Shown here one piece after another: positions 1-64,000 of a stretch of 64,000 nucleotides of DNA. The translations under genes were made by a program, and so were the position numbers. The DNA comes from Pleurocapsa minor HA4230-MV1 (lineage in GTDB: Bacteria; Cyanobacteriota; Cyanobacteriia; Cyanobacteriales; Xenococcaceae), in contig JAHHHZ010000011.1 of the NCBI GenBank assembly GCA_019359095.1, forward strand, positions 62,001-126,000, read 5' to 3'. The notes beneath the pieces were generated by a model that saw only the letters and a list, made by a program, of their open reading frames with translations, ran no database searches and was not told where the DNA came from. How positions within the stretch are numbered: the first letter of the stretch is position 1; each line of letters begins with the position of its first letter.

Positions 1-1056
1 TAAGCCAATTGATTGTTTACTGTGGGCTGCTGCTAGGATCGTACTGAGTATAGTATGGGCTTCTCGATCGCCTTGAGATGGCATACCTATAACTAGTCCT
101 GCTGCTTGGGTGACTAATTCCCTTACTTCTTGGGGTTCGGTATTATTCCAGTCGATTAATTCGACTGCTACTCCTGTTTTGAGAATTCCCTGAGCGATCG
201 CTCTAGCTAAATCTTCACTGTAACCATAGTCTTCCGAGTAAAATACTGCTACCAAAGTTTCCGTTTTGGTTTGTGCTTGACTCCATTGCTGATAGCGATT
301 AACTAATTCGGCGCGATGGTGTTGTAGTAAAGGGCCATGTCCTGTGGCGATTGTCTCTAGTTCCAGTTTTTCCATTCGTTTGATCGCGGCTAAAACCGAA
401 CGGGCATTAGGTTTCATCAAACAGTCGTAGTAGTATTCAAAGTCTGCCTCAATCAGTTCTAAATCTTCATCAAAAGTCGGTTCATCGCAATAGTGCAGAC
501 CAAAGGCATCGCAAGTATAAAGAACTTGGGTTTTGTAATCGTAGGTAAAAATCGTATCGGGCCAGTGTAAATTAGGGGCGGAAACAAATTCTAGTTCATG
601 TCCATTGCCTAAATCCAGGCGATCGCCATTTTTGACAATTATGTGTTCAAAAGATTGATGCACCATGTCAGTTAAGAACTTAATCGCCACCTTTGCTCCA
701 ACTACTGTAACCTGGGGTGCTAATGCCAAAATATCTTTGACTAAACCACTATGATCGGGTTCGGTATGGCTAATAATTAAATAATCAAGTTGGGCTGGAT
801 CGATTAAGCCTGTTAATAACTTTAGATAAAGCTGACGAAACTTAGCGTGAGCAGTATCAACTAAAGCTAGTTTCTCACCCTGAATGATAAAAGAATTATA
901 GGTTGTGCCGTTTTGTAAGCCAAATTCAATATCAAAGCGATCGCGATCCCAGTCAAGACAGCGAATAGCAGTAGTATTTGCAGCAATTTCTACAGTTTGT
1001 AGAGTTAATCTTGTTGTTGATTGAGTTGTTTTATTGGTGTGTGTGAGTGCAACCAT
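1..1056 (-). CDS. Flavodiiron protein (Flv3/Flv4 type), 3' end outside window
   Basis: Cyanobacterial A-type flavodiiron proteins pass electrons from the photosynthetic chain to O2 in the cytoplasm. Only the first 352 residues are in the window: the metallo-beta-lactamase-like diiron domain and the beginning of the flavodoxin domain. Translation of the minus strand shows the ligand motif SHTEPDHSG near residue 97, then NLHWPD, CDAFGLHYCDEP and GHGPLL, so the canonical iron ligands are present. That fits the Flv3/Flv4 side rather than Flv1/Flv2, whose ligands are replaced. The start ATG has AGGAG upstream. It diverges from cmpA across 1.1 kb. In Synechocystis the flv4 operon is induced by low CO2, so Flv4 is a reasonable guess, but the sequence alone does not settle Flv3 against Flv4. 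Confidence 0.9.
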   Translation of the reverse strand, partial: MVALTHTNKTTQSTTRLTLQTVEIAANTTAIRCLDWDRDRFDIEFGLQNGTTYNSFIIQGEKLALVDTAHAKFRQLYLKLLTGLIDPAQLDYLIISHTEPDHSGLVKDILALAPQVTVVGAKVAIKFLTDMVHQSFEHIIVKNGDRLDLGNGHELEFVSAPNLHWPDTIFTYDYKTQVLYTCDAFGLHYCDEPTFDEDLELIEADFEYYYDCLMKPNARSVLAAIKRMEKLELETIATGHGPLLQHHRAELVNRYQQWSQAQTKTETLVAVFYSEDYGYSEDLARAIAQGILKTGVAVELIDWNNTEPQEVRELVTQAAGLVIGMPSQGDREAHTILSTILAAAHSKQSIGL

Positions 1057-1704
1057 CAGTCAGTTACTCCTGATTAATTAGGTTTATTTTTGATAGATAG
1101 ATTTCAATCTTTTAAGCTCAATTATTTTCAGAAGGATAGATTTTTTACCTCGTTATCTATTCACTTATCTGAATTAATTAATTTATTCTTTTTAATTTGA
1201 AAAATGCTTTTTGCTTTCTTTCTTTATGTTTACGCGTAATTTACTATTTTGTAAAATATTTATTTTTTACAACATTGATTAGCTAAACTTATAAATTTAT
1301 CTTAAAGCCTTTACAGCTGTATAAATTGACAAAAACATAAGTAATTCATAGATCAACATCAATATTTAGAACTACAACAGTAAGCAATTCGCCAGATTAT
1401 TAGCTTGCATTATGGCTAAGAATCTGAAAAATAGTTTTATTCTTAGCTTAATTAAGCTGAATTAAGATTTTTTTTAAGTACAAATACTCAGTTAAATACT
1501 TGATTGAATATTTTGCTTTAGTTTTGAATACAAGTAAATTTTTTTTATCTATTCAAATATAGTTATATAGAACTTTTTCAATTAGCAAGATAGACATAAA
1601 ACAATGAGCAATGATTTTATTTATTGCTTACAGCGTTCGGTTGAGTAGAACATGCAGCTCACATTGCGCAAAAGCACGTTGTCTTTTGGAGCAAACGGTT
1701 TCCC

Positions 1705-1812
1705 ATACACTTTCGGATATACCTTTGTCCTAAAAAATACATTTTTGGATATACCCCATCCTAAAGGATACATCTTTAGATATACGCCTGTGGTATACAC
1801 CTTCGGATATTC
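1705..1812. repeat. Degenerate tandem repeat, about 3.5 units of 27-32 bp
   Basis: Units begin at 1705, 1737, 1768 and 1795. Each starts ATACAYYTT, continues with GGATATAC or a close variant, and ends with a version of TCCTAAAGG. The same two modules, TATCCGAAGGTGTATCC and CCTTTAGGA, occur on the opposite strand near 4517 and 30883. This is therefore a local expansion of a dispersed repeat family, not a site specific to this promoter. Confidence 0.65.
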
Positions 1813-1980
1813 TGCTTGACAGGAAACTTTAAAAGTTAAGAACTAGCTAATCATAAGCGTAGTCTATCGAATTGAACCAGAGAAGCGATCGCGTTTCTAA
1901 GAGGCGTACAAGCCCAGCTGAACATGCCTTATCGAGTTGTTGAAGACTACTATAAATCTAATTAATAAGAAATTGTGGAG

Positions 1981-2010
1981 ATTCTAATTATAAATTCTAA
2001 TTATAAATCC
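1981..2010. promoter_or_regulatory. Duplicated ATTCTAATTATAAAT box, candidate LysR-type (CmpR) site
   Basis: ATTCTAATTATAAAT occurs twice with an overlap. The pair contains TTA-N7-TAA (1988-2000), the spacing reported for CmpR binding sites upstream of cmp genes. It lies about 190 bp before cmpA. The sequence is AT-rich, so a chance match is quite possible. No cmpR-like gene is adjacent. Confidence 0.3.
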
Positions 2011-2189
2011 TGTACTCTTAGTCAACTTTCTAGTATTATTACTTTTATAGATTAAAGGCAATGGTTTTCAAATCAGAATTTATTTTTATCTATAGTTTAA
2101 ATTAAAAGCTATTTATAACCTTTGTTTTCTCTATCGCAATTGAACTTAAGTGGCAGCGAAAGAATACGTATCAACTGCTAGGAGATTTT

Positions 2190-3539
2190 ATGGATCGATT
2201 TTCTCGAAGAAAATTTTTATATACCGCAGGAGCCTCGGCTGCTGGTGCTGTACTACTTAATGGTTGTTTGGGCAATCCTCCTGAACCAGGGGGAGAGGCA
2301 GCTACAGAACAAGCTAAACCAGTCGATCTTAGTCCTGAAACAACCCCTGAAACTACTAAAGTAGTTTTAGGTTATATTCCGATCCTCGAGTCTACAGCTT
2401 TAATTATTGCCCAGGAAAAAGGCTTCTTTGCTAAGTATGGTATGACCGAAGTCAATGTATCCAAACAGGCAAGCTGGGCATCAGCCAGGGATAACGTCAT
2501 CATTGGTTCTGAAGGTGGTGGTATTGATGGGGGTCAATGGCAAATGCCCATGCCTCATCTAATTAGTGAAGGAATTATTACCAATGGTAATAAACTGCCG
2601 ATGTATTTATTGGCGCAACTAAGTACTCATGGTAATGGGATTGCGACCTCTAGTAAAAACCAAGGCAAGGGACTGGGTTTAGATATTTCTAGTGCAGCGG
2701 ACTATGTTAAAGGTTATGCCCAAAGCCAAGGCAGAAAATTTAAAGCTGCCCATACTTTCCCTCAAGTTAACCAAGATTTTTGGATTCGTTATTGGTTTGC
2801 TGCTGGGGGTGTCGACCCAGATAAGGATATCGATCTTTTGGCAGTACCGTCAGCGGAAACAGTACAGGGGATGCGGAACGGATCGATGGATGCGTTTAGT
2901 ACAGGCGATCCTTGGCCCTATCGCATCGTCACTGACGATATCGGGTTCATGTCAGCTTTAACCGCCCAGATTTGGAAATTTCACCCCGAAGAATATTTAG
3001 CAATTCGGGCAGATTGGGTTGATAAGAATCCCAAAGCTACCAAAGCTTTGTTAAAAGGAGTGATGGAAGCGCAACAATGGATCGATGACCCTGCTAATAT
3101 CGAAGCGGTAATTGCTATTGTATCGGGTAGAAACTACTTGAATGTTCCTCCTGATATCATTCGACCTCCCTACTTAGGGGAATACAAAATGGGCGATGGC
3201 AAACCAGATATCAAAGATAAAATGATGGGTCCGTTGTTTTGGAAAGATGGGATTGGTAGTGTTTCTTATCCCTATAAAAGTCACGATCTTTGGTTCTTAA
3301 CCGAAGGCATTCGTTGGGGTTTTCATAAAGGTAAGCTCGACGATATCGATACAGCTAGACAGATTATAGATCGCGTCAATCGAGAAGATTTATGGAAAGA
3401 AGCAGCTAAAGAGGCAGGATTTACCGATGCTATTCCTCAGAGTACATCAAGAGGTATCGAAACATTTTTTGATGGTAAAAAGTTTGACCCCGAAAATCCA
3501 GAAGCTTATTTAAATAGCTTAGACATTAAAAAGGTTTAG
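2190..3539 (+). CDS. cmpA: Bicarbonate ABC transporter substrate-binding lipoprotein CmpA
   Basis: This is the periplasmic HCO3--binding component of the high-affinity BCT1 transporter. The 449-residue protein starts with a twin-arginine-type leader ([10 protein letters not shown]) and a lipobox ending LNGC at about residue 26, so it is probably a membrane-anchored lipoprotein. Against NrtA, the nitrate paralogue, it carries CmpA-like signatures: GYIPI near the mature start, [16 protein letters not shown], and [12 protein letters not shown], where CmpA has Glu and NrtA has Lys at the ligand site. AGGAG lies just before the ATG. It is first in the order cmpA-B-C-D. Expression is expected at low inorganic carbon. 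No nirA or narB is adjacent, which also favours cmp over nrt. Confidence 0.9.
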
Positions 3540-3606
3540 TCAAGGCGCAACCCCTGCACCTATATATTACACAGCCTACATAAATATTAAAGGAGCAATA
3601 AACATC

Positions 3607-4449
3607 ATGGCAGTAAGTACACCGAGAATAAATAAAAGAAAAAACAGTAATGAGATCGCCAGTTTTTGGCAGAAAAATAAACACAATATTTTGCCACCTA
3701 TAATAGGTATTTTGGGCTTTTTAATTGTCTGGGAAGTGGCAGCTACGTTACCAGGAATGAGATTACCAGGACCTAGCAGCTTATGGACAGATGAAAGAAC
3801 TAGAAACTTATTGCTCTATCCTTTTTACGATCGCGGTGGTTTAGATAAAGGTTTGTTTTGGCAGACAATGGCAAGTTTAGGTCGAGTCGCCCAAGGTTAT
3901 TCTCTGGCTGCAATTGTTGGTATCGGCGTAGGTATTTTAGTCGGACTAAATCCGCTCTTGGACAAAGCCCTAGACCCGATTTTCCAATTCTTACGGATGG
4001 TTGCACCGCTAGCTTGGGTTCCTATTGCCTTAGTAGCCCTACAACAAAACCAACCAGCAGCGATTTTCGTCATCTTTATTACTTCAGTTTGGCCTATTCT
4101 GATTAATACTACTGAAGGCGTTAAACAAATCCCTCAAGATTATCTCAACGTCAAACGAGTTTTAAAACTATCCAATCAAAAATTCTTCTTCAAAATCCTC
4201 TTTCCTTCTGCCTTACCCTACATCTTCACTGGCTTGAGAATTGGGATTGGTCTAGCTTGGTTAGCAATTATCGCCGCCGAAATCGTGATGTCAGGTATTG
4301 TCGGTATCGGTTTCTTCATCTGGGATGCTTACCAACAGAACTATATCAGTGAAATCATCTTGGCAGTTATCTATATCGGTGCAGTTGGTTTAATTTTAGA
4401 TCGGGCGATCGCCTATATCCAAAAATTAATCGCACCACAATCTAATTAA
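3607..4449 (+). CDS. cmpB: Bicarbonate ABC transporter permease CmpB
   Basis: Inner-membrane subunit of the bicarbonate importer, 280 residues, the usual length. A first membrane helix (about residues 25-45, IIGILGFLIVWEVAA) is followed by the binding-protein-dependent permease domain. The coupling segment reads EGVKQIPQDYLNVKRVLKLS, as in the NrtB/CmpB/SsuC/TauC group. The start ATG follows AAGGAGCAATAAACATC. It lies 67 bp after cmpA, consistent with one transcript. The gap to cmpC is larger and filled with repeats. Confidence 0.9.
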   Translation: MAVSTPRINKRKNSNEIASFWQKNKHNILPPIIGILGFLIVWEVAATLPGMRLPGPSSLWTDERTRNLLLYPFYDRGGLDKGLFWQTMASLGRVAQGYSLAAIVGIGVGILVGLNPLLDKALDPIFQFLRMVAPLAWVPIALVALQQNQPAAIFVIFITSVWPILINTTEGVKQIPQDYLNVKRVLKLSNQKFFFKILFPSALPYIFTGLRIGIGLAWLAIIAAEIVMSGIVGIGFFIWDAYQQNYISEIILAVIYIGAVGLILDRAIAYIQKLIAPQSN

Positions 4450-4666
4450 AGTCAAAAGCGATGCAGCGCGGTCTTGGGGGTTTCCACCCAACTAAGCGGT
4501 GCAAGCCCCATGAGCGATATCCGAAGGTGTATCCTTTAGGACTGCATCAAGAAGGCAAAAGTCAAAAGTCAAAAGTCAGAAGGTTCTGGGTTTTAGGTTG
4601 AGAGGTTCAAATTACCCATTACCCATTACCCATTACCCACTACCCACTACCTACTACTTAAAAAAA
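4450..4666. repeat. Repeat cluster inside the cmp operon (dispersed repeat plus heptamers)
   Basis: The gap between cmpB and cmpC is made of repeats. Positions 4473-4502 match the minus strand of 56516-56545 exactly over 30 bp. Next come TATCCGAAGGTGTATCC and CCTTTAGGA (about 4517-4540), then AAAAGTC heptamers (4557-4577), then about six ATTACCC/CTACCCA heptamers (4611-4656). The heptamers lack stops in one frame and so artificially extend the cmpC reading frame upstream. Confidence 0.75.
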
Positions 4667-6667
4667 ATGAGCGTATTTGTTGCAGTAGATCAAATAGACA
4701 AAGTATTCCCCTTAACCGGTGGTGGAGAATACATCGCCCTTAAAGGTATCGATTTACAGATTAAAAAAGGTGATTTTATCTCCTTAATCGGTCACTCTGG
4801 TTGTGGTAAATCCACACTGTTAAATATGATTGCGGGTTTAGATTTACCCACTGAGGGCATTGTCACCCTAGAAGGACAACGCATTCAAGAACCAGGCCCC
4901 GATCGCATGGTGATTTTCCAAAACTACTCCCTTCTACCCTGGCTAACGGTAAAACAAAATATTGGTTTGGCGGTAGATGAAGTGATGGGCAATAGCTCCA
5001 AATCAGAACGCAAATCAATAGTCGAAGAACATATTAACCTAGTAGGCTTAAGCCATGCCAAAGATAAACTGCCAGGACAACTATCAGGAGGTATGAAACA
5101 ACGAGTTGCGATCGCCCGTGCTTTAGCGATTCGTCCCAAACTCTTGCTTTTAGACGAACCTTTTGGAGCATTAGATGCCTTAACCAGAGGTAATCTGCAA
5201 GAACAGTTAATGCAGATATGTGAACAGTATCAGATTACTTCGGTGATGGTAACTCACGATGTGGATGAAGCCGTGTTGTTATCCGATAAAATTGTCATGC
5301 TGACTAATGGTCCTAGCTCAAAAATCGGCGGTATTTTAGATGTAGATATTCCTCGTCCTCGCAAACGGATGCAAGTAGTCAACCATCCCAGTTACTACAG
5401 TCTGCGCAGTGAAATTATTTATTTCCTCAATCAACAAAAACGAATCAAAAAAATCCGCGCCAAAAAAACGGCTGTTATTGCCCGTCATGGCTTAGAAAAA
5501 GTCAACTTAGAGCTAGGTTTTGTTCCTTTAACTGCTTGCGCACCTGTAGCTGTAGCTATGGAAAAAGGCTTTTTTGCTAAACACGGTTTGGACGAAGTTA
5601 GTTTAGCGAGAGAAACTAGCTGGCGCGGTATTGTTGATGGTATTGAAGGTGGCTATCTCGATGCTGCTCAAATGCCCGCAGGAATGCCCACCTGGTTAAC
5701 CGCAGGGGGAAATCAAGACCGACCTGTACCCACAGTCACCGCTTTAACCATGACTCGTAATGGAAACGGGATTACTTTGGCACAGAAATTTTATGAACAG
5801 GGGGTAATTACGGCTGCCCAATACAAACAGAAGTTACTAGCTTTAGATGGGGAAAAACATACTCTGGGTATGGTTCATCCTTCCTCAATGCACAATATCT
5901 TATTACGCTATTGGTTAGCAGCAGGGGGCATCGATCCTGATAAGGATGTCGAACTAAAAACCATTCCGCCAGCGCAAATGGTAGCCGATTTAAAAGCAGG
6001 CACAATTGACGGCTATTGCGTAGGAGAACCTTGGAACCTCCGTGCAGCTATGGAAGGACATGGCTTTACCGTTGCCACAGACATGGAAATTTGGCAGGGA
6101 CATCCAGGTAAGGTTTTAGGTGTTAGAGAAGATTGGGCAAATCGTTATCCGAATACCCATGTGGCACTAGTTAAAGCCTTATTAGAAGCTGGTCGTTATT
6201 GTGCTGATACCAAGAATCACCAAGAAATTAGAGAGATTCTAGCGAGCCGTAATTATTTAGCCACCAAAGAGGAATACATCCAACTGGGAGAACCGAGTAA
6301 TTACAGTTGTAATTTAGATAAACACGTCGAATATGCTCACCATATGTTTTTTGGTGATGGTTTGAATCGCCCCAGTCGTACCGAACACCTCTGGATGATG
6401 ACCCAGATGGCGCGTTGGGGACATATTCCTTTTCCTCGTAACTGGGTGGAAATCCTTGAGCGAGTCTGTCGCGTCGGTACTTTTAGTACTGCTAGCAGAG
6501 AACTAGAATTAGGCGATCTTAAATATCGTCGTAGTCCCATTCAGCTATTTGATGATGTTGCCTTTGATGCTGAAGATCCTATTGGCTATCTCAATCATTT
6601 AGGTATCGAACGCAACTTTACCATCGCCGAAGTTCATTTAGCTTCGCCAAGTTTCGTTGCAGCCTAA
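4667..6667 (+). CDS. cmpC: Bicarbonate ABC transporter ATPase/solute-binding fusion CmpC
   Basis: This subunit joins an ABC ATPase (residues about 1-250) to a CmpA/NrtA-like substrate-binding domain (about 275-660), the known layout of CmpC and NrtC, in which the C-terminal domain is thought to regulate transport. Walker A is GHSGCGKST, the signature [15 protein letters not shown] and Walker [14 protein letters not shown]. The binding-like domain begins [21 protein letters not shown] chose ATG 4667, giving 666 residues as in the family. The open frame reaches back to 4598 only through heptamer repeats. It works with CmpB and CmpD at the cytoplasmic face. Confidence 0.9.
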
Positions 6668-6849
6668 GTAGGGCGAGGCACACCCCACCTTACCATTTAG
6701 TTTAACTAGTTCCAATTTAATGATTTAATAATAATTAAAAGTGCGGAGCGATATCTTCAACGAGGAATTAAGAATTAAGAATACCGAAGAACGTAATTTT
6801 TTCATTCATCTTTCATCCTTAATCATTCAAACTTCACCCCTTTTTACTT

Positions 6850-7695
6850 ATGCAAGCTTCTAATCAACAAGTTTTAGAATTACAAACCCATTCGATCCCC
6901 AAATCTTCTTTTGTCAGCATCGAAGGTGTCTCGAAAGTCTATCCTACTCCAACAGGCTCTTATACCGTTTTAGAAAATGTTAACTTAAGCGTTAACCAAG
7001 GAGAATTTATCTGCGTCATTGGTCACTCTGGTTGCGGGAAATCTACTCTATTAAATATGGTGTCTGGTTTTGCCACACCTACTGATGGTTTAGTCACAGT
7101 AGGAGGAAAAAGAATTACCGAACCTGGCCCCGATCGCATGGTAGTATTTCAAAACTATGCTCTTTTGCCTTGGGAATCTGTATTTAATAATGTCTATCTA
7201 GCAGTAGATGCTGTCCATCCCAACAAACCCGAACGGGAAAAACGCGCTATTGTCCGAGAACATCTGGCAATGGTAGGTTTAAGCGAAGCAGAGGATAAAA
7301 CACCTACCCAAATTTCTGGGGGGATGAAACAACGGGTTTCCATTGCTCGTGCCTTAGCTATTCGTCCCGAAGTCCTTATTTTAGACGAACCTTTTGGGGC
7401 ATTAGATGCCATCACCAAAGAAGAATTACAAGAAGAACTACTCAAAATCTGGAACGATCATCGCTGCACAGTCTTGATGATCACTCACGATATTGATGAA
7501 GCCCTGTTTTTAGCAGATAAGCTAGTCATGATGACTAATGGCCCTGCTGCTGGGATTGGGGAAGTGATGAACATTGATTTTCCTCGTCCTCGCAGTCGAG
7601 ATCAAATTATGGAACAACCAGAATATTATGACTTACGCAACCATGCCCTAGATTTTCTCTATAATCGCTTTGCCCACGATAATGACGCTGCTTAA
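6850..7695 (+). CDS. cmpD: Bicarbonate ABC transporter ATPase CmpD
   Basis: Second ATPase of the bicarbonate transporter, 281 residues. Walker A is GHSGCGKST, the signature [15 protein letters not shown], Walker [13 protein letters not shown] and the switch His is in MITHDIDEAL. It is close to the ATPase half of CmpC but lacks the binding domain, as expected. The 182-bp gap after cmpC contains a GTAGGGCGAGGCACACC-type repeat and AGAATTA heptamers, so repeats have entered this operon at two joints. A hairpin terminator follows at 7704-7746. Confidence 0.9.
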   Translation: MQASNQQVLELQTHSIPKSSFVSIEGVSKVYPTPTGSYTVLENVNLSVNQGEFICVIGHSGCGKSTLLNMVSGFATPTDGLVTVGGKRITEPGPDRMVVFQNYALLPWESVFNNVYLAVDAVHPNKPEREKRAIVREHLAMVGLSEAEDKTPTQISGGMKQRVSIARALAIRPEVLILDEPFGALDAITKEELQEELLKIWNDHRCTVLMITHDIDEALFLADKLVMMTNGPAAGIGEVMNIDFPRPRSRDQIMEQPEYYDLRNHALDFLYNRFAHDNDAA

Positions 7696-7703
7696 GTTAA
7701 ACA

Positions 7704-7746
7704 AAAGCGATCGCATTTATAGTTTTTAGTTAAGTGCGATCGCTTT
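7704..7746 (+). terminator. Hairpin of two HIP1 sites after cmpD
   Basis: AAAGCGATCGCA (7704-7715) and TGCGATCGCTTT (7735-7746) form a perfect 12-bp stem around a 19-nt AT-rich loop, 8 bp after the cmpD stop. The following T-run is short (TTTCTT). The loop TAGTTTTTAGTTAAG recurs at 10627-10641 and 17938-17953, so this is also a dispersed module. Confidence 0.6.
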
Positions 7747-7882
7747 CTTGCATCAAATTATTAAAATATAAGTGCTGTTCATCGATGAACAAAAAGTAAA
7801 GACTTAAATTTTACCGAAGACGCTAGCAGACTATCGGTGGTTTGGTCTAGAATTTTACGATGAGTAACAGAAGGGCATATTT

Positions 7883-8215
7883 ATGGCATTAACTCCTATA
7901 CCAGCAAAGTCATATATTGAGCAACGAGAGGGAGGGTATTGGGTCGCAGGAACCCGTATTTCGTTAGATTCAGTTGTTTATTCATTCTTAGATGGAGAGT
8001 CTCCTGAAAGTATTGCCCAAAATTTTCCATTGCTTTCCCTGGAGCAAGTTTATGGTGCGATCGCGTTTTACCTTGCTAATCGAGAGTTTGTAGATGCCTA
8101 TTTAGAAGCAGGAGAAGCTGAGTTTCAACGATTGAAAGAATCTTGTAAGGAGAAAAATTCTTTACTATATCAAAAATTAAAAGTGGCTCAAGCTCAAAAA
8201 CAGAGTTCAGTATGA
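7883..8215 (+). CDS. DUF433 protein, antitoxin-like
   Basis: A 110-residue protein with the DUF433 core, GGYWVAGTRISLDSVVYSFL (about residues 15-34), followed by ESIAQNFPLLSLEQVYGAIAFYL. DUF433 proteins are winged-helix-like and usually precede a PIN-like DUF5615 gene, a pairing interpreted as a toxin-antitoxin module. Here the stop overlaps the next ATG (ATGA at 8212-8215), so translation was coupled to the broken partner at 8212-8770. If the pair worked as a toxin-antitoxin module, this antitoxin is now an orphan. Confidence 0.8.
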   Translation: MALTPIPAKSYIEQREGGYWVAGTRISLDSVVYSFLDGESPESIAQNFPLLSLEQVYGAIAFYLANREFVDAYLEAGEAEFQRLKESCKEKNSLLYQKLKVAQAQKQSSV

Positions 8216-8770
8216 CAGTAATTCGATTTCAGGCTGATGCTGATCTCAGGCAAGCAATTGTGAGGGGATTGACTGCTCACCGCCGTGAACGGTCGGTGAT
8301 TCAAGCTCTTAGCTTTTAGCTCTTAGCTTTTAGCTTGAAGAAGTCTGTTCACAATACGCAATTAGACTAATCTTGAGACTTGAGAATTGATTGAAGCTAA
8401 TAGCTAATAGCTAACGGCTAAAAGCTATCGAGAAGTTGTCCTAGAAGGACAAGGCTTTAAACCCAAAGCGACGGTAATTCGTAGAGAGCCAAATCTGGAC
8501 TTTCGCTCGGCTAATGACGCAGGATTAGAGGGAGTAAAAGATTTAGAAGTTTTAGCACTTGCAGCACAGGATGGCAGAGTATTGGTTACCCATGATCGCA
8601 GAACTATGCCGACCATGTTTGGTCAATTCATCACCTCTTATAGTAGTTCTGGCGTTCTAATTCTTTCTCAGAATCTGCCGATTGGTGAAGCAATTGATGC
8701 AATTATCTTAGTTTGGGAAGCATCTGTGGCTGAGGAATGGATTAATCAGATTATGACGTTTCCATTTTGA
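8212..8770 (+). pseudogene. DUF5615 PIN-like toxin gene, interrupted
   Basis: The ATG overlaps the DUF433 stop and encodes MTVIRFQADADLRQAIVRGL, a typical start for this family, but the frame stops after about 35 residues in repeat DNA. The C-terminal part resumes at about 8480 as RREPNLDF, then NDAGLEGVKDLEVLAL, VLVTHDRRTMP and ends at the TGA at 8768-8770. About 120-180 bp of foreign sequence (8303-8479) separates the halves. No single frame spans the gene, so a functional product is unlikely. The DxR-type acidic motif in THDRRTMP is intact. Confidence 0.8.
8303..8428. repeat. TAGCTTTTAGC repeat insertion with inverted ends
   Basis: Both ends are built from TTAGCTTTTAGC / GCTAATAGCTAATAGC units in opposite orientation, able to fold back on each other around about 60 bp of other sequence. 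The block sits exactly where the DUF5615 frame breaks. The same heptamer-type units occur at 12450-12478 and 26110-26145. Confidence 0.6.
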
Positions 8771-8856
8771 GAAACTATCAACAGCAGTTTATTTTCTCTC
8801 AATTATCTACAGCAAATTAGATTGAGGCACATTTATCGCCTTCAGAGTGGATTAGT

Positions 8857-8888
8857 GCGATTAGGCTTAGCCTACGCTTCGCGATCGC
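8857..8888 (-). repeat. 32-bp palindromic HIP1-bounded repeat (GCGAAGCGTAGGC family)
   Basis: On the minus strand it begins GCGATCGCGAAGCGTAGG and ends GCCTAATCGC. It matches 30 of 32 positions of 20295-20326, which lies inside a coding gene. Here it is intergenic, upstream of the second DUF433 gene. Confidence 0.75.
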
Positions 8889-8948
8889 CCTGCTTAATTT
8901 ATTTTGTACCGAAGTATTATTAAAGATAGAGTTTAAGGAGCTATGGGT

Positions 8949-9323
8949 ATGACTTTAGCATCAAATGGACAGGCGATAATCATTCGTACAGAACGAGGGC
9001 TGACAATCTCAGGTACACGTATTACCCTCTACGATGTCATGGATTATGTAACGGCTCAATATCCGCCCAAATTTATTCAAGGATTATTCGATCTTACAGA
9101 AGCTCAAATTAATACTGCTTTAGCTTATATTGAAACTAATCGTGTAGAGGTAGAGGCTGAGTATCAGCAAGTTCTCAAAGAATCTGAGGAACTTCAAAAA
9201 TACTATGAAGAACAAAATCGCGAACTGTTTGCTCGAATTGCAGCACAACCTCCCAAACCTGGAACCGAAGTCGCTTGGGAGAAACTTCGGTCAGCTAAGG
9301 CAAAGCGCAAATCCAAAGTATGA
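8949..9323 (+). CDS. DUF433 protein, antitoxin-like
   Basis: About 124 residues. The N-terminal core reads IIIRTERGLTISGTRITLYD, the DUF433 pattern, followed by a helix-rich, charged C-terminus (VEVEAEYQQVLKESEELQKY). Two ATGs (8943 and 8949) lie after AAGGAG; only the second has normal spacing, so I prefer 8949. The last codons overlap the next gene (ATGA at 9320), the usual arrangement for an antitoxin-toxin pair. It is only about 30% similar by eye to the DUF433 gene at 7883, so it is not a recent duplicate. Confidence 0.75.
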   Translation: MTLASNGQAIIIRTERGLTISGTRITLYDVMDYVTAQYPPKFIQGLFDLTEAQINTALAYIETNRVEVEAEYQQVLKESEELQKYYEEQNRELFARIAAQPPKPGTEVAWEKLRSAKAKRKSKV

Positions 9324-9715
9324 TTTTTTTGACCGACCACAATCTTCAAGGTCATGCTCTAGTTTTCTTTGGTGCTATTGCTAGCCAAGGGTGGCTTGAT
9401 ATTGTTCCGATTCGGTTTGTTAATTTTGCGCAAATAGAGTTACCGATTGACAGCGATGACAGGGTTGTTTGGCGATTAGCTCAAAAAAATCAAATGATTC
9501 TGCTCACAGCCAATCGCAGCATGAAAGGAGCAGATTCACTTGAACAGGTTATGCGTGAAGAAAACACCTCAACATCTTTGCCTATAATCACGATCGCTAA
9601 TGCCGATCGCCTAATAAACGACTCCCAATATCGAGATCGGTGTGTAGAAAGTCTGGTTGAAATTGTACTTGATATTAATAATTTTCGAGGTGCGAAGCAA
9701 ATCTTTATTCCATAA
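9320..9715 (+). CDS. PIN-like (DUF5615-type) toxin candidate
   Basis: 131 residues starting MIFLTDHNLQGHA, with an acidic residue early (TDHN), DSDDRVVWRLAQ in the middle and LLTANRS, the layout of PIN-like proteins found downstream of DUF433 genes in cyanobacteria. The expected role is a nuclease-type toxin, which is inference from family and context. It overlaps the DUF433 gene by four bases. The C-terminus is IFIP. No signal peptide or membrane helix is seen. This is the only intact pair of the three in the window. Confidence 0.65.
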   Translation: MIFLTDHNLQGHALVFFGAIASQGWLDIVPIRFVNFAQIELPIDSDDRVVWRLAQKNQMILLTANRSMKGADSLEQVMREENTSTSLPIITIANADRLINDSQYRDRCVESLVEIVLDINNFRGAKQIFIP

Positions 9716-9940
9716 CGTGCTTAAACATTACATTCAAGGATCAGAACTGTAGCGTACTTTTCGATAAGCATTTAGTTTATGAATAATTTGAATGGACGCA
9801 CATTTGTGGGCTGCGATCAATCGCCTTCAGTGTGCAGTAGTGCGATCGCTTTTTTTATATACGGAACAGTTTTTTGGTGATTATTCAAAGTTTAAACTAT
9901 AGTTAATTAGTTTTAATAAATTATCTCTAGTACTTACTTT

Positions 9941-10576
9941 ATGCAGCTTAGATTTTCCCAGGACATTGAAACGCTTCTTAAACGTCTAGCCAATCAGCCT
10001 TTAACCATTGGCGATATTTTAGCTCAAACTTCCGAACGCGGTTTTAGTGTGCTGATTGTTTTATTAGCGCTACCGTTTTTGTCTCCTGTCATGCCACCTG
10101 GATTGTCAACTATTTCAGGATTTGGCTGCATTTTAATCGGGTTGCAAATGGCTTTGGGAATACGTAAACTTTGGTTGCCCAGAAAAATTTATCTATTTAA
10201 GTTTCCTCCTAAGTTTAGTTCGCAATTATTAAAAAGCCTCAAAAAAATTACTAATTTACTAACAAAATTTGTTCGCCCTCGCATTCCCAAAATTACTGAC
10301 AATCCTTACGTTTGGAGACTTAACGGACTTTGTATTGCCTGCCTTGCTATGTTCTTATCTTTGCCTATTTCTTTTATTCCTTTTACCAATACAATTCCAG
10401 CAATAGCAATTCTAACTTTAGCCGTAGCCACTCTAGAAGCTGACGGATTACTACTAGGAATTGGTTACGCTTTGACTGCTATCAATGTCCTACTTTTCGG
10501 CGCAATCGGCTATTTATTCTGGCAAGCCCCTCATATATTAAAAAGTTTGCTTGGATCTATAGGAATTAATTTTTAA
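9941..10576 (+). CDS. ExoD-family membrane protein
   Basis: 211 residues matching the exopolysaccharide-synthesis ExoD family. A soluble start (SQDIETLLKRLANQPLTIGDILAQ) precedes ERGFSVLIVLLALPFLSPVMPPG, a proline-rich hydrophobic segment characteristic of the family. Further membrane segments lie at about residues 125-150, 150-175 and 180-200. ExoD is linked to exopolysaccharide production, but its biochemical role is unknown. It appears to be a single-gene unit. The upstream 225 bp hold HIP1 sites but no other gene. Confidence 0.75.
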   Translation: MQLRFSQDIETLLKRLANQPLTIGDILAQTSERGFSVLIVLLALPFLSPVMPPGLSTISGFGCILIGLQMALGIRKLWLPRKIYLFKFPPKFSSQLLKSLKKITNLLTKFVRPRIPKITDNPYVWRLNGLCIACLAMFLSLPISFIPFTNTIPAIAILTLAVATLEADGLLLGIGYALTAINVLLFGAIGYLFWQAPHILKSLLGSIGINF

Positions 10577-10610
10577 GTCTAATTTTTCGGCGATCGAGTT
10601 TTAAGCTCTA

Positions 10611-10650
10611 GCGATCGCATTTCAAATAGTTTTTAGTTAAGTGCGATCGC
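10611..10650. repeat. HIP1-pair hairpin with shared TAGTTTTTAGTTAAG loop
   Basis: GCGATCGCA (10611-10619) pairs with TGCGATCGC (10642-10650). The loop shares TAGTTTTTAGTTAAG with the hairpin after cmpD. It lies between converging genes but has no clear T-run on either strand, so I call it a repeat, with a possible terminator role. Confidence 0.5.
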
Positions 10651-10713
10651 AGGTACATAGATCTTTTTCTATGATGCATTGAGGCAGTATGCCGTGTCTG
10701 TGTTTAATGAACT

Positions 10714-11886
10714 TTATCTTCCTGGCTGTCCTTGAGTACCCGTCCAAACCCTCATAATATAGTAGGGAGGTTTGCCAGCGTCGGGTTTACCTGTAAAAAT
10801 AGGATTGCGATGTAATTGATTGACAGCAATATACAGCCAAGAATCGTTACCAAATCTAACATTATCTGCCCACAAGAGGCGATCATCTTGTACTAAACGG
10901 GTTAATTTACCACTAGCAGAAAGTTTATCGATCGCATTATCTTTTAAATTGGTAATAAAGTGATTTCCTTGGGCATCGGTACTAACACCATCAGAAACGG
11001 GTTTTTGTCCTACTTCTTTAATTGCTGCACCAATAGTGCGATCGCTTGCCCCTTCTCTAAATAATCCAGCCGAGGCAGAATACCAAGTTTCTCCATTCAT
11101 TGCCCCGAAATAAAGAGTTTCCCCGTCTGCTGATAAAGTAATGGGATTGACAGGTACTCTAGCTGGTTGCATTTTGCCTTCGGAGTTGGGAAATAATAAT
11201 TGTTGTCCTTCAACGATCGCGTCTATATTTTCTGCTTGTAATGAAGGATGATTTTCAAAACGTCTTGAGGTATTGTTATTGGTATCGACTACGACGATGG
11301 CAGGATTGCTACCACAATCGGCAATATATACAAAACCTCGTTCTCCATCTACAGCTAAGTCTTGCATGATAGTCCCTTTTGCAGATTCGGGAAAATCATA
11401 ACGATAGACCATTTCGCGAGTGTTAATATCGAAAGCAACTAACTTAGGTCTTGTGGGTTCAACACCGTTAGGCATCCAATTACCATGATCGATTACCCAA
11501 AGTCTATCTTGTGAATCGATCGCCACACCATGAGCCGAATTTAGAACATTATTACTACTTCCAGGCTTGCCATTCCATGCAGCATTAGGAAATGGTTGCC
11601 AATTATTACTACCTGGTTGAATTTCAATTAATTGTGCCGATCCGCGTCGCATTCCGTGAACACTAGCAAATATTCGTCCATCTTTTGATGCAGTAACGTT
11701 TCCTGGGGTAATATTCAATTGTGAGACTACTTCCAGTTGTCCTACTTGTGGGGTTTGGGATGCTGAGACAGATTGGGTTTGAGTATTATCAGTCGATGCT
11801 ATTAGCTTTTGAGCAGTGAGGGTAAGGGGTGTTACAAACAGTAACAAAGCGACTGAACTTTTTAAGAACCATTTTTGTTTTAACAT
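10714..11886 (-). CDS. Secreted MRJP/yellow-family beta-propeller protein
   Basis: About 390 residues from ATG 11886, which gives a clean signal peptide (KWFLKSSVALLLFVTPLTLTAQ). An upstream extension to 11985 in the same frame runs through another gene's remains and I reject it. The mature part shows the royal-jelly/L-dopachrome-tautomerase-like propeller pattern: HGVAIDSQDRLWVIDHG, MQDLAVDGERGFVYIADCG, DGVSTDAQGNHFITNL and LWADNVRFGNDSWLYIAVNQL. Substrate is unknown; the protein is probably periplasmic. It lies directly downstream of the decayed SDR and hydrolase genes and may once have formed an operon with them. Confidence 0.8.
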   Translation of the reverse strand: MLKQKWFLKSSVALLLFVTPLTLTAQKLIASTDNTQTQSVSASQTPQVGQLEVVSQLNITPGNVTASKDGRIFASVHGMRRGSAQLIEIQPGSNNWQPFPNAAWNGKPGSSNNVLNSAHGVAIDSQDRLWVIDHGNWMPNGVEPTRPKLVAFDINTREMVYRYDFPESAKGTIMQDLAVDGERGFVYIADCGSNPAIVVVDTNNNTSRRFENHPSLQAENIDAIVEGQQLLFPNSEGKMQPARVPVNPITLSADGETLYFGAMNGETWYSASAGLFREGASDRTIGAAIKEVGQKPVSDGVSTDAQGNHFITNLKDNAIDKLSASGKLTRLVQDDRLLWADNVRFGNDSWLYIAVNQLHRNPIFTGKPDAGKPPYYIMRVWTGTQGQPGR

Positions 11887-11914
11887 TGTTTTATTAGATA
11901 TTATTTCGAGGTTT

Positions 11915-12397
11915 TTATTGAGTGAGAAAGTTGAGGACAGCTTGTTCAAACTGTTCTGGGACTTCATGATGGGGAATATGACCAATTCCCGACAACTCTA
12001 CTAACGTGGTATTGGGAATAGTTTTGGCTGCAAAACGCCCTAATTCAGGGAAATTGCCGATTGTTTTTCCCACTTCTGGACTAACATAGATTCGTCCGAG
12101 GGCAATTCGATCTTCTAAGCCAATTACTAATAACGTTGGTTGAGTTAGTGAAGATAATTCATAGCGAATTGGTTCTCGATAAATCATTTGCCAAGTTCGC
12201 GCCATCACACGAGTCCAGCGAGGATATTCGGCACTTTGGGCAAGACGAGAACGAAGTTGTACAAAGGTTAAATCTCGCTCTGGAGTCCACTTGGCGACAA
12301 AATTACGGAAAAATTTGCTAATATCAGCCGAATCGACGAGTGATTCATCTTGTTGCAATCTTTCTAAGGTTTGAGGTGGAACAGTGAAACGATAATC
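11915..12397 (-). pseudogene. Alpha/beta hydrolase, C-terminal remnant
   Basis: The frame encodes the last roughly 160 residues of an alpha/beta hydrolase: PTLLVIGLEDRIALG (acid-residue region) and VELSGIGHIPHHEVPEQFEQAVLNFL (catalytic His region). The nucleophile elbow and the whole N-terminal half are missing. Reading upstream, the family-like sequence DYRFTVPPQTLERLQQDES runs straight into the end of a MITE-like element at 12397. There is no proper ATG; the longest open frame starts at TTG 12358. It was probably active together with the SDR gene before a deletion. Confidence 0.75.
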
Positions 12398-12537
12398 TGG
12401 CGTTGCTGATTTGAAGTATGAAACCGAAAAGTAATCTGTTCGTAGCTTTTAGCTATCAGCTATTAGCTATTAGCTTTTTTAAATTTTGATCATCAACTGA
12501 AAAAGTTAAAAATCATACCTTGATTCAGCAACGCCTT
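12398..12537. mobile_element. MITE-like element with GGCGTTGCTGA termini
   Basis: The plus strand at 12398 reads GGCGTTGCTGATTTGAAGTA and the minus strand at 12537 reads GGCGTTGCTGAATCAAGGTA, giving inverted ends of about 23 bp, each continuing into TGA. The interior has TAGCTATTAGC repeats and no coding capacity. Its ends resemble IS-type termini widespread in cyanobacteria (from memory). It separates two unrelated truncated genes, so it marks a deletion rather than a simple insertion. Confidence 0.7.
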
Positions 12538-12771
12538 AAGTCGTCTCATGGTTGCAATAACATGATAGCCTTGACGAGCAAAAGCGATCGCACTAGCTTT
12601 ACCAATACCCGAACTCGTACCTGTAATTAAAACGACTGGTTGTTCAGATGCTTGCGCACTGATAAATGTTGGTTGTTTAGCATTAGCAGGAAACTTTTGA
12701 TTAAATAACCCGTAAGCTGATACGGAAGCCCCCGATACTAGGGCAGTTGCGATAAAAGTGCGACGATCCAT
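12493..12771 (-). pseudogene. SDR oxidoreductase, N-terminal remnant with Tat-like leader
   Basis: The start MDRRTFIATALVSGASVSAYG is a twin-arginine-type leader. It is followed by VVLITGTSSGIGKASAIAFARQGYHVIATMRR, the Rossmann cofactor-binding start of a short-chain dehydrogenase (TGxxxGIG). The SDR sequence ends after about 78 residues. The last 14 codons (from the second Leu of RRLKALLNQG) come from the MITE end. The catalytic Ser and YxxxK are lost, so the product cannot be a working enzyme. AGAAAGATT precedes the ATG, so a truncated peptide might still be made. Confidence 0.75.
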
Positions 12772-12844
12772 AATCTTTCTCCAATAATTTAAGTTTGAAA
12801 AAATTGTTTTTATCGATCGCCTTTCCTCTACCTACCCGAAGAAT

Positions 12845-13357
12845 TTAGTCCCTTAGAAATCGATGCATTATGTTGATATCTACATAGCCGAATTGTTTAT
12901 GTTTAAAAGCTTTGGGGCTAGTGCCAATAATCGAGAAACCCAATTTTTGCCACATCGCGATCGCACTTTTGTTAGTACTGACAACTAAATTTAATTGCAC
13001 TGCTTGATAGCCTTGTTGCTTTGCTTGTTCTAAACAATATTGAGCAAGAGTTTTACCGATACCTTGATGTTGATAAGTAGAATCGATTACCATGCAGAGG
13101 TTGGCTACGTGAGAACCAAGTTCTCGAAAATTAGGAGTTAGTTTTGCCATACCTGCAATAGTTTGCTCTACCTCGATAACATAACTGGTAATATTCGGTG
13201 CAAACCAATAAGCAAAGATATCTTCACGACTGGCGTTAGTAGTAAAAACGTAATTCTCTTCGGGTGTAATGGCTGAGAGAAAGACGGGCAACATTGTCTC
13301 AAAATCTGATTCTGTTGCTTGGCGAATGGTTGTTTGAGGGATTGTAGTGTTACTCAT
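12845..13357 (-). CDS. GNAT family N-acetyltransferase
   Basis: 170 residues with the GNAT fold: an N-terminal strand-helix (TIRQATESDFETMLPVF), a core strand IAGMAKLTPNF, then VANLCMVIDSTYQHQGIGKTLAQYCLEQAKQQG, where QHQGIGK is the acetyl-CoA pyrophosphate loop (Q/RxxGxG/A), and finally VVSTNKSAIAMWQKLGFSIIG. The substrate cannot be inferred. A single-gene unit with the start ATG at 13357 after GGAGAATATTG. Confidence 0.8.
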   Translation of the reverse strand: MSNTTIPQTTIRQATESDFETMLPVFLSAITPEENYVFTTNASREDIFAYWFAPNITSYVIEVEQTIAGMAKLTPNFRELGSHVANLCMVIDSTYQHQGIGKTLAQYCLEQAKQQGYQAVQLNLVVSTNKSAIAMWQKLGFSIIGTSPKAFKHKQFGYVDINIMHRFLRD

Positions 13358-13425
13358 AACTCAATATTCTCCAATTTAAGGTGTTATTGGTTATGGTACT
13401 GGAATTCGCTCAAAATCAATGCATA

Positions 13426-13506
13426 CTAGCCTACAAATTCATCCATTAAAGGACTAGCGATCGCAACTACCAGCAGTGAAATTCCAGTGAAAATAGAACG
13501 TTTCAT
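13426..13506 (-). CDS. Possible 26-residue hydrophobic peptide
   Basis: A short frame, MKRSIFTGISLLVVAIASPL and six more residues, is preceded by AAAAGGAAAAATAAAC, a fair ribosome binding site. It looks like a signal peptide or a single membrane helix with a basic start. It could be a genuine micropeptide or the surviving start of a lost secreted protein. No homologue is recognised. Confidence 0.25.
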   Translation of the reverse strand: MKRSIFTGISLLVVAIASPLMDEFVG

Positions 13507-13639
13507 GTTTATTTTTCCTTTTGTTAGTTATGGTTTGAATGATTGATTAAGTATCTTAGATGTGATGTATTTCTTAACTTCTGTGTGAAAGCTAACGATG
13601 CTGATAAAATAGTTAGAAAGATGTAATTGGATTTGGGAA

Positions 13640-14062
13640 ATGAGTAGTTCAGATATCGATACTGAATATGATGCCTGGTTGATCGAACAATCCCAATTAC
13701 TACGCGATCGCACTTTCGAGAAGCTAGATATTGAGAACTTAATCGAGGAATTAGAAAGTTTGGTCAGGGGAGAAAAAAGCGCGGTTGAAAGTTTAGCAAT
13801 AAATATATTGACCCATTTATTTTATTGCCAGTACTGGAAAGCAGAACATAAATCTATTAACCATTGGCAGGCAGAAATAACTTCTTTTCGCTATCAGCTT
13901 CTGAACAAACTTAGCACCAATCTTAAAAATCATTTGATTGCCCGATGGGGAATTATTAATCAAAGAGCTAGCAAAATTGCTCGTTTAAAAACTGGTTTGG
14001 AGATGCTAGAAAACTTATATAGTCTCGAACAAGTTTTAGATGAAAACTTTCTGCCTCAATAA
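13640..14062 (+). CDS. DUF29 family protein
   Basis: 140 residues with the DUF29 pattern: TEYDAWLIEQSQLLRDRTFEKLDIENLIEELESLVRGEKSAVESL, then ILTHLFYCQYW and a helical C-terminus. DUF29 proteins are abundant in cyanobacteria, small, cytoplasmic and of unknown function. It stands alone on the plus strand between minus-strand genes. The ATG follows GGGAA at a short distance. Confidence 0.8.
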   Translation: MSSSDIDTEYDAWLIEQSQLLRDRTFEKLDIENLIEELESLVRGEKSAVESLAINILTHLFYCQYWKAEHKSINHWQAEITSFRYQLLNKLSTNLKNHLIARWGIINQRASKIARLKTGLEMLENLYSLEQVLDENFLPQ

Positions 14063-14154
14063 GCTTAATGATTCCAAATTAAGTCTTTGGCATCAAACTG
14101 AGTTTTCACCCAATTTGCTTGGCACATCTGTTCGATCGTCTCATTGAGCTTAAT

Positions 14155-14850
14155 TTAGGCAGCAACTTTTGCTGAAAGTTTTTTCAGTAACTTCACCATT
14201 CCTTCGCCGACACCTGCTGCTGAGACTGGATTTTGTCCTGTTACCAGGCGATCGCTAGTTACTACCTTTTTCTGAAAATTGGCTGCTTTTTCGATAGTTG
14301 CACCACGCTCAATTAGCTTTGATTCGAGTAAAAAGGGAACAACATCGGTTAAACCTACTGCTGCTTCTTCTTCATTAGTGAAACAAGATATTTTTTTCCC
14401 TGCAACTAGATAACTACCATTACTAAGCTGAAGATTAACTAAACCTGCCGATCCGTGACAGACAGCACCGACAATACCACCGCGATCGTAAATTGCTGTG
14501 GTAATTTCAGCCAATTCTGGGTTATCTGGAAAATCCCACATCGTACCGTGTCCGCCAGCATAGAAGATGGCATCGTATTCCGATGGATTTATTTGACTGG
14601 GATGCAATGTATTTTCGATTTTGGTAACTTTATGGACATCTTCCAAAAATGCCTTATTAATTGGATCTTCGCGATCGATTCCAATCATAGGTGCTTTACC
14701 ACCTTGAGGACTGACATATACAACCTCTAAACCTGCGCGATCGAATACTGCTTCAGGGTGAGTAACTTCTGGAAGATAAAAACCTGTTTCTTTTTTTGTA
14801 TTACCAAGAGTGTCGTGACTGGTTAATATCAGCAAAACTTTCTGAGACAT
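14155..14850 (-). CDS. DJ-1/PfpI (Hsp31-like) type 1 glutamine amidotransferase-like protein
   Basis: 231 residues. The nucleophile elbow is GGIVGAVCHGSAGLVNL (Cys about residue 130) and an acidic residue lies in TGFYLPEVTHPEAVF. This is the Hsp31/glyoxalase III-like branch, members of which act as glutathione-independent glyoxalases or chaperones. Which activity applies here is unknown. Cytoplasmic, no signal peptide. The promoter region contains a segment also found before the LysR gene at 16311, so the two genes may share regulation or ancestry. AATACGAGGTTATT precedes the ATG. Confidence 0.8.
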   Translation of the reverse strand: MSQKVLLILTSHDTLGNTKKETGFYLPEVTHPEAVFDRAGLEVVYVSPQGGKAPMIGIDREDPINKAFLEDVHKVTKIENTLHPSQINPSEYDAIFYAGGHGTMWDFPDNPELAEITTAIYDRGGIVGAVCHGSAGLVNLQLSNGSYLVAGKKISCFTNEEEAAVGLTDVVPFLLESKLIERGATIEKAANFQKKVVTSDRLVTGQNPVSAAGVGEGMVKLLKKLSAKVAA

Positions 14851-14934
14851 AATAACCTCGTATTTAAGTAAGGGTAAGCTTTTTAGGTTCGGGTTAAATC
14901 TTTTTTTGTCCCGATAAATTTATCCTAAACCGCA

Positions 14935-14993
14935 TTTATCTAAAATACAAATAATGAAAATTAGAGTTATTTATAAATATATTTATGGATAAT
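14935..14993 (+). pseudogene. Relic of a second LysR promoter and start codon
   Basis: TTTATCTAAAATACAAA, a purine-rich stretch, then ATATTTATGG-TAATTT line up with 16260-16320, the leader and first codons of the LysR gene. Here the ATG at 14985 is followed by only a few matching codons before a HIP1 hairpin begins. It is best explained as the 5' end of a deleted LysR copy that diverged from the DJ-1 gene. Alternatively it is a shared operator. Confidence 0.5.
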
Positions 14994-15002
14994 TTTAAAA
15001 AA

Positions 15003-15034
15003 AAGCGATCGCACCACCAGAAACACGATCGCTT
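15003..15034 (-). terminator. Rho-independent terminator after the beta-lactamase gene
   Basis: On the minus strand AAGCGATCG and CGATCGCTT form a 9-bp stem around a 14-nt loop, followed by a run of eight or more T (A-run 14995-15004). It lies about 70 bp past the beta-lactamase stop. Confidence 0.65.
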
Positions 15035-15103
15035 ATTATTTTTCATCTAACTTAACTTTACGAACAGTCTCTAAACTTTTTAGCATTAGGCATTCACCAA
15101 AGC

Positions 15104-16084
15104 CTATTTGTTCAATTCATCCCACGCCACTTTAGACACCTTGGCGATTACTGCTTCGCGGGTTGCCTCATCAGCCTGAGCATCTGATACAAACACTGCG
15201 ATCGCTAAATGGTGACCATTCGGTAGCGTCACGAGTCCTGCATCATTGGTTGCAGCCGTCACTCCATTAACAGTGCTTGATGTACCAGTCTTATGCGCTA
15301 CAACTGTTCCTTCGGGTAACAATCCTTTAATCCGCTTTGGGCCTGTAGAACTTTCTGTCATCAATTGCAGCAATAAGGCTTGACTAGATTTTGAAAGCCC
15401 TTGTCCTTCATGTAAGGCGCGTAATAAAACGATAGCTGCATCAGGTGTTGCATAGTTACGATACTGCAATTGCAATGTTTTGTCTTGCTGTATCTCCTTC
15501 TCTGGATTTGCAACAACCATTTCATTTACCCCAAGACTTTGCAAATACTGTGTCACAACCTTGCCCCCACCAATGAGTCGTAACAGCGCATCAGAAGATG
15601 TGTTGTCACTTTCAGAAACCGCGTACTTCAAGAGTTCAGTTAGACTAAACTCTTTCCCTTGGGAATTCTGCTCAAGAACTGTACTATCTGGGTTAGCATC
15701 ACTTTCCTCAATACGAACTTTTTGATCTAGTTTTAATTTTCCTCGATCGACCTGAGCTAGCACAGCCATTGCAATGGGAAACTTATAAACGCTTTGCATC
15801 GGAAATCGCTGCTTTTCGTTAAGGAATAATACCGACTGTCCAGTTTCTAGTACTGTAGCTGTAGCCCCAACACGCCCTTGAGCAGTCTGAGCGATTTGCT
15901 CAATACGACTGCGTAATTCGTTTTCGTTACCAGTGTTAGATGTTACGACTTCCTTCGGTACATTAGTTTGGCTGTCTCGATCGCTCTTGATGGTATTGGC
16001 ATTACTGCCTGTATAGCTAACCGTTAATAAAGACAAGCAAAATATGCAAAGCCATACTTTTCTTTTAATCATTGTTTGAATCAT
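15104..16084 (-). CDS. Class A beta-lactamase, subclass A2-like (VEB/PER/CblA side)
   Basis: A serine beta-lactamase with a signal peptide (KVWLCIFCLSLLTVSYTGSNA), hence periplasmic. The catalytic motifs are intact: SVYK (Ser70-x-x-Lys73), SDN (130-132) and KTG (234-236). The omega-loop region NPEKEIQQD followed by YRNYATP resembles VEB/PER enzymes, with the Glu of EKEIQ probably equal to Glu166. HKTGTSSTVNGVTAATND is also VEB/PER-like. About 326 residues from ATG 16084; ATG 16072 is also possible. Whether it confers resistance or serves peptidoglycan physiology is unknown. It faces the LysR gene divergently. Confidence 0.85.
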   Translation of the reverse strand: MIQTMIKRKVWLCIFCLSLLTVSYTGSNANTIKSDRDSQTNVPKEVVTSNTGNENELRSRIEQIAQTAQGRVGATATVLETGQSVLFLNEKQRFPMQSVYKFPIAMAVLAQVDRGKLKLDQKVRIEESDANPDSTVLEQNSQGKEFSLTELLKYAVSESDNTSSDALLRLIGGGKVVTQYLQSLGVNEMVVANPEKEIQQDKTLQLQYRNYATPDAAIVLLRALHEGQGLSKSSQALLLQLMTESSTGPKRIKGLLPEGTVVAHKTGTSSTVNGVTAATNDAGLVTLPNGHHLAIAVFVSDAQADEATREAVIAKVSKVAWDELNK

Positions 16085-16310
16085 AAGCCTGGAATTGGAT
16101 CGGTATATTCTTCGGTGAGATCGAGAAAACTTTCTGGATATCATAACAATAAAGGACGATCGCTTTGTTTCTGAGGAAGCGAGCGCGACCTTTGGCTACA
16201 CTTATTGCTGAAGCTAGATTTCGTTGAATTACTATGCGTTTAAATACTGCTTTAATAATATTTATCTAAAATACAAACAATAAAAAATAGAAAGATCCAT
16301 AAACATATTT

Positions 16311-17192
16311 ATGGTTAATTTGGAATGGTATCGTAGCTTTATCGCTGTCTATCAAGTAGGCACAGTATCGGGTGCAGCACAGGTTTTATATTTAACACAG
16401 CCAGCCGTCAGTCAACATATTGCATCTTTAGAATCGGTATTGGGGATTAAACTATTTGAAAGAATGCCCCGTCGAATGTTACCGACAGAAGCAGGAAAGC
16501 GTTTATACAATCAAGCGATCGCAGCAATTGAAACTTTAGAAGCGATCGCCACTCGAAATACTTTTGCTGATACACAATCTCTAATTCGTTTGGGTACACC
16601 ACAGGAATTTTTTAGCGAATGGTTAGTTAAACGTCTCCCTGAAGATGACAAAATCAGATTTACGATCCAGTTTGGTTTGGCTGACGAATTAATCGAACAA
16701 TTAGTAGCAGACGACTTAGATTATGTAATTGCCACTCAAAAAATTGCGCGCTCAGAAATAGAATATCAACCAATTTATCAAGAAAACTTTTGGTTAGTTG
16801 CCCCTCCCAAAACCGAAATTCCCATCCAAAGAGAAATTTTACAAATCGATTTAACTCCCCTTGAAGAATGGTTAACCAAACAACCGTTAATTTCTTATGC
16901 TGAAGAATTACCAATTATTAGGCGTTTTTGGCGTGTAGTTTTTGGCAGGCGATCGCAAATGCAAGCGCAATATATCATTCCCGATTTACGCGGTATTCGT
17001 AGCGCGATCGCTTCTGGACTTGGTTATAGTGTCTTGCCTGATTATCTTTGTCAGCAATGGATTACTGAGGAAAAATTAGCACTTATTCTTAAACCTACTA
17101 AAGCTGTAACTAATCAAATTTGGTTAGCATATCGTAAATCTGAAAGGCAATCTCAGCAAACAGCTTTACTTCTTGAAGTCGTAAAATTTTAG
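16311..17192 (+). CDS. LysR-family transcriptional regulator
   Basis: 293 residues. The N-terminal winged helix reads VSGAAQVLYLTQPAVSQHIASLESVLGIKLFERMPRRMLPTEAGKRLY, the standard LysR DNA-binding domain. The rest is the periplasmic-binding-like effector domain. The first codons sit in the segment duplicated at 14935. A 45-bp piece of its 3' region recurs at 17840-17884. It diverges from the beta-lactamase gene, the classical arrangement for a LysR regulator and its target, so it may control that gene, the DJ-1 gene or both (inference). Confidence 0.85.
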   Translation: MVNLEWYRSFIAVYQVGTVSGAAQVLYLTQPAVSQHIASLESVLGIKLFERMPRRMLPTEAGKRLYNQAIAAIETLEAIATRNTFADTQSLIRLGTPQEFFSEWLVKRLPEDDKIRFTIQFGLADELIEQLVADDLDYVIATQKIARSEIEYQPIYQENFWLVAPPKTEIPIQREILQIDLTPLEEWLTKQPLISYAEELPIIRRFWRVVFGRRSQMQAQYIIPDLRGIRSAIASGLGYSVLPDYLCQQWITEEKLALILKPTKAVTNQIWLAYRKSERQSQQTALLLEVVKF

Positions 17193-17276
17193 TTAAGTAA
17201 TATTATTTCAATAACAAAAAAGTAGTAGAAGAAAATTTTGCTCATCTACTACCTCAATCTAGCAATGCCTATTTAA

Positions 17277-17531
17277 TTAAGATTGTTCGAGTTGTTTTAA
17301 AAGCGCGATCGCCTCTTTAGCCTCAAATCCTTCTGCCCAATTCAAAGACGTTTTGTGGTATATGCTATCTTTAAGCCCTAAGTCTGCTCCCCTTTCCACT
17401 AACAATTTAATAAGTTCTACATTGTTATCCGCAGCAGCTGCATGTAGAGGAGTGCAGACTAATTCTCCAGAACTAAATGCGTTAACATTAGCACCTCGAT
17501 CTAAAAGAGCGATCGCATTGTTTGAAAACAA
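17277..17531 (-). pseudogene. Ankyrin-repeat protein, C-terminal fragment
   Basis: The frame encodes about two ankyrin repeats: AIALLDRGANVNAF, TPLHAAAADNNVELIKLLVERGADLGLKD and a shortened last repeat ending LLKQLEQS. The upstream repeats are absent. The sequence begins at a HIP1 octamer, where it joins a sigma-factor fragment in another frame. The apparent ATG at 17531 lies on the sigma-factor side of the junction, so this is probably a truncated relic. Confidence 0.65.
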
Positions 17532-17772
17532 TTTTTTTCAGCCAACCAGAAAACGCTTGTGGCTTTTGAAGTTTTGACAAATTCAGATAAGCCTCAACAA
17601 AAGCTTCCTGTGCTGCATCTTCTGCTAGTTGCACATTACCCAAGATCGAGTAAGCATAACCTACTGCTAGATTTTGAAATTGTTGAATAATTTGGTTATG
17701 GGCGCGTCGCTCACCAGCCTGCGCTTTGTTGACTAAATGAGTTATCTCTTCCTGCTTCAGTTTTTGGGTCAT
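17488..17772 (-). pseudogene. ECF-like sigma-70 factor, N-terminal fragment
   Basis: From ATG 17772 the frame encodes MTQKLKQEEITHLVNKAQAG, then NQIIQQFQNLAVGYAYSILGNVQLAEDAAQEAFVEAYLNL and FSGWLKKIVFKQCDR, a sigma region 2 including the DAAQEAF -10 recognition segment. Directly after CDR, encoded by a HIP1 octamer, family similarity ends; the frame then runs about 11 codons into ankyrin DNA and stops. Region 4 is missing, so it should not function as a sigma factor. Confidence 0.7.
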
Positions 17773-17839
17773 CTCGAATTTCTTGTTGTCTCTGTAAATA
17801 AGACCCAAGTTTGCGAGCAAAGGTTTGTAATTTTAGGGA

Positions 17840-17884
17840 ATCGCTTCTGGACTTGGTTATAATGTCTTACCAGATTATCTTTGT
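17840..17884 (+). pseudogene. 45-bp relic of a LysR gene 3' region
   Basis: It matches 42 of 45 bases of 17007-17051 inside the intact LysR gene (ATCGCTTCTGGACTTGG onward). Flanking sequence is unrelated. With the 5' relic at 14935 it indicates that a second LysR copy existed here and was almost fully removed. Confidence 0.65.
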
Positions 17885-18017
17885 GTACATATTTAATTTG
17901 TATTTATCAAATAACGATCGCGTCTAGACGTTATGATATTTTTTAGTTAAGTGCGATCTCTTTTTTAGATCAAAATTAAGACATAACGTTTAATTCAAAT
18001 AAAGCAAGGGTTTGTCT

Positions 18018-20864
18018 ATGTTTGCTCAACTTCCAGAGTCTCGAATGCACTGGATTCGGTGGATACTGACCATTGCATGGCTTCTTGTCATTGCTTCCCT
18101 ATTTTTTGATCCCTGGACATCAGCATTAACCGAACCCAATCATCCCTGGAGTCCATTACGGCTACCCAGTGATTGTATACAGGTGCAAGGGGTATGTTTA
18201 GTTGAGCAACCCTACCCTCTAGGAACGACTATCTTTTGGGGAGCTATTGTCCCAGCGGCAATCTTTATTTTGTTGGTGTTTGGACATGAGCTATGGAGGC
18301 GGATTTGTCCTCTATCTTTTTTATCTCAGATTCCTCGCGCTTTAGGCTGGCAACGACAATTTAAACGGGAAAATAAAAAGACTGGGAAAGTGCGCTACGA
18401 GTTGGCAAAGGTTAACGCCGATTCGTGGCTAGGTCGCAACTATCTTTATGTACAATTTGCTTGGCTGTTTGTAGGATTGTGTGGGCGAATTTTATTTTTT
18501 AACGCCGATCGCCTTATACTAGCTGGTTGGATGCTGTTCACGATCGCAGCAGCGATCGCTGTCGGTTATTTTTACGGTGGGAAGTCCTGGTGTCAATACT
18601 TTTGTCCCATGGCACCTGTGCAAAGTATTTATAGTGAGCCTGGTGGCTTGTTGAGTAGCAAAGCTCATATGAGTACTCAGTCCATCACCCAATCGATGTG
18701 CCGTACGGTACAACCTGATGGTCAAGAGCAGAGTGCTTGTGTAGCCTGCCAAAATCCTTGCATTGACATTGATGCTGAACGCACCTATTGGAATAGCTTA
18801 AATAAGCCTGAAACCACCTTTTTGCGCTATGGGTATGTGGGTTTAGTGATTGGCTATTTTTGTTATTACTATTTATATGCAGGCAACTGGAACTACTACT
18901 TTTCTGGTGCTTGGCTACGACAAACCGATCAGCTAGCTTCTCTGTTTAGCCCTGGACTTTACTTATTTGGGCAGGCGATTAATATTCCCAAACTAGTTGC
19001 TGTTCCGCTTGTACTGGGAGGATGCACTGCGCTCAGCTATGGGGTTGGACGGTGGATCGAAAAACGTGCCAAATCTTACAGTCGGCGACATCATAGCAAG
19101 CTGACAAGCGATACAATTCGACATCGCATTTTTACCCTTTGCACCTTTGGTATTTTTAACTTCTTCTTTATATTTGGGGGTCGTCCCTTAGTGCAGCTTC
19201 TACCCTGGTCGGTGCAGTATATCTATGATCTGGGTTTGGTCTCCCTCAGTACTCTCTGGCTCTACAAAACTTGGAGGCGCAGTCCCGATTTCTATGCTCG
19301 TGAAAATCTTGCTAGTCGATTCCGTAAACAATTAGAGAAATTACAGCTTAATGTTTCACAGTTTTTAGAAGGGCGTGCGCTTAGTGACCTTAATACTCAC
19401 GAAGTCTATGTCTTAGCCAAGGTTCTGCCTGGCTTTACCCGCGAGAAACGACACCAAGCCTATAAAGAGGTGGTACGAGAAGCATTGGAAGAAGGCTATG
19501 TAAACTACTCCAGCAGTTTGGAAATCTTGCAGCAAATGCGTCGAGAATTAAATATTACCGATGATGAACACCGTATCGTGTTGGACGAATTGGGTATTGA
19601 AGATCCAGAATTGCTCAATCCCAACCGTCAACGTAGTTTAGAAAATCAGATTCGCTTGAGTGGTTACCGCAAATCCTTAGAACGGCTAATATTGCTACAA
19701 AGCAAACAACCAGATTTCCAGACATTGGAGCAATTATCAGCTCAAGATTCAGCTGAGATTCGTTCTCTGCGCCGTGAATATTCGATCACACCACAAGAAG
19801 AAGAATGGATCTTAAGTGGGTTTGCGGCTAATAACGGTAGTGTCAAAAAGGCAGAGTTTCTCCTGGCTCAATTGCCCGAATTGATTGATGGTTATCGCGC
19901 CTTAAATCAACCCATACTTCAAGAGCATCAAGCGGTGTTAACGCTGCTTCGAGAAAATCTTAAGCACAAAAAAGAACTGATCGTGCGCTCAATCCTAGAA
20001 ACACTGACAATCCTACAAAATGATCCAGCTACTCCAACTTTGGCACAGTCCTTACAACAGGCTTCACCTGCGGTTTTAATCGAAATTCTAGAACAGGAAG
20101 ACTGGAGCGATCGCCTACCACGAGAGATACTGCAATTTTTGACTCAACCTGGAGAAACTCCCGTAACTTGTTCTCTAGAAGCATCTTCGGCAGAGATTTT
20201 AGGTCATTTAGAAGCTCTGGTACAGGAACAAAATCCCCTAATTCAGGCTGCTGCGCTCTATATGATTGCTCAATTGGATACAGAACGCGCTCAGGCGATC
20301 GCGAAGCGTAGGCGGAGCCTAATCGCCCGCGATCGACATCATGAGTTCAGTCCTCAGCTTATGCAGGAAACAGCCGAACGGCTACTGTCTTTGCCAACAC
20401 CCAAGCCATCCCTGACCGAATTTTCTACCTTAGAGAAGCTGGTTTATTTATTCAACAGCGATTTCTTTCACCGAATGCAGAGTGAAACGTTAATCTCCCT
20501 AGCTCATCTGGCAGAAGTGAGAATTTACTCTAGCGGGGAGGTGATCACAGAAGCAGGAGACACCTGCCGAGAATTATTACTTTTACTCGAAGGCAATGCT
20601 AATATTCACTATCAAAATCAAACTGGGGCCCAGATTCGTGTTGAACAGCTTCAGCCTGGGCAAACGCTGGATGAACTAGAAGTTTTGGCACATAGTACCT
20701 CGGAAAATACAATCATTGCAGACAGCGAAAAGACACGTATTTTAGCAATTCCCGTTGATGCCTTTGACGATTTACTAGACAATGATCCTGATTTTGCACG
20801 GCGAGTTTTGGAATTAGAGAGTCGTCAGCTACAGCGATTTGTGCGATCGGTGCAGTCTCCTTAA
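18018..20864 (+). CDS. Membrane polyferredoxin-type protein with C-terminal cyclic-nucleotide-binding domain
   Basis: About 948 residues. The N-terminal third has six or seven membrane helices (about residues 12-30, 73-95, 140-160, 165-190, 270-290, 320-340, 370-390). Cysteine motifs of the NosR/NapH type, WCQYFCPMAP and SACVACQNPCID, suggest Fe-S clusters. A long helical region (about 400-800) follows, then a CRP-like cNMP-binding fold (EVRIYSSGEVITEAG, LLLLLEGNANI). This layout implies membrane electron transfer tied to a sensory domain, with unknown donor and acceptor. ATG 18018 is preferred to TTG 18012; AAGCAAGGG lies upstream. A palindromic repeat is inserted in frame at residues 760-770. 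No partner genes are adjacent. Confidence 0.7.
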   Translation: MFAQLPESRMHWIRWILTIAWLLVIASLFFDPWTSALTEPNHPWSPLRLPSDCIQVQGVCLVEQPYPLGTTIFWGAIVPAAIFILLVFGHELWRRICPLSFLSQIPRALGWQRQFKRENKKTGKVRYELAKVNADSWLGRNYLYVQFAWLFVGLCGRILFFNADRLILAGWMLFTIAAAIAVGYFYGGKSWCQYFCPMAPVQSIYSEPGGLLSSKAHMSTQSITQSMCRTVQPDGQEQSACVACQNPCIDIDAERTYWNSLNKPETTFLRYGYVGLVIGYFCYYYLYAGNWNYYFSGAWLRQTDQLASLFSPGLYLFGQAINIPKLVAVPLVLGGCTALSYGVGRWIEKRAKSYSRRHHSKLTSDTIRHRIFTLCTFGIFNFFFIFGGRPLVQLLPWSVQYIYDLGLVSLSTLWLYKTWRRSPDFYARENLASRFRKQLEKLQLNVSQFLEGRALSDLNTHEVYVLAKVLPGFTREKRHQAYKEVVREALEEGYVNYSSSLEILQQMRRELNITDDEHRIVLDELGIEDPELLNPNRQRSLENQIRLSGYRKSLERLILLQSKQPDFQTLEQLSAQDSAEIRSLRREYSITPQEEEWILSGFAANNGSVKKAEFLLAQLPELIDGYRALNQPILQEHQAVLTLLRENLKHKKELIVRSILETLTILQNDPATPTLAQSLQQASPAVLIEILEQEDWSDRLPREILQFLTQPGETPVTCSLEASSAEILGHLEALVQEQNPLIQAAALYMIAQLDTERAQAIAKRRRSLIARDRHHEFSPQLMQETAERLLSLPTPKPSLTEFSTLEKLVYLFNSDFFHRMQSETLISLAHLAEVRIYSSGEVITEAGDTCRELLLLLEGNANIHYQNQTGAQIRVEQLQPGQTLDELEVLAHSTSENTIIADSEKTRILAIPVDAFDDLLDNDPDFARRVLELESRQLQRFVRSVQSP
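20295..20326 (+). repeat. Palindromic HIP1-bounded repeat inside a coding gene
   Basis: The sequence starts GCGATCGCGAAGCGTAGG and ends GCCTAATCGC, matching 30 of 32 bases of the minus strand of 8857-8888. Here it encodes AIAKRRRSLIA within the polyferredoxin-cNMP protein, without breaking the frame. Confidence 0.8.
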
Positions 20865-21139
20865 AATAAGTTACGGTTTTTTGTCAAGTGCGATCGCTCT
20901 CTTGTATTAAAATAATCCACGTTTTTTCATGGATCGAGTGGACTTTTAACACCTCTCGTACCACGATTTAGTACATGGGTGTAAATCATCGTTGTTTAAA
21001 TTGTCCGAACCATTGAAATAAGCTTCTGAATCATTTTCTAATTTGGATGTTATTCCAGAAAAATTTTAGATGGCTCCGACATTTATACTGAAAATTTGCA
21101 GTTAATAAGCCTATACAAGGTAGTTATACATAAATTGTA

Positions 21140-21508
21140 ATGAACAAGAAATATATAGTTTTCCTTGATAATCAACGCATCGGAACCACTCAATTCGAGA
21201 AGGCTGATGCACCTATGGGTGTTGTTATGGGGCTAATAGAATTTGAAGGAGTGGCTTCTCCTTATCATCTCATTCACAATTATTGCGAGAATAATAATGT
21301 GACCATTAATGAGCATGACCCAGAATGCGAGGCCATATTCACACAATCTATTAAAGGACTCAAAGTGTTTAATGAAGCTGGGGTAGAGATAAAAGGTGAG
21401 GGCGTAATAGTATCTGGATTCAAAGACGAGGGCTACTATATAGATATCTTCGGCATTCCTTATCCGTTTTATGGCGAGGAGTTTTCTCATCATAGTGAGA
21501 CATACTGA
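21140..21508 (+). CDS. Hypothetical protein, 122 residues
   Basis: I do not recognise a family. The protein starts MNKKYIVFLDNQRIGTTQFE and ends IFGIPYPFYGEEFSHHSETY. It is acidic, without a signal peptide or membrane segment, and has two Cys. The composition looks like a small globular alpha/beta protein. The start follows an AT-rich leader without a strong ribosome binding site. Two bases after its stop begins the relic of a DUF433/DUF5615 pair, so it lies in a toxin-antitoxin-like accessory stretch. Confidence 0.5.
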   Translation: MNKKYIVFLDNQRIGTTQFEKADAPMGVVMGLIEFEGVASPYHLIHNYCENNNVTINEHDPECEAIFTQSIKGLKVFNEAGVEIKGEGVIVSGFKDEGYYIDIFGIPYPFYGEEFSHHSETY

Positions 21509-21510
21509 AA

Positions 21511-21582
21511 ATGGATGACTTAAAAGCATCGCTTACTTATTATGCTTCACGTAAACTCAATCATCCTGTGTTAGTCGCATGA
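21511..21582 (+). pseudogene. DUF433 C-terminal relic
   Basis: A 23-codon frame MDDLKASLTYYASRKLNHPV ends in a TGA that overlaps the next ATG (ATGA at 21579). The sequence resembles the last helix of DUF433 proteins (compare AQINTALAYIETNR in the copy at 8949), and the overlap is the normal joint of DUF433/DUF5615 pairs. The wing and N-terminus are missing. Confidence 0.45.
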
Positions 21583-21740
21583 CAACGATTTGGATTGATG
21601 CGCATTTGTCGCCTGCGATCGCAACTTGGATTACAGACAAATTTGGATTTACCGCAGTAGCCTTACGTGATCTTAAATTGAGGGATGCAGAAGATCCCGA
21701 AATCTTTGAAGCTGCAAAAGAGCGATCGCATCTCATCTAA
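21579..21740 (+). pseudogene. DUF5615 PIN-like toxin, truncated
   Basis: MTTIWIDAHLSPAIATWITD is a typical start of a DUF5615 protein, with the conserved Asp of IDAHLSP. LRDAEDPEIFEAAKE follows and then the family sequence ends at a HIP1 octamer, with RSHLI and a stop after 53 residues. Full-length members have about 110. The second acidic cluster is lost, so the product is probably inactive. Confidence 0.65.
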
Positions 21741-21759
21741 CCTAAAATCGTTATAGTTT

Positions 21760-22311
21760 TTAATTATTAATTGGAGTGGCTTTGGTTACCGAACCATTAT
21801 TGACACCCATCGTAAAGTTCAAAGGTGTATCAGGATAGCTTTGAGAAACCTGTCGATAAACACTGTAGTTGGTCGGCAGGTTTAATCTTTCGCCATCGCG
21901 ATCGAACTTGACTCGGTATTCTATATTTTGCCCTAATTCGAGCTTACCAATCTTTTCACCAGGGCTTTTTTTGCCAGCTTCGATCTCATCGACAGATGGT
22001 TTAGGGGGTAATTTAGGCCACCAAACATCTTTTTCATTTTCTTTCCTCACTGCTCCCTCTGGCTCTACTCCGTTGACGGTAGTTAAAGAAGTTGACTCGA
22101 ACTCCTGATAATGACCTCTTTTATCGTCTGTGGGAGCGTTAGAGTAGTTTACTTTCCAAGTGTAGGTGGCTTTAGCAGTTGCCTCATATTCCCCTGCACC
22201 AGATTCACTTGTTCCACAGCTATTCATGGCGATCGCCAAGCTTAAACCTGCTGTGGCTAGGCAAATACGATTAAATTTTCTTCGAGTAATAAATGGAGAA
22301 ATTTTGCTCAT
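21760..22311 (-). CDS. Putative lipoprotein of unknown function
   Basis: About 183 residues from ATG 22311. The N-terminus FITRRKFNRICLATAGLSLAIAMNSCG combines a twin-arginine-like motif with a lipobox-like AMNSC, so it is probably exported and lipid-anchored. The mature part (SGAGEYEATAKATYTWKVNY, then many prolines and charged residues) is not recognised. It has a beta-rich look with YRVKFDRDGERLNL. Alone on the minus strand. Confidence 0.55.
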   Translation of the reverse strand: MSKISPFITRRKFNRICLATAGLSLAIAMNSCGTSESGAGEYEATAKATYTWKVNYSNAPTDDKRGHYQEFESTSLTTVNGVEPEGAVRKENEKDVWWPKLPPKPSVDEIEAGKKSPGEKIGKLELGQNIEYRVKFDRDGERLNLPTNYSVYRQVSQSYPDTPLNFTMGVNNGSVTKATPINN

Positions 22312-22392
22312 AAGTATTATTTTAGATATTGTCTGGTAGAATTTTTTGCTGATTAGCAATTTAAACTAATTTTGGAAAAATTTTAAAATATT

Positions 22393-22626
22393 TTAGAATA
22401 TGTGATTATTTTTATGGTAATACTGTATTGTATCTGATTGATTACGATGAAGATGGTCAATTGGGCGATCGTCGGTAAGTAATTGATAAATTAAAGTCAG
22501 AAGGCTGCGATCGCTTCCTTCTCGATTTGTAGGTAAAGTTTTGGCTGAATGATAGCTTGCCACAAAATACCCCCCTTCTGTATGTTCGCTGAGAGATAGT
22601 TGTTGAATCAAGTCATATTTATTCAT
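22393..22626 (-). pseudogene. Cupin DUF985 protein, N-terminal fragment
   Basis: 77 codons: LIQQLSLSEHTEGGYFVASYHS, then SLLTLIYQLLTDDRPIDHLHRNQSDTIQYYHKNNHIF. This matches the first half of DUF985 cupins (HPEGGYY, FHRIKSDE), which normally reach about 160 residues. The frame ends after the first metal-binding-like His segment, so half the barrel is absent. It is probably a decayed gene. Confidence 0.6.
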
Positions 22627-22865
22627 TTTATTGATGATGAGTTTAAATTCTGGAGCAATTTTTGAGTAATATAAATAGAAGAGGTCTTTTCATTGTTGTT
22701 TCTAGGGATTTGCATTTAGCAATATTTGAGGGACTCGATGTTCTATTTTAAGCTATGACGGGATCTTGACAGATTTTACAGATTTAATATATATTATTGG
22801 GTTAATAATTGTTATTAAAATTACTATTAAAACTATAATGCTAGGCTTAACTATTAGATTTAGCT

Positions 22866-24059
22866 ATGATTTTTATCATAGACTTTAAAAGAAGTTGTAT
22901 GTCTTTCAATATAAATGAGCTTAGTCATCAAGAATCTCGTATTTTAGTTTGGTCACAGCGTAATATAGAAAATTTTATTTTCAACTCTTGTTTATTTGAA
23001 TTTGAAGATATTATTAATGAAGTTGACTTAGCTAATATTATTTCACCTCCACAATATAGTTGCGGTGGTAAAATCGTCAAAAAGTTAGTCAAAAACAATA
23101 CGCAATATTTTAAATCTCTAGCTAATCTGAATCCATATTTTCAGTCTATTTATTTAGAACAAGAGTATGATATTTTCTTTACAATTTTAGACTTTCCTCA
23201 GAATTTATCTTCAATCAATTTATTAAAAAATTGGCGTGAAAAGTGCCATTTTTCCGTGTGTTATCTCATGGAAATTTGGCACAAAGATCTCCCAAAGTTA
23301 AAAAACTTTCTTCAATTCTTTCAAAACTTTGATTTAATTTGTCTCGGTCACTCTGAAATAGTAGATGATGTTCAGAAAATTATCAATCGTCCTTGCATCT
23401 ATCTCCCTCCTGGAGTTAACGCAGTCAAGTTTTGCCCAGATTGTCAAACAAGCGATTGGCGAAGCCAGCGCGGAGCGCATCGCTCAATCGATTTACTTAA
23501 TTTAGGCAGACGTTCGGATGTAGTTCATCAAGCTTTATTAGAATTAGCCGAGCAGACAGATTTTTTCTACTACTATGACTATATTAGCGGTGCTGGACAG
23601 CGTAGCGATCGCCATCAAGAACATCGAACTTTAATTTCTAATCTGCTTAAGAGTAGCCGTTATTTTATTACCAATTATGCCAAGGTCAATAAGCTGCAAG
23701 AAACTCATGGACAGCAAGAAATTGGCTACCGTTTTTTTGAAGGAGCAGCAGCAGGGAGTGTTTTGCTTGGCTGTCCTCCCGATAATCTAGCTTTTAAACA
23801 TTATTTCGATTGGGATAATGCCATAATTCCCATTGACTTTGATGAACGCAATATTGCTAAAATCATTGCTGAACTCGATTCGCAGCCAGAACTTTTAAAG
23901 CAGATCCAGACTGATAACGTGGTAAATTCTTTGCTTAGACATGATTGGGTATACCGATGGGAACAAGTGTTGAGGAAATTGGGTATGTCACTCACTCCAG
24001 GTATAAAAAAACGTCAAGATAAATTGAAAGAACTTGCTCAAACCTATATAAAAAGATAG
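22866..24059 (+). CDS. Glycosyltransferase (GT4-like) with in-frame repeat
   Basis: A protein of 386-397 residues; ATG 22899 (MSFNINELSH) is an alternative start. The C-terminal Rossmann half shows IDLLNLGRRSDVVHQALLELA, TNYAKVNKLQETHGQQEIGYRFFEGAAAGSVLLGCPPDN and a closing EQVLRKLG, the EGAAAGSVLLG segment corresponding to the nucleotide-sugar site of GT-B enzymes. Substrate is unknown; a role in surface polysaccharide or glycolipid is plausible. A 32-bp palindromic repeat adds about 11 residues (WRSQRGAHR) just before IDLLNLG. Cytoplasmic, single gene. Confidence 0.65.
   Translation: MIFIIDFKRSCMSFNINELSHQESRILVWSQRNIENFIFNSCLFEFEDIINEVDLANIISPPQYSCGGKIVKKLVKNNTQYFKSLANLNPYFQSIYLEQEYDIFFTILDFPQNLSSINLLKNWREKCHFSVCYLMEIWHKDLPKLKNFLQFFQNFDLICLGHSEIVDDVQKIINRPCIYLPPGVNAVKFCPDCQTSDWRSQRGAHRSIDLLNLGRRSDVVHQALLELAEQTDFFYYYDYISGAGQRSDRHQEHRTLISNLLKSSRYFITNYAKVNKLQETHGQQEIGYRFFEGAAAGSVLLGCPPDNLAFKHYFDWDNAIIPIDFDERNIAKIIAELDSQPELLKQIQTDNVVNSLLRHDWVYRWEQVLRKLGMSLTPGIKKRQDKLKELAQTYIKR
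23452..23483 (+). repeat. Palindromic repeat inside the glycosyltransferase gene
   Basis: GCGATTGGCGAAGCCAG at the left, then a segment ending GAGCGCATCGC. It has the same 32-bp length and the same GCGAAGC / GCGGAGC / ATCGC modules as 20295-20326. Translation stays open through it. Confidence 0.65.
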
Positions 24060-24264
24060 TTGCGGTACTTTTGATGGTCTATTATCTAGTTAATTTCTTG
24101 GAGATCGAGTTTCCAACTTAGGCAATCGGTTGTGTTTTAATTCGAGGCAAATTTATAATTTTCAAATGAATTGCAATTTTTTTGCATATGATTTAGGATT
24201 GAATCCTAGAACAAAAACTGAAAAATTAATTAGCCTCTTCAAGAAATAACCTAGGAGATGATCC

Positions 24265-24567
24265 ATGAATAATCCTTATTTATTGGAACAAAGACCATTT
24301 CAAAACAATCGACAGACAGAAATTGAGCTTAAACTCAGAGTGCCTCAAAGCTATCATCAAGAACCGATTATTTCTCAGCTAATCTCGGAATATCAGCTCA
24401 AAGTTATTTTTTTGTCAGCCATTTTAGGCAAAGATGGTCAGGGAGACGGCTGGTTTGGACTTAAAATCTTAGGCACTATTCAACAAATTAATAATGCTTT
24501 GATTTATCTTTCAGAATTAGACATCGAAATTTGGCACGAACCAGATTTAGAACTAGATGGTTGGTAA
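24265..24567 (+). CDS. NIL-domain protein
   Basis: 100 residues: IELKLRVPQSYHQEPIISQLISEYQLKVIFLSAILGKDGQGDGWFGLKILGTIQQINNALIYLSELDIEIW matches the NIL domain, an ACT-like ligand-binding fold otherwise found at the end of methionine ABC ATPases and in some ferredoxins. Stand-alone NIL proteins are common in cyanobacteria; the ligand is unknown. TAGGAGATGATCC precedes the ATG. Confidence 0.8.
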   Translation: MNNPYLLEQRPFQNNRQTEIELKLRVPQSYHQEPIISQLISEYQLKVIFLSAILGKDGQGDGWFGLKILGTIQQINNALIYLSELDIEIWHEPDLELDGW

Positions 24568-24615
24568 GTATAATCGTACAAAATTAGATTAGGACATTAA
24601 TAGTAATCGGCTCGT

Positions 24616-24650
24616 AAGTAGGAAATAGGAAATAGGAAATAGGAAGTAGT
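24616..24650. repeat. Heptamer repeat AGGAAAT
   Basis: Three to four copies of AGGAAAT(A) lie in the intergenic gap between the NIL gene and the minus-strand gene at 24771. A short tandem heptamer repeat of the cyanobacterial type. Confidence 0.6.
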
Positions 24651-24770
24651 ATTTCAAAGATGTCCTAACGTTTTTACGTAGAGCTATATTAGCGTAAGCC
24701 TGATGTGAATTAGCTGCGTTCATAAAGAGATACTATTTTCTGAGCAAAATTTAGTACCAGCCTAAATATT

Positions 24771-25238
24771 TTAAGCGTCTAGCACCAGCTTGATTTCTTG
24801 GGGATTGAGTTTTAAACTTAGGCGATCGCCATAATTGAGCTGAGGTATAGGAGGCGCAATTATTTCTATAATTGAAGCGTCTTGAAAATGGCCGATTTTG
24901 GTTTCGGGGTGAGGATAGTAAACTAATCCTTCGTAGTTAATATCTTGATGGGTAACTACACAGGGCGAAAAAGAAAAAGTTTCGGCTGGATATTTGGGAT
25001 GCCATTTCACTAGGGGGAAAGTATATTGGGGCTGGAATACTTTAAAGGTATAGGGTGCAATAGAGACATTGACTGTACCGAGATAGTAGCCACTAAGATC
25101 CAATCCCAGTTCCCGAAACAAAGGTAACTGCATCTCTAAAGTTCCCCTGTCATAAGGACTATTTAAGGCTTGTCCTGAAGCCACCTGATGTCCTGGCGTA
25201 ACTATTCCCGTTAAAGTGATTAAATTCGATTTTGTCAT
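24771..25238 (-). CDS. Hypothetical protein resembling CTP-dependent riboflavin kinase fold
   Basis: 155 residues from ATG 25238 (a TTG at 25247 is less likely). I do not know a named family, but the layout recalls archaeal DUF120 riboflavin kinases: LTGIVTPGHQVASG at the start, LGLDLSGYYLGTVNVSI where the family has a GF-PYPGTLN segment, EGLVYYPHPETKIGHF in the middle, and ASIIEIIAPP followed by YGDRLSLKL near the end, like VIEI(I/V)AP and DGD-V. Key Thr and Asn are present in GTVN. This is fold-level similarity seen by eye, not a demonstrated activity. It diverges from the DUF1995 gene, 108 bp apart. Confidence 0.5.
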   Translation of the reverse strand: MTKSNLITLTGIVTPGHQVASGQALNSPYDRGTLEMQLPLFRELGLDLSGYYLGTVNVSIAPYTFKVFQPQYTFPLVKWHPKYPAETFSFSPCVVTHQDINYEGLVYYPHPETKIGHFQDASIIEIIAPPIPQLNYGDRLSLKLNPQEIKLVLDA

Positions 25239-25346
25239 AAATTCCAAGCCGACTGTAGCTAATAGTTTACGTTAGAAGTAAAAATACTTAGCAATTAAAG
25301 AGAACATCGATCGCTAAAATAAAATTAACTTCTGACATAATTATTG

Positions 25347-26090
25347 ATGAATACTTTTCCCGAAACTTTAGACGCAGCAGTAGAACAGGCAAAAGCAGCT
25401 GCCCAAAGAGCGATCGCCGATGGTTACAAACTGGTTCAGGTAGAGTTAGTCGTGCCTGAAATTGCCTTACAATCTGAGGCATTAGCCTTGGAGTTTGCCC
25501 AACTGTTTGCCACGACTGGTTCACGGGTAAAGGTGATGTTTCCCGATACAGGTGCATCTGCTCTAGCCAAACGTAATTGGGGTGAACAGCCTTTTGCTGT
25601 GACAGATCTGGGGAGTCGCTTTACCTCGATTGAAACCCAGATTGCTGAAGAAGATGAAATCTTTATTGTGGCTTGTCCTTCGGCGGTAGAAGTGGAACGA
25701 GTCGAGAAACTAAGTCAATTGGCAGGCGATCGCCCTGTACTTTTTCTGATTCCCCAACTAGAAGATGTTGCAGTGGTGGGGATTGGTTTAGCAGCAAGAC
25801 AGTTACGCGATCGCTTTATTAAGAATATCTATTCCTGCTACTATCTGCGCCCTCTTGAAGAAGGGGCAATTCTCCGCTGTCATCCTTCACCTTGGCAAAT
25901 TTGGCTGGAGCAAGAATCTGGCTATGAACTGGCGACAGAATTAACTACTAAGCCCATGGGGGAAGATTTAGAGCGATTAATGATCGGCTTAACTAATCCT
26001 CAAGCAGCAGACGGTGATGGTAAGCCGTCTCAGAAAAAGACGAGTTTATTAAGTAATTTACAAAAGTTTCTGAATGCTCTTAGTCAATAA
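25347..26090 (+). CDS. DUF1995 family protein
   Basis: 247 residues. The pattern PETLDAAVEQAKAAAQRAIADG, ELVVPEIALQSEALALEFAQL, VMFPDTGASALAKRNWG and SCYYLRPLEEGAILRCHPSPWQIW matches DUF1995, a family confined to cyanobacteria and plastids, where plant members have been linked to photosystem II accumulation. Probably soluble. ATG 25347 is preferred to the TTG one codon earlier. TAGCTCTTAGC repeats follow at 26110-26145. Confidence 0.8.
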   Translation: MNTFPETLDAAVEQAKAAAQRAIADGYKLVQVELVVPEIALQSEALALEFAQLFATTGSRVKVMFPDTGASALAKRNWGEQPFAVTDLGSRFTSIETQIAEEDEIFIVACPSAVEVERVEKLSQLAGDRPVLFLIPQLEDVAVVGIGLAARQLRDRFIKNIYSCYYLRPLEEGAILRCHPSPWQIWLEQESGYELATELTTKPMGEDLERLMIGLTNPQAADGDGKPSQKKTSLLSNLQKFLNALSQ

Positions 26091-26193
26091 TGTAAAGGGC
26101 TATGCCCTGGCTATTAGCTCTTAGCTGTGAGCTTCTTAGCTTTTTTGGTAATTTGAACATGTAATTTACAGTAGCTATTCAGAATTAATCAAT

Positions 26194-27819
26194 GTGTTTA
26201 ATCAATACAGGCTTTGCTTGGCTGCTAGTATTTTTGTGGCTCTATTGTTCAGCCTGTCGGGGTTTGGGTTATCTTTACAGGAATATACAATTCAAGATGA
26301 TGCTAGACAGCATGTTTTTTGGCTACAGCGATTAAACGATCCTGAACTGTTCCCTGATGACTTAATCGCCGATTATTTTAGTTCGGTTGCTCCCGCTGGC
26401 TATAAATTTATCTATTGGCTAGCAAACTTATTTGGACTTGAGCCATTTGTTTTTAACAAGATCCTGCCTTTATTGTTGGGAGTTGGTACGAGTATCTATG
26501 TTTTTCTAGTTACTTTAGAAATTTTTCCTGTTCCCTTAGCAGGTTTCTTTGCCAGCTTGTTATTAAATCAAAATCTTTGGTTACTGGATGATCTGGTTTC
26601 GGGAACTCCCAGATCTTTTTTGTATATCTTATTCTTGGGTTTTATTTATCATCTGCTACGCCAACAACTATTGCCCTGTATCCTGTTGCTCGTCTTGCAA
26701 GGATTATTTTATCCTCAAGTATTATTAATCTCTGCTGGTATCCTCTGCCTCAACTTAATTACTCAAAAACAGGGTCGATATTTATATTTAACTGGCTTAA
26801 TTGCTGCTGTGATTACTGTCGGCATCTACAAATTTCAGACTGCCGAATTTAGCCAAGTAATTACTTTAGCCCAAGCTAAACAACTGCCCGAATTTTATCC
26901 CGCAGGTAGAAGTGCGTTTTTTAACGATAACCCCTGGTATTTTTGGCTGGTGGGTAAACAGAGCGGTTTCTTCCCGTTTGAATGGCAATATTTTTTAATG
27001 TGTTCTTTTGGTTTATTGCTGCCGATCATTACTAAGTTTCCCCGACAATTTCCTCTGGTTAAACAACTCAACCAGCAAGCCAGAATAATTTGGCAAATTA
27101 TCATCACTTCTTTTGTCTGGTATGCCCTATCACATTTGATGTTATTTCGTCTTCATCTTCCTAGTCGTTATTCACAACATACCAATCGCCTGGCGATCGC
27201 TTTACTTTCAGGAATCACGCTGGCGATCCTGCTACATAAACTAATACAGAGATTTGCAGCTAATTCACCTACTCGTCAGTTAATCATAATAGCGATCGCT
27301 CTTAGCGCATTACTCTATCCCACCTACGCTGTTCAAGCCTATCCCCATCGACTAGGTTATGTGACAGCCAAAAACCCAGAACTCTATCAATTTCTCCGAC
27401 AGCAGCCTAAAAACATCATTATTGCTACTTTGAGTGAGTCAGGAGACTTTATTCCCAGCTTTGCCCAACGTAGCGTGTTAACCGCCAGAGAATACAGTAT
27501 TCCTTATCATTGGGATTACTACCAGCAAATTCGCCAGCGTACCCAGGATTTAATCCAGGCTCAATATAGCTCGAACCAAGCAGATGTTCAACAGTTTATC
27601 CATCAGTATCAAGTCGATCTCTGGCTCATAGATCCTACAGCTTTTACCGCCGAATATCTCCAGCAAAACGACTGGCTCAGGCAGTTTCAGCCACAAACCC
27701 GACAGGCGATCGCCAATCTGAAAAAACCATTAGCGATCGCCCAAAAAATTGACCAGTGCAGTATTTTCTCAACCTCCAACCTCAATGTACTAGACAGCAA
27801 ATGTTTACTTAAAAACTAG
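26194..27819 (+). CDS. Polytopic membrane protein, GT-C-like
   Basis: 541 residues with roughly ten membrane helices, a periplasmic loop with an acidic pair after the first helix (YTIQDDARQHVFWLQRL), and a soluble C-terminal domain (PQPKNIIIATLSE to the end). An Asp-rich motif after helix 1 and the helical bundle are typical of GT-C glycosyltransferases and related proteins, but no family can be named. The start is GTG 26194 (GTGTTTAATCAA); the overlapping ATG at 26192 is in another frame. Function unknown, possibly envelope polysaccharide. Confidence 0.65.
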   Translation: MFNQYRLCLAASIFVALLFSLSGFGLSLQEYTIQDDARQHVFWLQRLNDPELFPDDLIADYFSSVAPAGYKFIYWLANLFGLEPFVFNKILPLLLGVGTSIYVFLVTLEIFPVPLAGFFASLLLNQNLWLLDDLVSGTPRSFLYILFLGFIYHLLRQQLLPCILLLVLQGLFYPQVLLISAGILCLNLITQKQGRYLYLTGLIAAVITVGIYKFQTAEFSQVITLAQAKQLPEFYPAGRSAFFNDNPWYFWLVGKQSGFFPFEWQYFLMCSFGLLLPIITKFPRQFPLVKQLNQQARIIWQIIITSFVWYALSHLMLFRLHLPSRYSQHTNRLAIALLSGITLAILLHKLIQRFAANSPTRQLIIIAIALSALLYPTYAVQAYPHRLGYVTAKNPELYQFLRQQPKNIIIATLSESGDFIPSFAQRSVLTAREYSIPYHWDYYQQIRQRTQDLIQAQYSSNQADVQQFIHQYQVDLWLIDPTAFTAEYLQQNDWLRQFQPQTRQAIANLKKPLAIAQKIDQCSIFSTSNLNVLDSKCLLKN

Positions 27820-27842
27820 CACGCCTTAAAGTATTGCCAATC

Positions 27843-28229
27843 TTAACTAAACATCTGAATATCTAAATCTGGGCGTAAAGCGTGAGCCTGATGTAGATAA
27901 CGATGAACAATAGCTGATTGAGCGACAGAAGTATTAACCTGAATTAGGATTCTGATGCAACGTTTAAGACTACCTTTGACATGCATCTGTTGAAGATCGA
28001 TTAGCGGAACATGATTCCAACCAGGGCGTTTTCTGGCAACAGCAGCAGGAAATATAACATCAAGATCGGCTGTGACGGTAAAAAATACACAGACTATATC
28101 TTCTGGCCGAAACAAGTTGTGAGCCTCAATTTCAGCGATTAGCTCATGGACTGCATCACTCATAGCAGCCTCTGTATTCTCAGTTACGGTTGTTGCCCCA
28201 CGAATGCCTCTTACTCGCCATTCAACCAT
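27843..28229 (-). CDS. aroH: Chorismate mutase, AroH class
   Basis: 128 residues, the normal length of the monofunctional AroH trimer. It converts chorismate to prephenate for Phe and Tyr synthesis. Conserved segments: WRVRGIRGATTV (active-site Arg), FFTVTADLDVIFPAAVAR, VPLIDLQQMHVKGSLKRCIRILIQVN (Glu/Gln and Arg of the active site) and a Tyr in VHRYLHQA. Cytoplasmic. It ends 23 bp from the stop of the converging membrane-protein gene. Confidence 0.9.
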   Translation of the reverse strand: MVEWRVRGIRGATTVTENTEAAMSDAVHELIAEIEAHNLFRPEDIVCVFFTVTADLDVIFPAAVARKRPGWNHVPLIDLQQMHVKGSLKRCIRILIQVNTSVAQSAIVHRYLHQAHALRPDLDIQMFS

Positions 28230-28397
28230 TTTCTTCTCCCCTAATTTGGTTTTTTTGTTGATCCATCAGATAATTATTGCGAATTCCGCTATTGATTTTT
28301 CCACTCAATCATAATGGAATCATCAAACGCAATGAAGAAAGATTTCAAATAATATTGGTTTAATTATCTAACTTAAGAGCTTCAAACCTGGTTGTGA

Positions 28398-28550
28398 TCC
28401 AGCAACAGTAGTAGTTTAGGCGAAAAATATTTATTTATTGACTGGTGGGAGTATGTTTTAGATCACAAAGATGAGGCAACAAGAGCTATTAAAATATGTT
28501 TTACACAATTTTCAAATGACATAGCTCAAGAGGATTTAGTATTAGCATGA
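28398..28550 (+). pseudogene. Possible C-terminal relic of an unknown gene
   Basis: An open frame without a start contains GEKYLFIDWWEYVLDHKDEA, then TRAIKICFTQF, and ends in a TGA overlapping the ATG of the next gene (ATGA). The codon pattern looks protein-like and the overlap suggests a former upstream partner. No family is recognised. The rest of the 317-bp gap shows nothing. Confidence 0.3.
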
Positions 28551-29029
28551 AATCTTATCGTTTAACTGCAAAAGATCGCGCCGATCTTAGCCGTCTGGTG
28601 GCAATGCAAACCAAAACTTTAGGCGAAATTTTACGAGAGGCAGATTTAGTCTCGCCCTGGCAAATTGAGTCAGCATTACAGGATAAAATGCAGCATCCTG
28701 AGTTGAGAATCGGCGAAATTCTGGCACAAAAAGACTTAATTAAGCCTGAAACTGCCAACTTTTTCGTTCAAGATTGGACAAAAGCAATTGTTGAAGCAGA
28801 AAAGAATACCCTGGGCTATTATCTCCAACAAGCTGCAATTCTCGATCGCGAACAAATTGAGATAATTTTAGCCGAACAGAGAGCTTCTGGAATTCGTTTT
28901 GGTACAGTTGCCGTATTTCAAGGATTTATCAAATCAACTACCTTAGATTTCTTCTTAGCTAATTTATTCCCTGAAGAATCTGAAATATCACCTTTTATTA
29001 ATCTGCACCAAGGTTATTCATTATTTTAA
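28547..29029 (+). CDS. Small protein with two GspE N-terminal-like (MshEN) helical units
   Basis: 160 residues. LGEILREADLVSPWQIESALQ...LRIGEILAQKDLIKPETANFF is the LG-x-L-x8-Q-x2-A repeat seen in N-terminal domains of type II/IV pilus ATPases. A second unit follows: LGYYLQQAAILDREQIEIILAEQRASGIRFGTVAVFQGFI. Such domains bind cyclic di-GMP in some ATPases, but here there is no ATPase part. Cytoplasmic. The role is unknown; a regulatory or pilus-linked function is speculative. Confidence 0.6.
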   Translation: MKSYRLTAKDRADLSRLVAMQTKTLGEILREADLVSPWQIESALQDKMQHPELRIGEILAQKDLIKPETANFFVQDWTKAIVEAEKNTLGYYLQQAAILDREQIEIILAEQRASGIRFGTVAVFQGFIKSTTLDFFLANLFPEESEISPFINLHQGYSLF

Positions 29030-29035
29030 GATTAT

Positions 29036-29252
29036 TTAAGTAGGTAGGCAAAATAATTGATCAAACCCCTACCCTTAGAGCTATTTGTCCTAAAGGATTC
29101 CTAAAGGATTAGCTCCTTCGTCCTAAAGGATACCGCTCCGCATATCGCGTCACCGCTCCGCATATTACTCGTTACTCGTTACTTGTTACTCGTTACTTGT
29201 TACTTGTTACTCCCTAACCTCATTTCCAATTTAATTACACCCACCTACTTAA
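29036..29252. mobile_element. MITE copy 1 (TTAAGTAGGT termini)
   Basis: The left end is TTAAGTAGGTAGGCAAAAT and the right end ACCCACCTACTTAA. The interior carries the CCTAAAGGAT repeat, GCTCCGCATAT modules and a block of TTACTCG/TTACTTG heptamers (about 29163-29212). In inverted orientation 61190-61342 shares both ends plus the segments GAGGTTAGGGAGTAAC and GCTCTAAGGGTA. There is no coding capacity. Confidence 0.75.
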
Positions 29253-29267
29253 GCAAAGATATCTAAT

Positions 29268-30716
29268 TTATCCATCTAAATCTCCTTCCATTACGGTAGC
29301 AAGTGCCTTGCTGGTATTATCTTTAAACTCTTGAACATTAACTTGCTCTAAGATAATAATTGCCAAAATCATCATTAATGCTTGGATTACAAATACCAAC
29401 CCATAGGAGATCAAAGCAACATCAAAGATGCCTTTGCCAATATCTAAAATTACGCCTCCAATCAAGGTAGCTAATCCCCTAGACATAGCTTGAGCTAATC
29501 CCCAAGCACCAATAAAAGTCCCTGCGGTTTTGGCAGCGGTTAAGTCCAACATCAAGCTAATGCCGCCAACGGTAGCTATCCCCGCAGCAATTCCAAATAA
29601 CATAACTGCTAATTGCAGCATTTTTGGTTGTTGAGTGAAGCCAGCAGCCACAATTAAACCAAAACACAAGGCAACTAGAATACAGCCAATTTTAGTAGTT
29701 GGTTTTTTACCCAGCCCTGGGATAATTAAAAAACCTGTAAAACTATAACCGAGTAAAATTCCTATCCCCCAAAAAGCATTAAGCTGAGTAGTTTCGCCAA
29801 TACTCATCCCAAACACTTCACCGCCATAGGGTTCAAGTACTGCTTCCTGCATAAACAAGCCAATAGTCAGTACAGACAAGAAAGCGAAAAAAATGCCTGT
29901 TTGACGACTAGTAGTTAAGATTTGCAGCGCCCGACTAAGATTGATACTATCATCGCGATCGCCAGTAGTACTATTATTAAATCGCGAATATCTTTTTTCT
30001 ACTCCCCAAGTGGCAATAATCGCCAAACTTAAAACTAAAAAAGGAACAAAGCTAAACACAGAATTAATTGGTGGCTGTAGAATTTCCATCGGAATATTCC
30101 CCGCCGAGATTCCTGCTGCTTCAATTTTTTTAAAGACAATACTACCCGTAACTCCTCCCACTACAATTCCCACCATTAACATCGACCAAACGATCGCAAT
30201 TAATTTAGAACGTCTCGATTCTTCGGTAATATCCACTAGTAAAGCAGTAAAGGGTGTTGAGCTACAGCTAACCCCCAAACCATAGATAGCCATAATTAAG
30301 CCCAATAATGCACTCCAGCCGATAGTTTGACTATTCCATTGCCAACCACCACTAGCTTCTACTACATCCCCTAACTGCCATACCACCTGCACCGCCAGAA
30401 ATACCGCTAAACCCAAGATCGCTGTTCCGAGTAAAACATAATTAGTCCGATGCTTGCCCAACAGTGGTTTACGATCGGATAATTGCCCAAACCAGACTCT
30501 GGCAGGGGCAATAAATAACGAGGTAGCTAAAATTGCTCCTGTAATGGTTGCAGGAATACCAAGTTCACTAATCATCACTCGATTTAAGACAGCAAGTGTT
30601 AACACCGCCATTAAACCAAGTCCCAGATTAAATAAGCCCAAACGAAAGATAGTTATTATTCCTATGGAACGTCTTGGGTAAACATGATGAGATTTAGAAA
30701 CATTTTCAATAGTCAT
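29268..30716 (-). CDS. PucC/BCD-family major facilitator transporter
   Basis: About 482 residues from ATG 30716; the longer open frame to 30878 runs through a terminator and is rejected. Twelve membrane helices. Family features include IFRLGLFNLGLGL at the start, PARVWFGQLSDRKPLLGKHRTNYVLLG after helix 2-3 and GLGVSCSSTPFTALLVDITEESRRSK. This group (PucC, LhaA, Bch2) is tied to assembly of chlorophyll or bacteriochlorophyll proteins, and cyanobacterial members are thought to serve pigment handling. Probably in the inner or thylakoid membrane. It lies downstream of lepA with its own promoter. Confidence 0.85.
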   Translation of the reverse strand: MTIENVSKSHHVYPRRSIGIITIFRLGLFNLGLGLMAVLTLAVLNRVMISELGIPATITGAILATSLFIAPARVWFGQLSDRKPLLGKHRTNYVLLGTAILGLAVFLAVQVVWQLGDVVEASGGWQWNSQTIGWSALLGLIMAIYGLGVSCSSTPFTALLVDITEESRRSKLIAIVWSMLMVGIVVGGVTGSIVFKKIEAAGISAGNIPMEILQPPINSVFSFVPFLVLSLAIIATWGVEKRYSRFNNSTTGDRDDSINLSRALQILTTSRQTGIFFAFLSVLTIGLFMQEAVLEPYGGEVFGMSIGETTQLNAFWGIGILLGYSFTGFLIIPGLGKKPTTKIGCILVALCFGLIVAAGFTQQPKMLQLAVMLFGIAAGIATVGGISLMLDLTAAKTAGTFIGAWGLAQAMSRGLATLIGGVILDIGKGIFDVALISYGLVFVIQALMMILAIIILEQVNVQEFKDNTSKALATVMEGDLDG

Positions 30717-30784
30717 TATATTGTGGTTAATTAATCTGTTATGTGAGTAAGTATTAGTAATTCTAGTAATTAATTTATTTATAC

Positions 30785-30829
30785 AAAAAAAAGCGATCGC
30801 CTTCTCAATTTTAAAAATAAAGCGATCGC
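30785..30829 (-). terminator. HIP1-pair terminator after lepA
   Basis: Two GCGATCGC octamers (30793-30800 and 30822-30829) can pair as an 8-bp stem with a 21-nt AT-rich loop. On the minus strand this is followed by eight T. It lies about 110 bp past the lepA stop and before the PucC-type gene. Confidence 0.6.
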
Positions 30830-30876
30830 AAAATCCAACTGTCATCAAATTCATACCGATCAGTATCAGTAATACC

Positions 30877-30938
30877 ACAAGGGTATATCCGAAGGTGTAT
30901 CCTTTAGGACAATGTCAGTAATCAGTAATCAGTAATCA
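30877..30938. repeat. Dispersed repeat plus CAGTAAT heptamers
   Basis: TATATCCGAAGGTGTATCC and CCTTTAGGAC repeat the module of 4517-4540. Four CAGTAAT heptamers then run up to the lepA stop codon. Confidence 0.65.
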
Positions 30939-30940
30939 AA

Positions 30941-32752
30941 TTATTCCTTGCCTATTTTCAACACCGCCATAAACGCTTCTTGTGGTACATCTACAGTACC
31001 AATAGATTTCATCCGCTTTTTACCCTTAGCTTGTTTCTGTAATAATTTCTTCTTACGAGAAATATCCCCGCCATAACATTTTGCGAGTACATCCTTACGC
31101 AGAGCAGGAATATGTTCACTGGCAATTATTTTTGCGCCAATCGCAGCCTGGATGGGAACTTTAAACTGATGACGGGGAATTAATTCTTTCAGCTTTTCGG
31201 TTAAAGCACGCCCAACATAATAAGCCTTATCACGATGTACGATCGTTGATAGAGCATCTACAGGATCTTTATTTACTAAAATATCTAGCTTAACCAGATG
31301 ATCCGAGCGATAGCCTAACATTTGATATTCCATGCTGGCATAGCCTTTAGTCCGAGATTTCATCTGATCGAAAAAGTCTGTAACTACTTCTGCTAAAGGA
31401 AGTTCATAGATTAAGCAAGTACGACTTTGCGTAAAGTACTTCATGTCCTTAAAGATGCCTCGTCTGGTTTGGCATAAGTCCATGAGAGTACCGACATAGG
31501 TTTCTGGAGTAATTATTTCTACCTTAATAAAAGGCTCTTCAATTTTTTCTCTTTTTTGGGGATCGGGTAACAAACTAGGGTTATCAATTTCCATTACCTG
31601 ACCATCTATCGTCGTGACGCGATAAATTACCGAAGGTGCAGTGGTAATTAATTCGAGGTCATATTCCCGCTCTAATCTCTCTTGGACAATTTCCATGTGT
31701 AACAATCCGAGAAAACCGCAGCGGAAGCCAAAACCCATCGCACTTGATGTCTCTGGTTCATAAGATAAAGCTGCATCGTTGAGTTTGAGTTTATCTAAAG
31801 CATCTCGCAAATCGGGATATTGGTCAGAATCAGTAGGAAATAAACCACAGAAAACCATCGGTTTTGCTTCTGTGTAGCCAGGCAAAGGTTGGGGTGCAGG
31901 AGCGTCTACTTGAGTAATAGTATCTCCAACCCGAGCATCTTCAACTGCTTTAATCGCCGCAGCAAAATAGCCTACTTCTCCTGCATGAAGTTCATCTACT
32001 TCTACTTGAGTGGGAGAAAGAATACCCAGTTCATCGATCACATATTCTTTCCCTGATGCCATCAGACGTACGTTATCGCCTCTTTTAACCGTACCATCCA
32101 TCACGCGGAAGTAAACCACTACACCACGATAGGCATCGTAATAACTATCAAAGATCAAAGCTCGTAGAGGTTCAGCCACTGTATCTGCTGGTGGTGGTAC
32201 TTGCTGCACGATCGCCTCTAAAATATCATTAATCCCTATACCAGCTTTAGCTGAGGCTTGAATGACATTACTACAGTCTAAACCCACAACGTCTTCAATC
32301 TCTTGAGCAACTCGCTCTGGTTCTGCTCCTGGTAAATCGATCTTGTTGAGTACGGGAATAATTTCTAAATCGTTTTCCAAGGCTAAATATACATTAGCCA
32401 AAGTCTGCGCCTCAACTCCTTGAGAAGCATCTACTACTAACAATGCTCCTTCACAGGCTGCTAGAGAACGAGATACCTCATAGGAAAAATCTACGTGACC
32501 AGGAGTATCAATTAAATTTAAGACATATTTTTGTCCATCTTTAGCAGTGTAATTCATCCTTGCTGCCTGTAGCTTGATGGTAATTCCCCGCTCTCGCTCC
32601 AAATCCATATTGTCAAGAAACTGCTCTTTCATCTGTCTTTGGGCAACAGTACCAGTATCTTGCAACATTCGATCCGCCAGGGTAGATTTACCATGATCGA
32701 TATGAGCAATAATTGAAAAGTTGCGAATGCGAGATACAGGAACGTCAGTCAT
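30941..32752 (-). CDS. lepA: Elongation factor 4 (LepA)
   Basis: 603 residues, normal length. A ribosome-associated GTPase that acts on stalled or mistranslocated ribosomes. G1 is [10 protein letters not shown]3 DTPGHVDF, G4 NKID, then EF-G-like domains and the LepA-specific C-terminal domain with [22 protein letters not shown]2 region RGITIK is present. Cytoplasmic. The frame is intact throughout and it appears to be a single-gene unit. Confidence 0.97.
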
Positions 32753-32918
32753 AAAAATTAATTAGAATTAATAATCTTTAAAAGTTACTATCTGATATAT
32801 TGTAATGTTCATTTTTACTTATTTTCCAATCTGTAATAGATTTTGCATAAGTTAAGTTTTTATGAGCCAAGGTTTCAGTTTAAATAGGTAAAATGTAAAA
32901 AGAATCAGGAAAATATTT

Positions 32919-33167
32919 ATGAATGACGATCTTCTCAGCGAAAATAAATTGGACAATGAAGCCAGAATTAAAGATAAGGTTAAAGTTTCTGTCGATCTGG
33001 ACTTAGAAGTTTTAGAACAGATCAAGCATCTAACCAACGAACCTAGTCGGGTAATTGAAGCGGCGATTAAACAGTGGTTGCGAGGAGAGAGAAACGACAA
33101 TACTGACTTAACTAGAACTTTCCAGCGTAATCCTCCTGTGCCACCTCAAGGAGAATGGAACGATTAA
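32919..33167 (+). CDS. Small protein with a CopG-like central segment
   Basis: 82 residues. KVKVSVDLDLEVLEQIKHLTNEPSRVIEAAIKQWLRGE looks like a ribbon-helix-helix domain (strand, helix, helix), as in CopG or ParD-type regulators. The C-terminus is proline-rich (NPPVPPQGEWND). No toxin-like partner follows; the next 459 bp hold repeats only. It could be an orphan antitoxin or a DNA-binding regulator. The ATG follows AGGAAAATATTT. Confidence 0.55.
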   Translation: MNDDLLSENKLDNEARIKDKVKVSVDLDLEVLEQIKHLTNEPSRVIEAAIKQWLRGERNDNTDLTRTFQRNPPVPPQGEWND

Positions 33168-33626
33168 CGGGATGAAGATTAAGTAAGGATAATTGATAAT
33201 TGCCTGGGTGTCTCAAAGGTAGTTATTGCTAAGCTCTGACCAAGTTGGCGACACGAACTAGCACGATTTTGGGCGGGCGCAAAAGTTCTGTCGTTTCTTT
33301 TTTCTTTAAAACAACGTTTAAAGCCTGCTTTAGCTTCACGATGCTCATTATTCATGGCGATAAGTTACGTTGCCTTAAAGGACTACCTTCGCGTCGCGGG
33401 GGTTTCTATCCAACTAAATAGCACAAGCACCGAACTAAGCGGTGCGACACGAAGTTAGTGCTAAAGCATACCGCTTCGCATATCCTTTAGGGTAAACCCC
33501 ATGAACAACTTTTGTCAAAACTGTAAAGGTTGCTCATTGTTTCTAGCTTAAATATCTATAGGTTATAGTTTCAGATGTAGTGATCTATTTTTTTGGTAAG
33601 TTTCCAAAAATACTATCTATTTACTA
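33168..33626. other. Intergenic region with dispersed repeats
   Basis: No gene seen. Positions 33393-33500 are a mosaic of repeat modules: GGGGGTTTCTATCC with ACTAAGCGGTGC (a degenerate copy of 4473-4502), CGAAGTTAGTGC, ACCGCTTCGCATATCC and TTTAGGG. The remainder is AT-rich and should contain the promoter of the kinase at 33627. Confidence 0.6.
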
Positions 33627-35354
33627 ATGCTCCCTAAATTTAATTTAAACAATAATAGTAGTATTACTATGTCAGCCAGCAAGATTGAATGGCAATATCT
33701 GGGAGCAGAATTGGTTTTCACTCAGGATCTTGCTGGCAATTATCTCTCTTTTTGGTGGGCAAAGGCAGCAGAATACGACTTAAATTATGAAGAACTAAAA
33801 AACACGAGTTGCGAATCAGCCAGCAATAATATCTATGCTTCTCTGAGGGAAGTTTTTGCCCCCGTAGATACTATTGCTTATTTAGAAAAAATTCGTCGAG
33901 TTCTTAAGCGCCGTTTACCAGAGCAATGTTACTGTTTGTTTAAGTATCAAGAGATTTCTTATTCTTTTGAACTGATCATTAGCCCAATTTTACCTCCTCA
34001 AGGAGAGCCTCAAGCGGTAATAGTGATGGGTCATTTGTTGACAGAAACAGAGATGTTTTCTTTCACCGAAAATGAAGCCCCCGCAGCTATTTATAGCTAT
34101 CAAAAACTACTTAGTCAGGTGGTACAACAAATCCGCCGTAGTCTAGATTTACCAACTATTTATCAGCAGACAGTGCAGAATATTGGTTCAACTTTCGCCA
34201 CCAGTCGCTGTTTGATTTTGGCAAATCACCATAATATTACTCGTCTTTCAGTAGAAGCAGAATATTGCCGTGATGCATATGATTCAACCACTAAATATCA
34301 GATTAATTGGTACAACGAGACTCATTTACAACAGGCGCTAGGATCGAGTTCTCCCGTGGCGGTAGATTTTCTAGAACAAGATCTTTTACAGCGCAAATCT
34401 GCACTAGTAATCTCGACTAATAGCAGCAGTGAAGATAATGTTTTAATTTATTTGCAACAGTGCGATCGCTATCGCCATTGGACAACGGCAGAAATGGAAA
34501 TGTTGCGCGAAATCGCCGAACAGGTAGAAGCAGCTATTTCCCTCGCCAAGCTCTATCGTGAAGTTGAACAGGCTAGTATTCAAGCAGAAGAAGCCAGCCG
34601 TCTAAAAAGCGATTTTCTGGCTAATACCTCTCACGAACTACGTACTCCCCTCAACGGCATCATTGGCTTTTTAAAATTACTCTTAGAAGGCATGGCTGAT
34701 GATCCGCAAGAACAACGAGAATTTATTGAAGAAGCTTATAAGTCTTCAATTCACCTCCTCAATTTAATCAATGACATTCTCGATATTGCCAAGATTGAAG
34801 CTGGCAAGATGGAACTAGAATTAAATGAGATTGAATTAGACGAACTGTTTCAAGATGTCGATAATTTAATTAATACTCAAGCCAAACAAAAAAACCTTAA
34901 CTTCCAGATTAAATCCCCTGCAACTCTGACTCCCGTTATTCTCTATGGTAACTATCAACGATTGCTGCAAATAATGTTGAACCTGATTAGTAATGGGATC
35001 AAATTTACTAAGGAAGGGGGTATCGTAGTTAGCGCGGAAGTTAATAATAAGAAAATAGAGTGCCAAGGGATTGAATTTCCTGGGATGGTTAAAATCAGCG
35101 TTGCCGATACAGGGATTGGCGTGTCATTAGAAAAGCAGGATAAACTGTTTGAAAACTTCTATCAAGTAGATGGTTCGCGGACAAAATCCTATGGTGGCAC
35201 GGGTTTAGGTTTAGCTATCTCGCAAAAACTAGTAGAGGCGATGGGAGGCACAATTTCTTTTTACAGTATGGGAGATGGTTTAGGTTCAACCGTTACATTT
35301 ACCATTCCTTTGAGTCATTTACCCGTGATCAAGACAGCTCAATCTGAAGGCTAA
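33627..35354 (+). CDS. PAS/GAF sensor histidine kinase
   Basis: 575 residues (a second ATG at 33669, MSASKIEW, is possible). A PAS-like segment covers about residues 25-150 (FTQDLAGNYLSFWWAKAAEY), a GAF domain about 175-310 (DLPTIYQQTVQNIGSTFATSRCLI), then HisKA with SHELRTPLNGIIGFLKLLL (phospho-acceptor His about residue 335) and HATPase with NLISNGIKF, DTGIGV, FENFYQ and GGTGLGLAISQ. No membrane helix, so a soluble kinase. No response regulator is adjacent, so the partner and signal are unknown. Confidence 0.85.
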   Translation: MLPKFNLNNNSSITMSASKIEWQYLGAELVFTQDLAGNYLSFWWAKAAEYDLNYEELKNTSCESASNNIYASLREVFAPVDTIAYLEKIRRVLKRRLPEQCYCLFKYQEISYSFELIISPILPPQGEPQAVIVMGHLLTETEMFSFTENEAPAAIYSYQKLLSQVVQQIRRSLDLPTIYQQTVQNIGSTFATSRCLILANHHNITRLSVEAEYCRDAYDSTTKYQINWYNETHLQQALGSSSPVAVDFLEQDLLQRKSALVISTNSSSEDNVLIYLQQCDRYRHWTTAEMEMLREIAEQVEAAISLAKLYREVEQASIQAEEASRLKSDFLANTSHELRTPLNGIIGFLKLLLEGMADDPQEQREFIEEAYKSSIHLLNLINDILDIAKIEAGKMELELNEIELDELFQDVDNLINTQAKQKNLNFQIKSPATLTPVILYGNYQRLLQIMLNLISNGIKFTKEGGIVVSAEVNNKKIECQGIEFPGMVKISVADTGIGVSLEKQDKLFENFYQVDGSRTKSYGGTGLGLAISQKLVEAMGGTISFYSMGDGLGSTVTFTIPLSHLPVIKTAQSEG

Positions 35355-35361
35355 TTAGTAA

Positions 35362-36585
35362 TTACTGATTAGCACAGCGAAATCCCGCAAATATTTGTCT
35401 AACTTCGGGATGATACCAGTTGCGAAAACTAGTCCTCAAACTAACGCTATTGGTTGCCCAACTACCACCCCGCAACACTCGATGTCGATCATCAAAATAT
35501 ACTTGGGAGTAACCTGGATAGGGATAGGCGGTAAATTCTGGATAACTACCAAACCAAGAAGCTGTCCATTCCCAAACGTTACCCAACATATCCTGACAGC
35601 CATATTGACTAACTTCAGAATATGTATTCACAGGAGTTGTATGCCCAATTAAACGACTGTGGTTAGAGTGGTTGGAGTTGAGGGATGCTCCTAAAGCTGC
35701 TTTTTCCCATTCTGCTTCAGTAGGTAATCTTTTTTGGACAAAATTTGCATAGGCTGCTGCTTCGTAATAGCTTACGCCAGATACAGGATGATCTAGCCAA
35801 TCAGCATGATTAGACCAATATAAAGGCTGATTAACAGGATATTGCTGTAACCATTGCCAACCTGCTTCACTCCAGTATTTCCGTTGTTGATAACCGCCTG
35901 CTGTCATGAATTGAGCGTATTGTCTACAGGTAACGGGATGGCGATCAATCCAATAGGAGTCTAAATAGATTTGATGAGCAGGGCGTTCATTGTCTAGAGC
36001 GTCTACGGCATTACTACCGAGAGTAAATTCTCCCCCTTCTACCTTAAGCATTTCCGTAACATCGATCGCAGTCGCAACTGTGTTTTCAGCTGAAATTAAT
36101 TGAGCAGGATTAAAATTGGCGATATCTAAATGGCGCTGCTGATGTAACTGCCACAGAAAGGAAATAGTTTCACAGTGTTGGCTTTCATGTTGAATTAGCC
36201 ATCGCCAAAGTCTCTCTTGTTGAGCAACAGGCGCAATTTCTAAATAAGCTAAAGTTTGACTTCTAATGGTCTGTAAATACTCTTCAATAGTCGCTACGGC
36301 AGGTAAGTTTTGACGCTCCTGTTTGGGTAATCCATCCGCAGCAAATAATCGCTGATATGCTGCGGGAAAGCTTAGGGCTAAATCAGCCAATTGTTCTAAA
36401 ATCCAATAAGCTTCAGTAAAAGCAATATGACCAAAGTGCCAGCCTATCGGACTAAACTCTGGATGAACCTGCTGAAAAAATAATGATTCATCAATCTGAG
36501 TAAGTAAGTCTAAGGTATGCGATCGCGTTTGGATCAAAGCTGTGGCAATAGAATGTCTACTAGATAGAATTGACGCTGACTTCAA
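35362..36585 (-). CDS. egtB: EgtB-like sulfoxide synthase
   Basis: 407 residues. An N-terminal DinB-like bundle carries GWHFGHIAFTEAYW and HESQHCETISFLW, supplying the three-His iron site. The C-terminal formylglycine-enzyme-like domain has EGGEFTLGSNAVDALDNERPAHQIYLDSYWIDRHPVT, RLPTEAEWEKAA and the closing VLRGGSWATNSVSLRTSFRNWYHP. EgtB joins a thiol to hercynine in ergothioneine synthesis. The start is TTG 36585, supported by TAGGAGAAAATC upstream and the absence of a nearby ATG. It overlaps egtC by 26 bp, so translation is coupled. No egtD is in the window. Confidence 0.8.
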   Translation of the reverse strand: MKSASILSSRHSIATALIQTRSHTLDLLTQIDESLFFQQVHPEFSPIGWHFGHIAFTEAYWILEQLADLALSFPAAYQRLFAADGLPKQERQNLPAVATIEEYLQTIRSQTLAYLEIAPVAQQERLWRWLIQHESQHCETISFLWQLHQQRHLDIANFNPAQLISAENTVATAIDVTEMLKVEGGEFTLGSNAVDALDNERPAHQIYLDSYWIDRHPVTCRQYAQFMTAGGYQQRKYWSEAGWQWLQQYPVNQPLYWSNHADWLDHPVSGVSYYEAAAYANFVQKRLPTEAEWEKAALGASLNSNHSNHSRLIGHTTPVNTYSEVSQYGCQDMLGNVWEWTASWFGSYPEFTAYPYPGYSQVYFDDRHRVLRGGSWATNSVSLRTSFRNWYHPEVRQIFAGFRCANQ

Positions 36586-37345
36586 GATTTTCTCCTACAC
36601 CAATAATACTTGCTTCGGGACAGCTCATCCACTCCCCTTTAAACATGGGTTCTGAGGCGATCAAAACTCCATTAGTTAAGAAATGATGATCTTTTATATA
36701 GTATAAAGTAGGACTCGCTTCGCGATTGGAATAGCGAGAAGCTACTAATTCTTTACCATTGCTTAAAATAATATTGGCAGAAAAAGCAATTTTGTCTGTA
36801 TGTGCTAGCTTGATTAGGCGCGCGATTGTATGACCTAAAGCCTGTTGTAGACTGATATCGTGGTTTGTCTCGAATTCGTTGACGATTAGCGCAAAGATAT
36901 GTTCTGAATCCGTAGTACCTTCAATACGTTGATAGGCAAAATCGTCTAGTTCATTGCGAATTGGTCGGTAAAGAGTTTTGCGGAAATTATCAATAAAGCC
37001 GTTATGTACAAACAACAGATTCTGATGTAAAAATGGCTGACAATTAATTATATCTACCGATAAATTAGAAGTCGCACTGCGTACATATCCTAAATAACAG
37101 GATGATTTAATGTAGCGTCCTAGCTGAGGTAAATTAGCATCATTCCAAATGGGCAACACATTTTTGTAGGCATAAGGCGGATTTTCTGGCTCGCCATACC
37201 AACCAATGCCAAAACCATCGGCATTAAGTAACCCTGCGGTCATTTGCTGAGGCTGATAACTTTGAACAACTAAAGAATGTTCGGGTTTGAGTAATATACG
37301 GTCTAGTTGAATTGAAGAACCAAGATAACCTAATAATCGGCACAT
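36560..37345 (-). CDS. egtC: EgtC-like class II glutamine amidotransferase
   Basis: 261 residues. MCRLLGYLG gives the N-terminal nucleophile Cys2 of Ntn amidohydrolases. NADGFGIGWYG, YVRSAT, QPFLHQNLLFVHNGFIDNF and EGTTDSEHIFALI are the class II glutaminase motifs. EgtC removes gamma-glutamate during ergothioneine synthesis; its overlap with egtB supports that role over a generic YafJ-like annotation. Cytoplasmic. It is the first gene of the two-gene unit on the minus strand. Confidence 0.8.
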   Translation of the reverse strand: MCRLLGYLGSSIQLDRILLKPEHSLVVQSYQPQQMTAGLLNADGFGIGWYGEPENPPYAYKNVLPIWNDANLPQLGRYIKSSCYLGYVRSATSNLSVDIINCQPFLHQNLLFVHNGFIDNFRKTLYRPIRNELDDFAYQRIEGTTDSEHIFALIVNEFETNHDISLQQALGHTIARLIKLAHTDKIAFSANIILSNGKELVASRYSNREASPTLYYIKDHHFLTNGVLIASEPMFKGEWMSCPEASIIGVGENLEVSVNSI

Positions 37346-37452
37346 TATTAATGATGCTGGAAATAAAATAGATTTGTTAATGTTAAACGTTTTTGAGCTG
37401 TTAAGATTTAAGAGGATATCTGAAAAGTCTAATTGCTACGTTTCCAGTGGGT

Positions 37453-37530
37453 AGATCCCCCTAAATCCCCCTTGTTAAGGGGGACTTTGATTCCGATTCC
37501 CCCCTTGTTAAGGAGGGCTAGGGGGGATCT
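37453..37530. repeat. Imperfect palindromic repeat AGATCCCCCTAAATCCCCC
   Basis: The left end is AGATCCCCCTAAATCCCCC and the right end GGGCTAGGGGGGATCT, with inner TTGTTAAGGGGG and CCCCTTGTTAAGG segments. It is a strong hairpin of about 78 bp. Similar CCCCCTAAATCCCCC palindromes are widespread in cyanobacterial intergenic DNA (from memory). Confidence 0.75.
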
Positions 37531-37611
37531 GCTAGGGTCTAAGCATAACAGAATTGAGTTCTCAGACATCCTCTAAGCTTTTCCTGAAGTAATGCCAGTA
37601 ATGCTGCCAAT

Positions 37612-38124
37612 TTATCTCCGACAACCAAACCAAGTTTGTAATTGTTGACGACAGGATGTTTCTTTTATTCCTGCCAATACTTCTAAACGATGATTGGAAC
37701 AATAGCTATCAGGTAAATTGGTAACAGTACGTATTGCTCCAGTTTTGGGGTCATCAGCACCATAAACCAGCAAACCTAAGCGAGAGTGAATTATTGCCCC
37801 CGCACACATTGGACAAGGTTCTAGAGTAACGTAAAGGGTGCAGTCTTCTAGATAAAAACTCTGTCTTTTTTTAGTTGCAGCACGAATTGCTAAAATTTCT
37901 GCATGAGCTGTGGGATCATACTCCCTAACTTTACGGTTAGCAGCTTCAGCAATTAGATTACCTTCGCGGTCAATTATGACTGCACCAACGGGGACTTCTC
38001 CTAAATCTCCTGCGGTTTGAGCTAGCTTGAAAGCAAATTCCATCCAGCGACAGTGAGTTAGGTAAATATTATAGTCTAGTTGTCCTACATCGTATTTTCT
38101 TGAAGATTGCCCCTTTTTAGCCAT
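37612..38124 (-). CDS. tadA: tRNA-specific adenosine deaminase TadA
   Basis: About 170 residues from ATG 38124; the open frame reaches 38256, but the extension has no family similarity. TadA makes inosine at the wobble position of tRNA-Arg(ACG). Zinc and catalytic motifs are TAHAEILAIRAA (His, Glu) and TLEPCPMCAGAI (two Cys), with GEVPVGAVIID near the start and VYGADDPKTGA after the active site. An ATG at 38043 would cut the first helix. The divergent neighbour starts 110 bp away. Confidence 0.92.
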   Translation of the reverse strand: MAKKGQSSRKYDVGQLDYNIYLTHCRWMEFAFKLAQTAGDLGEVPVGAVIIDREGNLIAEAANRKVREYDPTAHAEILAIRAATKKRQSFYLEDCTLYVTLEPCPMCAGAIIHSRLGLLVYGADDPKTGAIRTVTNLPDSYCSNHRLEVLAGIKETSCRQQLQTWFGCRR

Positions 38125-38234
38125 TAAATAAAACCAGTCAGAATATATAAAATTGCAGATAGTCTGGTCAAAGAAAAATATTAGACTGATCTTAAATCGA
38201 ACTTGATTAAATACTGCTCTTAGATAATTTACCC

Positions 38235-38798
38235 ATGGAAATAACTGCCATATCACCTATTCTAGAACGCCTTTTTAATCACGAAGATATTAAACATGAT
38301 GTAGAAGAAGCTTGGCAAATTAGAAACTCGCAAATACATTTACTGGTTATCCTGTCAGAGGATCGTAATTGGCTAAGATTGCTTTCTCCCATTGCTAGTG
38401 CTGATGAAGCTCAATCTTTGTTGCCTCAGTTGTTAGAGGACAATTTTGATGCGACTCAAGAAGTTCGCTATGCCTTCAATCAAAACGTTCTTTGGGGTGT
38501 ATTTCAGCATCGCTTAAAAAGCTTAACTACCGAAGATTTAGAAAGTGCGATCGCTTCTTTGATCTCGCTAACGGAAAAAGGTCTGTCTCAACCTTTTAAC
38601 CAGGTAATTGAAAGGCAAATTAGACAAATTGTTCAAGCAGCCAAAGCCCAAGGGCAAAGTTTAGAATCGACCTATCAAACTATCGATCGCTTTTATCAAG
38701 AAGGAGTTATGGGTGGTGTGGATCAAGATCCCGCTCAACGAGAACAGTTTTTGGCTGCGTGGAAAGCTCAACTACAGCGTTTGTGGTCTGAGGTTTAG
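38235..38798 (+). CDS. Hypothetical protein, 187 residues
   Basis: No family recognised with confidence. The N-terminal half (LVILSEDRNWLRLLSPIASADEAQSLLPQLLEDNFDATQEVRYAFNQNVLWGVFQHRL) has the strand/helix rhythm of CesT/YbjN-like chaperone folds. The C-terminal half is helical and acidic. No signal peptide. It is 31 bp before the DUF2358 gene and then the ArsA-type gene, all on the plus strand, so they may form an operon. Confidence 0.55.
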   Translation: MEITAISPILERLFNHEDIKHDVEEAWQIRNSQIHLLVILSEDRNWLRLLSPIASADEAQSLLPQLLEDNFDATQEVRYAFNQNVLWGVFQHRLKSLTTEDLESAIASLISLTEKGLSQPFNQVIERQIRQIVQAAKAQGQSLESTYQTIDRFYQEGVMGGVDQDPAQREQFLAAWKAQLQRLWSEV

Positions 38799-38829
38799 GC
38801 TGGCTAATAGCTAATAATTTAATAATTAT

Positions 38830-39264
38830 ATGAACGAGCAATTATCTGTTACTGACAATTTCCAGGAAAAGGATTTAATTTCAATTCTGCGTGAAGACTA
38901 TGCCAGATTTCCTAAAAATCAGACCTATGATATTTATGCAGATAATGTTTATTTTAAAGATCCCTTAAATGAATTTAGAGGACTTAAGAAATATCGCTTA
39001 ATGATTAGTTTTCTGGGTACTTTCTTCAACAACATCAAAATGGAAGTTCACAGTGTTGAGCGAGAAGGAGAATTAATTAACACAGAATGGACGCTGCGGA
39101 TGACTCCTCCTCTACCTTGGCAGCCACGTCTAGCTATTCCTGGCAAAAGCGAACTTAAGGTTAATCAAAATAACTTGATTGTCTCCCACATTGATTATTG
39201 GCATATTTCTCGCTGGTCAGTTTTACGTCAGAATTTCTTTTCGGGCAAAAAAGCGTCACAATAA
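38830..39264 (+). CDS. DUF2358 family protein (SnoaL-like)
   Basis: 144 residues. LISILREDYARFPKNQTYDIYADNVYFKDPLNEFRGLKKY is the DUF2358 opening and LTWTLRM-like NTEWTLRMTPPLPWQPRLAIPGKSELKVN the central part. The fold resembles SnoaL/NTF2. DUF2358 is found in cyanobacteria and plastids; function unknown. Cytoplasmic. It sits 45 bp before the ArsA-type ATPase start. Confidence 0.75.
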   Translation: MNEQLSVTDNFQEKDLISILREDYARFPKNQTYDIYADNVYFKDPLNEFRGLKKYRLMISFLGTFFNNIKMEVHSVEREGELINTEWTLRMTPPLPWQPRLAIPGKSELKVNQNNLIVSHIDYWHISRWSVLRQNFFSGKKASQ

Positions 39265-39309
39265 AGTTAAGTAATGTAAATATATTTTAATTTGGGATCT
39301 AAATTTCAT

Positions 39310-40497
39310 ATGCGCGTAATTTTAATGACGGGTAAAGGCGGTGTGGGTAAAACTTCTGTTGCTGCTGCTACTGGTCTTCGATGTGCTGAGTTGGGCTACA
39401 AAACTTTGGTGCTGAGTACCGATCCTGCACACTCTTTAGCTGATAGTTTTGATCTCGAACTAGGACACGATCCTCAAGAAGTACGACCTAATCTTTGGGG
39501 TGCTGAACTTGATGCTCTGCGGGAATTAGAAGGAAATTGGGGTGCTGTCAAGCGATACATTACTCAAGTTTTACAGGCGAGAGGATTGGATGGAGTGCAG
39601 GCAGAGGAATTAGCAATCTTGCCAGGGATGGATGAAATTTTTGGTCTGGTGAGAATGAAACGTCACTATGATGAAGGCGAGTTTGATATTCTGATTATTG
39701 ACTCTGCACCTACAGGAACAGCTTTGAGACTATTAAGCTTACCCGAAGTTGGTGGCTGGTACATGAGACGCTTTTATAAGCCATTACAGGGGATGTCTGC
39801 TGCTCTAAGACCTTTGGTTGAACCATTCTTTAAACCTCTGGCTGGGTTTTCCTTGCCTGATAATGAGGTAATGGATGCACCTTATGAGTTTTATGAGCAA
39901 ATTGAAGCTTTGGAGAAGGTTTTGACTGATAATACCAAAACTTCGGTTCGTCTGGTAATGAACCCCGAAAAAATGGTGATTAAAGAATCCTTACGCGCTC
40001 ATGCTTATCTCAGCTTATATAACGTGGCGACCGATTTAGTCGTAGCAAATCGAGTTATTCCCAACGAAGTCAACGATCCCTTCTTTGAACGTTGGAAAGC
40101 TAATCAAGATATATATAAGCAAGAAATATATGATAATTTTCATCCCCTACCTGTAAAAGAAGCACCTCTATTTCCGACTGAAATGTGCGGTATGGAAGCT
40201 TTAGAAAAACTTAAAGAGATCCTCTATCAAGATGAAGATCCAACTCAGGTTTACTATAAAGAGAACACGATTAAGATTATTCAGGAGCAAGGAAATTATA
40301 GTCTCCAGCTATATTTACCAGGAATTCCCAAAGAGCAAATTCAGCTAAATAAAACTGGCGATGAGCTAAATGTGAGAATTGGTAATCATCGTCGTAATTT
40401 AGTTCTTCCTCAAGCATTGGCTGCATTGCAACCATCAGGGGCAAAAATGGAAGATGATTATTTAAAAATTAGCTTCAAAGACATGACAAGGGTTTAG
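39310..40497 (+). CDS. ArsA/GET3-type ATPase with C-terminal HSP20-like domain
   Basis: 395 residues from ATG 39310. The deviant Walker [13 protein letters not shown], switch [12 protein letters not shown] and switch [15 protein letters not shown] place it in the TRC40/GET3/ArsA family. The last 85 residues ([39 protein letters not shown]) form the HSP20-like domain found in cyanobacterial and plant-type members. No arsenite pump or CxxC tail-anchor site is evident, so an arsenic role is unlikely. A part in membrane-protein targeting is possible (inference). Confidence 0.85.
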
Positions 40498-40550
40498 TTT
40501 ATCTTTTATTTCTCTTTTCAAATAAAAACGGCTGTAAGTAGCTAGGTATC

Positions 40551-40586
40551 AAAGCGATCGCACCTTAATTAATCAGCGCGATCGTT
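40551..40586 (+). terminator. Possible HIP1-based hairpin after the ArsA-type gene
   Basis: AAGCGATCGC and GCGATCGTT can pair around an AT-rich loop about 55 bp after the ArsA-type stop. The T-run is weak, so termination is only possible. Confidence 0.35.
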
Positions 40587-40667
40587 CCTTTGCATCCTAA
40601 GCAGTAAATCCTTGTTAAGTTAAGTAGGGTAATGACCACCCTACTATCGTTATCTAGCTATACCTTA

Positions 40668-41012
40668 CTATGAGATCCTTCTGAAAGATGTGATTGAATC
40701 GTTAGGAATTGAACCAAGACCGACATTTGCATGCCGTCCTACTCCCAAAGTGGTAGAAACGCCCCTGAAATTAGAATCTGTGTAGAATCTCCATTTACCA
40801 CTATTGATTATAATTGAGGTTGTACGGTCGTTTACACCGTCTCCGACATTTGCACTGCCTTCGTCTGTTTTCACCATTGATTTTCTGAAATTGGAATCAG
40901 CGAAGAGTTCCACGGCAGCACCACCTTGAATGGCAGCAGCAGATTCATTATCAAGGTCTTGTACAGTGTCAAGCGCAAATAGGTCTTGGGTTTTGTTGTT
41001 AATGTTGGACAT
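40668..41012 (-). CDS. Beta/gamma-crystallin protein with double-glycine-type leader
   Basis: 114 residues from ATG 41012, chosen because GGAGAAAACA lies directly upstream; ATG 41024 is less likely. Residues 1-31 (ending LDNESAAAIQGG) look like a double-glycine leader, as in peptides exported by PCAT-type transporters. The mature part, AVELFADSNFRKSMVK and WRFYTDSNFRGVSTTLGVGRHANVG, ending NDSITSFRRI, is a beta/gamma-crystallin Greek-key domain with N/DxxS/TS-type Ca2+ sites (NDRTTS, NDSITS). I infer a small secreted or surface Ca2+-binding protein. No exporter gene is adjacent. Confidence 0.75.
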   Translation of the reverse strand: MSNINNKTQDLFALDTVQDLDNESAAAIQGGAAVELFADSNFRKSMVKTDEGSANVGDGVNDRTTSIIINSGKWRFYTDSNFRGVSTTLGVGRHANVGLGSIPNDSITSFRRIS

Positions 41013-41117
41013 TGTTTTCTCCATAATTAATAAATTTTTGTTTGAAGTGAAGTTAGGCTTGTTTGCTTTCCTTCTTTTTTTAGAATAGAAATTTAACCAG
41101 AAATAAACATCTGACAA

Positions 41118-41790
41118 ACGTCTCGATTCCTACCTCAACTAAATACATAAGTTCCCTCTAACTTTCGTCATAGGCTAAGCCAGCGATGCTCGTAAAAACT
41201 GATAAACTTGCAGTTCGGGCGTTGGTGAATTTGGGTATGATACTAAATCCTTTTGGTATACAACATTTAAAAGTTGAGCAAAGGTAATGGGTAATGGGTA
41301 ATATACGTTTCAGCAAAATTAAACTGTTTACCACAAAGTTATTTTTGAGAATCGGATTTAGTGTGATTTAAAAATTAAAGCGATCGCAATTGAGTAAACT
41401 AAGTCTACAACAAGCAAAAACAGGCACGGAAACTAAAGTAATTTTACCAGGGCTATTTCGTTCTAACTGTAGTGAACCAAGAAATCAATTTCTTGGCTTA
41501 AAATTAAAGTCCGTTTAAACGGACTTAATGTACTTAGACAGAGAATTTATTCTCTGGATATATGAGAATAAAATAGCCCTGGTAATTTTACAGTGATATC
41601 TTTAAAAGTTAATCTGCTTGCTAATGCTCACTAAATTTCAATTATTTTAATTATTTATTCTTAATATTTATTCTTAATTTAAGTCGAAAAAAAAATAAAG
41701 ATTTTAAACAAGATTGGGGAATGCTAGTAGTGTAAGTTAACTAACTTTGAGCTTAATTAATCAGGTTCATTTATACACTAAGCAAACATC
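41118..41790. other. Long intergenic region containing a MITE
   Basis: No gene seen. It holds GGTAATG heptamers at about 41285-41303, one HIP1 site and the MITE at 41448-41581. The 200 bp before the first AIM24 gene are AT-rich and may hold its promoter. Confidence 0.55.
41448..41581. mobile_element. 134-bp MITE with three internal palindromes and 10-bp flanking repeat
   Basis: The ends CAGGGCTATTTCGTTCT and AGAATAAAATAGCCCTG are inverted repeats. GTAATTTTAC flanks the element on both sides (41438-41447 and 41582-41591), as expected for a target duplication. Inside are three perfect or near-perfect hairpins: CCAAGAAATCAATTTCTTGG (41477-41496), a palindrome centred on GTCCGTTTAAACGGAC (41503-41529) and CAGAGAATTTATTCTCTG (41539-41556). 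Confidence 0.8.
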
Positions 41791-42453
41791 ATGAAATATG
41801 AAATAAAATATAAACCAGCATTTTCAGCTATTTTTGTGACTCTTGAACCAGGGGAAAAAATTATTGCCGAGGCAGGAGCAATGGCGAGTATGGACAGCCA
41901 AGTCACAATTAAAACTGAGCTTTCTGGAGATTTTTTGTCAGCTTTAGCGAAAAAGTTTTTTGGTGGCGAATCGCTATTTGTTAATATTTTTAGCAATGAA
42001 ACTAAGCAATATGTAAACTTAGTTTTGACTCAATCTGTGGTGGGAGATATCGCAGAAATTGAGCTGCATGGTAAAGATATGTATTTTCAACCAGGAGCAT
42101 ATATTGCTAGCACTCCAGGTGTAAAAATGGGAGTTCGCTGGGCTGGTTTTAGCAGTTGGTTTGCTGGAGAAGGACTATTTAAATTGAGATTAAGTGGCAA
42201 AGGAAAAGTCTTTTTTGGCGCTTATGGTGGTATTACCAAAAAAGCAATTAACGGCGAATTTATTGTCGATACGGGTCATTTAGTGGCATACGAACCAGGA
42301 ATTGAAATGGGAATTAAACTTGCCAATGGTTTAGTTGGTTCTTTTACTTCGGGAGAAGGTTTTGTCAATCGTTTATCTGGCAGGGGTAATATCTACCTTC
42401 AGTCTCGGAGTATCGGTGGGTTAGTCGGCTATTTACGTTCTAAGGTGCGTTAA
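41791..42453 (+). CDS. AIM24/TIGR00266 family protein, copy 1
   Basis: 220 residues of the AIM24 family: EPGEKIIAEAGAMASMDSQVTIKTEL, FGGESLFVNIF, GDIAEIELHGKDMYFQPGAYIAS, FAGEGLFKLRLSGKGKVFFGAYGGI and VDTGHLVAYEPG. The repeated GGES/GxGxVF segments form a double beta-roll core. The function in bacteria is unknown; the yeast homologue is mitochondrial. Cytoplasmic or membrane-peripheral, no signal. First of three tandem paralogues, with 3 bp to the next start. Confidence 0.85.
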   Translation: MKYEIKYKPAFSAIFVTLEPGEKIIAEAGAMASMDSQVTIKTELSGDFLSALAKKFFGGESLFVNIFSNETKQYVNLVLTQSVVGDIAEIELHGKDMYFQPGAYIASTPGVKMGVRWAGFSSWFAGEGLFKLRLSGKGKVFFGAYGGITKKAINGEFIVDTGHLVAYEPGIEMGIKLANGLVGSFTSGEGFVNRLSGRGNIYLQSRSIGGLVGYLRSKVR

Positions 42454-42456
42454 ACC

Positions 42457-43134
42457 ATGAAGATAGAATTATTACATCAGCCCGAAAGTGCGATCGCTCG
42501 CGTATCATTAGACTCAGGAGAAGAGTTAGTCGCCCAAGCTGGAGCGATGATTGCCATGAGTGGCAGTATTAATGCCAGTACCACTCTCCGTAAAGGAAAA
42601 GGTGGCGGAGTCATGGGTGGTTTGAAACGTATGGTTGCTGGAGAATCTCTTTTTTTAAGTGTTTTTCGCTCGCCTACAGACGGGAATACAATTTGGTTAG
42701 CTCCTAAATTAATTGGTGACTTGTTAATTTACGAGTTGACGGGACAGGATTTAGTTGTTCAAGCAACTTCTTATTTAGCCTGTAGTTCTGAAGTCGATCT
42801 GGATGTGGGTTTCCAGGGTTTTAAGTCTTTGTTTTCGGGGGAGTCTATTTTCTGGCTGACTTTTTCTGGTCGAGGCTTAGCTCTACTGGCTTCTTTTGGC
42901 GCAATTTATGAAGTTGATGTTGATGGTGAATATATTGTCGATACTGGTCATATAGTGGCGTTTGAAAGAAGCTTAAACTTTAGTATTGCCAAAGCTAGTT
43001 CCAGTTTAATTGGTTCTTTTTTAGGCGGGGAAGGATTTGTCTGTCGTTTTAAAGGCAGAGGTAAAGTCTACTGTCAAACTCATAATCCTGGGTCATTTGG
43101 TTCTACTATTGGCTCTAAACTTCCACCCAGATAA
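42457..43134 (+). CDS. AIM24/TIGR00266 family protein, copy 2
   Basis: 225 residues. It has the same framework as copy 1 (LDSGEELVAQAGAMIAMSGSI, AGESLFLSVF, YLACSSEVDLDVGFQGFKSLFSGESIFWLTFSGRG, VDTGHIVAFERSLNF) plus a glycine-rich KGKGGGVMGGLKRM insert after the first strands that copy 1 lacks. Similarity between copies is moderate, so the triplication is old. Three bp separate it from copy 1, indicating cotranscription and perhaps coupling. Confidence 0.85.
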   Translation: MKIELLHQPESAIARVSLDSGEELVAQAGAMIAMSGSINASTTLRKGKGGGVMGGLKRMVAGESLFLSVFRSPTDGNTIWLAPKLIGDLLIYELTGQDLVVQATSYLACSSEVDLDVGFQGFKSLFSGESIFWLTFSGRGLALLASFGAIYEVDVDGEYIVDTGHIVAFERSLNFSIAKASSSLIGSFLGGEGFVCRFKGRGKVYCQTHNPGSFGSTIGSKLPPR

Positions 43135-43176
43135 GCAAGTGTCGCTATATATTTTAACTATTACGATTAAGTATCC

Positions 43177-43875
43177 ATGAGTAATAAAATTTCTTATCGC
43201 ATAGAACATAACCCTGCTTATGCTTCTTTAGTACTTGATGTGCCAGCCAATGAAACCGTAATGGTAGAAGCTTCGGCAATGGCAGCAATGGACACCTGTT
43301 TAAAGATGAAGTCGAAAATGAAGGGCGGATTGATGAAAGGTGTGGGCAGAATGTTGGGAGGTGAATCTTTATTTATTAATGAGTTTACTGCCGAAGGAAA
43401 AAAAGGAGAATTATATATTTCTCCTGGAGTACCTGGAGATCTTCAGCATTATTATGTGTCTAGTCATTGTAGTCTGATGGTTCAGTCTTCTGGCTTTGTT
43501 GCCTGTAGTCCCAAAGTCCAAATTGAGACTAAGTTTCAAGGTTTTAAAGGTTTTTTTAGTGGCGAGTCTTTATTTCTGCTCAAAGCTACAGGAGAAGGTG
43601 ATTTTTGGTTTAGTTCCTATGGCGCAATTATTGAAATCCCCCTCGCTGGCGATTACGTAGTCGATACTGGTTATATTGTGGCTTTTGAGGATACTCTTAA
43701 GTATTCCGTGGAAAACATCGGCGGACTATCTTTTAAGAGTTTAAAGACAGGAATTTTTGGTGGAGAAGGTTTAGTCTGTCGCTTTAAAGGAGAAGGACGT
43801 TTATGGATTCAATCCCATAATTTATCTCCCTTAATTAATTTCTTAAATCCCTTCCGCCCTGCCAAGAGCGATTAA
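43177..43875 (+). CDS. AIM24/TIGR00266 family protein, copy 3
   Basis: 232 residues, closer to copy 2 than to copy 1. It shares the Gly/Lys insert (MKGGLMKGVGRMLGGESLF), QGFKGFFSGESLFLLKATGEGDFW and VDTGYIVAFEDTLKY. The three proteins could form a hetero-oligomer, as AIM24 domains often occur in tandem sets (inference). A repeat-bearing gap of 270 bp follows. Confidence 0.85.
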   Translation: MSNKISYRIEHNPAYASLVLDVPANETVMVEASAMAAMDTCLKMKSKMKGGLMKGVGRMLGGESLFINEFTAEGKKGELYISPGVPGDLQHYYVSSHCSLMVQSSGFVACSPKVQIETKFQGFKGFFSGESLFLLKATGEGDFWFSSYGAIIEIPLAGDYVVDTGYIVAFEDTLKYSVENIGGLSFKSLKTGIFGGEGLVCRFKGEGRLWIQSHNLSPLINFLNPFRPAKSD

Positions 43876-44018
43876 ATAATATCATTTCTCAAAAGTAATA
43901 AGAGACTTGGTAGTAGCGTGTCTAGGCTAAAGCACTGGGTTCATTTAAGTAGGGGAGGGTGTGCCTCTCACTACCGATTTTAATTATTTCAACCCAACAA
44001 GTTAGAGTGGACGCGCTA

Positions 44019-44093
44019 GTAGGTTGGGTAGAACGATAGTGAAACCCAACAACATCTTTTAATCGTTGGGTTTCGTGCCTCAACCCAACCTAC
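44019..44093. repeat. Palindromic repeat GTAGGTTGGG...CCCAACCTAC
   Basis: The left arm is GTAGGTTGGGTAGAACGATA and the right arm CGTGCCTCAACCCAACCTAC, with inner GAAACCCAAC / GTTGGGTTTC arms. It forms a hairpin of about 75 bp. Just upstream (about 43950) is GTAGGGGAGGGTGTGCC, related to the repeat between cmpC and cmpD. Confidence 0.75.
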
Positions 44094-44145
44094 ACTGCTA
44101 CCTCAAACACAATTAATCAATAGAGAAACTTATCCGAGAAACATT

Positions 44146-44961
44146 GTGTCCTATCATTCTCCTCAAAGTTCTAAAAACGAATCAGAAAGCAATAGTCAAA
44201 TATTAGTTATAGCTAGTATGTTTTTGGCTGCCGTAATCTTGGGAATTTTATTATTCAATTTATTAGTTAATAGTTTGATTAGTATTATTCCCCCAAGTTT
44301 GGAACAAAAACTAGGTTCAGTAATCGCACCTGTGTATGAAGAGCAAGCGGTAGATTCTCCCCAACAAAAAACTCTTAATCAGCTTTTAGATCGCTTGGAG
44401 AGTAAATTACCACCTCAACAACGGGAGAATAATCAATATCAAGTTTTATATATACCTGAAGATACCGTAAATGCGATCGCAATTCCTGGAAACAAAGTAA
44501 TTATTTATCAAGGATTATTAAAAGAAGTCGATTCGGAAAATGAACTGATGATGATCTTAGGACATGAATTGGGACACTTTGCTCATCGAGATCATCTGCG
44601 GGGTTTAGGTAATATTTTGGTGTTGAGAATAACAATTTCTTATTTTTTGGGTGATGCTAGTATTTTTAATTCAATCATCGCCACGAGTATTAAGGCAATT
44701 AGTCAAGCTCAATATTCACAAAAACAAGAACAGCAAGCTGACCAATTTGGCTTGCTGCTATTAGATAAAACTTATAATCAAGTAGCAGGGTCAACTGACT
44801 TTTTTAATCGACTAAGTAAGGAGCAAAAAAGTAATTTTGATTTTCTTGCTTCTCATCCCGCCCCAGCTAAAAGAGCTAAACAAATTAATCGGTTAATTAA
44901 GGAAAATAAATATAGTCTCGGTTCGGTTACACCTTTACCTGAAACTTTGAAATTAGATTGA
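44146..44961 (+). CDS. M48-family zinc metalloprotease
   Basis: 271 residues. One N-terminal membrane helix (ILVIASMFLAAVILGILLFNLL) is followed by the peptidase domain: VNAIAIPGNKVIIYQGLL, the HExxH site in MMILGHELGHFAHRDH and the third ligand in EQQADQFGLLLL, then FDFLASHPAPAKRAKQI, as in BepA/Oma1-like M48C proteases. It probably faces the periplasm for envelope protein quality control. The start is GTG 44146; no ATG fits the frame before the membrane helix. Confidence 0.85.
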   Translation: MSYHSPQSSKNESESNSQILVIASMFLAAVILGILLFNLLVNSLISIIPPSLEQKLGSVIAPVYEEQAVDSPQQKTLNQLLDRLESKLPPQQRENNQYQVLYIPEDTVNAIAIPGNKVIIYQGLLKEVDSENELMMILGHELGHFAHRDHLRGLGNILVLRITISYFLGDASIFNSIIATSIKAISQAQYSQKQEQQADQFGLLLLDKTYNQVAGSTDFFNRLSKEQKSNFDFLASHPAPAKRAKQINRLIKENKYSLGSVTPLPETLKLD

Positions 44962-44996
44962 ATTGATCTTTTACAGCGAAATTCAGTTGGATAGAA

Positions 44997-45039
44997 CCCA
45001 TTACCCATTACCCATTACCCATTACCCATTACCCATTAC
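44997..45039. repeat. CCCATTA heptamer array
   Basis: About six tandem CCCATTA units downstream of the M48 gene, the same heptamer as in front of cmpC (4611-4656). Confidence 0.8.
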
Positions 45040-45131
45040 TTCGATAAATTAATGTGTCTACTCAATTAAAAACTGCTGTAAATGCTCCTGCAATCAAAAA
45101 AATTCGGCTTTCTGTATAGCAATCCCTCTAA

Positions 45132-45267
45132 TTAAGTAGGTGGGTCAAATTAATTAGAAGATAGTCTGGTAGGGAATTAGGGAATTAGGGAATTAGGGAG
45201 AGATAACTAATTACCACTAAAATATATCTTGGTTTTGATTTTATATTTAATTCCTCCTACTTACTTA
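45132..45267. mobile_element. MITE copy 3 (TTAAGTAGGTGGG termini)
   Basis: The left end is TTAAGTAGGTGGGTCAAATT and the right end TTCCTCCTACTTACTTA. The interior holds AGGGAATT heptamers (45170-45198) and no gene. The right end supplies the stop codon of the FeoA gene at 45265. It belongs to the same family as 29036-29252 and 61190-61342. Confidence 0.65.
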
Positions 45268-45537
45268 GATAGGATCGAGATCATCATTGTCATCTTCTGT
45301 TAACGTTTCCACAACTAGAGCATTTACCTCTGGCTTAGAAAGAGTGATAATTTTTTCCTCGATCATAATCTGTACTGCGCCTTGAGGCAGATTTAAGCTC
45401 AACACCACAAAAGGAGTTCCTGGGATTAATCCTTGAGATATTAGTTTCCCCACATAACCACCATAAACGCGACTATAGCCCACAATAGTACCTACTGAAC
45501 CAGTCGACAATTCGGGAATATTAATTGCTGTATTCAT
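45265..45537 (-). CDS. FeoA-domain protein, copy B
   Basis: 90 residues: STGSVGTIVGYSRVYGGYVGKLISQGLIPGTPFVVLSLNLPQGAVQIMIEEKIITLSKPEVNALVV is the SH3-like FeoA domain, which modulates the FeoB ferrous iron transporter. An acidic tail (ETLTEDDNDDLDPI) follows; its TAA stop falls in a MITE end, so the native C-terminus may have been altered. Its ATG overlaps the last base of the upstream FeoA gene. No feoB is in the window. Confidence 0.8.
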   Translation of the reverse strand: MNTAINIPELSTGSVGTIVGYSRVYGGYVGKLISQGLIPGTPFVVLSLNLPQGAVQIMIEEKIITLSKPEVNALVVETLTEDDNDDLDPI

Positions 45538-45905
45538 TACTTTGCTTCACCCACCAAAGTCACCACAACTCTTTGAGCAATTTCTTTGCCAATGCCAATT
45601 AGAGTGTTATTGAGATTTACTACTACTGAACCAGTATTAGTTTTGCTAACTAGCTGCACTTTTTGATCGGGCTTGAACTTGAGATTCCGCAGCTGATGGA
45701 TAATATTTTGTGGCGCGTGAATCTGTTTGATAGTAATAAAATCTCCTATTTTTACTCGATCTAAAAAACTACTGTCAGGATCTAACTGCAACTGATTGCT
45801 TAAATCTGGAGCTAGCTTCAGCGCCGAATCGCTCACAAAAACAAATTCTTGGAATCTTTTAAACTTATGTGTTGTCTGGTGTTGAAAATCTACAGGGTGA
45901 GTCAT
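45537..45905 (-). CDS. FeoA-domain protein, copy A
   Basis: 122 residues from ATG 45905. An N-terminal extension of about 45 residues precedes the FeoA-like SH3 domain (VKIGDFITIKQIHAPQNIIHQLRNLKFKPDQKVQLVSKTNTGSVVVNLNNTLIGIGKEIAQRVVV). The terminal bases overlap copy B, so both are cotranslated. Two tandem FeoA proteins before a separate feoB is a common cyanobacterial pattern; here feoB is missing downstream, where a MITE sits instead. Confidence 0.75.
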   Translation of the reverse strand: MTHPVDFQHQTTHKFKRFQEFVFVSDSALKLAPDLSNQLQLDPDSSFLDRVKIGDFITIKQIHAPQNIIHQLRNLKFKPDQKVQLVSKTNTGSVVVNLNNTLIGIGKEIAQRVVVTLVGEAK

Positions 45906-46062
45906 GGACAATAAAGTTTATTGAGAGTGATTACTATTTAGTTTTTCCTTCTTATAGATATATCGTGATTAATACTTGTTGACAATCTTTTTTAAGTAGA
46001 TTTAAGAATTAGCCTAAATTGGTTTAATTTAATTGATTTAAGTTAAAATCTGGTGGTTGGAG

Positions 46063-47721
46063 CTATAGCTGATAATCAGGGATGCAATTATGTTCCAGAT
46101 AAAAACGATAATCAGCGCAGGCGCGATCGCATTGTGACTGCTCCCAGCCACAGTATTGTTGCAGAGTTTTAGTAACAACAGGCAGCAGATTCATTCCGTA
46201 ATCACCATTCATTGCTAAAGTGGTACGACGGCGCAAAATATCGACTAGAGTATGCGCGAACTCATTAGTTACAGCATAAACAATCTGAGCTTTAATATCG
46301 GGTAAATCTGGGCTAATATACTCTCTTAAAGCAGGATTTTCTTTAGTTAAAGCCAAAACCTCAATGGCGATCGCACCATAAACTGAAAATAAATAGTAAA
46401 TTGTTTCAATTGCAAGAGTAGATTGATATTCATCAATTGTCTGTTGAATTCGTGGATCGTTGGGTAAAATGCAGCCAGGCAGAGGAAGAGAGGCAGTTTG
46501 ACAGGAGATTGGCGATCGCTTCAGGCGCTTTAAAATCTTGTCAACTATTTGTTCACCAACATGGCGATAGGTAGTTAATTTTCCACCAATCAGCGACCAT
46601 AAATTAACTACGCCTTCTCGGCGGTGATCGAAGATAATATGCTTACGGGTAATGCTCCCTGGTTTTTTCCCCTCAGAGTTAGGTAAAGGACGGACACCAG
46701 AATAGGTGAACTTAACATCATCCCGTCTTAAATTAGCCTTGGGAATGATATTATTAGTTTCCTGCAATAAATAGTCAATTTCAGCATTGTCAGCTTTGAT
46801 CTGAGCGAGATCATCTTTGTAGGGTAGATCGGTAGTGCCGATGAGATACTTGCCCAGCCAAGGAATAATAAAGAAAGGACGACCATCAGATTTTGCCTCA
46901 ACGTAGAGAGTTGTTTCGGGTGCGCCAGGAAATTTATCAACTACAATATGACTACCTTTCGTACTACCATTCTTATTTGTCTTACCAATAAAAAATCGAT
47001 CTCCCCCTTTACGACCTCGCTGACATACCCGATCGATCCAGGGCCCTGCGGTGTTAATAATGATGGCATCTTTGCTACCTGAGATGGTAATATTTTCTCC
47101 CGTGAGCTTGTCTTGACAAACAACATCAGTAATGCGGTCATCTGCGATCGCTAATTCCGTTACTTCCAGATAGTTAAAGGCGATCGCTCCAGCATTTTGA
47201 GCCGAGATAATGTTTTCTAAACAAAGACGCTCTGCTAAAGCTACCTGAGCATCGTAATACTGTGCAGCACCTACCAAGTTTTCTGGCTCAAGGGTGCGGA
47301 ATAGCTGCTTAAACTTCTTCTCGGGCAACATCCGATGGGTGGGGAGGGTTTTATTGTAGCTAAAAAGATCGTAAAGGATCATTCCTGCCCAAATCTGACT
47401 ATAGGGACGAGAGCGATCGTGATAAATAGGAATAGTAAGCTGTAGTGGAGCAACCAAATGCGGTGCGGTCTGAAGTAACACTTCTCGCTCTTTTAAAGAC
47501 TCTCTAACCAAGGGAAACTCAAAATACTCTAAATAGCGCAAACCACCGTGAATGAGACGGCTAGACCAGCTAGAGCTACCGCTAGCAAAATCATTCTGCT
47601 CCACCAGAATCGTATTTAGTCCCCTGATGGCAGCATCTCTGGCGACACCTGCTCCGTTAATTCCACCACCGATAATAATTACATCGTATTCTCTCTGTTG
47701 AATCTGTGCTAAATCTCGCAT
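46063..47721 (-). CDS. glpD: Glycerol-3-phosphate dehydrogenase (FAD, GlpD)
   Basis: 552 residues, normal length. It oxidises glycerol-3-phosphate to dihydroxyacetone phosphate and feeds electrons to quinone at the membrane. The FAD-binding start is DVIIIGGGINGAGVARDAAIRG, followed by QNDFASGSSSWSSRLIHGGLRYLE, NTAGPWIDRVC, GTTDLPY and YSGVRPLP, all standard GlpD motifs, with the C-terminal cap domain. Frame intact. No glycerol kinase or facilitator is adjacent. Confidence 0.93.
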   Translation of the reverse strand: MRDLAQIQQREYDVIIIGGGINGAGVARDAAIRGLNTILVEQNDFASGSSSWSSRLIHGGLRYLEYFEFPLVRESLKEREVLLQTAPHLVAPLQLTIPIYHDRSRPYSQIWAGMILYDLFSYNKTLPTHRMLPEKKFKQLFRTLEPENLVGAAQYYDAQVALAERLCLENIISAQNAGAIAFNYLEVTELAIADDRITDVVCQDKLTGENITISGSKDAIIINTAGPWIDRVCQRGRKGGDRFFIGKTNKNGSTKGSHIVVDKFPGAPETTLYVEAKSDGRPFFIIPWLGKYLIGTTDLPYKDDLAQIKADNAEIDYLLQETNNIIPKANLRRDDVKFTYSGVRPLPNSEGKKPGSITRKHIIFDHRREGVVNLWSLIGGKLTTYRHVGEQIVDKILKRLKRSPISCQTASLPLPGCILPNDPRIQQTIDEYQSTLAIETIYYLFSVYGAIAIEVLALTKENPALREYISPDLPDIKAQIVYAVTNEFAHTLVDILRRRTTLAMNGDYGMNLLPVVTKTLQQYCGWEQSQCDRACADYRFYLEHNCIPDYQL

Positions 47722-47985
47722 AACGACTGTTACTTAAAAATGCTGGCAATTATTTATAAACTAACTAAGATCGGCGAACAATAGAGTCAGTAATAAAAAT
47801 TTATTGGTTCAAGAAATCTGCCTCATTACCACTAAAGTGTTGGAAATTGACACATAAAAGTTAGGGTAAATCATTTCAACTTTATAGCTCTACAGCAAGC
47901 CATGGGTGAATTGCAACTACTCAACAAGACGTAACATTCAGATAGTAATATTTTAGATAGGGAAAAAAATTGTCTAAAATTTAAA

Positions 47986-48903
47986 ATGTTTAAAAAAGCC
48001 AGTTTAAATAAAAATGTTCATCAGCAAGAATTAAATTGGTTTAAAGTTATTTTCCAATGGCAATCTTCCGTCATTCCAGCGATTATCCCTAGGGTTATTT
48101 TCTGTGGATTTTTTGGTTTATTTATATCTATTTTTCACTTTTATTATTTAAATGTTGGTTTGCCAATTCTGAGTAGTGTTGTTCCGAGTATTGTTTTGGG
48201 TTTATTATTAGTCTTTCGGACGAATACTGCTTACGAACGTTTTTGGGAAGGTCGTAAACTTTGGGGAGCATTAGTAAATGCTATTCGTAATTTAGCTCGT
48301 GCTATTTTAGTTTCTGTCCAGGACAATAGTGTAGAGGAAAGACAAGAAAAAATTGAGATATTAAATCTGTTAATAGTTTTTGCGATCGCAACTAAATTAC
48401 ATTTAAGAGACCAAACAATTAATGATAAAACTAGAGATTTACTACCGACTATTTGGTATGAAAAGCTACAAAAAGCCCATAATCCCCCATTACAAGTAGC
48501 CTTTTTAATTCAAGATTATCTTCAACAACAATTTTATCGTGAGCGCATTAATAGCTATCAGCTAACATCAATGTTACAATTATTAGATGCAATGGTTGAT
48601 ACTTTAGGTGGATGTGAACGCATTTTAAAAACGCCCATACCAGTTGCATATTCAATTCATCTCAAACAACTATTATTAATTTATTGTCTAACATTGCCAT
48701 TTCAATTAGTGACTGAATTACAATGGTTGACAGCACCGATAGTTAGTGTAATTAGCTTTACGGTTTTTGGTATAGAACAAATTGGGATTGAAATTGAAAA
48801 TCCTTTTGGACACGATGCTAATGATTTACCATTAGAAAATATTTGTAAAACTATTCAAATAAATATTGAAGAATTAATTAACTTTTCTCTATATATTCGG
48901 TAA
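47986..48903 (+). CDS. Bestrophin-family anion channel
   Basis: 305 residues. The family marks are RVIFCGFFGLF, VVPSIVLGLLLVFRTNTAYERFWEGRKLWGALVNAIRNLAR and, near the end, IEIENPFGHDANDLPLENIC. About four membrane helices. Bestrophins form pentameric anion channels; thylakoid relatives in algae and plants have been linked to Cl- or HCO3- flux, so a carbon or ion-balance role is possible here (inference). A single-gene unit. Confidence 0.85.
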   Translation: MFKKASLNKNVHQQELNWFKVIFQWQSSVIPAIIPRVIFCGFFGLFISIFHFYYLNVGLPILSSVVPSIVLGLLLVFRTNTAYERFWEGRKLWGALVNAIRNLARAILVSVQDNSVEERQEKIEILNLLIVFAIATKLHLRDQTINDKTRDLLPTIWYEKLQKAHNPPLQVAFLIQDYLQQQFYRERINSYQLTSMLQLLDAMVDTLGGCERILKTPIPVAYSIHLKQLLLIYCLTLPFQLVTELQWLTAPIVSVISFTVFGIEQIGIEIENPFGHDANDLPLENICKTIQINIEELINFSLYIR

Positions 48904-48947
48904 TGCATTAAAAGCGATCGCTAATTCAATAGATCTATCGCAACTTT

Positions 48948-51584
48948 TTATTCAATATTAATGGGATCGACATCGATAGTCATGCTGACGGTTCTAGGTA
49001 AACGCGATCGCAGCAGTAAATTGAGATCGGGTAAATTATCTTTTGCCGTGGCGGGAAACTTGAGTAAAATTTGCCAGCGATAACGACGAGCAACCCGCAT
49101 GATATTGGCTGGTGCTGGGCCTAAAATCTCGTATTCTGGGCTTAGGGTGTTAATTAGAATATCTGCCAAGGTTTCAGCCGCTTTTTCTACTTCTCTCTCA
49201 TCAATACTGCTCAGTTTAATCAGGATGAGATTGCCATAGGGAGGATAGTTTAGTTCGGCTCTTTGCTCTAACTCGGTGTTGCTGAAATCATCATAGTTAT
49301 GGGTTTTAACGGCTTGAATTACAGGATGTTCGGGGGAATAGGTTTGCAGAATTACTCTACCTGGAAGATCTCCTCTGCCTGCTCTACCTGCCACCTGAGT
49401 CAAAGTCTGGAAAGCTCTTTCGGCTGCACGATAATCACTGCGATGTAATAAGCCATCTGCTGCGACAATACCCACAAGAGTAACCCCCGCAATATCTAAG
49501 CCTTTGGTGAGCATTTGAGTGCCGATTAAAATATCTGCTTCTTGGTGAATAAAGCGATCGATTAACTGACGATGTGCGTCTTTGTTCCTGGTGGTGTCGC
49601 TATCATAGCGAATTGTGCGGAGTTCAGGAAATAATTTAGCTAATTCTTGAGTAACTTTCTGTGTCCCGCTACCAAAAAACTTGAGATAGGGAGAATTACA
49701 TTCTGGGCAGATTTTAGGCTGGATCTGAGTATGATTGCAATAGTGACAGCGCAAGAGTTTCGCTGCTCCTTCATGGGTGTGGTGATAGGATAAAGAAACA
49801 TCACAGTCTGGGCATTCCATCACATAGCCACAACTGCGACAGGAAACAAAAGTACTGTGTCCTCGCCTGGGGATAAATAAAATACCCTGTTGTCCTTGGG
49901 ATTTCATTTCGGCGATCGCTTTTTGCAGAGATAAGCTAAAAATAGATCTATTCCCGCGACTCAATTCCTGACGCAGATCGATAATTGATACTTGCGGTAA
50001 TGGACGTGCAGCAATTCTTTCGGGTAGGGATAAATAAAATCCAGTTTCATTCTGTAGGGGCGAACGCCCTAAAGGATTAGCTAGCGCGTCGCCGTTCGCC
50101 CTTACGTCAACAACATCGGTTAAACTCTCTAATGAAGGAGTGGCAGAACCTAAAACAAGAGGGCAATTTTCCAACTCAGCTCGCCATTGAGCTACCTTAC
50201 GGGCGTGATAAGTAGGAGCAGGACGATCTTGTTTAAAACTGGAGTCATGTTCTTCATCCAGGACAATTAAGCCCAGATTTGGCAGAGGAGCAAAGATTGC
50301 CGATCGCGTGCCAATTATTACCTGGGGTTCTCCCTGAATTGTTTGTCGCCAAGTATCGTAGCGTTCATTAGCCGATAATTTACTGTGATAAACGCACACT
50401 TGTGTCCCAAATCGAGCGCGAAAGCGATCTGTAAGCTGCGGTGTTAAACCAATTTCAGGTACGAGTACTAAAGCCGATTTCCCTTCTGCTAAAACAGGTG
50501 CGATCGCCTGAAGATAAACTTCGGTTTTTCCCGAACCCGTTACACCGTGTAGAAGCAGTTGAGCATAATCTTGTTGAGCATTAATTACAGCCAGAGCATT
50601 AGCTTGAGCCAGACTAAGTTCCTTGGGTCGATCTGCTGCTTGCATAACACCCTGTTCGTGACGCAAAATTTCTCGTTCAGACAGAACAATATAACCTTTG
50701 GCTTCTAAGTTCTTAACCGTGTTAGAAGTGGTACTGCATAAACCGATTAAGTCTTTAAGCCATAATTCCCCACCCCTGTTTTTCAGCATCTGTAATATTT
50801 CCTGCTGTCTGCTGGTTAGATCCTCCAATAAAATACTGGTTGCTAGGGTAACAGCAGTTTTTAGCTTGGGTTTGGCTCGTTTGGGGGGTTCAAGATAATT
50901 TTCTACCCAACCTCTTTTACTAAGTTCTCTAATACCACGACTTGCCCCTTTTACCTTATTTCTGAGATGATTAACACTATAATCGCCGTCTTTTTGACTT
51001 TGTAACAATCTGAGGACTTTTCCTGCCACTACACTACAAAAAGTTTCCGCACCAGGAGGCAGATCGAAACTTAATTTAACTCTTCTTTGCGATCGCCCTA
51101 ATAAACCAGGAGGTAGAGCTACCCGAATCGCACTCATTAAATCAGTACTATAGTAGTCAGCAATTTTTTCTAACAGGTGCCAATAGCTATCTTTAAAAAA
51201 CCCTGAAGTAATTACATCTTCTATAGGGCGAATTCTTGCGGGATCTAAATCTGCGGGAGGTGAGGTAACAAGACGGATCGCAATTCCCCCGATCAGTTGC
51301 ATACCAAAAGGAACGCTAACAATATCGCCAGACTGTACTATTAACTCAGGGGGAAGACTATAGGTATATAATCCTTGGGTTTCTCCTGGGGAATCGACTA
51401 AAACCTCAACCCACTGCTGAGGATTCATTTCATAAATTACTTGTGGTTCAGCCACTAACAGGTTGGTTGAAATCGCTGTTTCGTAGAGATGAGGACACGC
51501 CTTGTCTTGTTTCCCACTAAGAGTAAGTTCGTGGCGATCGCTACTATTGATTGAGGACATATGCTGATCGGTACCAGTTAGCAT
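48948..51584 (-). CDS. priA: Primosomal helicase PriA with in-frame repeat insertion
   Basis: 878 residues, somewhat long. PriA restarts replication forks. Walker A is LLHGVTGSGKTEVYL, the DEEHD box LIVLDEEHDSSFKQ and motif III GSATPSLESL. Zinc-binding cysteines lie in CRSCGYVMECPDCDVSL, LRCHYCNHTQIQPKICPEC, and helicase motifs V/VI in GTQMLTKGLD and QVAGRAGRG. About 18 extra residues (VRANGDALANPLGRSPLQ) after motif III come from a palindromic repeat at 50054-50105. The 50-residue N-terminal extension before MNPQQWVEVLVD is atypical, so a later ATG may be the real start. Confidence 0.93.
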   Translation of the reverse strand: MLTGTDQHMSSINSSDRHELTLSGKQDKACPHLYETAISTNLLVAEPQVIYEMNPQQWVEVLVDSPGETQGLYTYSLPPELIVQSGDIVSVPFGMQLIGGIAIRLVTSPPADLDPARIRPIEDVITSGFFKDSYWHLLEKIADYYSTDLMSAIRVALPPGLLGRSQRRVKLSFDLPPGAETFCSVVAGKVLRLLQSQKDGDYSVNHLRNKVKGASRGIRELSKRGWVENYLEPPKRAKPKLKTAVTLATSILLEDLTSRQQEILQMLKNRGGELWLKDLIGLCSTTSNTVKNLEAKGYIVLSEREILRHEQGVMQAADRPKELSLAQANALAVINAQQDYAQLLLHGVTGSGKTEVYLQAIAPVLAEGKSALVLVPEIGLTPQLTDRFRARFGTQVCVYHSKLSANERYDTWRQTIQGEPQVIIGTRSAIFAPLPNLGLIVLDEEHDSSFKQDRPAPTYHARKVAQWRAELENCPLVLGSATPSLESLTDVVDVRANGDALANPLGRSPLQNETGFYLSLPERIAARPLPQVSIIDLRQELSRGNRSIFSLSLQKAIAEMKSQGQQGILFIPRRGHSTFVSCRSCGYVMECPDCDVSLSYHHTHEGAAKLLRCHYCNHTQIQPKICPECNSPYLKFFGSGTQKVTQELAKLFPELRTIRYDSDTTRNKDAHRQLIDRFIHQEADILIGTQMLTKGLDIAGVTLVGIVAADGLLHRSDYRAAERAFQTLTQVAGRAGRGDLPGRVILQTYSPEHPVIQAVKTHNYDDFSNTELEQRAELNYPPYGNLILIKLSSIDEREVEKAAETLADILINTLSPEYEILGPAPANIMRVARRYRWQILLKFPATAKDNLPDLNLLLRSRLPRTVSMTIDVDPINIE
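50054..50105. repeat. Palindromic GTAGGGGCGAACG repeat inside priA
   Basis: The arms GTAGGGGCGAACG and CGTTCGCCCTTAC are inverted; nested between them are CCTAAAGGATTAGC and GCGCGTCGCC, modules of the other dispersed family. It is thus a composite of two repeat types. The priA frame stays open across it. Confidence 0.75.
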
Positions 51585-52267
51585 TGAAACCTTATTTTAG
51601 TATACGTACAAGAATACTATCTTAGAACCACTTTATGTAGATAGATAGTTTCATTGACTTGCAGACCATAAAATGTTGGTAAAAACAGCTTTTTTTTGTA
51701 TGTTAAATAACATTAATGTCATAAATCAGCAGCTAAAATCTAAATGTCAAATAAATTACATTATTAAACGTACCTTGAGGTCATCACCCCATTACAAACA
51801 GCAATTCAAAGTAAAGAGGAATACATTTTTTTGTCTGATTTTGTGACAGTATATTAAGAAATTCTGCTCGAATAATAGACTAATAAATGGATTCAGTTTA
51901 AATCATCTAACTAAGCTCTAAGCAACATTACAAGCTAAATACAGCTATTCATTTCAGTCTTAGCAATCTACAAAAATACTATATCTATAGGAAAAAAAAC
52001 CTTAAGAAAATCTATACTTTTTCTATAAAAACTCTGAAGTGTGAGACCTTAATAACCAAAGTAAAGCTTGAATCTAGAAAAAATAATTTTTCTAGTTAAT
52101 AATTTACATTGCTTGGCATTTTATATTTTAATTCTGAGCGTCAAACTATTGGTTTCTTCGGTCTATATAAGCAAAGTAAATGTAAACTAGCTTTTTCAGT
52201 TAAAAACAATTATAAATTTTCCATTAAATACTAAAAAATCTTTTTAGCAAAAGAGGAAATTAAGTTC
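51585..52267. other. Long leader between priA and sigma-factor gene
   Basis: 680 bp of AT-rich DNA without a convincing gene, repeat or hairpin. Since priA and the sigma gene diverge, both promoters must lie here. The length suggests a long regulated leader for the sigma factor. I see no recognisable riboswitch or small RNA. Confidence 0.5.
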
Positions 52268-53374
52268 ATGAACACAGTCAAATTGACAGAAAAAGACGAC
52301 TACATTTTAGACATTACCATAGACGAAGCTACTGATGATCTAAGCGACGACTTAAAGCTGGTGGAAGCAGAATACTCTGATGAGGATCAGGTTTCTGGTG
52401 CAGGTAGTCGGCGTAAGCTCCCTTTAGAAGATAATATTGGCGCGTTTTTCAAAGAGATGGCTCGTTATCCTCTTTTGACGGCAGAAGAAGAAATTATCTT
52501 GGCAAATGATGTCAAATTAATGTTACGAGTTGAAAAAGTTAGGCAAAAGCTGCGGGAAAAAAATCAGGAACAGCCTACTAAAGAGGAATTGTCGGCAGAG
52601 ATGGGATTAGAGTCCCCCAGACAGTTAGATCTGCTGCTGTATCGAGGAAAAGTAGCAAAACGTAAAATGATCCGCTCCAATTTGCGTTTAGTAGTTTCCA
52701 TCGCCAAACGATATCTCAACCGAGGTGTTCCTTTCTTAGACTTAATTCAAGAAGGCGCAATTGGACTAAATCGAGCCACGGAAAAGTTCGATCCCAATAA
52801 GGGCTATAAGTTCTCTACCTATGCTTACTGGTGGATTCGTCAGGCGATTACTCGTACAATTGCCAATGATGCTCGTACCATTCGCTTACCGATTCATATT
52901 GTCGAGAAGTTAAACAAGCTGAAAAAAGCCCAGCGCAACCTAAAACAAAGACTGCAACGTAATCCCAGCGAAGATGAATTGGCTCAAGAGTTAAAAATAT
53001 CCCCTCCTCAACTGCGTCAATTATTAGAATTACGTCGTCAATCTCTATCTTTAAACCATCGTGTAGGTAAGGCGGAAGATACAGAGTTAGTCGATCTGCT
53101 AGAAGACAGTGAACTCCAGCTTCCTGAAGAACGGATGAGTGAAACAATGATGCGTCAGGATATTACTGATGTTTTGGATGATGTTTTAACTCAAAGAGAA
53201 AAAGACGTAATTTGTCTACGTTATGGCTTATCGACCAGCCAACCCTACACCCTAGAAGAAGTGGGGGGTATGTTTAGTCTTTCCCGCGAGAGAGTGCGTC
53301 AGATTCAAAGTAAAGCCATGCGCAAGCTGCGTCGTCCTCAAGTAGCTCGTCGTCTCAAAGGATGGTTGAATTAA
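52268..53374 (+). CDS. Group 2 sigma-70 factor
   Basis: 368 residues. Regions 1.2 (DNIGAFFKEMARYPLLTAEEEI), 2 (RSNLRLVVSIAKRYLNRGVPFLDLIQEGAIGLNRATEKFDPNKGYKFSTYAYWWIRQAITRTI), 3 and 4 (QREKDVICLRYGLS...YTLEEVGGMFSLSRERVRQIQSKAMRKLRRP) are complete. The housekeeping factor has a longer acidic N-terminus, so this is a non-essential group 2 member (SigB-SigE class) used for stress or nutrient responses. I cannot say which letter. AAGAGGAAATTAAGTTC precedes the ATG. Confidence 0.92.
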   Translation: MNTVKLTEKDDYILDITIDEATDDLSDDLKLVEAEYSDEDQVSGAGSRRKLPLEDNIGAFFKEMARYPLLTAEEEIILANDVKLMLRVEKVRQKLREKNQEQPTKEELSAEMGLESPRQLDLLLYRGKVAKRKMIRSNLRLVVSIAKRYLNRGVPFLDLIQEGAIGLNRATEKFDPNKGYKFSTYAYWWIRQAITRTIANDARTIRLPIHIVEKLNKLKKAQRNLKQRLQRNPSEDELAQELKISPPQLRQLLELRRQSLSLNHRVGKAEDTELVDLLEDSELQLPEERMSETMMRQDITDVLDDVLTQREKDVICLRYGLSTSQPYTLEEVGGMFSLSRERVRQIQSKAMRKLRRPQVARRLKGWLN

Positions 53375-53453
53375 TCGGTGTTGTTGATTTAAGCGTTTAA
53401 TTTTCAAATCTCAATTATGCAACGTCAATTAGTCAAGTCAATCAATAGTTCCC

Positions 53454-53486
53454 AACCTCTCTTGCAATCCCAGGAGAGGTTTTTTA
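53454..53486 (+). terminator. Rho-independent terminator after the sigma factor
   Basis: AACCTCTC (53454-53461) pairs with GAGAGGTT (53474-53481), followed by TTTTT. It lies 80 bp past the sigma-factor stop. Confidence 0.8.
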
Positions 53487-53499
53487 TCAATGAGCAGTG

Positions 53500-53845
53500 A
53501 ACATTGAACATTGAACAATTGATAACGAAGTGCGATATGCCCTAAAGGACTAACTTCGTGTCGCGGAGCGGTATCTCCAACTATGCGAGACAAGTCCTTT
53601 AGGACGCGAAGGACGGACGCGCAAGCTGACGCGAAGCTAACCCTTTAGGGCGACGCGAAGCTAGTACTTTAGTGAATCCTTTAGGATAAACAAAAATTCT
53701 TTTTTTCAAAAGAGGTAACTGATCATTGTGACGCATATCCTTTAGGGAAGCTAATCCTTTAGGACTCATTGCTCATTGCTCATTGTGACGCGAGCTTGCG
53801 AGCTAATCCTTTAGGACTCATTGCTCCTTGTTCATTGCTCCTTGT
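53500..53845. repeat. Dense mosaic of dispersed repeat modules
   Basis: GAACATT heptamers are followed by repeated modules: CCTAAAGGAC, CTTCGTGTCGCGGAGCGG, TATCTCCAACTATGCGA, AAGTCCTTTAGGAC, GACGCGAAGCTA, GAATCCTTTAGGA, and finally TTGCTCATTGCTCATTG / TTGTTCATTGCTCC heptamer-like units. There is no coding potential. The modules also occur at 33393-33500, 56375-56660 and 61384-61480. Confidence 0.75.
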
Positions 53846-53853
53846 TCATTGCT

Positions 53854-54972
53854 CTATCTTCCCAAGGTTAACTCTTCTTTTTTGCCCAAAATTCCCTGTG
53901 GTCGCCACACCATTAAGAGCATTAAAATTAGACCAATAATCATGATGCGAAAAGCACCTTCTTGTGAACTATCAAACCAGCCTAATTTAGGTAAATAAAA
54001 ACGAGTTAAAGCATCATAAGCCCAAAAAATAATTGCGCCCAACAATGCCCCAGGATTTTTACCCGCTCCACCTAAAACCACCATTGTCCAGACGTTAAAG
54101 GTAACAAGGGTTTCAAAGTTACTCGGATAAATAGTAGTTAACTGCCAAGCGTAAAATGCCCCAGCAATACCAGCGATCGCCCCACCCAGCATAAATGCCT
54201 GAAGCTTATACCAAAAGACGTTTTTACCCAACGCTGTGGCGATTTCTTCATCTTCGCGAATCGCTTTTAGTACCCTACCCCAAGGTGATTTGGCTAGTAG
54301 CTCTAAGCCCCAGTAAACGATCGCTACCGTCCATAAAACCAAGAGCATTAAACCTGCTTTATAGTTATAGTCCAATAAGGCAGCACAGCCGTTAAGATAA
54401 ATAGTCAAAATTACTCCCAAGCCAATAATTCCCCAGATAACCAAACTAAATATTTTAGTGGGTTGATAGCTGCTACCCTGAATTTCTTTCCCTTCTTGCC
54501 ATTGCGATCGCAAACCACGCCATAGTTGTCCAGCAGCAAATATAGCCAGCAAAGTTAACAGCGCAATCAAAAGATATTTTTGCATCAAATTGGGGTCAAA
54601 ACGTTCTAGAGGTAGAGGAAACCCGCGAACGCCAAAAGACCCTTTAGTTAGCCAATCCTCATTGAGTGCTACTAAACGTAACATTTCAGAAACTCCAATG
54701 GTGACGATCGCTAAATAATCTTCTCGCAGTCTTAAGGTGGACATGCCAATTAATAATCCCAGTAAGGTAGCGATCGCAATTCCTGCTATCACTGCTAAGA
54801 CGAGTGGTACACCTTGGGAACTTAAAAGAACTGTTGTATATGCTCCTACAGTCATAAAGGCTACGTGACCAAAGTTAATTAATCCCGCGTAACCCCATTG
54901 CAAATTTAAGCCTAAAGCAAACAAGGCATATAATCCCACATAGATTGTCAGGAAAACTAAATAACCAACCAT
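53854..54972 (-). CDS. LivM/NatD-like amino acid ABC transporter permease
   Basis: 372 residues with eight to ten helices. GLNLQWGYAGLINFGHVAFMTVGAYT is the signature of LivM-type permeases, followed by AIVTIGVSEMLRL, the coupling segment SPWGRVLKAIREDEEIATALGKNVFWYKLQAFMLGGAIAGIAGAFYAW and VVLGGAGKNPGALLGA. In cyanobacteria such genes encode the neutral amino acid system (Nat) or urea transporters, usually unlinked to the other subunits in the first case. It stands alone here, which fits NatD. An extra hydrophilic insert at about residues 155-175 is visible. Confidence 0.85.
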   Translation of the reverse strand: MVGYLVFLTIYVGLYALFALGLNLQWGYAGLINFGHVAFMTVGAYTTVLLSSQGVPLVLAVIAGIAIATLLGLLIGMSTLRLREDYLAIVTIGVSEMLRLVALNEDWLTKGSFGVRGFPLPLERFDPNLMQKYLLIALLTLLAIFAAGQLWRGLRSQWQEGKEIQGSSYQPTKIFSLVIWGIIGLGVILTIYLNGCAALLDYNYKAGLMLLVLWTVAIVYWGLELLAKSPWGRVLKAIREDEEIATALGKNVFWYKLQAFMLGGAIAGIAGAFYAWQLTTIYPSNFETLVTFNVWTMVVLGGAGKNPGALLGAIIFWAYDALTRFYLPKLGWFDSSQEGAFRIMIIGLILMLLMVWRPQGILGKKEELTLGR

Positions 54973-55238
54973 TAGATTTTCAAGCTGTTAACTGTATTCT
55001 TGCAGCAGATTGTAGCTTAGTTGTACTGAATTTTGTGGAGATATATTATGTAAAACTCAACTTCAGCTTAAATAAGTTGATTTGTTGACAGAAATAAGTT
55101 AGTTTGATGAAACTAAAAATAGCTTTGGCGATCGCCTAGTCGATTAAGAATTCATTTCTTATCTAAAATATTAGTAAAATTAAAAATTTCGAGAAGTAGA
55201 TAAATTTAGTTCAAATAAAATCTTACCACCATATAAAT

Positions 55239-56336
55239 ATGGAATTAGCCCAAATATTTCAAGCTATTGAAGAAACACGACTTTTAAAACAACTATCAAC
55301 ACAATCAAAATTGTTTTTGATTGGAGATGCTGCACCTTTAGCATACATTAAAAACTTTTTAGCTGACCAGCAAAATATCGATTACAACTACTATTATGAT
55401 TTGTCTACCCAGACAATAGCAGAACTAAATAACGTTCCCGACTTAAATTTGTATCGAGCAATTATCGTAGTTTCCTTAGAAAATGAAGCCTCTTTGTTGT
55501 CTGCCGTTAATCAGCAATTAAGTACTGTTGCTCATCCTATAATCTTGCAATTATTTGCTGATATATTTATCAATTTGTTGTGCGATCGCGACCTATTACA
55601 AACTGCTCCCCAAAATAACCACAAGCCAAAGACAGCCTATGCTATTTTAACCACTCCTCGCTCAGGTTCTACCTATCTCTGCGACCTCCTAAACTCCACG
55701 GCGATCGCTGGGCATCCTTCAGAACATCTGCGGTTAGCAACTCAAGAATTAGCTCGTCACTGTAATTTTAATTATCTTAAGTTGCTTGATAATTTACTGG
55801 AGTATCGTACTACTAGTAATGGCGTATTTGGTACTAAGCTAATTTCCCATTTTTTGTTTGAACTACAACGAACAAAGCCTGATTTTCAGCAAATTTTTCA
55901 ATCTATCGAGCAGTTTATTTTGTTGATTAGAAAAGACAAGCTAGCCCAAGCCATATCATTAGTTCTAGCGCAAAAAACTGAAGTCTGGCATCTTCATAGT
56001 GATGCCAAAAAAACTAGCTATCAGTCTGAATTAGAAAGTATTAAAATTGATGATCATTTACTCAATGATGTAGAGCAGAAAGTTATCTTTATTGAGCAGC
56101 AAGAAGCTCGCCTTAAAAAAATCTTAGCAGAGCATCAAATACAACCTTTAGTAGTAGTATATGAAGATATTTTAGACGACGTTCCAGCAGAGATTAATCG
56201 TATTTTAGACTTTTTAAAGATAGCCAAGCCAGAAGATCGCGTAATGCAGATCACTTCTGGAATCAAGCGGATGCCTTCAAGTGTCTCGCAGAAAATTATC
56301 CACCAATATCAAGAGAGAAAAAGCATGGTGCATTAG
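55239..56336 (+). CDS. Stf0-type sulfotransferase with N-terminal extension
   Basis: 365 residues. The sulfotransferase part starts at about residue 130: AYAILTTPRSGSTYLCDLLNST is the 5'-PSB loop binding PAPS, then HPSEHLR, FGTKLISHFLF (KL-type acceptor region), LIRKDKLAQAISLVLAQKTEVWH (3'-PB Arg/Ser-like) and LVVVYEDI. Stf0 enzymes sulfate trehalose or related sugars in mycobacteria; the acceptor here is unknown. The first 125 residues (LFLIGDAAPLAYIKNFLADQQN...) form an alpha/beta domain I do not recognise. Single gene. Confidence 0.8.
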   Translation: MELAQIFQAIEETRLLKQLSTQSKLFLIGDAAPLAYIKNFLADQQNIDYNYYYDLSTQTIAELNNVPDLNLYRAIIVVSLENEASLLSAVNQQLSTVAHPIILQLFADIFINLLCDRDLLQTAPQNNHKPKTAYAILTTPRSGSTYLCDLLNSTAIAGHPSEHLRLATQELARHCNFNYLKLLDNLLEYRTTSNGVFGTKLISHFLFELQRTKPDFQQIFQSIEQFILLIRKDKLAQAISLVLAQKTEVWHLHSDAKKTSYQSELESIKIDDHLLNDVEQKVIFIEQQEARLKKILAEHQIQPLVVVYEDILDDVPAEINRILDFLKIAKPEDRVMQITSGIKRMPSSVSQKIIHQYQERKSMVH

Positions 56337-56374
56337 CCTAGTAGATCGTCAAGTTTGAATTGATGAGTTGAGAT

Positions 56375-56660
56375 TAGGTAGTCCTAAAGGATAAGCTTCG
56401 CAAATAGGTAGTAGGTAATGCGTGACTTCTATACTTACTATCCCTTTTCTTGAACAGGTCGCTCATGGGGCTTGCCCTAAAGGATGTTATACCCTTGTGG
56501 TATTAACTTCGTGTCGCACCGCTTAGTTGGGTGGAAACCCCCAAGTCCTAAAGGATTCCCTAACCCTAAAGGGGACCGCTTCGCATAAGGGTACACCTTC
56601 GGACGATGCGAAGCGAGTGCTTTAGTATAAACTCCTAACGTCGCGTCATTGCGCCCGTTC
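56375..56660. repeat. Dispersed repeat mosaic, includes exact copy of 4473-4502
   Basis: It contains TCCTAAAGGATAAGC, GCCCTAAAGGATG, a 30-bp segment (56516-56545) exactly matching the minus strand of 4473-4502, AAGTCCTAAAGGATTCCC, GGACCGCTTCGCATAAGGG and TACACCTTCGGACGATGCG. No gene is credible here. The remaining 285 bp up to the next gene are AT-rich with no feature that I can name. Confidence 0.75.
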
Positions 56661-56945
56661 GCAAAACAATCTTGACACACCACTAGGCTATTTTTGTGTC
56701 AGGTATGTTTAACTATTTTGTTAGATTTAGCCAATCTTTAGGTATTTATAACTAGAGTTATTTGTGCGTTTTTACTTAACAAGCTACGCAATTTCATTGA
56801 CTATCAGGGTTGCTTATGTGTAAAATAATACTTAACTATAATTAATTCTTGGTTACTTTCCTTAACTCAATACTAAGGGTTTTTAACCTCAGATAATTAT
56901 CAGCATCATTAAATAACTATTAACAAATAGGAGACATAAATACCA

Positions 56946-57374
56946 ATGGGAGACAAAGATTTTTTCTTAGATCCTGATGACGCAATGACTATGGGCGACA
57001 TCAACTACATGAGAACTAGCAGAAGAACTAGAAGAACTTTTCCCAAAACCCTCAAAAACAAAGATGGTTTTGCGTTTGAAAATGAAGTTTCCTCGATAGA
57101 AAACAGAAACAACCTTTACAAAGGTAGCAACACTAACCAAGACACTACCGTAAACACTATTTTCAATCCTACTCCTAGCTCTCAGTCTCAACCTGGAATT
57201 ACTGGCGGTTCAGCAGTCACTCAAACTAATCCAGTTAGAGAGTTTACGCCTGAAATAAAACCACTGTCTCGATCCAGTTTTGATGCCCCTAAACCTTCTG
57301 CTGAGAAGCGTCGTCCATCTGGTGACAGCATGGACATGTTCCGCAATATGGCTAAAAATATAGGCAGAAAATAA
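56946..57374 (+). CDS. Conserved cyanobacterial protein, mostly disordered
   Basis: 142 residues. A distinctive N-terminus, MGDINYMRTSRRTRRTFPKTL, precedes a low-complexity Ser/Asn/Thr/Pro-rich middle and a basic end (SMDMFRNMAKNIGRK). No signal or membrane segment. From memory, similar YMRTS...RRTFPK proteins occur in other cyanobacteria without known function. AATAGGAGACATAAATACCA precedes the ATG and a good terminator follows, so it is a real single-gene unit. Confidence 0.65.
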   Translation: MGDKDFFLDPDDAMTMGDINYMRTSRRTRRTFPKTLKNKDGFAFENEVSSIENRNNLYKGSNTNQDTTVNTIFNPTPSSQSQPGITGGSAVTQTNPVREFTPEIKPLSRSSFDAPKPSAEKRRPSGDSMDMFRNMAKNIGRK

Positions 57375-57434
57375 TGGCGATTTAATCGATCGCTTGCCTA
57401 ATTTTGTGGGTGAATAAGGCAAAATAATCGATCT

Positions 57435-57466
57435 GAGGTGAATTGTTACAGTTCACCTCATTTTTT
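57435..57466 (+). terminator. Rho-independent terminator
   Basis: GAGGTGAA (57435-57442) and TTCACCTC (57452-57459) form an 8-bp stem with a 9-nt loop, followed by ATTTTTT. It ends the unit 56946-57374. Confidence 0.85.
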
Positions 57467-57567
57467 GGGCTTTTTGCTAGACATCATAAAAACTGCTTTA
57501 CGATCTTTAGGGATAGCCAAGATTAAGCTAACAAAATTAAACCTGCTAAATAAGGAGTAAAAAATTA

Positions 57568-58593
57568 ATGACTAATACGCAAACTAGAAAAGCTGACCAT
57601 CTGCGTATTTGTCTAGAAGATGACGTACAGTTTCGCCTAACCAACGGATTAGAGCAATATCGTTTTACTCACTCTTGCCTACCAGAGCTTAATTTAAGTG
57701 AAGTCGATCTCAGCACTCAGTTTCTGGGTAAGACTTTAAAAGCACCTCTATTGATTTCTTCGATGACAGGGGGAACAGAGCAAGCCAAAATGATCAACTC
57801 TCGTTTAGCAGTGGCAGCACAACAATATGGATTAGCGATGGGGGTAGGATCGCAACGTATTGCCGTGGAAAATCCGAATGTAGCCCATACTTTTGCTATG
57901 AGATCGCTGGCACCTGATGCTATGCTATTTGCTAATTTAGGGGCAGTACAGCTTAACTATACCTATGGTTTAGAACAGTGCTTGCGGGTAGTGGATATTT
58001 TAGAAGCCGATGCCCTAATTTTGCATCTCAATCCTCTTCAAGAATGTATCCAACCCCACGGCGATACGAATTTCAAAGGCTTACTCGCTAAAATTAAACA
58101 GTTATGTAAACAAGTAGATGTACCCGTAATTGCGAAAGAAGTAGGTAATGGTATTTCTCAAGAGATGGCAACCAAACTGATTGAGGCTGGGGTAGATGTC
58201 ATTGACGTAGCTGGTGCTGGGGGAACATCCTGGGCGAAGGTAGAGAGTGAAAGAGCCGAAAATAATCTCCAGCGACGACTAGGGGAAACTTTTGCTGACT
58301 GGGGAATTTCTACCGCCGACTGCATTGTTCAAATTCGCGAGCAACATCCAAATTTACCTTTAATTGCTTCAGGAGGCTTACGCAACGGCATGGAAGTAGC
58401 CAAAGCGATCGCTTTAGGAGCAGATTTAGCAGGGTTGGCTTTTCCTTTCCTACAAGCAGCATCAGAGTCGCAAGCGGCTATTGATGAGTTGATTGAATTA
58501 CTAATTAGCGAGCTTAAAACTGTTTTATTCTGTACTGGTAATGCTAATGTAACTGAATTAAAGCGATCGCCATCTTTAATAAAAGCCGTTTAG
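57568..58593 (+). CDS. fni: Isopentenyl-diphosphate isomerase type 2 (Fni)
   Basis: 341 residues. An FMN- and NADPH-dependent TIM-barrel enzyme interconverting IPP and DMAPP for carotenoid, chlorophyll and quinone side chains. Motifs: [16 protein letters not shown] at the start, [42 protein letters not shown] (catalytic Gln), [23 protein letters not shown] and [45 protein letters not shown] precedes the ATG. Cytoplasmic, single gene. Confidence 0.95.
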
Positions 58594-58661
58594 TTTTTTA
58601 ACCAGCACAAGATAAGATCTTAGTCTTCCCAAAATCATAGCTAGAGAAGGAAGATTGACGA

Positions 58662-60050
58662 TTAAATAAGCTCTGGGGGAACAGCAGGCATAAGTATTTT
58701 AAATACTGTTCCCTTATTTGGCTGGCTACTAACAGAAATCTCTCCACCACTGCGTTGAATAGATTGCTTAACTAGAGTTAATCCTAAGCCAGCGCCCGCA
58801 GATTGCGATTTATCCGAAGGTTTAGTACGATAAAAGCTATCAAAAATTCGATTGATTTCTTTACTGGCAATACCCACCCCTGTATCTGTTACCAAGATTT
58901 CAATCTGCTGTCTTTCTTTTTTAAATGATGCCTGCACAAAGACTTTTCCTTTGGGCGGAGTAAATTGTAAACTATTGTTGAGTAAATTAATAATAATTTG
59001 TCTAAACCAGGGTTTAGGACAAGAAATAGGGGGTAAATTGGCGGGAATTGTGTAGCCCAACTGAATTTCCTTTTCTTCGGCTAAAGGTTGATAGGTGCTG
59101 ACTATTCCTGGCACAAGATCGTCTAAGCGCAGATATTCGGCTTCGGCGGGACTATCCAACTGCAATAAACCCAGTAAACCGCTCACCAGGGAGTTTTGGC
59201 GATCGCATTCGTTACTCACCATCTGGAGATATAGTTGTCGCTGCTCTCCCTTGATTTGTTTGGATTCCAACAGACTTAGAGCCGTTTTCATATGAGTAAT
59301 TGGCGATCGCAATTCCTGAACTAAGTTGTTGAGAAAGCTTTCTTGCGAGCCTAAGATACTAGATGTAGGTGGAGGCTGATTGTTACTTCTGGAGCAATAT
59401 ATATTTAAAGCACCCTGAATTTTTTCCTGTTGACTAACTTGTAAAGCAATTAGCTTACTAAATAAATTTGCTTTAACTACTGCGGGTAAATTAAATGCTA
59501 AAGCTTGATCGGCTTGAATACCATCAAAAGCAATATTTTGCCTAATTCCCGCTAAAATCAGCCTAATTTCCTGGGGCACAAAACTAGAAACCATCTTTAG
59601 ATATGGTTGCTGCAATCTTTTACCCGAATCATCAATTTGAATTTTACTTTTTTGCCACTGAGCTAAGATTAAAGAGCAAAAATCTGGCGCTGAAACAATT
59701 AGGCAACATTCTCGTTGTAGAATTGAGCTTTGATGGAACTTGACAGAAACGATGGGAGTTTTAGCGACATTCTGCTGCCAAGCTGAACTAAGTTGGTGAC
59801 GTTGATTACTACAAACAAAGATTTGTTCAACATTACCCTCTCTCTGCAATCGCTGAATCTGATTGACCCAGCTTTGAGTTTGTGGTAACTTAACCCAAAC
59901 TGTAGCTCGAATTTGTTCTCCAATTAATAAATCAATAATACTACTAACATAAGATTTGAGTGTCTCCGCTCCCACTGAAAGGGACACCAGAGGCTCATCT
60001 AAGTCCTGAGTTAACTGATACAAAGATGGTTCCGAAGTGGCAATATTCAT
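58662..60050 (-). CDS. DICT-domain histidine kinase lacking the phospho-acceptor His
   Basis: About 462 residues from ATG 60050. The N-terminal 200 residues fit the DICT sensory domain (LYQLTQDLDEPLVSLSVGAETLKSYVSSIIDLLIGEQIRATVWVKLP). The dimerisation box reads NLVQELRSPITHMKTALSLL, with Gln (about residue 245) in place of the His of HELRTPL. The ATP domain is intact: NLLNNSLQF, DTGVGI, FDSFYRT and AGAGLGLTLVKQ. It may therefore bind ATP without canonical autophosphorylation, or act as a partner subunit. No membrane segments; it may respond to light or redox, as DICT proteins are thought to (inference). Confidence 0.8.
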   Translation of the reverse strand: MNIATSEPSLYQLTQDLDEPLVSLSVGAETLKSYVSSIIDLLIGEQIRATVWVKLPQTQSWVNQIQRLQREGNVEQIFVCSNQRHQLSSAWQQNVAKTPIVSVKFHQSSILQRECCLIVSAPDFCSLILAQWQKSKIQIDDSGKRLQQPYLKMVSSFVPQEIRLILAGIRQNIAFDGIQADQALAFNLPAVVKANLFSKLIALQVSQQEKIQGALNIYCSRSNNQPPPTSSILGSQESFLNNLVQELRSPITHMKTALSLLESKQIKGEQRQLYLQMVSNECDRQNSLVSGLLGLLQLDSPAEAEYLRLDDLVPGIVSTYQPLAEEKEIQLGYTIPANLPPISCPKPWFRQIIINLLNNSLQFTPPKGKVFVQASFKKERQQIEILVTDTGVGIASKEINRIFDSFYRTKPSDKSQSAGAGLGLTLVKQSIQRSGGEISVSSQPNKGTVFKILMPAVPPELI

Positions 60051-60171
60051 ATTATTAAGAGCAATTATATTGCTGATCAAACAAAAGGAAGAAATACAGA
60101 TACTGATAAATATTTAGGTTTAGACTAGGAAAATAATTTCAATAAGATGAGCCAACAATAATCAACAACTA

Positions 60172-61086
60172 TTACAGACAAGTGCTTAAAGTGGCAACTA
60201 CTGAACGAGCTAAAGCTGCTAGATGATAGCCACCTTCTAATCCAAACAGAGGATATTTGGTAATATTTAACACATATTCTGTGAGTATTTGGTAATCTTC
60301 AGGCTGTAGCATGATCCCAGCTAAGGGGTCACTATCATTGGCGTCATAACCTGCGCTGACAATTAGCAAATCTGGTTGCCAATTGTTAAAAAATGGCATA
60401 ACTTCTTGTTCAAATAAGCGTTGATAATCGGCGATCGCACTGCCTGTCTTGAGGGGAAGATTGAGGATGTTCTGATATTCGCCACTAATGGCTTTTTCTG
60501 TACCTGTACCTGGATAGCAAGGATGTTGATGCAGCGAACAATAAGCAATATTGGGGTTATCTCTAACGATCGCCTCAGTGCCGTTACCATGATGGACATC
60601 CCAGTCTAAAATACCGACTCGTTGAATTTGCGGTTTGCTTAAAGCATAATGAGCAGCGATCGCCGCATTAGAAAATAGACAAAAACCCATTGCTGTATCC
60701 CTGGTAGCATGATGTCCTGGAGGACGTGCCAGCACAAAAGCAGGCTGCTGATTTAAAACCCGATCGACTCCATCTAACCAAGCACTCACCGCTAATAGAG
60801 CCACATCATAACTTCTTGCCGATATTGGTGTATCCCCGTCTAAATATCCCCCACCCTGTTCAGCAACTCGTTGAATTCGTTGAATATGTTCTAGGGTATG
60901 AATTTGCTGGACATAAGCTAGTACATTTCGCGAGTTAACTGGAGTAGGCAATCGCCATTCAAGCCGATCTTCCCATTCAACCGCTTTTAAAGCCTCAGCG
61001 ATCGCTGTTAGTCGTTTTGCTTTTTCTGGATGTCCATAACCTGTGTCGTGTTCTAGAAATTCTGGAGAGTAAATCACCGAAATCAT
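60172..61086 (-). CDS. Histone deacetylase-family protein
   Basis: 304 residues. HDTGYGHPEKAKRLTAI, ALVRPPGHHA-like LARPPGHHATRDTAMGFCLFSNAAIAA, LDWDVHHGNGTEAIV and VSAGYDANDSDPLAGIMLQPEDY give the zinc ligands (Asp and His of DVHHGNG, Asp of SAGYDAN) and catalytic His pair. Bacterial members act on acetylated polyamines or proteins; the substrate is unknown. GLEGGY closes the active site. Cytoplasmic. The frame is intact and single. Confidence 0.88.
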   Translation of the reverse strand: MISVIYSPEFLEHDTGYGHPEKAKRLTAIAEALKAVEWEDRLEWRLPTPVNSRNVLAYVQQIHTLEHIQRIQRVAEQGGGYLDGDTPISARSYDVALLAVSAWLDGVDRVLNQQPAFVLARPPGHHATRDTAMGFCLFSNAAIAAHYALSKPQIQRVGILDWDVHHGNGTEAIVRDNPNIAYCSLHQHPCYPGTGTEKAISGEYQNILNLPLKTGSAIADYQRLFEQEVMPFFNNWQPDLLIVSAGYDANDSDPLAGIMLQPEDYQILTEYVLNITKYPLFGLEGGYHLAALARSVVATLSTCL

Positions 61087-61189
61087 CGCTGTTTTAAGTT
61101 CAAGACTAGGGGTATCTTGTTTTAACCTTAAATAGTTTTTCCAACTTGCGATCGCAATATCACAATTTATTTACACTGTTTAGACAAAG

Positions 61190-61342
61190 TAAGTAGGTGG
61201 GTGTAATTAAATTGGAAATGAGGTTAGGGAGTAACAAGTAACGAGTAACGAGTAACGAGTAACAAGTAACAAATAGCTCTAAGGGTAAGGGTTTGATAAC
61301 GAAGTGTATCCTTTAGGATAAATTATTTTGCCTACCTACTTA
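61190..61342. mobile_element. MITE copy 2 (TAAGTAGGTGGG termini)
   Basis: The left end is TAAGTAGGTGGGTGTAATT and the right end GCCTACCTACTTA. It carries a GAGTAAC/AAGTAAC heptamer block and GCTCTAAGGGTAAGGG, and is an inverted relative of 29036-29252 missing some internal modules. Non-coding. Confidence 0.75.
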
Positions 61343-61383
61343 TAGCCAGACGTAAAAACGTTAGAACATTTTGCAATGACTCT

Positions 61384-61497
61384 ACTACCTACTACCTATA
61401 TGCGAAGCGGTATCTCCAACTATGCGACTTGTGCCGCTTAGTTCGGTAGACAAGTCCTTTAGGACTACCCACTACCTACTACCTACTACCTACTAAT
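61384..61497. repeat. Dispersed repeat modules and CTACTAC heptamers
   Basis: CTACCTA units flank ATGCGAAGCGGTATCTCC, AACTATGCGACTTG, GCCGCTTAGTTCGGTAG and AGTCCTTTAGGAC. The last heptamers overlap the rsmH stop region. The same modules occur at 53540-53600. Confidence 0.7.
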
Positions 61498-62374
61498 TTT
61501 CTTTCCTTTGAGCAAATCTGAGTTTAGCCGATCGCGATCGCGGATTAGCTCTTTGTTCATCTCTGTCTGCGGTAATGGGTTTTTTGGTGATTACCTCTAA
61601 TAGTTCGCTGTTACGAAAGCAGTGTTTGACGATCCGATCTTCGAGGCTATGGAAACTAATAATTCCAATTTTACCGCCTGGTTTCAGCCAATTCGGAGCT
61701 TGGGCAATAAATTTCTCTAACGACTTTAATTCTTGATTGACCTCAATTCTTAACGCCTGAAACGTACGAGTAGCAGGATGTATCCTCCCATGACGATACT
61801 TGCCTGGAACAGTGCTGGCGATCGCCTCAGCTAATTCGGTGGTAGTTTGGAAAGGGCGTTGCTGGACAATTTTTTTAGCAATGCGACGAGAGAATCTTTC
61901 CTCGCCATATTCATAGATCAGATCTGCGAGGGATACTTCTTTCCAGTGATTCACAATCTCGGCTGCGGTAGTTCTTTGAGAGCGATCCATGCGCATATCT
62001 AGAGGAGCAGTATTACGAAAACTAAAGCCTCGTTCAGCCAGATCTAGCTGAGGGGAACTTACACCTAAATCAGCAATAATACCGTCAAATAAAATATCTT
62101 TTGGTTGATAATCTGCAAAGTTACCCTGCCAAAATTCTAGCTGCTGAGGATAATAATTAGCTAGTCTTGCTTTAACTGCGGCGATCGCCGTTTCGTCTCG
62201 ATCGATGGCGATTAGCTGGATTTGTTGACCCTGATTGAGAATTAACTCACTATGTCCCCCTCCTCCTGCCGTAGCATCCAAATATTTTCCTGCTGGCAAA
62301 ATATCTAATCCAGCAATTAATTCGCGACTCAGCACAGAAAGGTGCTTAAATGTGGCTAGTTTCTGTGCATCCAC
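61493..62374 (-). CDS. rsmH: 16S rRNA m4C1402 methyltransferase RsmH
   Basis: 293 residues, normal length. SAM-binding motif I is [16 protein letters not shown], then [42 protein letters not shown] and [20 protein letters not shown]; the end [20 protein letters not shown] is also typical. It methylates C1402 of 16S rRNA in the small ribosomal subunit. The C-terminal tail borders a repeat block. ATG 62374 follows AGGAGACAAATACTG. Confidence 0.95.
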
Positions 62375-62549
62375 AGTATTTGTCTCCTGAAAATCTTAAT
62401 TAAGATTTTATAACCTAAGTTGTGCCAGATGCTAACTTAATTAGAATTTGCGGGTACAATAAACAGTGTGTAGGATGATCGAGCTTTGCTTAATTGTCTC
62501 TACTTCATATATATCAACTATAACTTAGCTGAATTTATCAGATTCACAC

Positions 62550-62750
62550 ATGGAAGTCAGCCAGCGCTCAGGGCCAGTAGACGAACCTCCTGGTCATAGG
62601 TGGGCAGGAATTTTAGGAACAAGCGTGGCAATTGTCACCCTCACTCTTCCTTTGATCATGATTGCCTCCTATTCACCGTCGGGAAGTAATGCGCAACCCG
62701 TTCCTCAGTTAACATATCAAACTCAAGTTAGAGCGAACCCAATGGAATAA
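62550..62750 (+). CDS. Small single-helix membrane protein, 66 residues
   Basis: One membrane helix (about residues 18-41, WAGILGTSVAIVTLTLPLIM) is preceded by EVSQRSGPVDEPPGHR and followed by a polar, Pro/Gln-rich tail. It resembles short conserved cyanobacterial proteins of unknown function found near rsmH (from memory). No strong ribosome binding site. It diverges from rsmH; the 175-bp gap holds their promoters. Confidence 0.6.
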   Translation: MEVSQRSGPVDEPPGHRWAGILGTSVAIVTLTLPLIMIASYSPSGSNAQPVPQLTYQTQVRANPME

Positions 62751-62959
62751 AGAAGAATTACCACGCTACAGGTTCTTTATTTATTAAAGCGTTGGGCAAA
62801 ATTGAATACGCATCTATTCAGCTGAGAATAAAGACTCAATCCTGAATAGGATCGGGCAGCTTAAATTAGAATAGCTAACTTTTAGCTGTGATACAAGATA
62901 GCTGTTTTCTCAGGCAAAAAACATTTAAAATACCTAATGTTTGCGTGAGAGAAATAACT

Positions 62960-63826
62960 ATGAATAAAATTACACAGCACAGACTAGTTTTAGCGAGTAT
63001 ATTTCTAATTACGCTGCTATTGAGCGCCAGAACATCCTGGGCAAAACCAAATGTCAACCAAATGCTGGCATTACATCGTCACGACTATCCGACTCCTACA
63101 GCGATCGCTTTAATCGAACCGCAAGTTCCTGTAACTACCGAATCAGTCGAATATGTCACTATAGACGGACAGGCAATCAAAGGTTATTATGCCTATCCTC
63201 AAAATATGACCAAGCCTCTGCCTGGAATCTTAGCTATTCATGAATGGTGGGGATTAAATGAAAATATCGAAGCAATGGCTCGTCGCTTGGCAGGGGAAGG
63301 TTATCAAGTGCTAGCAGTAGATTTGTATCAGGGACAAATAGCCGATACTCCCGAACAAGCTAGTCAATTAGTTAAAGAGGTAGCCAATAATCCCTTTGGT
63401 GCTGAAGCAAATATTGCTAAAGCCTATGACTATTTAGTAAGCAAGAAAAAAGCTACTTCTGTAGCTTCGATTGGCTGGTGTTTTGGCGGTAGTTGGTCTC
63501 TAGAAACTGCTTTATTATTTCCCCAAGAATTAGATGCTGCGGTGATTTACTATGGTGGAGAGGTGGGAGAAAAAACGGCTGAGGAACTCAGTACCCTAGA
63601 AATGCCCATTTTAGGCATCTTTGGCGCGGAAGATAGCTCTATTCCTCTAGAAACAGTAGACCAATTGCGATCGACTCTCAAAAAGCTAGATAAAAAGGCA
63701 GAGATTCTAGTGTATGAAAATGCAGGACACGCTTTTGCCAATCCCTCTGGTCAAAACTATGTTCCAGAAGCAGCCGAAAAAGCCTGGAATAAAACCACTA
63801 AGTTTCTAAGTCAGTATCTAAACTAA
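62960..63826 (+). CDS. Dienelactone hydrolase-family protein, secreted
   Basis: 288 residues from ATG 62960, which begins a signal peptide (RLVLASIFLITLLLSARTSWA); the frame opens at 62888 without similarity. The domain has IHEWWGLNENIEAMARRLAGEGYQVLAVDLYQG (Glu of the triad region), IGWCFGGSWSLETAL (Cys nucleophile), FGAEDSSIP (Asp) and NAGHAFANP (His). Dienelactone hydrolases open lactone rings; the substrate here is unknown and a periplasmic place is likely. Confidence 0.85.
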   Translation: MNKITQHRLVLASIFLITLLLSARTSWAKPNVNQMLALHRHDYPTPTAIALIEPQVPVTTESVEYVTIDGQAIKGYYAYPQNMTKPLPGILAIHEWWGLNENIEAMARRLAGEGYQVLAVDLYQGQIADTPEQASQLVKEVANNPFGAEANIAKAYDYLVSKKKATSVASIGWCFGGSWSLETALLFPQELDAAVIYYGGEVGEKTAEELSTLEMPILGIFGAEDSSIPLETVDQLRSTLKKLDKKAEILVYENAGHAFANPSGQNYVPEAAEKAWNKTTKFLSQYLN

Positions 63827-63847
63827 TTTACTTGGTTACGATCATTA

Positions 63848-64000
63848 TTAATTCTTCAACGCAGAGAGGTCTAATGCCTCAAAATCTTGCAGAAACTCCA
63901 GTAAACGAGTTGCAATACTGTCTACTCCTTGTGGTGCGTTAGATTCAATATTTAGCGGTATAACTGGATCGTGTAGGGAAAGGCGCAATAAAAACCAGCC
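63848..64000 (-). CDS. C-terminal end of a phosphohexomutase-type protein (partial)
   Basis: The minus strand encodes GWFLLRLSLHDPVIPLNIES, then DSIATRLLEFLQDFEALDLSALKN and a stop. The RLSLHDPV-type segment corresponds to the last domain of phosphoglucomutase/phosphomannomutase-like enzymes, where a phosphate-binding loop (normally RPSGTEP) lies. Only the final 50 residues are in the window, so the call rests on a short match and the exact enzyme cannot be given. Confidence 0.55.
   Translation of the reverse strand, partial: GWFLLRLSLHDPVIPLNIESNAPQGVDSIATRLLEFLQDFEALDLSALKN

Follow-up and report, generated by a model that had tools for sequence, protein, structure and literature searches.

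Small mobile repeats of cyanobacteria were reportedly treated by Elhai et al. in 2008. Rickettsia palindromic elements (RPEs) are characterized in the main text of PMC3733652 as small palindromic repeats with in-frame insertions in numerous proteins that are unrelated to each other and presumably functional. The same text deals with the GTAG-tagged REPs, which include the cyanobacterial families GTAG-12, -15 and -16, and in it Di Nocera et al. (2013) describe genes of DNA synthesis and repair as containing many intragenic REPs; PriA is not named in that main text. Nostoc and Xanthomonas have heptameric G-rich tandem repeats, which PMC4692102 describes as under-represented in coding regions.

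Here we report a composite palindromic repeat of 52 bp that is predicted to be translated as part of the primosomal helicase PriA in Pleurocapsa minor HA4230-MV1. It lies in a stretch of 64,000 nucleotides, which is referred to as the window and to which positions given without a contig or locus refer. The element is like the RPEs, as these are portrayed in the main text of PMC3733652, in being an in-frame palindromic insertion into unrelated proteins; its host and sequence differ, and the likeness is one of mode of working. Unlike RPEs, the priA element is 52 bp long and has a composite core, and the same loop of related species holds other repeats. We read it, with a probability of roughly 0.8, as a tolerated repeat of selfish type in a permissive, disordered loop, with no function indicated.

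The host gene extends from 48948 to 51584 on the minus strand as a stop-free open reading frame (ORF) of 878 aa. Its identification as priA is based on Pfam, by which the PriA 3'BD, the DEAD helicase domain, the Zn ribbon (barely at the cut-off) and PriA_C are all present, and on matches to solved PriA sequences at an E-value of 4e-121. An AlphaFold2 model of the protein, computed from a shallow alignment of 46 sequences and having a mean pLDDT of 74.6, matches the folds of 6dgd (Z 26.6, 591 residues aligned) and 8fak (Z 25.6, 596 residues), in both cases along the greater part of its length; the top-ranking fold matches are Mfd, with an alignment limited to the helicase part. Among titled records the closest PriA is that of Pleurocapsa sp. 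CCALA 161 (88% identity), and the relatives are Pleurocapsa-like cyanobacteria. The protein contains the sequence GSATPS, which we take to be helicase motif III.

The repeat occupies positions 50054 to 50105, just past GSATPS, and on the gene strand it reads as PriA residues 494-511 (VRANGDALANPLGRSPLQ). One arm, GTAGGGGCGAACG, was located by sequence match at 50054 to 50066 on the plus strand; the other, which reads GTAAGGGCGAACG on the minus strand, is its inverted counterpart at 50093 to 50105 and differs from the first by one change. Between the arms, a core of 26 bases with a CCTAAAGGATTAGC module (50067 to 50092) stands where a plain 28-bp palindrome has only 2 central bases, and within this core CCTAAAGGAT is matched exactly at 50068-50077. 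The preliminary description had recognized a palindrome with an inner module in frame in priA, and this account is confirmed: the 52 bp are a composite repeat, and the ORF runs through them free of stops. When judged within the window only, the arm pair is not extreme, since at up to 2 mismatches it has 2 matches where shuffles average 0.43, and as many are reached in 8 of 100 shuffles. For the inner module the excess is extreme already at this scale, with 16 exact copies of CCTAAAGGAT against a shuffle mean of 0.27 and none of 100 shuffles reaching 16. Mosaic arrays dense in CCTAAAGGAT / GCGAAGCTAATCCTTTAGG modules, apparently intergenic, are seen at window positions 53520-53830, 56360-56640, 29070-29230 and 61290-61480.

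Genome-wide, both the arm or palindrome and the inner module are clear repeats. The palindrome GTAGGGGCG-N0-30-CGCCCCTAC is matched 18 times per strand in the window's genome (17 places, as two matches overlap) and not once in the reversed control. With 1 mismatch allowed, the arm has 64 matches against 5 in the reversed control, and AGCTAATCCTTTAGG has 278 against 0. The composite is itself multicopy: a second copy in the same genome, at G000:C36:186652-186703, differs from the priA copy by a single base out of 52, and its flanks are unrelated to those of the priA copy (7/30 and 10/30 bases agree). A search of 40 genomes for the 25-bp junction of arm and module, with up to 3 mismatches allowed, gave 49 places spread over 7 genomes, and none with the reversed control. 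The window's genome has 7 of these places, four congeners have 23, 9, 7 and 1, and two other genera have 1 each. Twenty junction places were fetched, of which 14 match the composite at both ends, with a length of 51-81 bp and a variable middle, and 3 fall in an ORF of at least 100 aa. The priA feature is one copy of a clade-specific, multicopy composite family, made up of REP-like ends and an inner CCTAAAGGATTAGC module. A nested insertion that took place within priA was rejected, since the arm-module junction is constant across the composite family.

The family has much in common with the GTAG-tagged REPs as the main text of PMC3733652 presents them. Both have a GTAG end and a G+C-rich palindrome of REP size, both are dispersed with some copies in ORFs, and both hit replication and repair genes among their ORF hosts; our palindrome is short and G+C-rich and, by the counts given above, present in many copies. 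In the definition given in that text, however, the GTAG is unpaired and stands at one end only, whereas in perfect copies of the element GTAGGGGCG...CGCCCCTAC pairs GTAG with CTAC and so makes it part of the palindrome. Nor does the repeat flank a RAYT (Y1 transposase) gene at any of 8 loci: the genome has 8 matches to PF01797 (Y1_Tnp), and exact GTAGGGGC, GCCCCTAC, GGGCGAAC or GTTCGCCC was found in none of the 8 stretches, which reach about 1.5 kb to each side where the contig permits. As both the unpaired one-sided tag and the flanking RAYT are missing, we do not class the element as a GTAG REP. Mobilisation by a neighbouring RAYT is likewise unsupported. By analogy, the element appears to work as RPEs and the intragenic GTAG/CGTC REPs do.

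At the same site of priA, palindromes of this kind are carried by several relatives. Two congeners (L002 and L003) have a perfect 28-bp palindrome with differing cores, and four more (L004, L005, L008 and L009) a 28-bp palindrome with mismatches at 1-3 of 13 positions between the arms; in other genera of the family, the palindrome is perfect in L018 and has 1-3 of 13 arm mismatches in L022. The right flank CCCCTACAGAATGAAAC is common to the window's gene (L001) and L002. To judge from this shared flank, the palindrome site is probably older than the split, whereas the composite core is probably peculiar to the window's lineage among those seen. The palindromes of the genus may be one old insertion with turnover of the core. 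In another family, the palindrome of L063 is perfect, but its arm differs slightly and it is read in another frame. Other loops hold other repeats. A CCTAAAGG/CCTTTAGG module with no 28-bp palindrome is found in L010 and L072, and short-unit tandem repeats occupy many further loops, the longest of which is that of L159, with 91 residues. Some of these tandem repeats resemble in appearance the heptameric G-rich repeats depicted in PMC4692102; where those are described as under-represented in coding regions, short-unit repeats here sit in frame in PriA loops.

Two peculiarities of the assemblies were noted among these loci. L014 and L046, both from G025, are two priA contigs about 90% identical over 2350 bases, only one of which has the palindrome; they are probably two strains in a mixed bin. 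In the draft genomes of L073 (G048) and L074 (G041), the reading frame is broken where the priA loop holds G/C-rich tandem repeats, which may reflect real slippage or an assembly error.

The codons that hold the repeat belong to a hypervariable loop, residues 485-519 (50028 to 50132, minus strand), which lies between GSATPS and LPERI. Bounded by gap-free alignment columns at residues 489 and 514, the segment ranges in length from 2 to 43 residues over 46 PriA sequences, and it is the largest indel site of the protein (a range of 41 residues, against 15 at the next site); the solved gammaproteobacterial PriA lacks 19 residues at the loop in the alignment. Measured after motif III, the loop has 12-91 residues with a median of 23 (156 genomes with an unbroken loop). 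In the AlphaFold2 model, residues 495-512, which are flanked by a helix (485-496) and by a strand (515-520), have a pLDDT below 50 and are thus predicted to be disordered. A pLDDT below 50 is also found at residues 1-54, 310-314, 575-578, 580-605 and 633-637, and on this model low pLDDT is not peculiar to the repeat-bearing loop. The loop of the window's PriA has 35 residues. That of L007, from the same genus, also has 35 and shows no recognisable palindrome, its end resembling the loop end of L004 and L005, and loops of 34 residues with no repeat tag are found in L192 and L203. The roughly 18 residues that the repeat had been said to add therefore stand as coding content and not as a simple net gain. 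Equally long repeat-free loops do occur in relatives, matching in length and not in sequence.

For the wider comparison, a search of the phylum covered 386 genomes, 382 of which gave a match. From this search, loops were read at 28 fetched loci and at 80 places chosen among the better-scoring matches listed, with most picocyanobacteria-like genomes and more distant members of the phylum left out. In total 169 loci were read for loops: 163 were parsed at first, 4 of the 6 missed were recovered and L175 was re-parsed, L076 and L223 staying unparsed. Setting aside the frame-broken L073 and L074 and counting twice-seen genomes once gives 156 loops. In 41 of them there is a direct or inverted repeat that is matched by at most 1 of 200 dinucleotide shuffles. 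An automatic rule, which missed the perfect palindrome of L063, tagged 39 loops: 8 with a palindrome, 3 with a CTTTAG module and 31 with a direct repeat of at least 12, overlaps being counted in each.

Tags were given to 33 of 58 loops of at least 30 residues and to 1 of 85 loops of fewer than 25. Insertions of the priA type, which the preliminary description had thought worth seeking in related strains, are present there as palindromes and other repeats. That description had also singled out as notable the insertion of a repeat into a core replication protein. The in-frame repeat is real; with loops of 12-91 residues and more than half of the longer ones tagged, it is no one-off event in a rigid core.

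The repeats are concentrated in the loop relative to the rest of the gene. For comparison, 5955 overlapping, loop-sized control windows were taken from the same 55 genes. Direct repeats of at least 12 occur in 10 of 55 loops and in 10 of these windows, and inverted arms of at least 11 in 4 of 55 loops against 8 of 5955 overlapping control windows; direct repeats in PriA loops reach 76 nt. The typical loop is nevertheless unremarkable, and the recurrence holds for a minority: for the median loop, 31% (direct) or 69% (inverted) of the control windows of its own gene score as well, and loops that beat every window of their own gene number 12 of 55 for direct and 9 of 55 for inverted repeats. On a tree of 46 PriA sequences calculated with the loop omitted, the repeat type changes at least 12 times, gains being indistinguishable from losses and the types being labels set by hand from the loop sequences. 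The REP (palindrome) state alone requires 6 changes, of which 5 are forced by well-supported branches, and the tandem state requires 6. The automatic rule does not reproduce the tree labels of L005, L017 and L021 and leaves L046 unscored. Draft assembly artefacts were rejected as the source of the loop repeats, which are also found on multi-megabase contigs (G006:C1, G077:C1, G286:C1, G341:C2 and G417:C1).

These data also bear on the view that the loop is an ordinary variable linker of chance low complexity, which drifts and in which matches to repeats are accidental. Such a linker would agree with the 117 of 156 loops that carry no recognisable repeat tag, but chance accounts neither for a match of 51 out of 52 bases at another locus, nor for perfect 28-bp palindromes in three orthologs, nor for direct repeats of up to 76 nt, and the shuffles and within-gene windows speak against it as well. 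For the priA copy this view is refuted by the multicopy family, and we hold it to be highly improbable overall.

In-frame palindromes are not specific to PriA in the window's genome. Of 31 palindrome or arm places, 11 (PriA included) lie in ORFs of at least 100 aa, the census comprising 30 scripted places and L032, which had been dropped as a duplicate and lies in no such ORF, and omitting arm matches past the 30 fetched as well as the last palindrome matches that have no locus. As with RPEs, the repeats are in frame in otherwise intact genes of varied function. By Pfam, the ten hosts other than PriA are CobN, a class I/II aminotransferase, a glycosyltransferase, Mfd (N-terminal part), an MmeI-like enzyme, SufD, an Orn/Lys/Arg decarboxylase, PIG-L, RecJ and a Y1 transposase. 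The palindrome is at the very end of the glycosyltransferase ORF and adjoins the start in PIG-L; in 2 of the 11 cases the repeat sits at one end of the ORF, close to the start in L109 and at the stop in L044. The CobN-family ORF (L033) has two palindromes at separate places, read as VGANGHSPLQ and VGANGRSPLQ, and the Y1 transposase-like gene (L031, 1253-1897, minus strand) has a palindrome inside its own coding sequence.

The palindromes in Mfd (L045/L225) and RecJ (L111/L255) of the window's genome are in frame at sites that vary among relatives. At the Mfd site, parsed in 24 of 30 loci, a plain palindrome is present in L225 (the window's genome) and L237, a palindrome with a long CTTTAG-containing core in L228, and direct repeats of at least 12 in 4 of 24. 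At the RecJ site, parsed in 27 of 30 loci, there are two palindromes in L255 (the window's genome) and one with an expanded core in L257, and direct repeats of 17 and 28 in two of the 27. The Mfd and RecJ counts are raw, the control with within-gene windows covering PriA only.

That repair proteins are found among the hosts may point to a bias beyond pure tolerance. One alternative is functional domestication. A loop derived from the repeat might tune the activity of PriA or its contacts with partners, or a hairpin in priA DNA or mRNA might regulate expression. Domestication would explain why PriA, Mfd and RecJ are among the hosts in this genome, all three with in-frame palindromes, and would be in keeping with the frequency of intragenic REPs in DNA synthesis and repair genes given in the main text of Di Nocera et al. 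(2013; PMC3733652). It is nonetheless unlikely: the loop is unconserved in sequence and length even among congeners, cyanobacterial PriA proteins with loops of only 12-13 residues exist, the arms have diverged in some priA orthologs, and unrelated metabolic proteins serve as hosts too. The RNA folding of the priA element (z of -0.93, with 36 of 200 shuffles folding equally well) likewise argues against it; as folding is no better than in shuffles, regulation of priA by an RNA hairpin was rejected.

Alternatively, the hosts could be hit preferentially, for example through processing of hairpins or REPs linked to replication forks or to highly transcribed repair genes, tolerance acting as a filter only afterwards. 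Depending on the genome, this one loop of PriA does hold the palindrome, the CTTTAG module or short-unit tandems, and a similar mixture is seen at the sites in Mfd and RecJ. Selection that removes insertions elsewhere would, however, make the survivors appear biased regardless, metabolic genes are hit as well, and no target motif or duplication common to the insertions was established; we consider biased insertion unlikely. A bolder proposal, to which we also assign little probability, is that the loops of PriA, Mfd and RecJ are recurrent sinks for palindromes, CTTTAG modules and slippage-prone tandems, whose turnover would serve to adjust repair activity in evolution, perhaps in a phase-variable manner. 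If so, repeats should pile up far more in the loops than in the rest of the gene, and loop length should change fast.

We favour the reading of the priA element as a tolerated, selfish-type repeat. The copy would have arrived by insertion; alternatively, template switching or gene conversion would have put it in the place of a plain palindrome that sister species still have. The PriA loop would tolerate almost any in-frame sequence, so that purifying selection would remove only copies that bring stops or frameshifts, and the survivors would be translated as filler, the peptide being presumably expressed and probably neutral. Over time, unrelated repeats may repeatedly have entered the loop, replaced one another there or disappeared from it in different cyanobacteria.

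A literature search over titles and the opening parts of abstracts returned no paper on PriA and repeats in cyanobacteria, nor further work on translated cyanobacterial repeats, and as far as the literature searched goes, it appears to be a new finding that a single loop of PriA has come to hold unrelated repeats again and again in different cyanobacteria. A practical consequence is that indels at this site of PriA are unsafe as phylogenetic or functional markers. The priA loop offers a natural series, from no repeat through the plain palindrome and the composite to tandem repeats, in which the growth of a disordered loop can be tested, and the same series allows a test of whether repair proteins are favoured hosts. 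More generally, the finding illustrates how small repeats turn into protein sequence, with several unrelated families represented in one loop of a conserved helicase.
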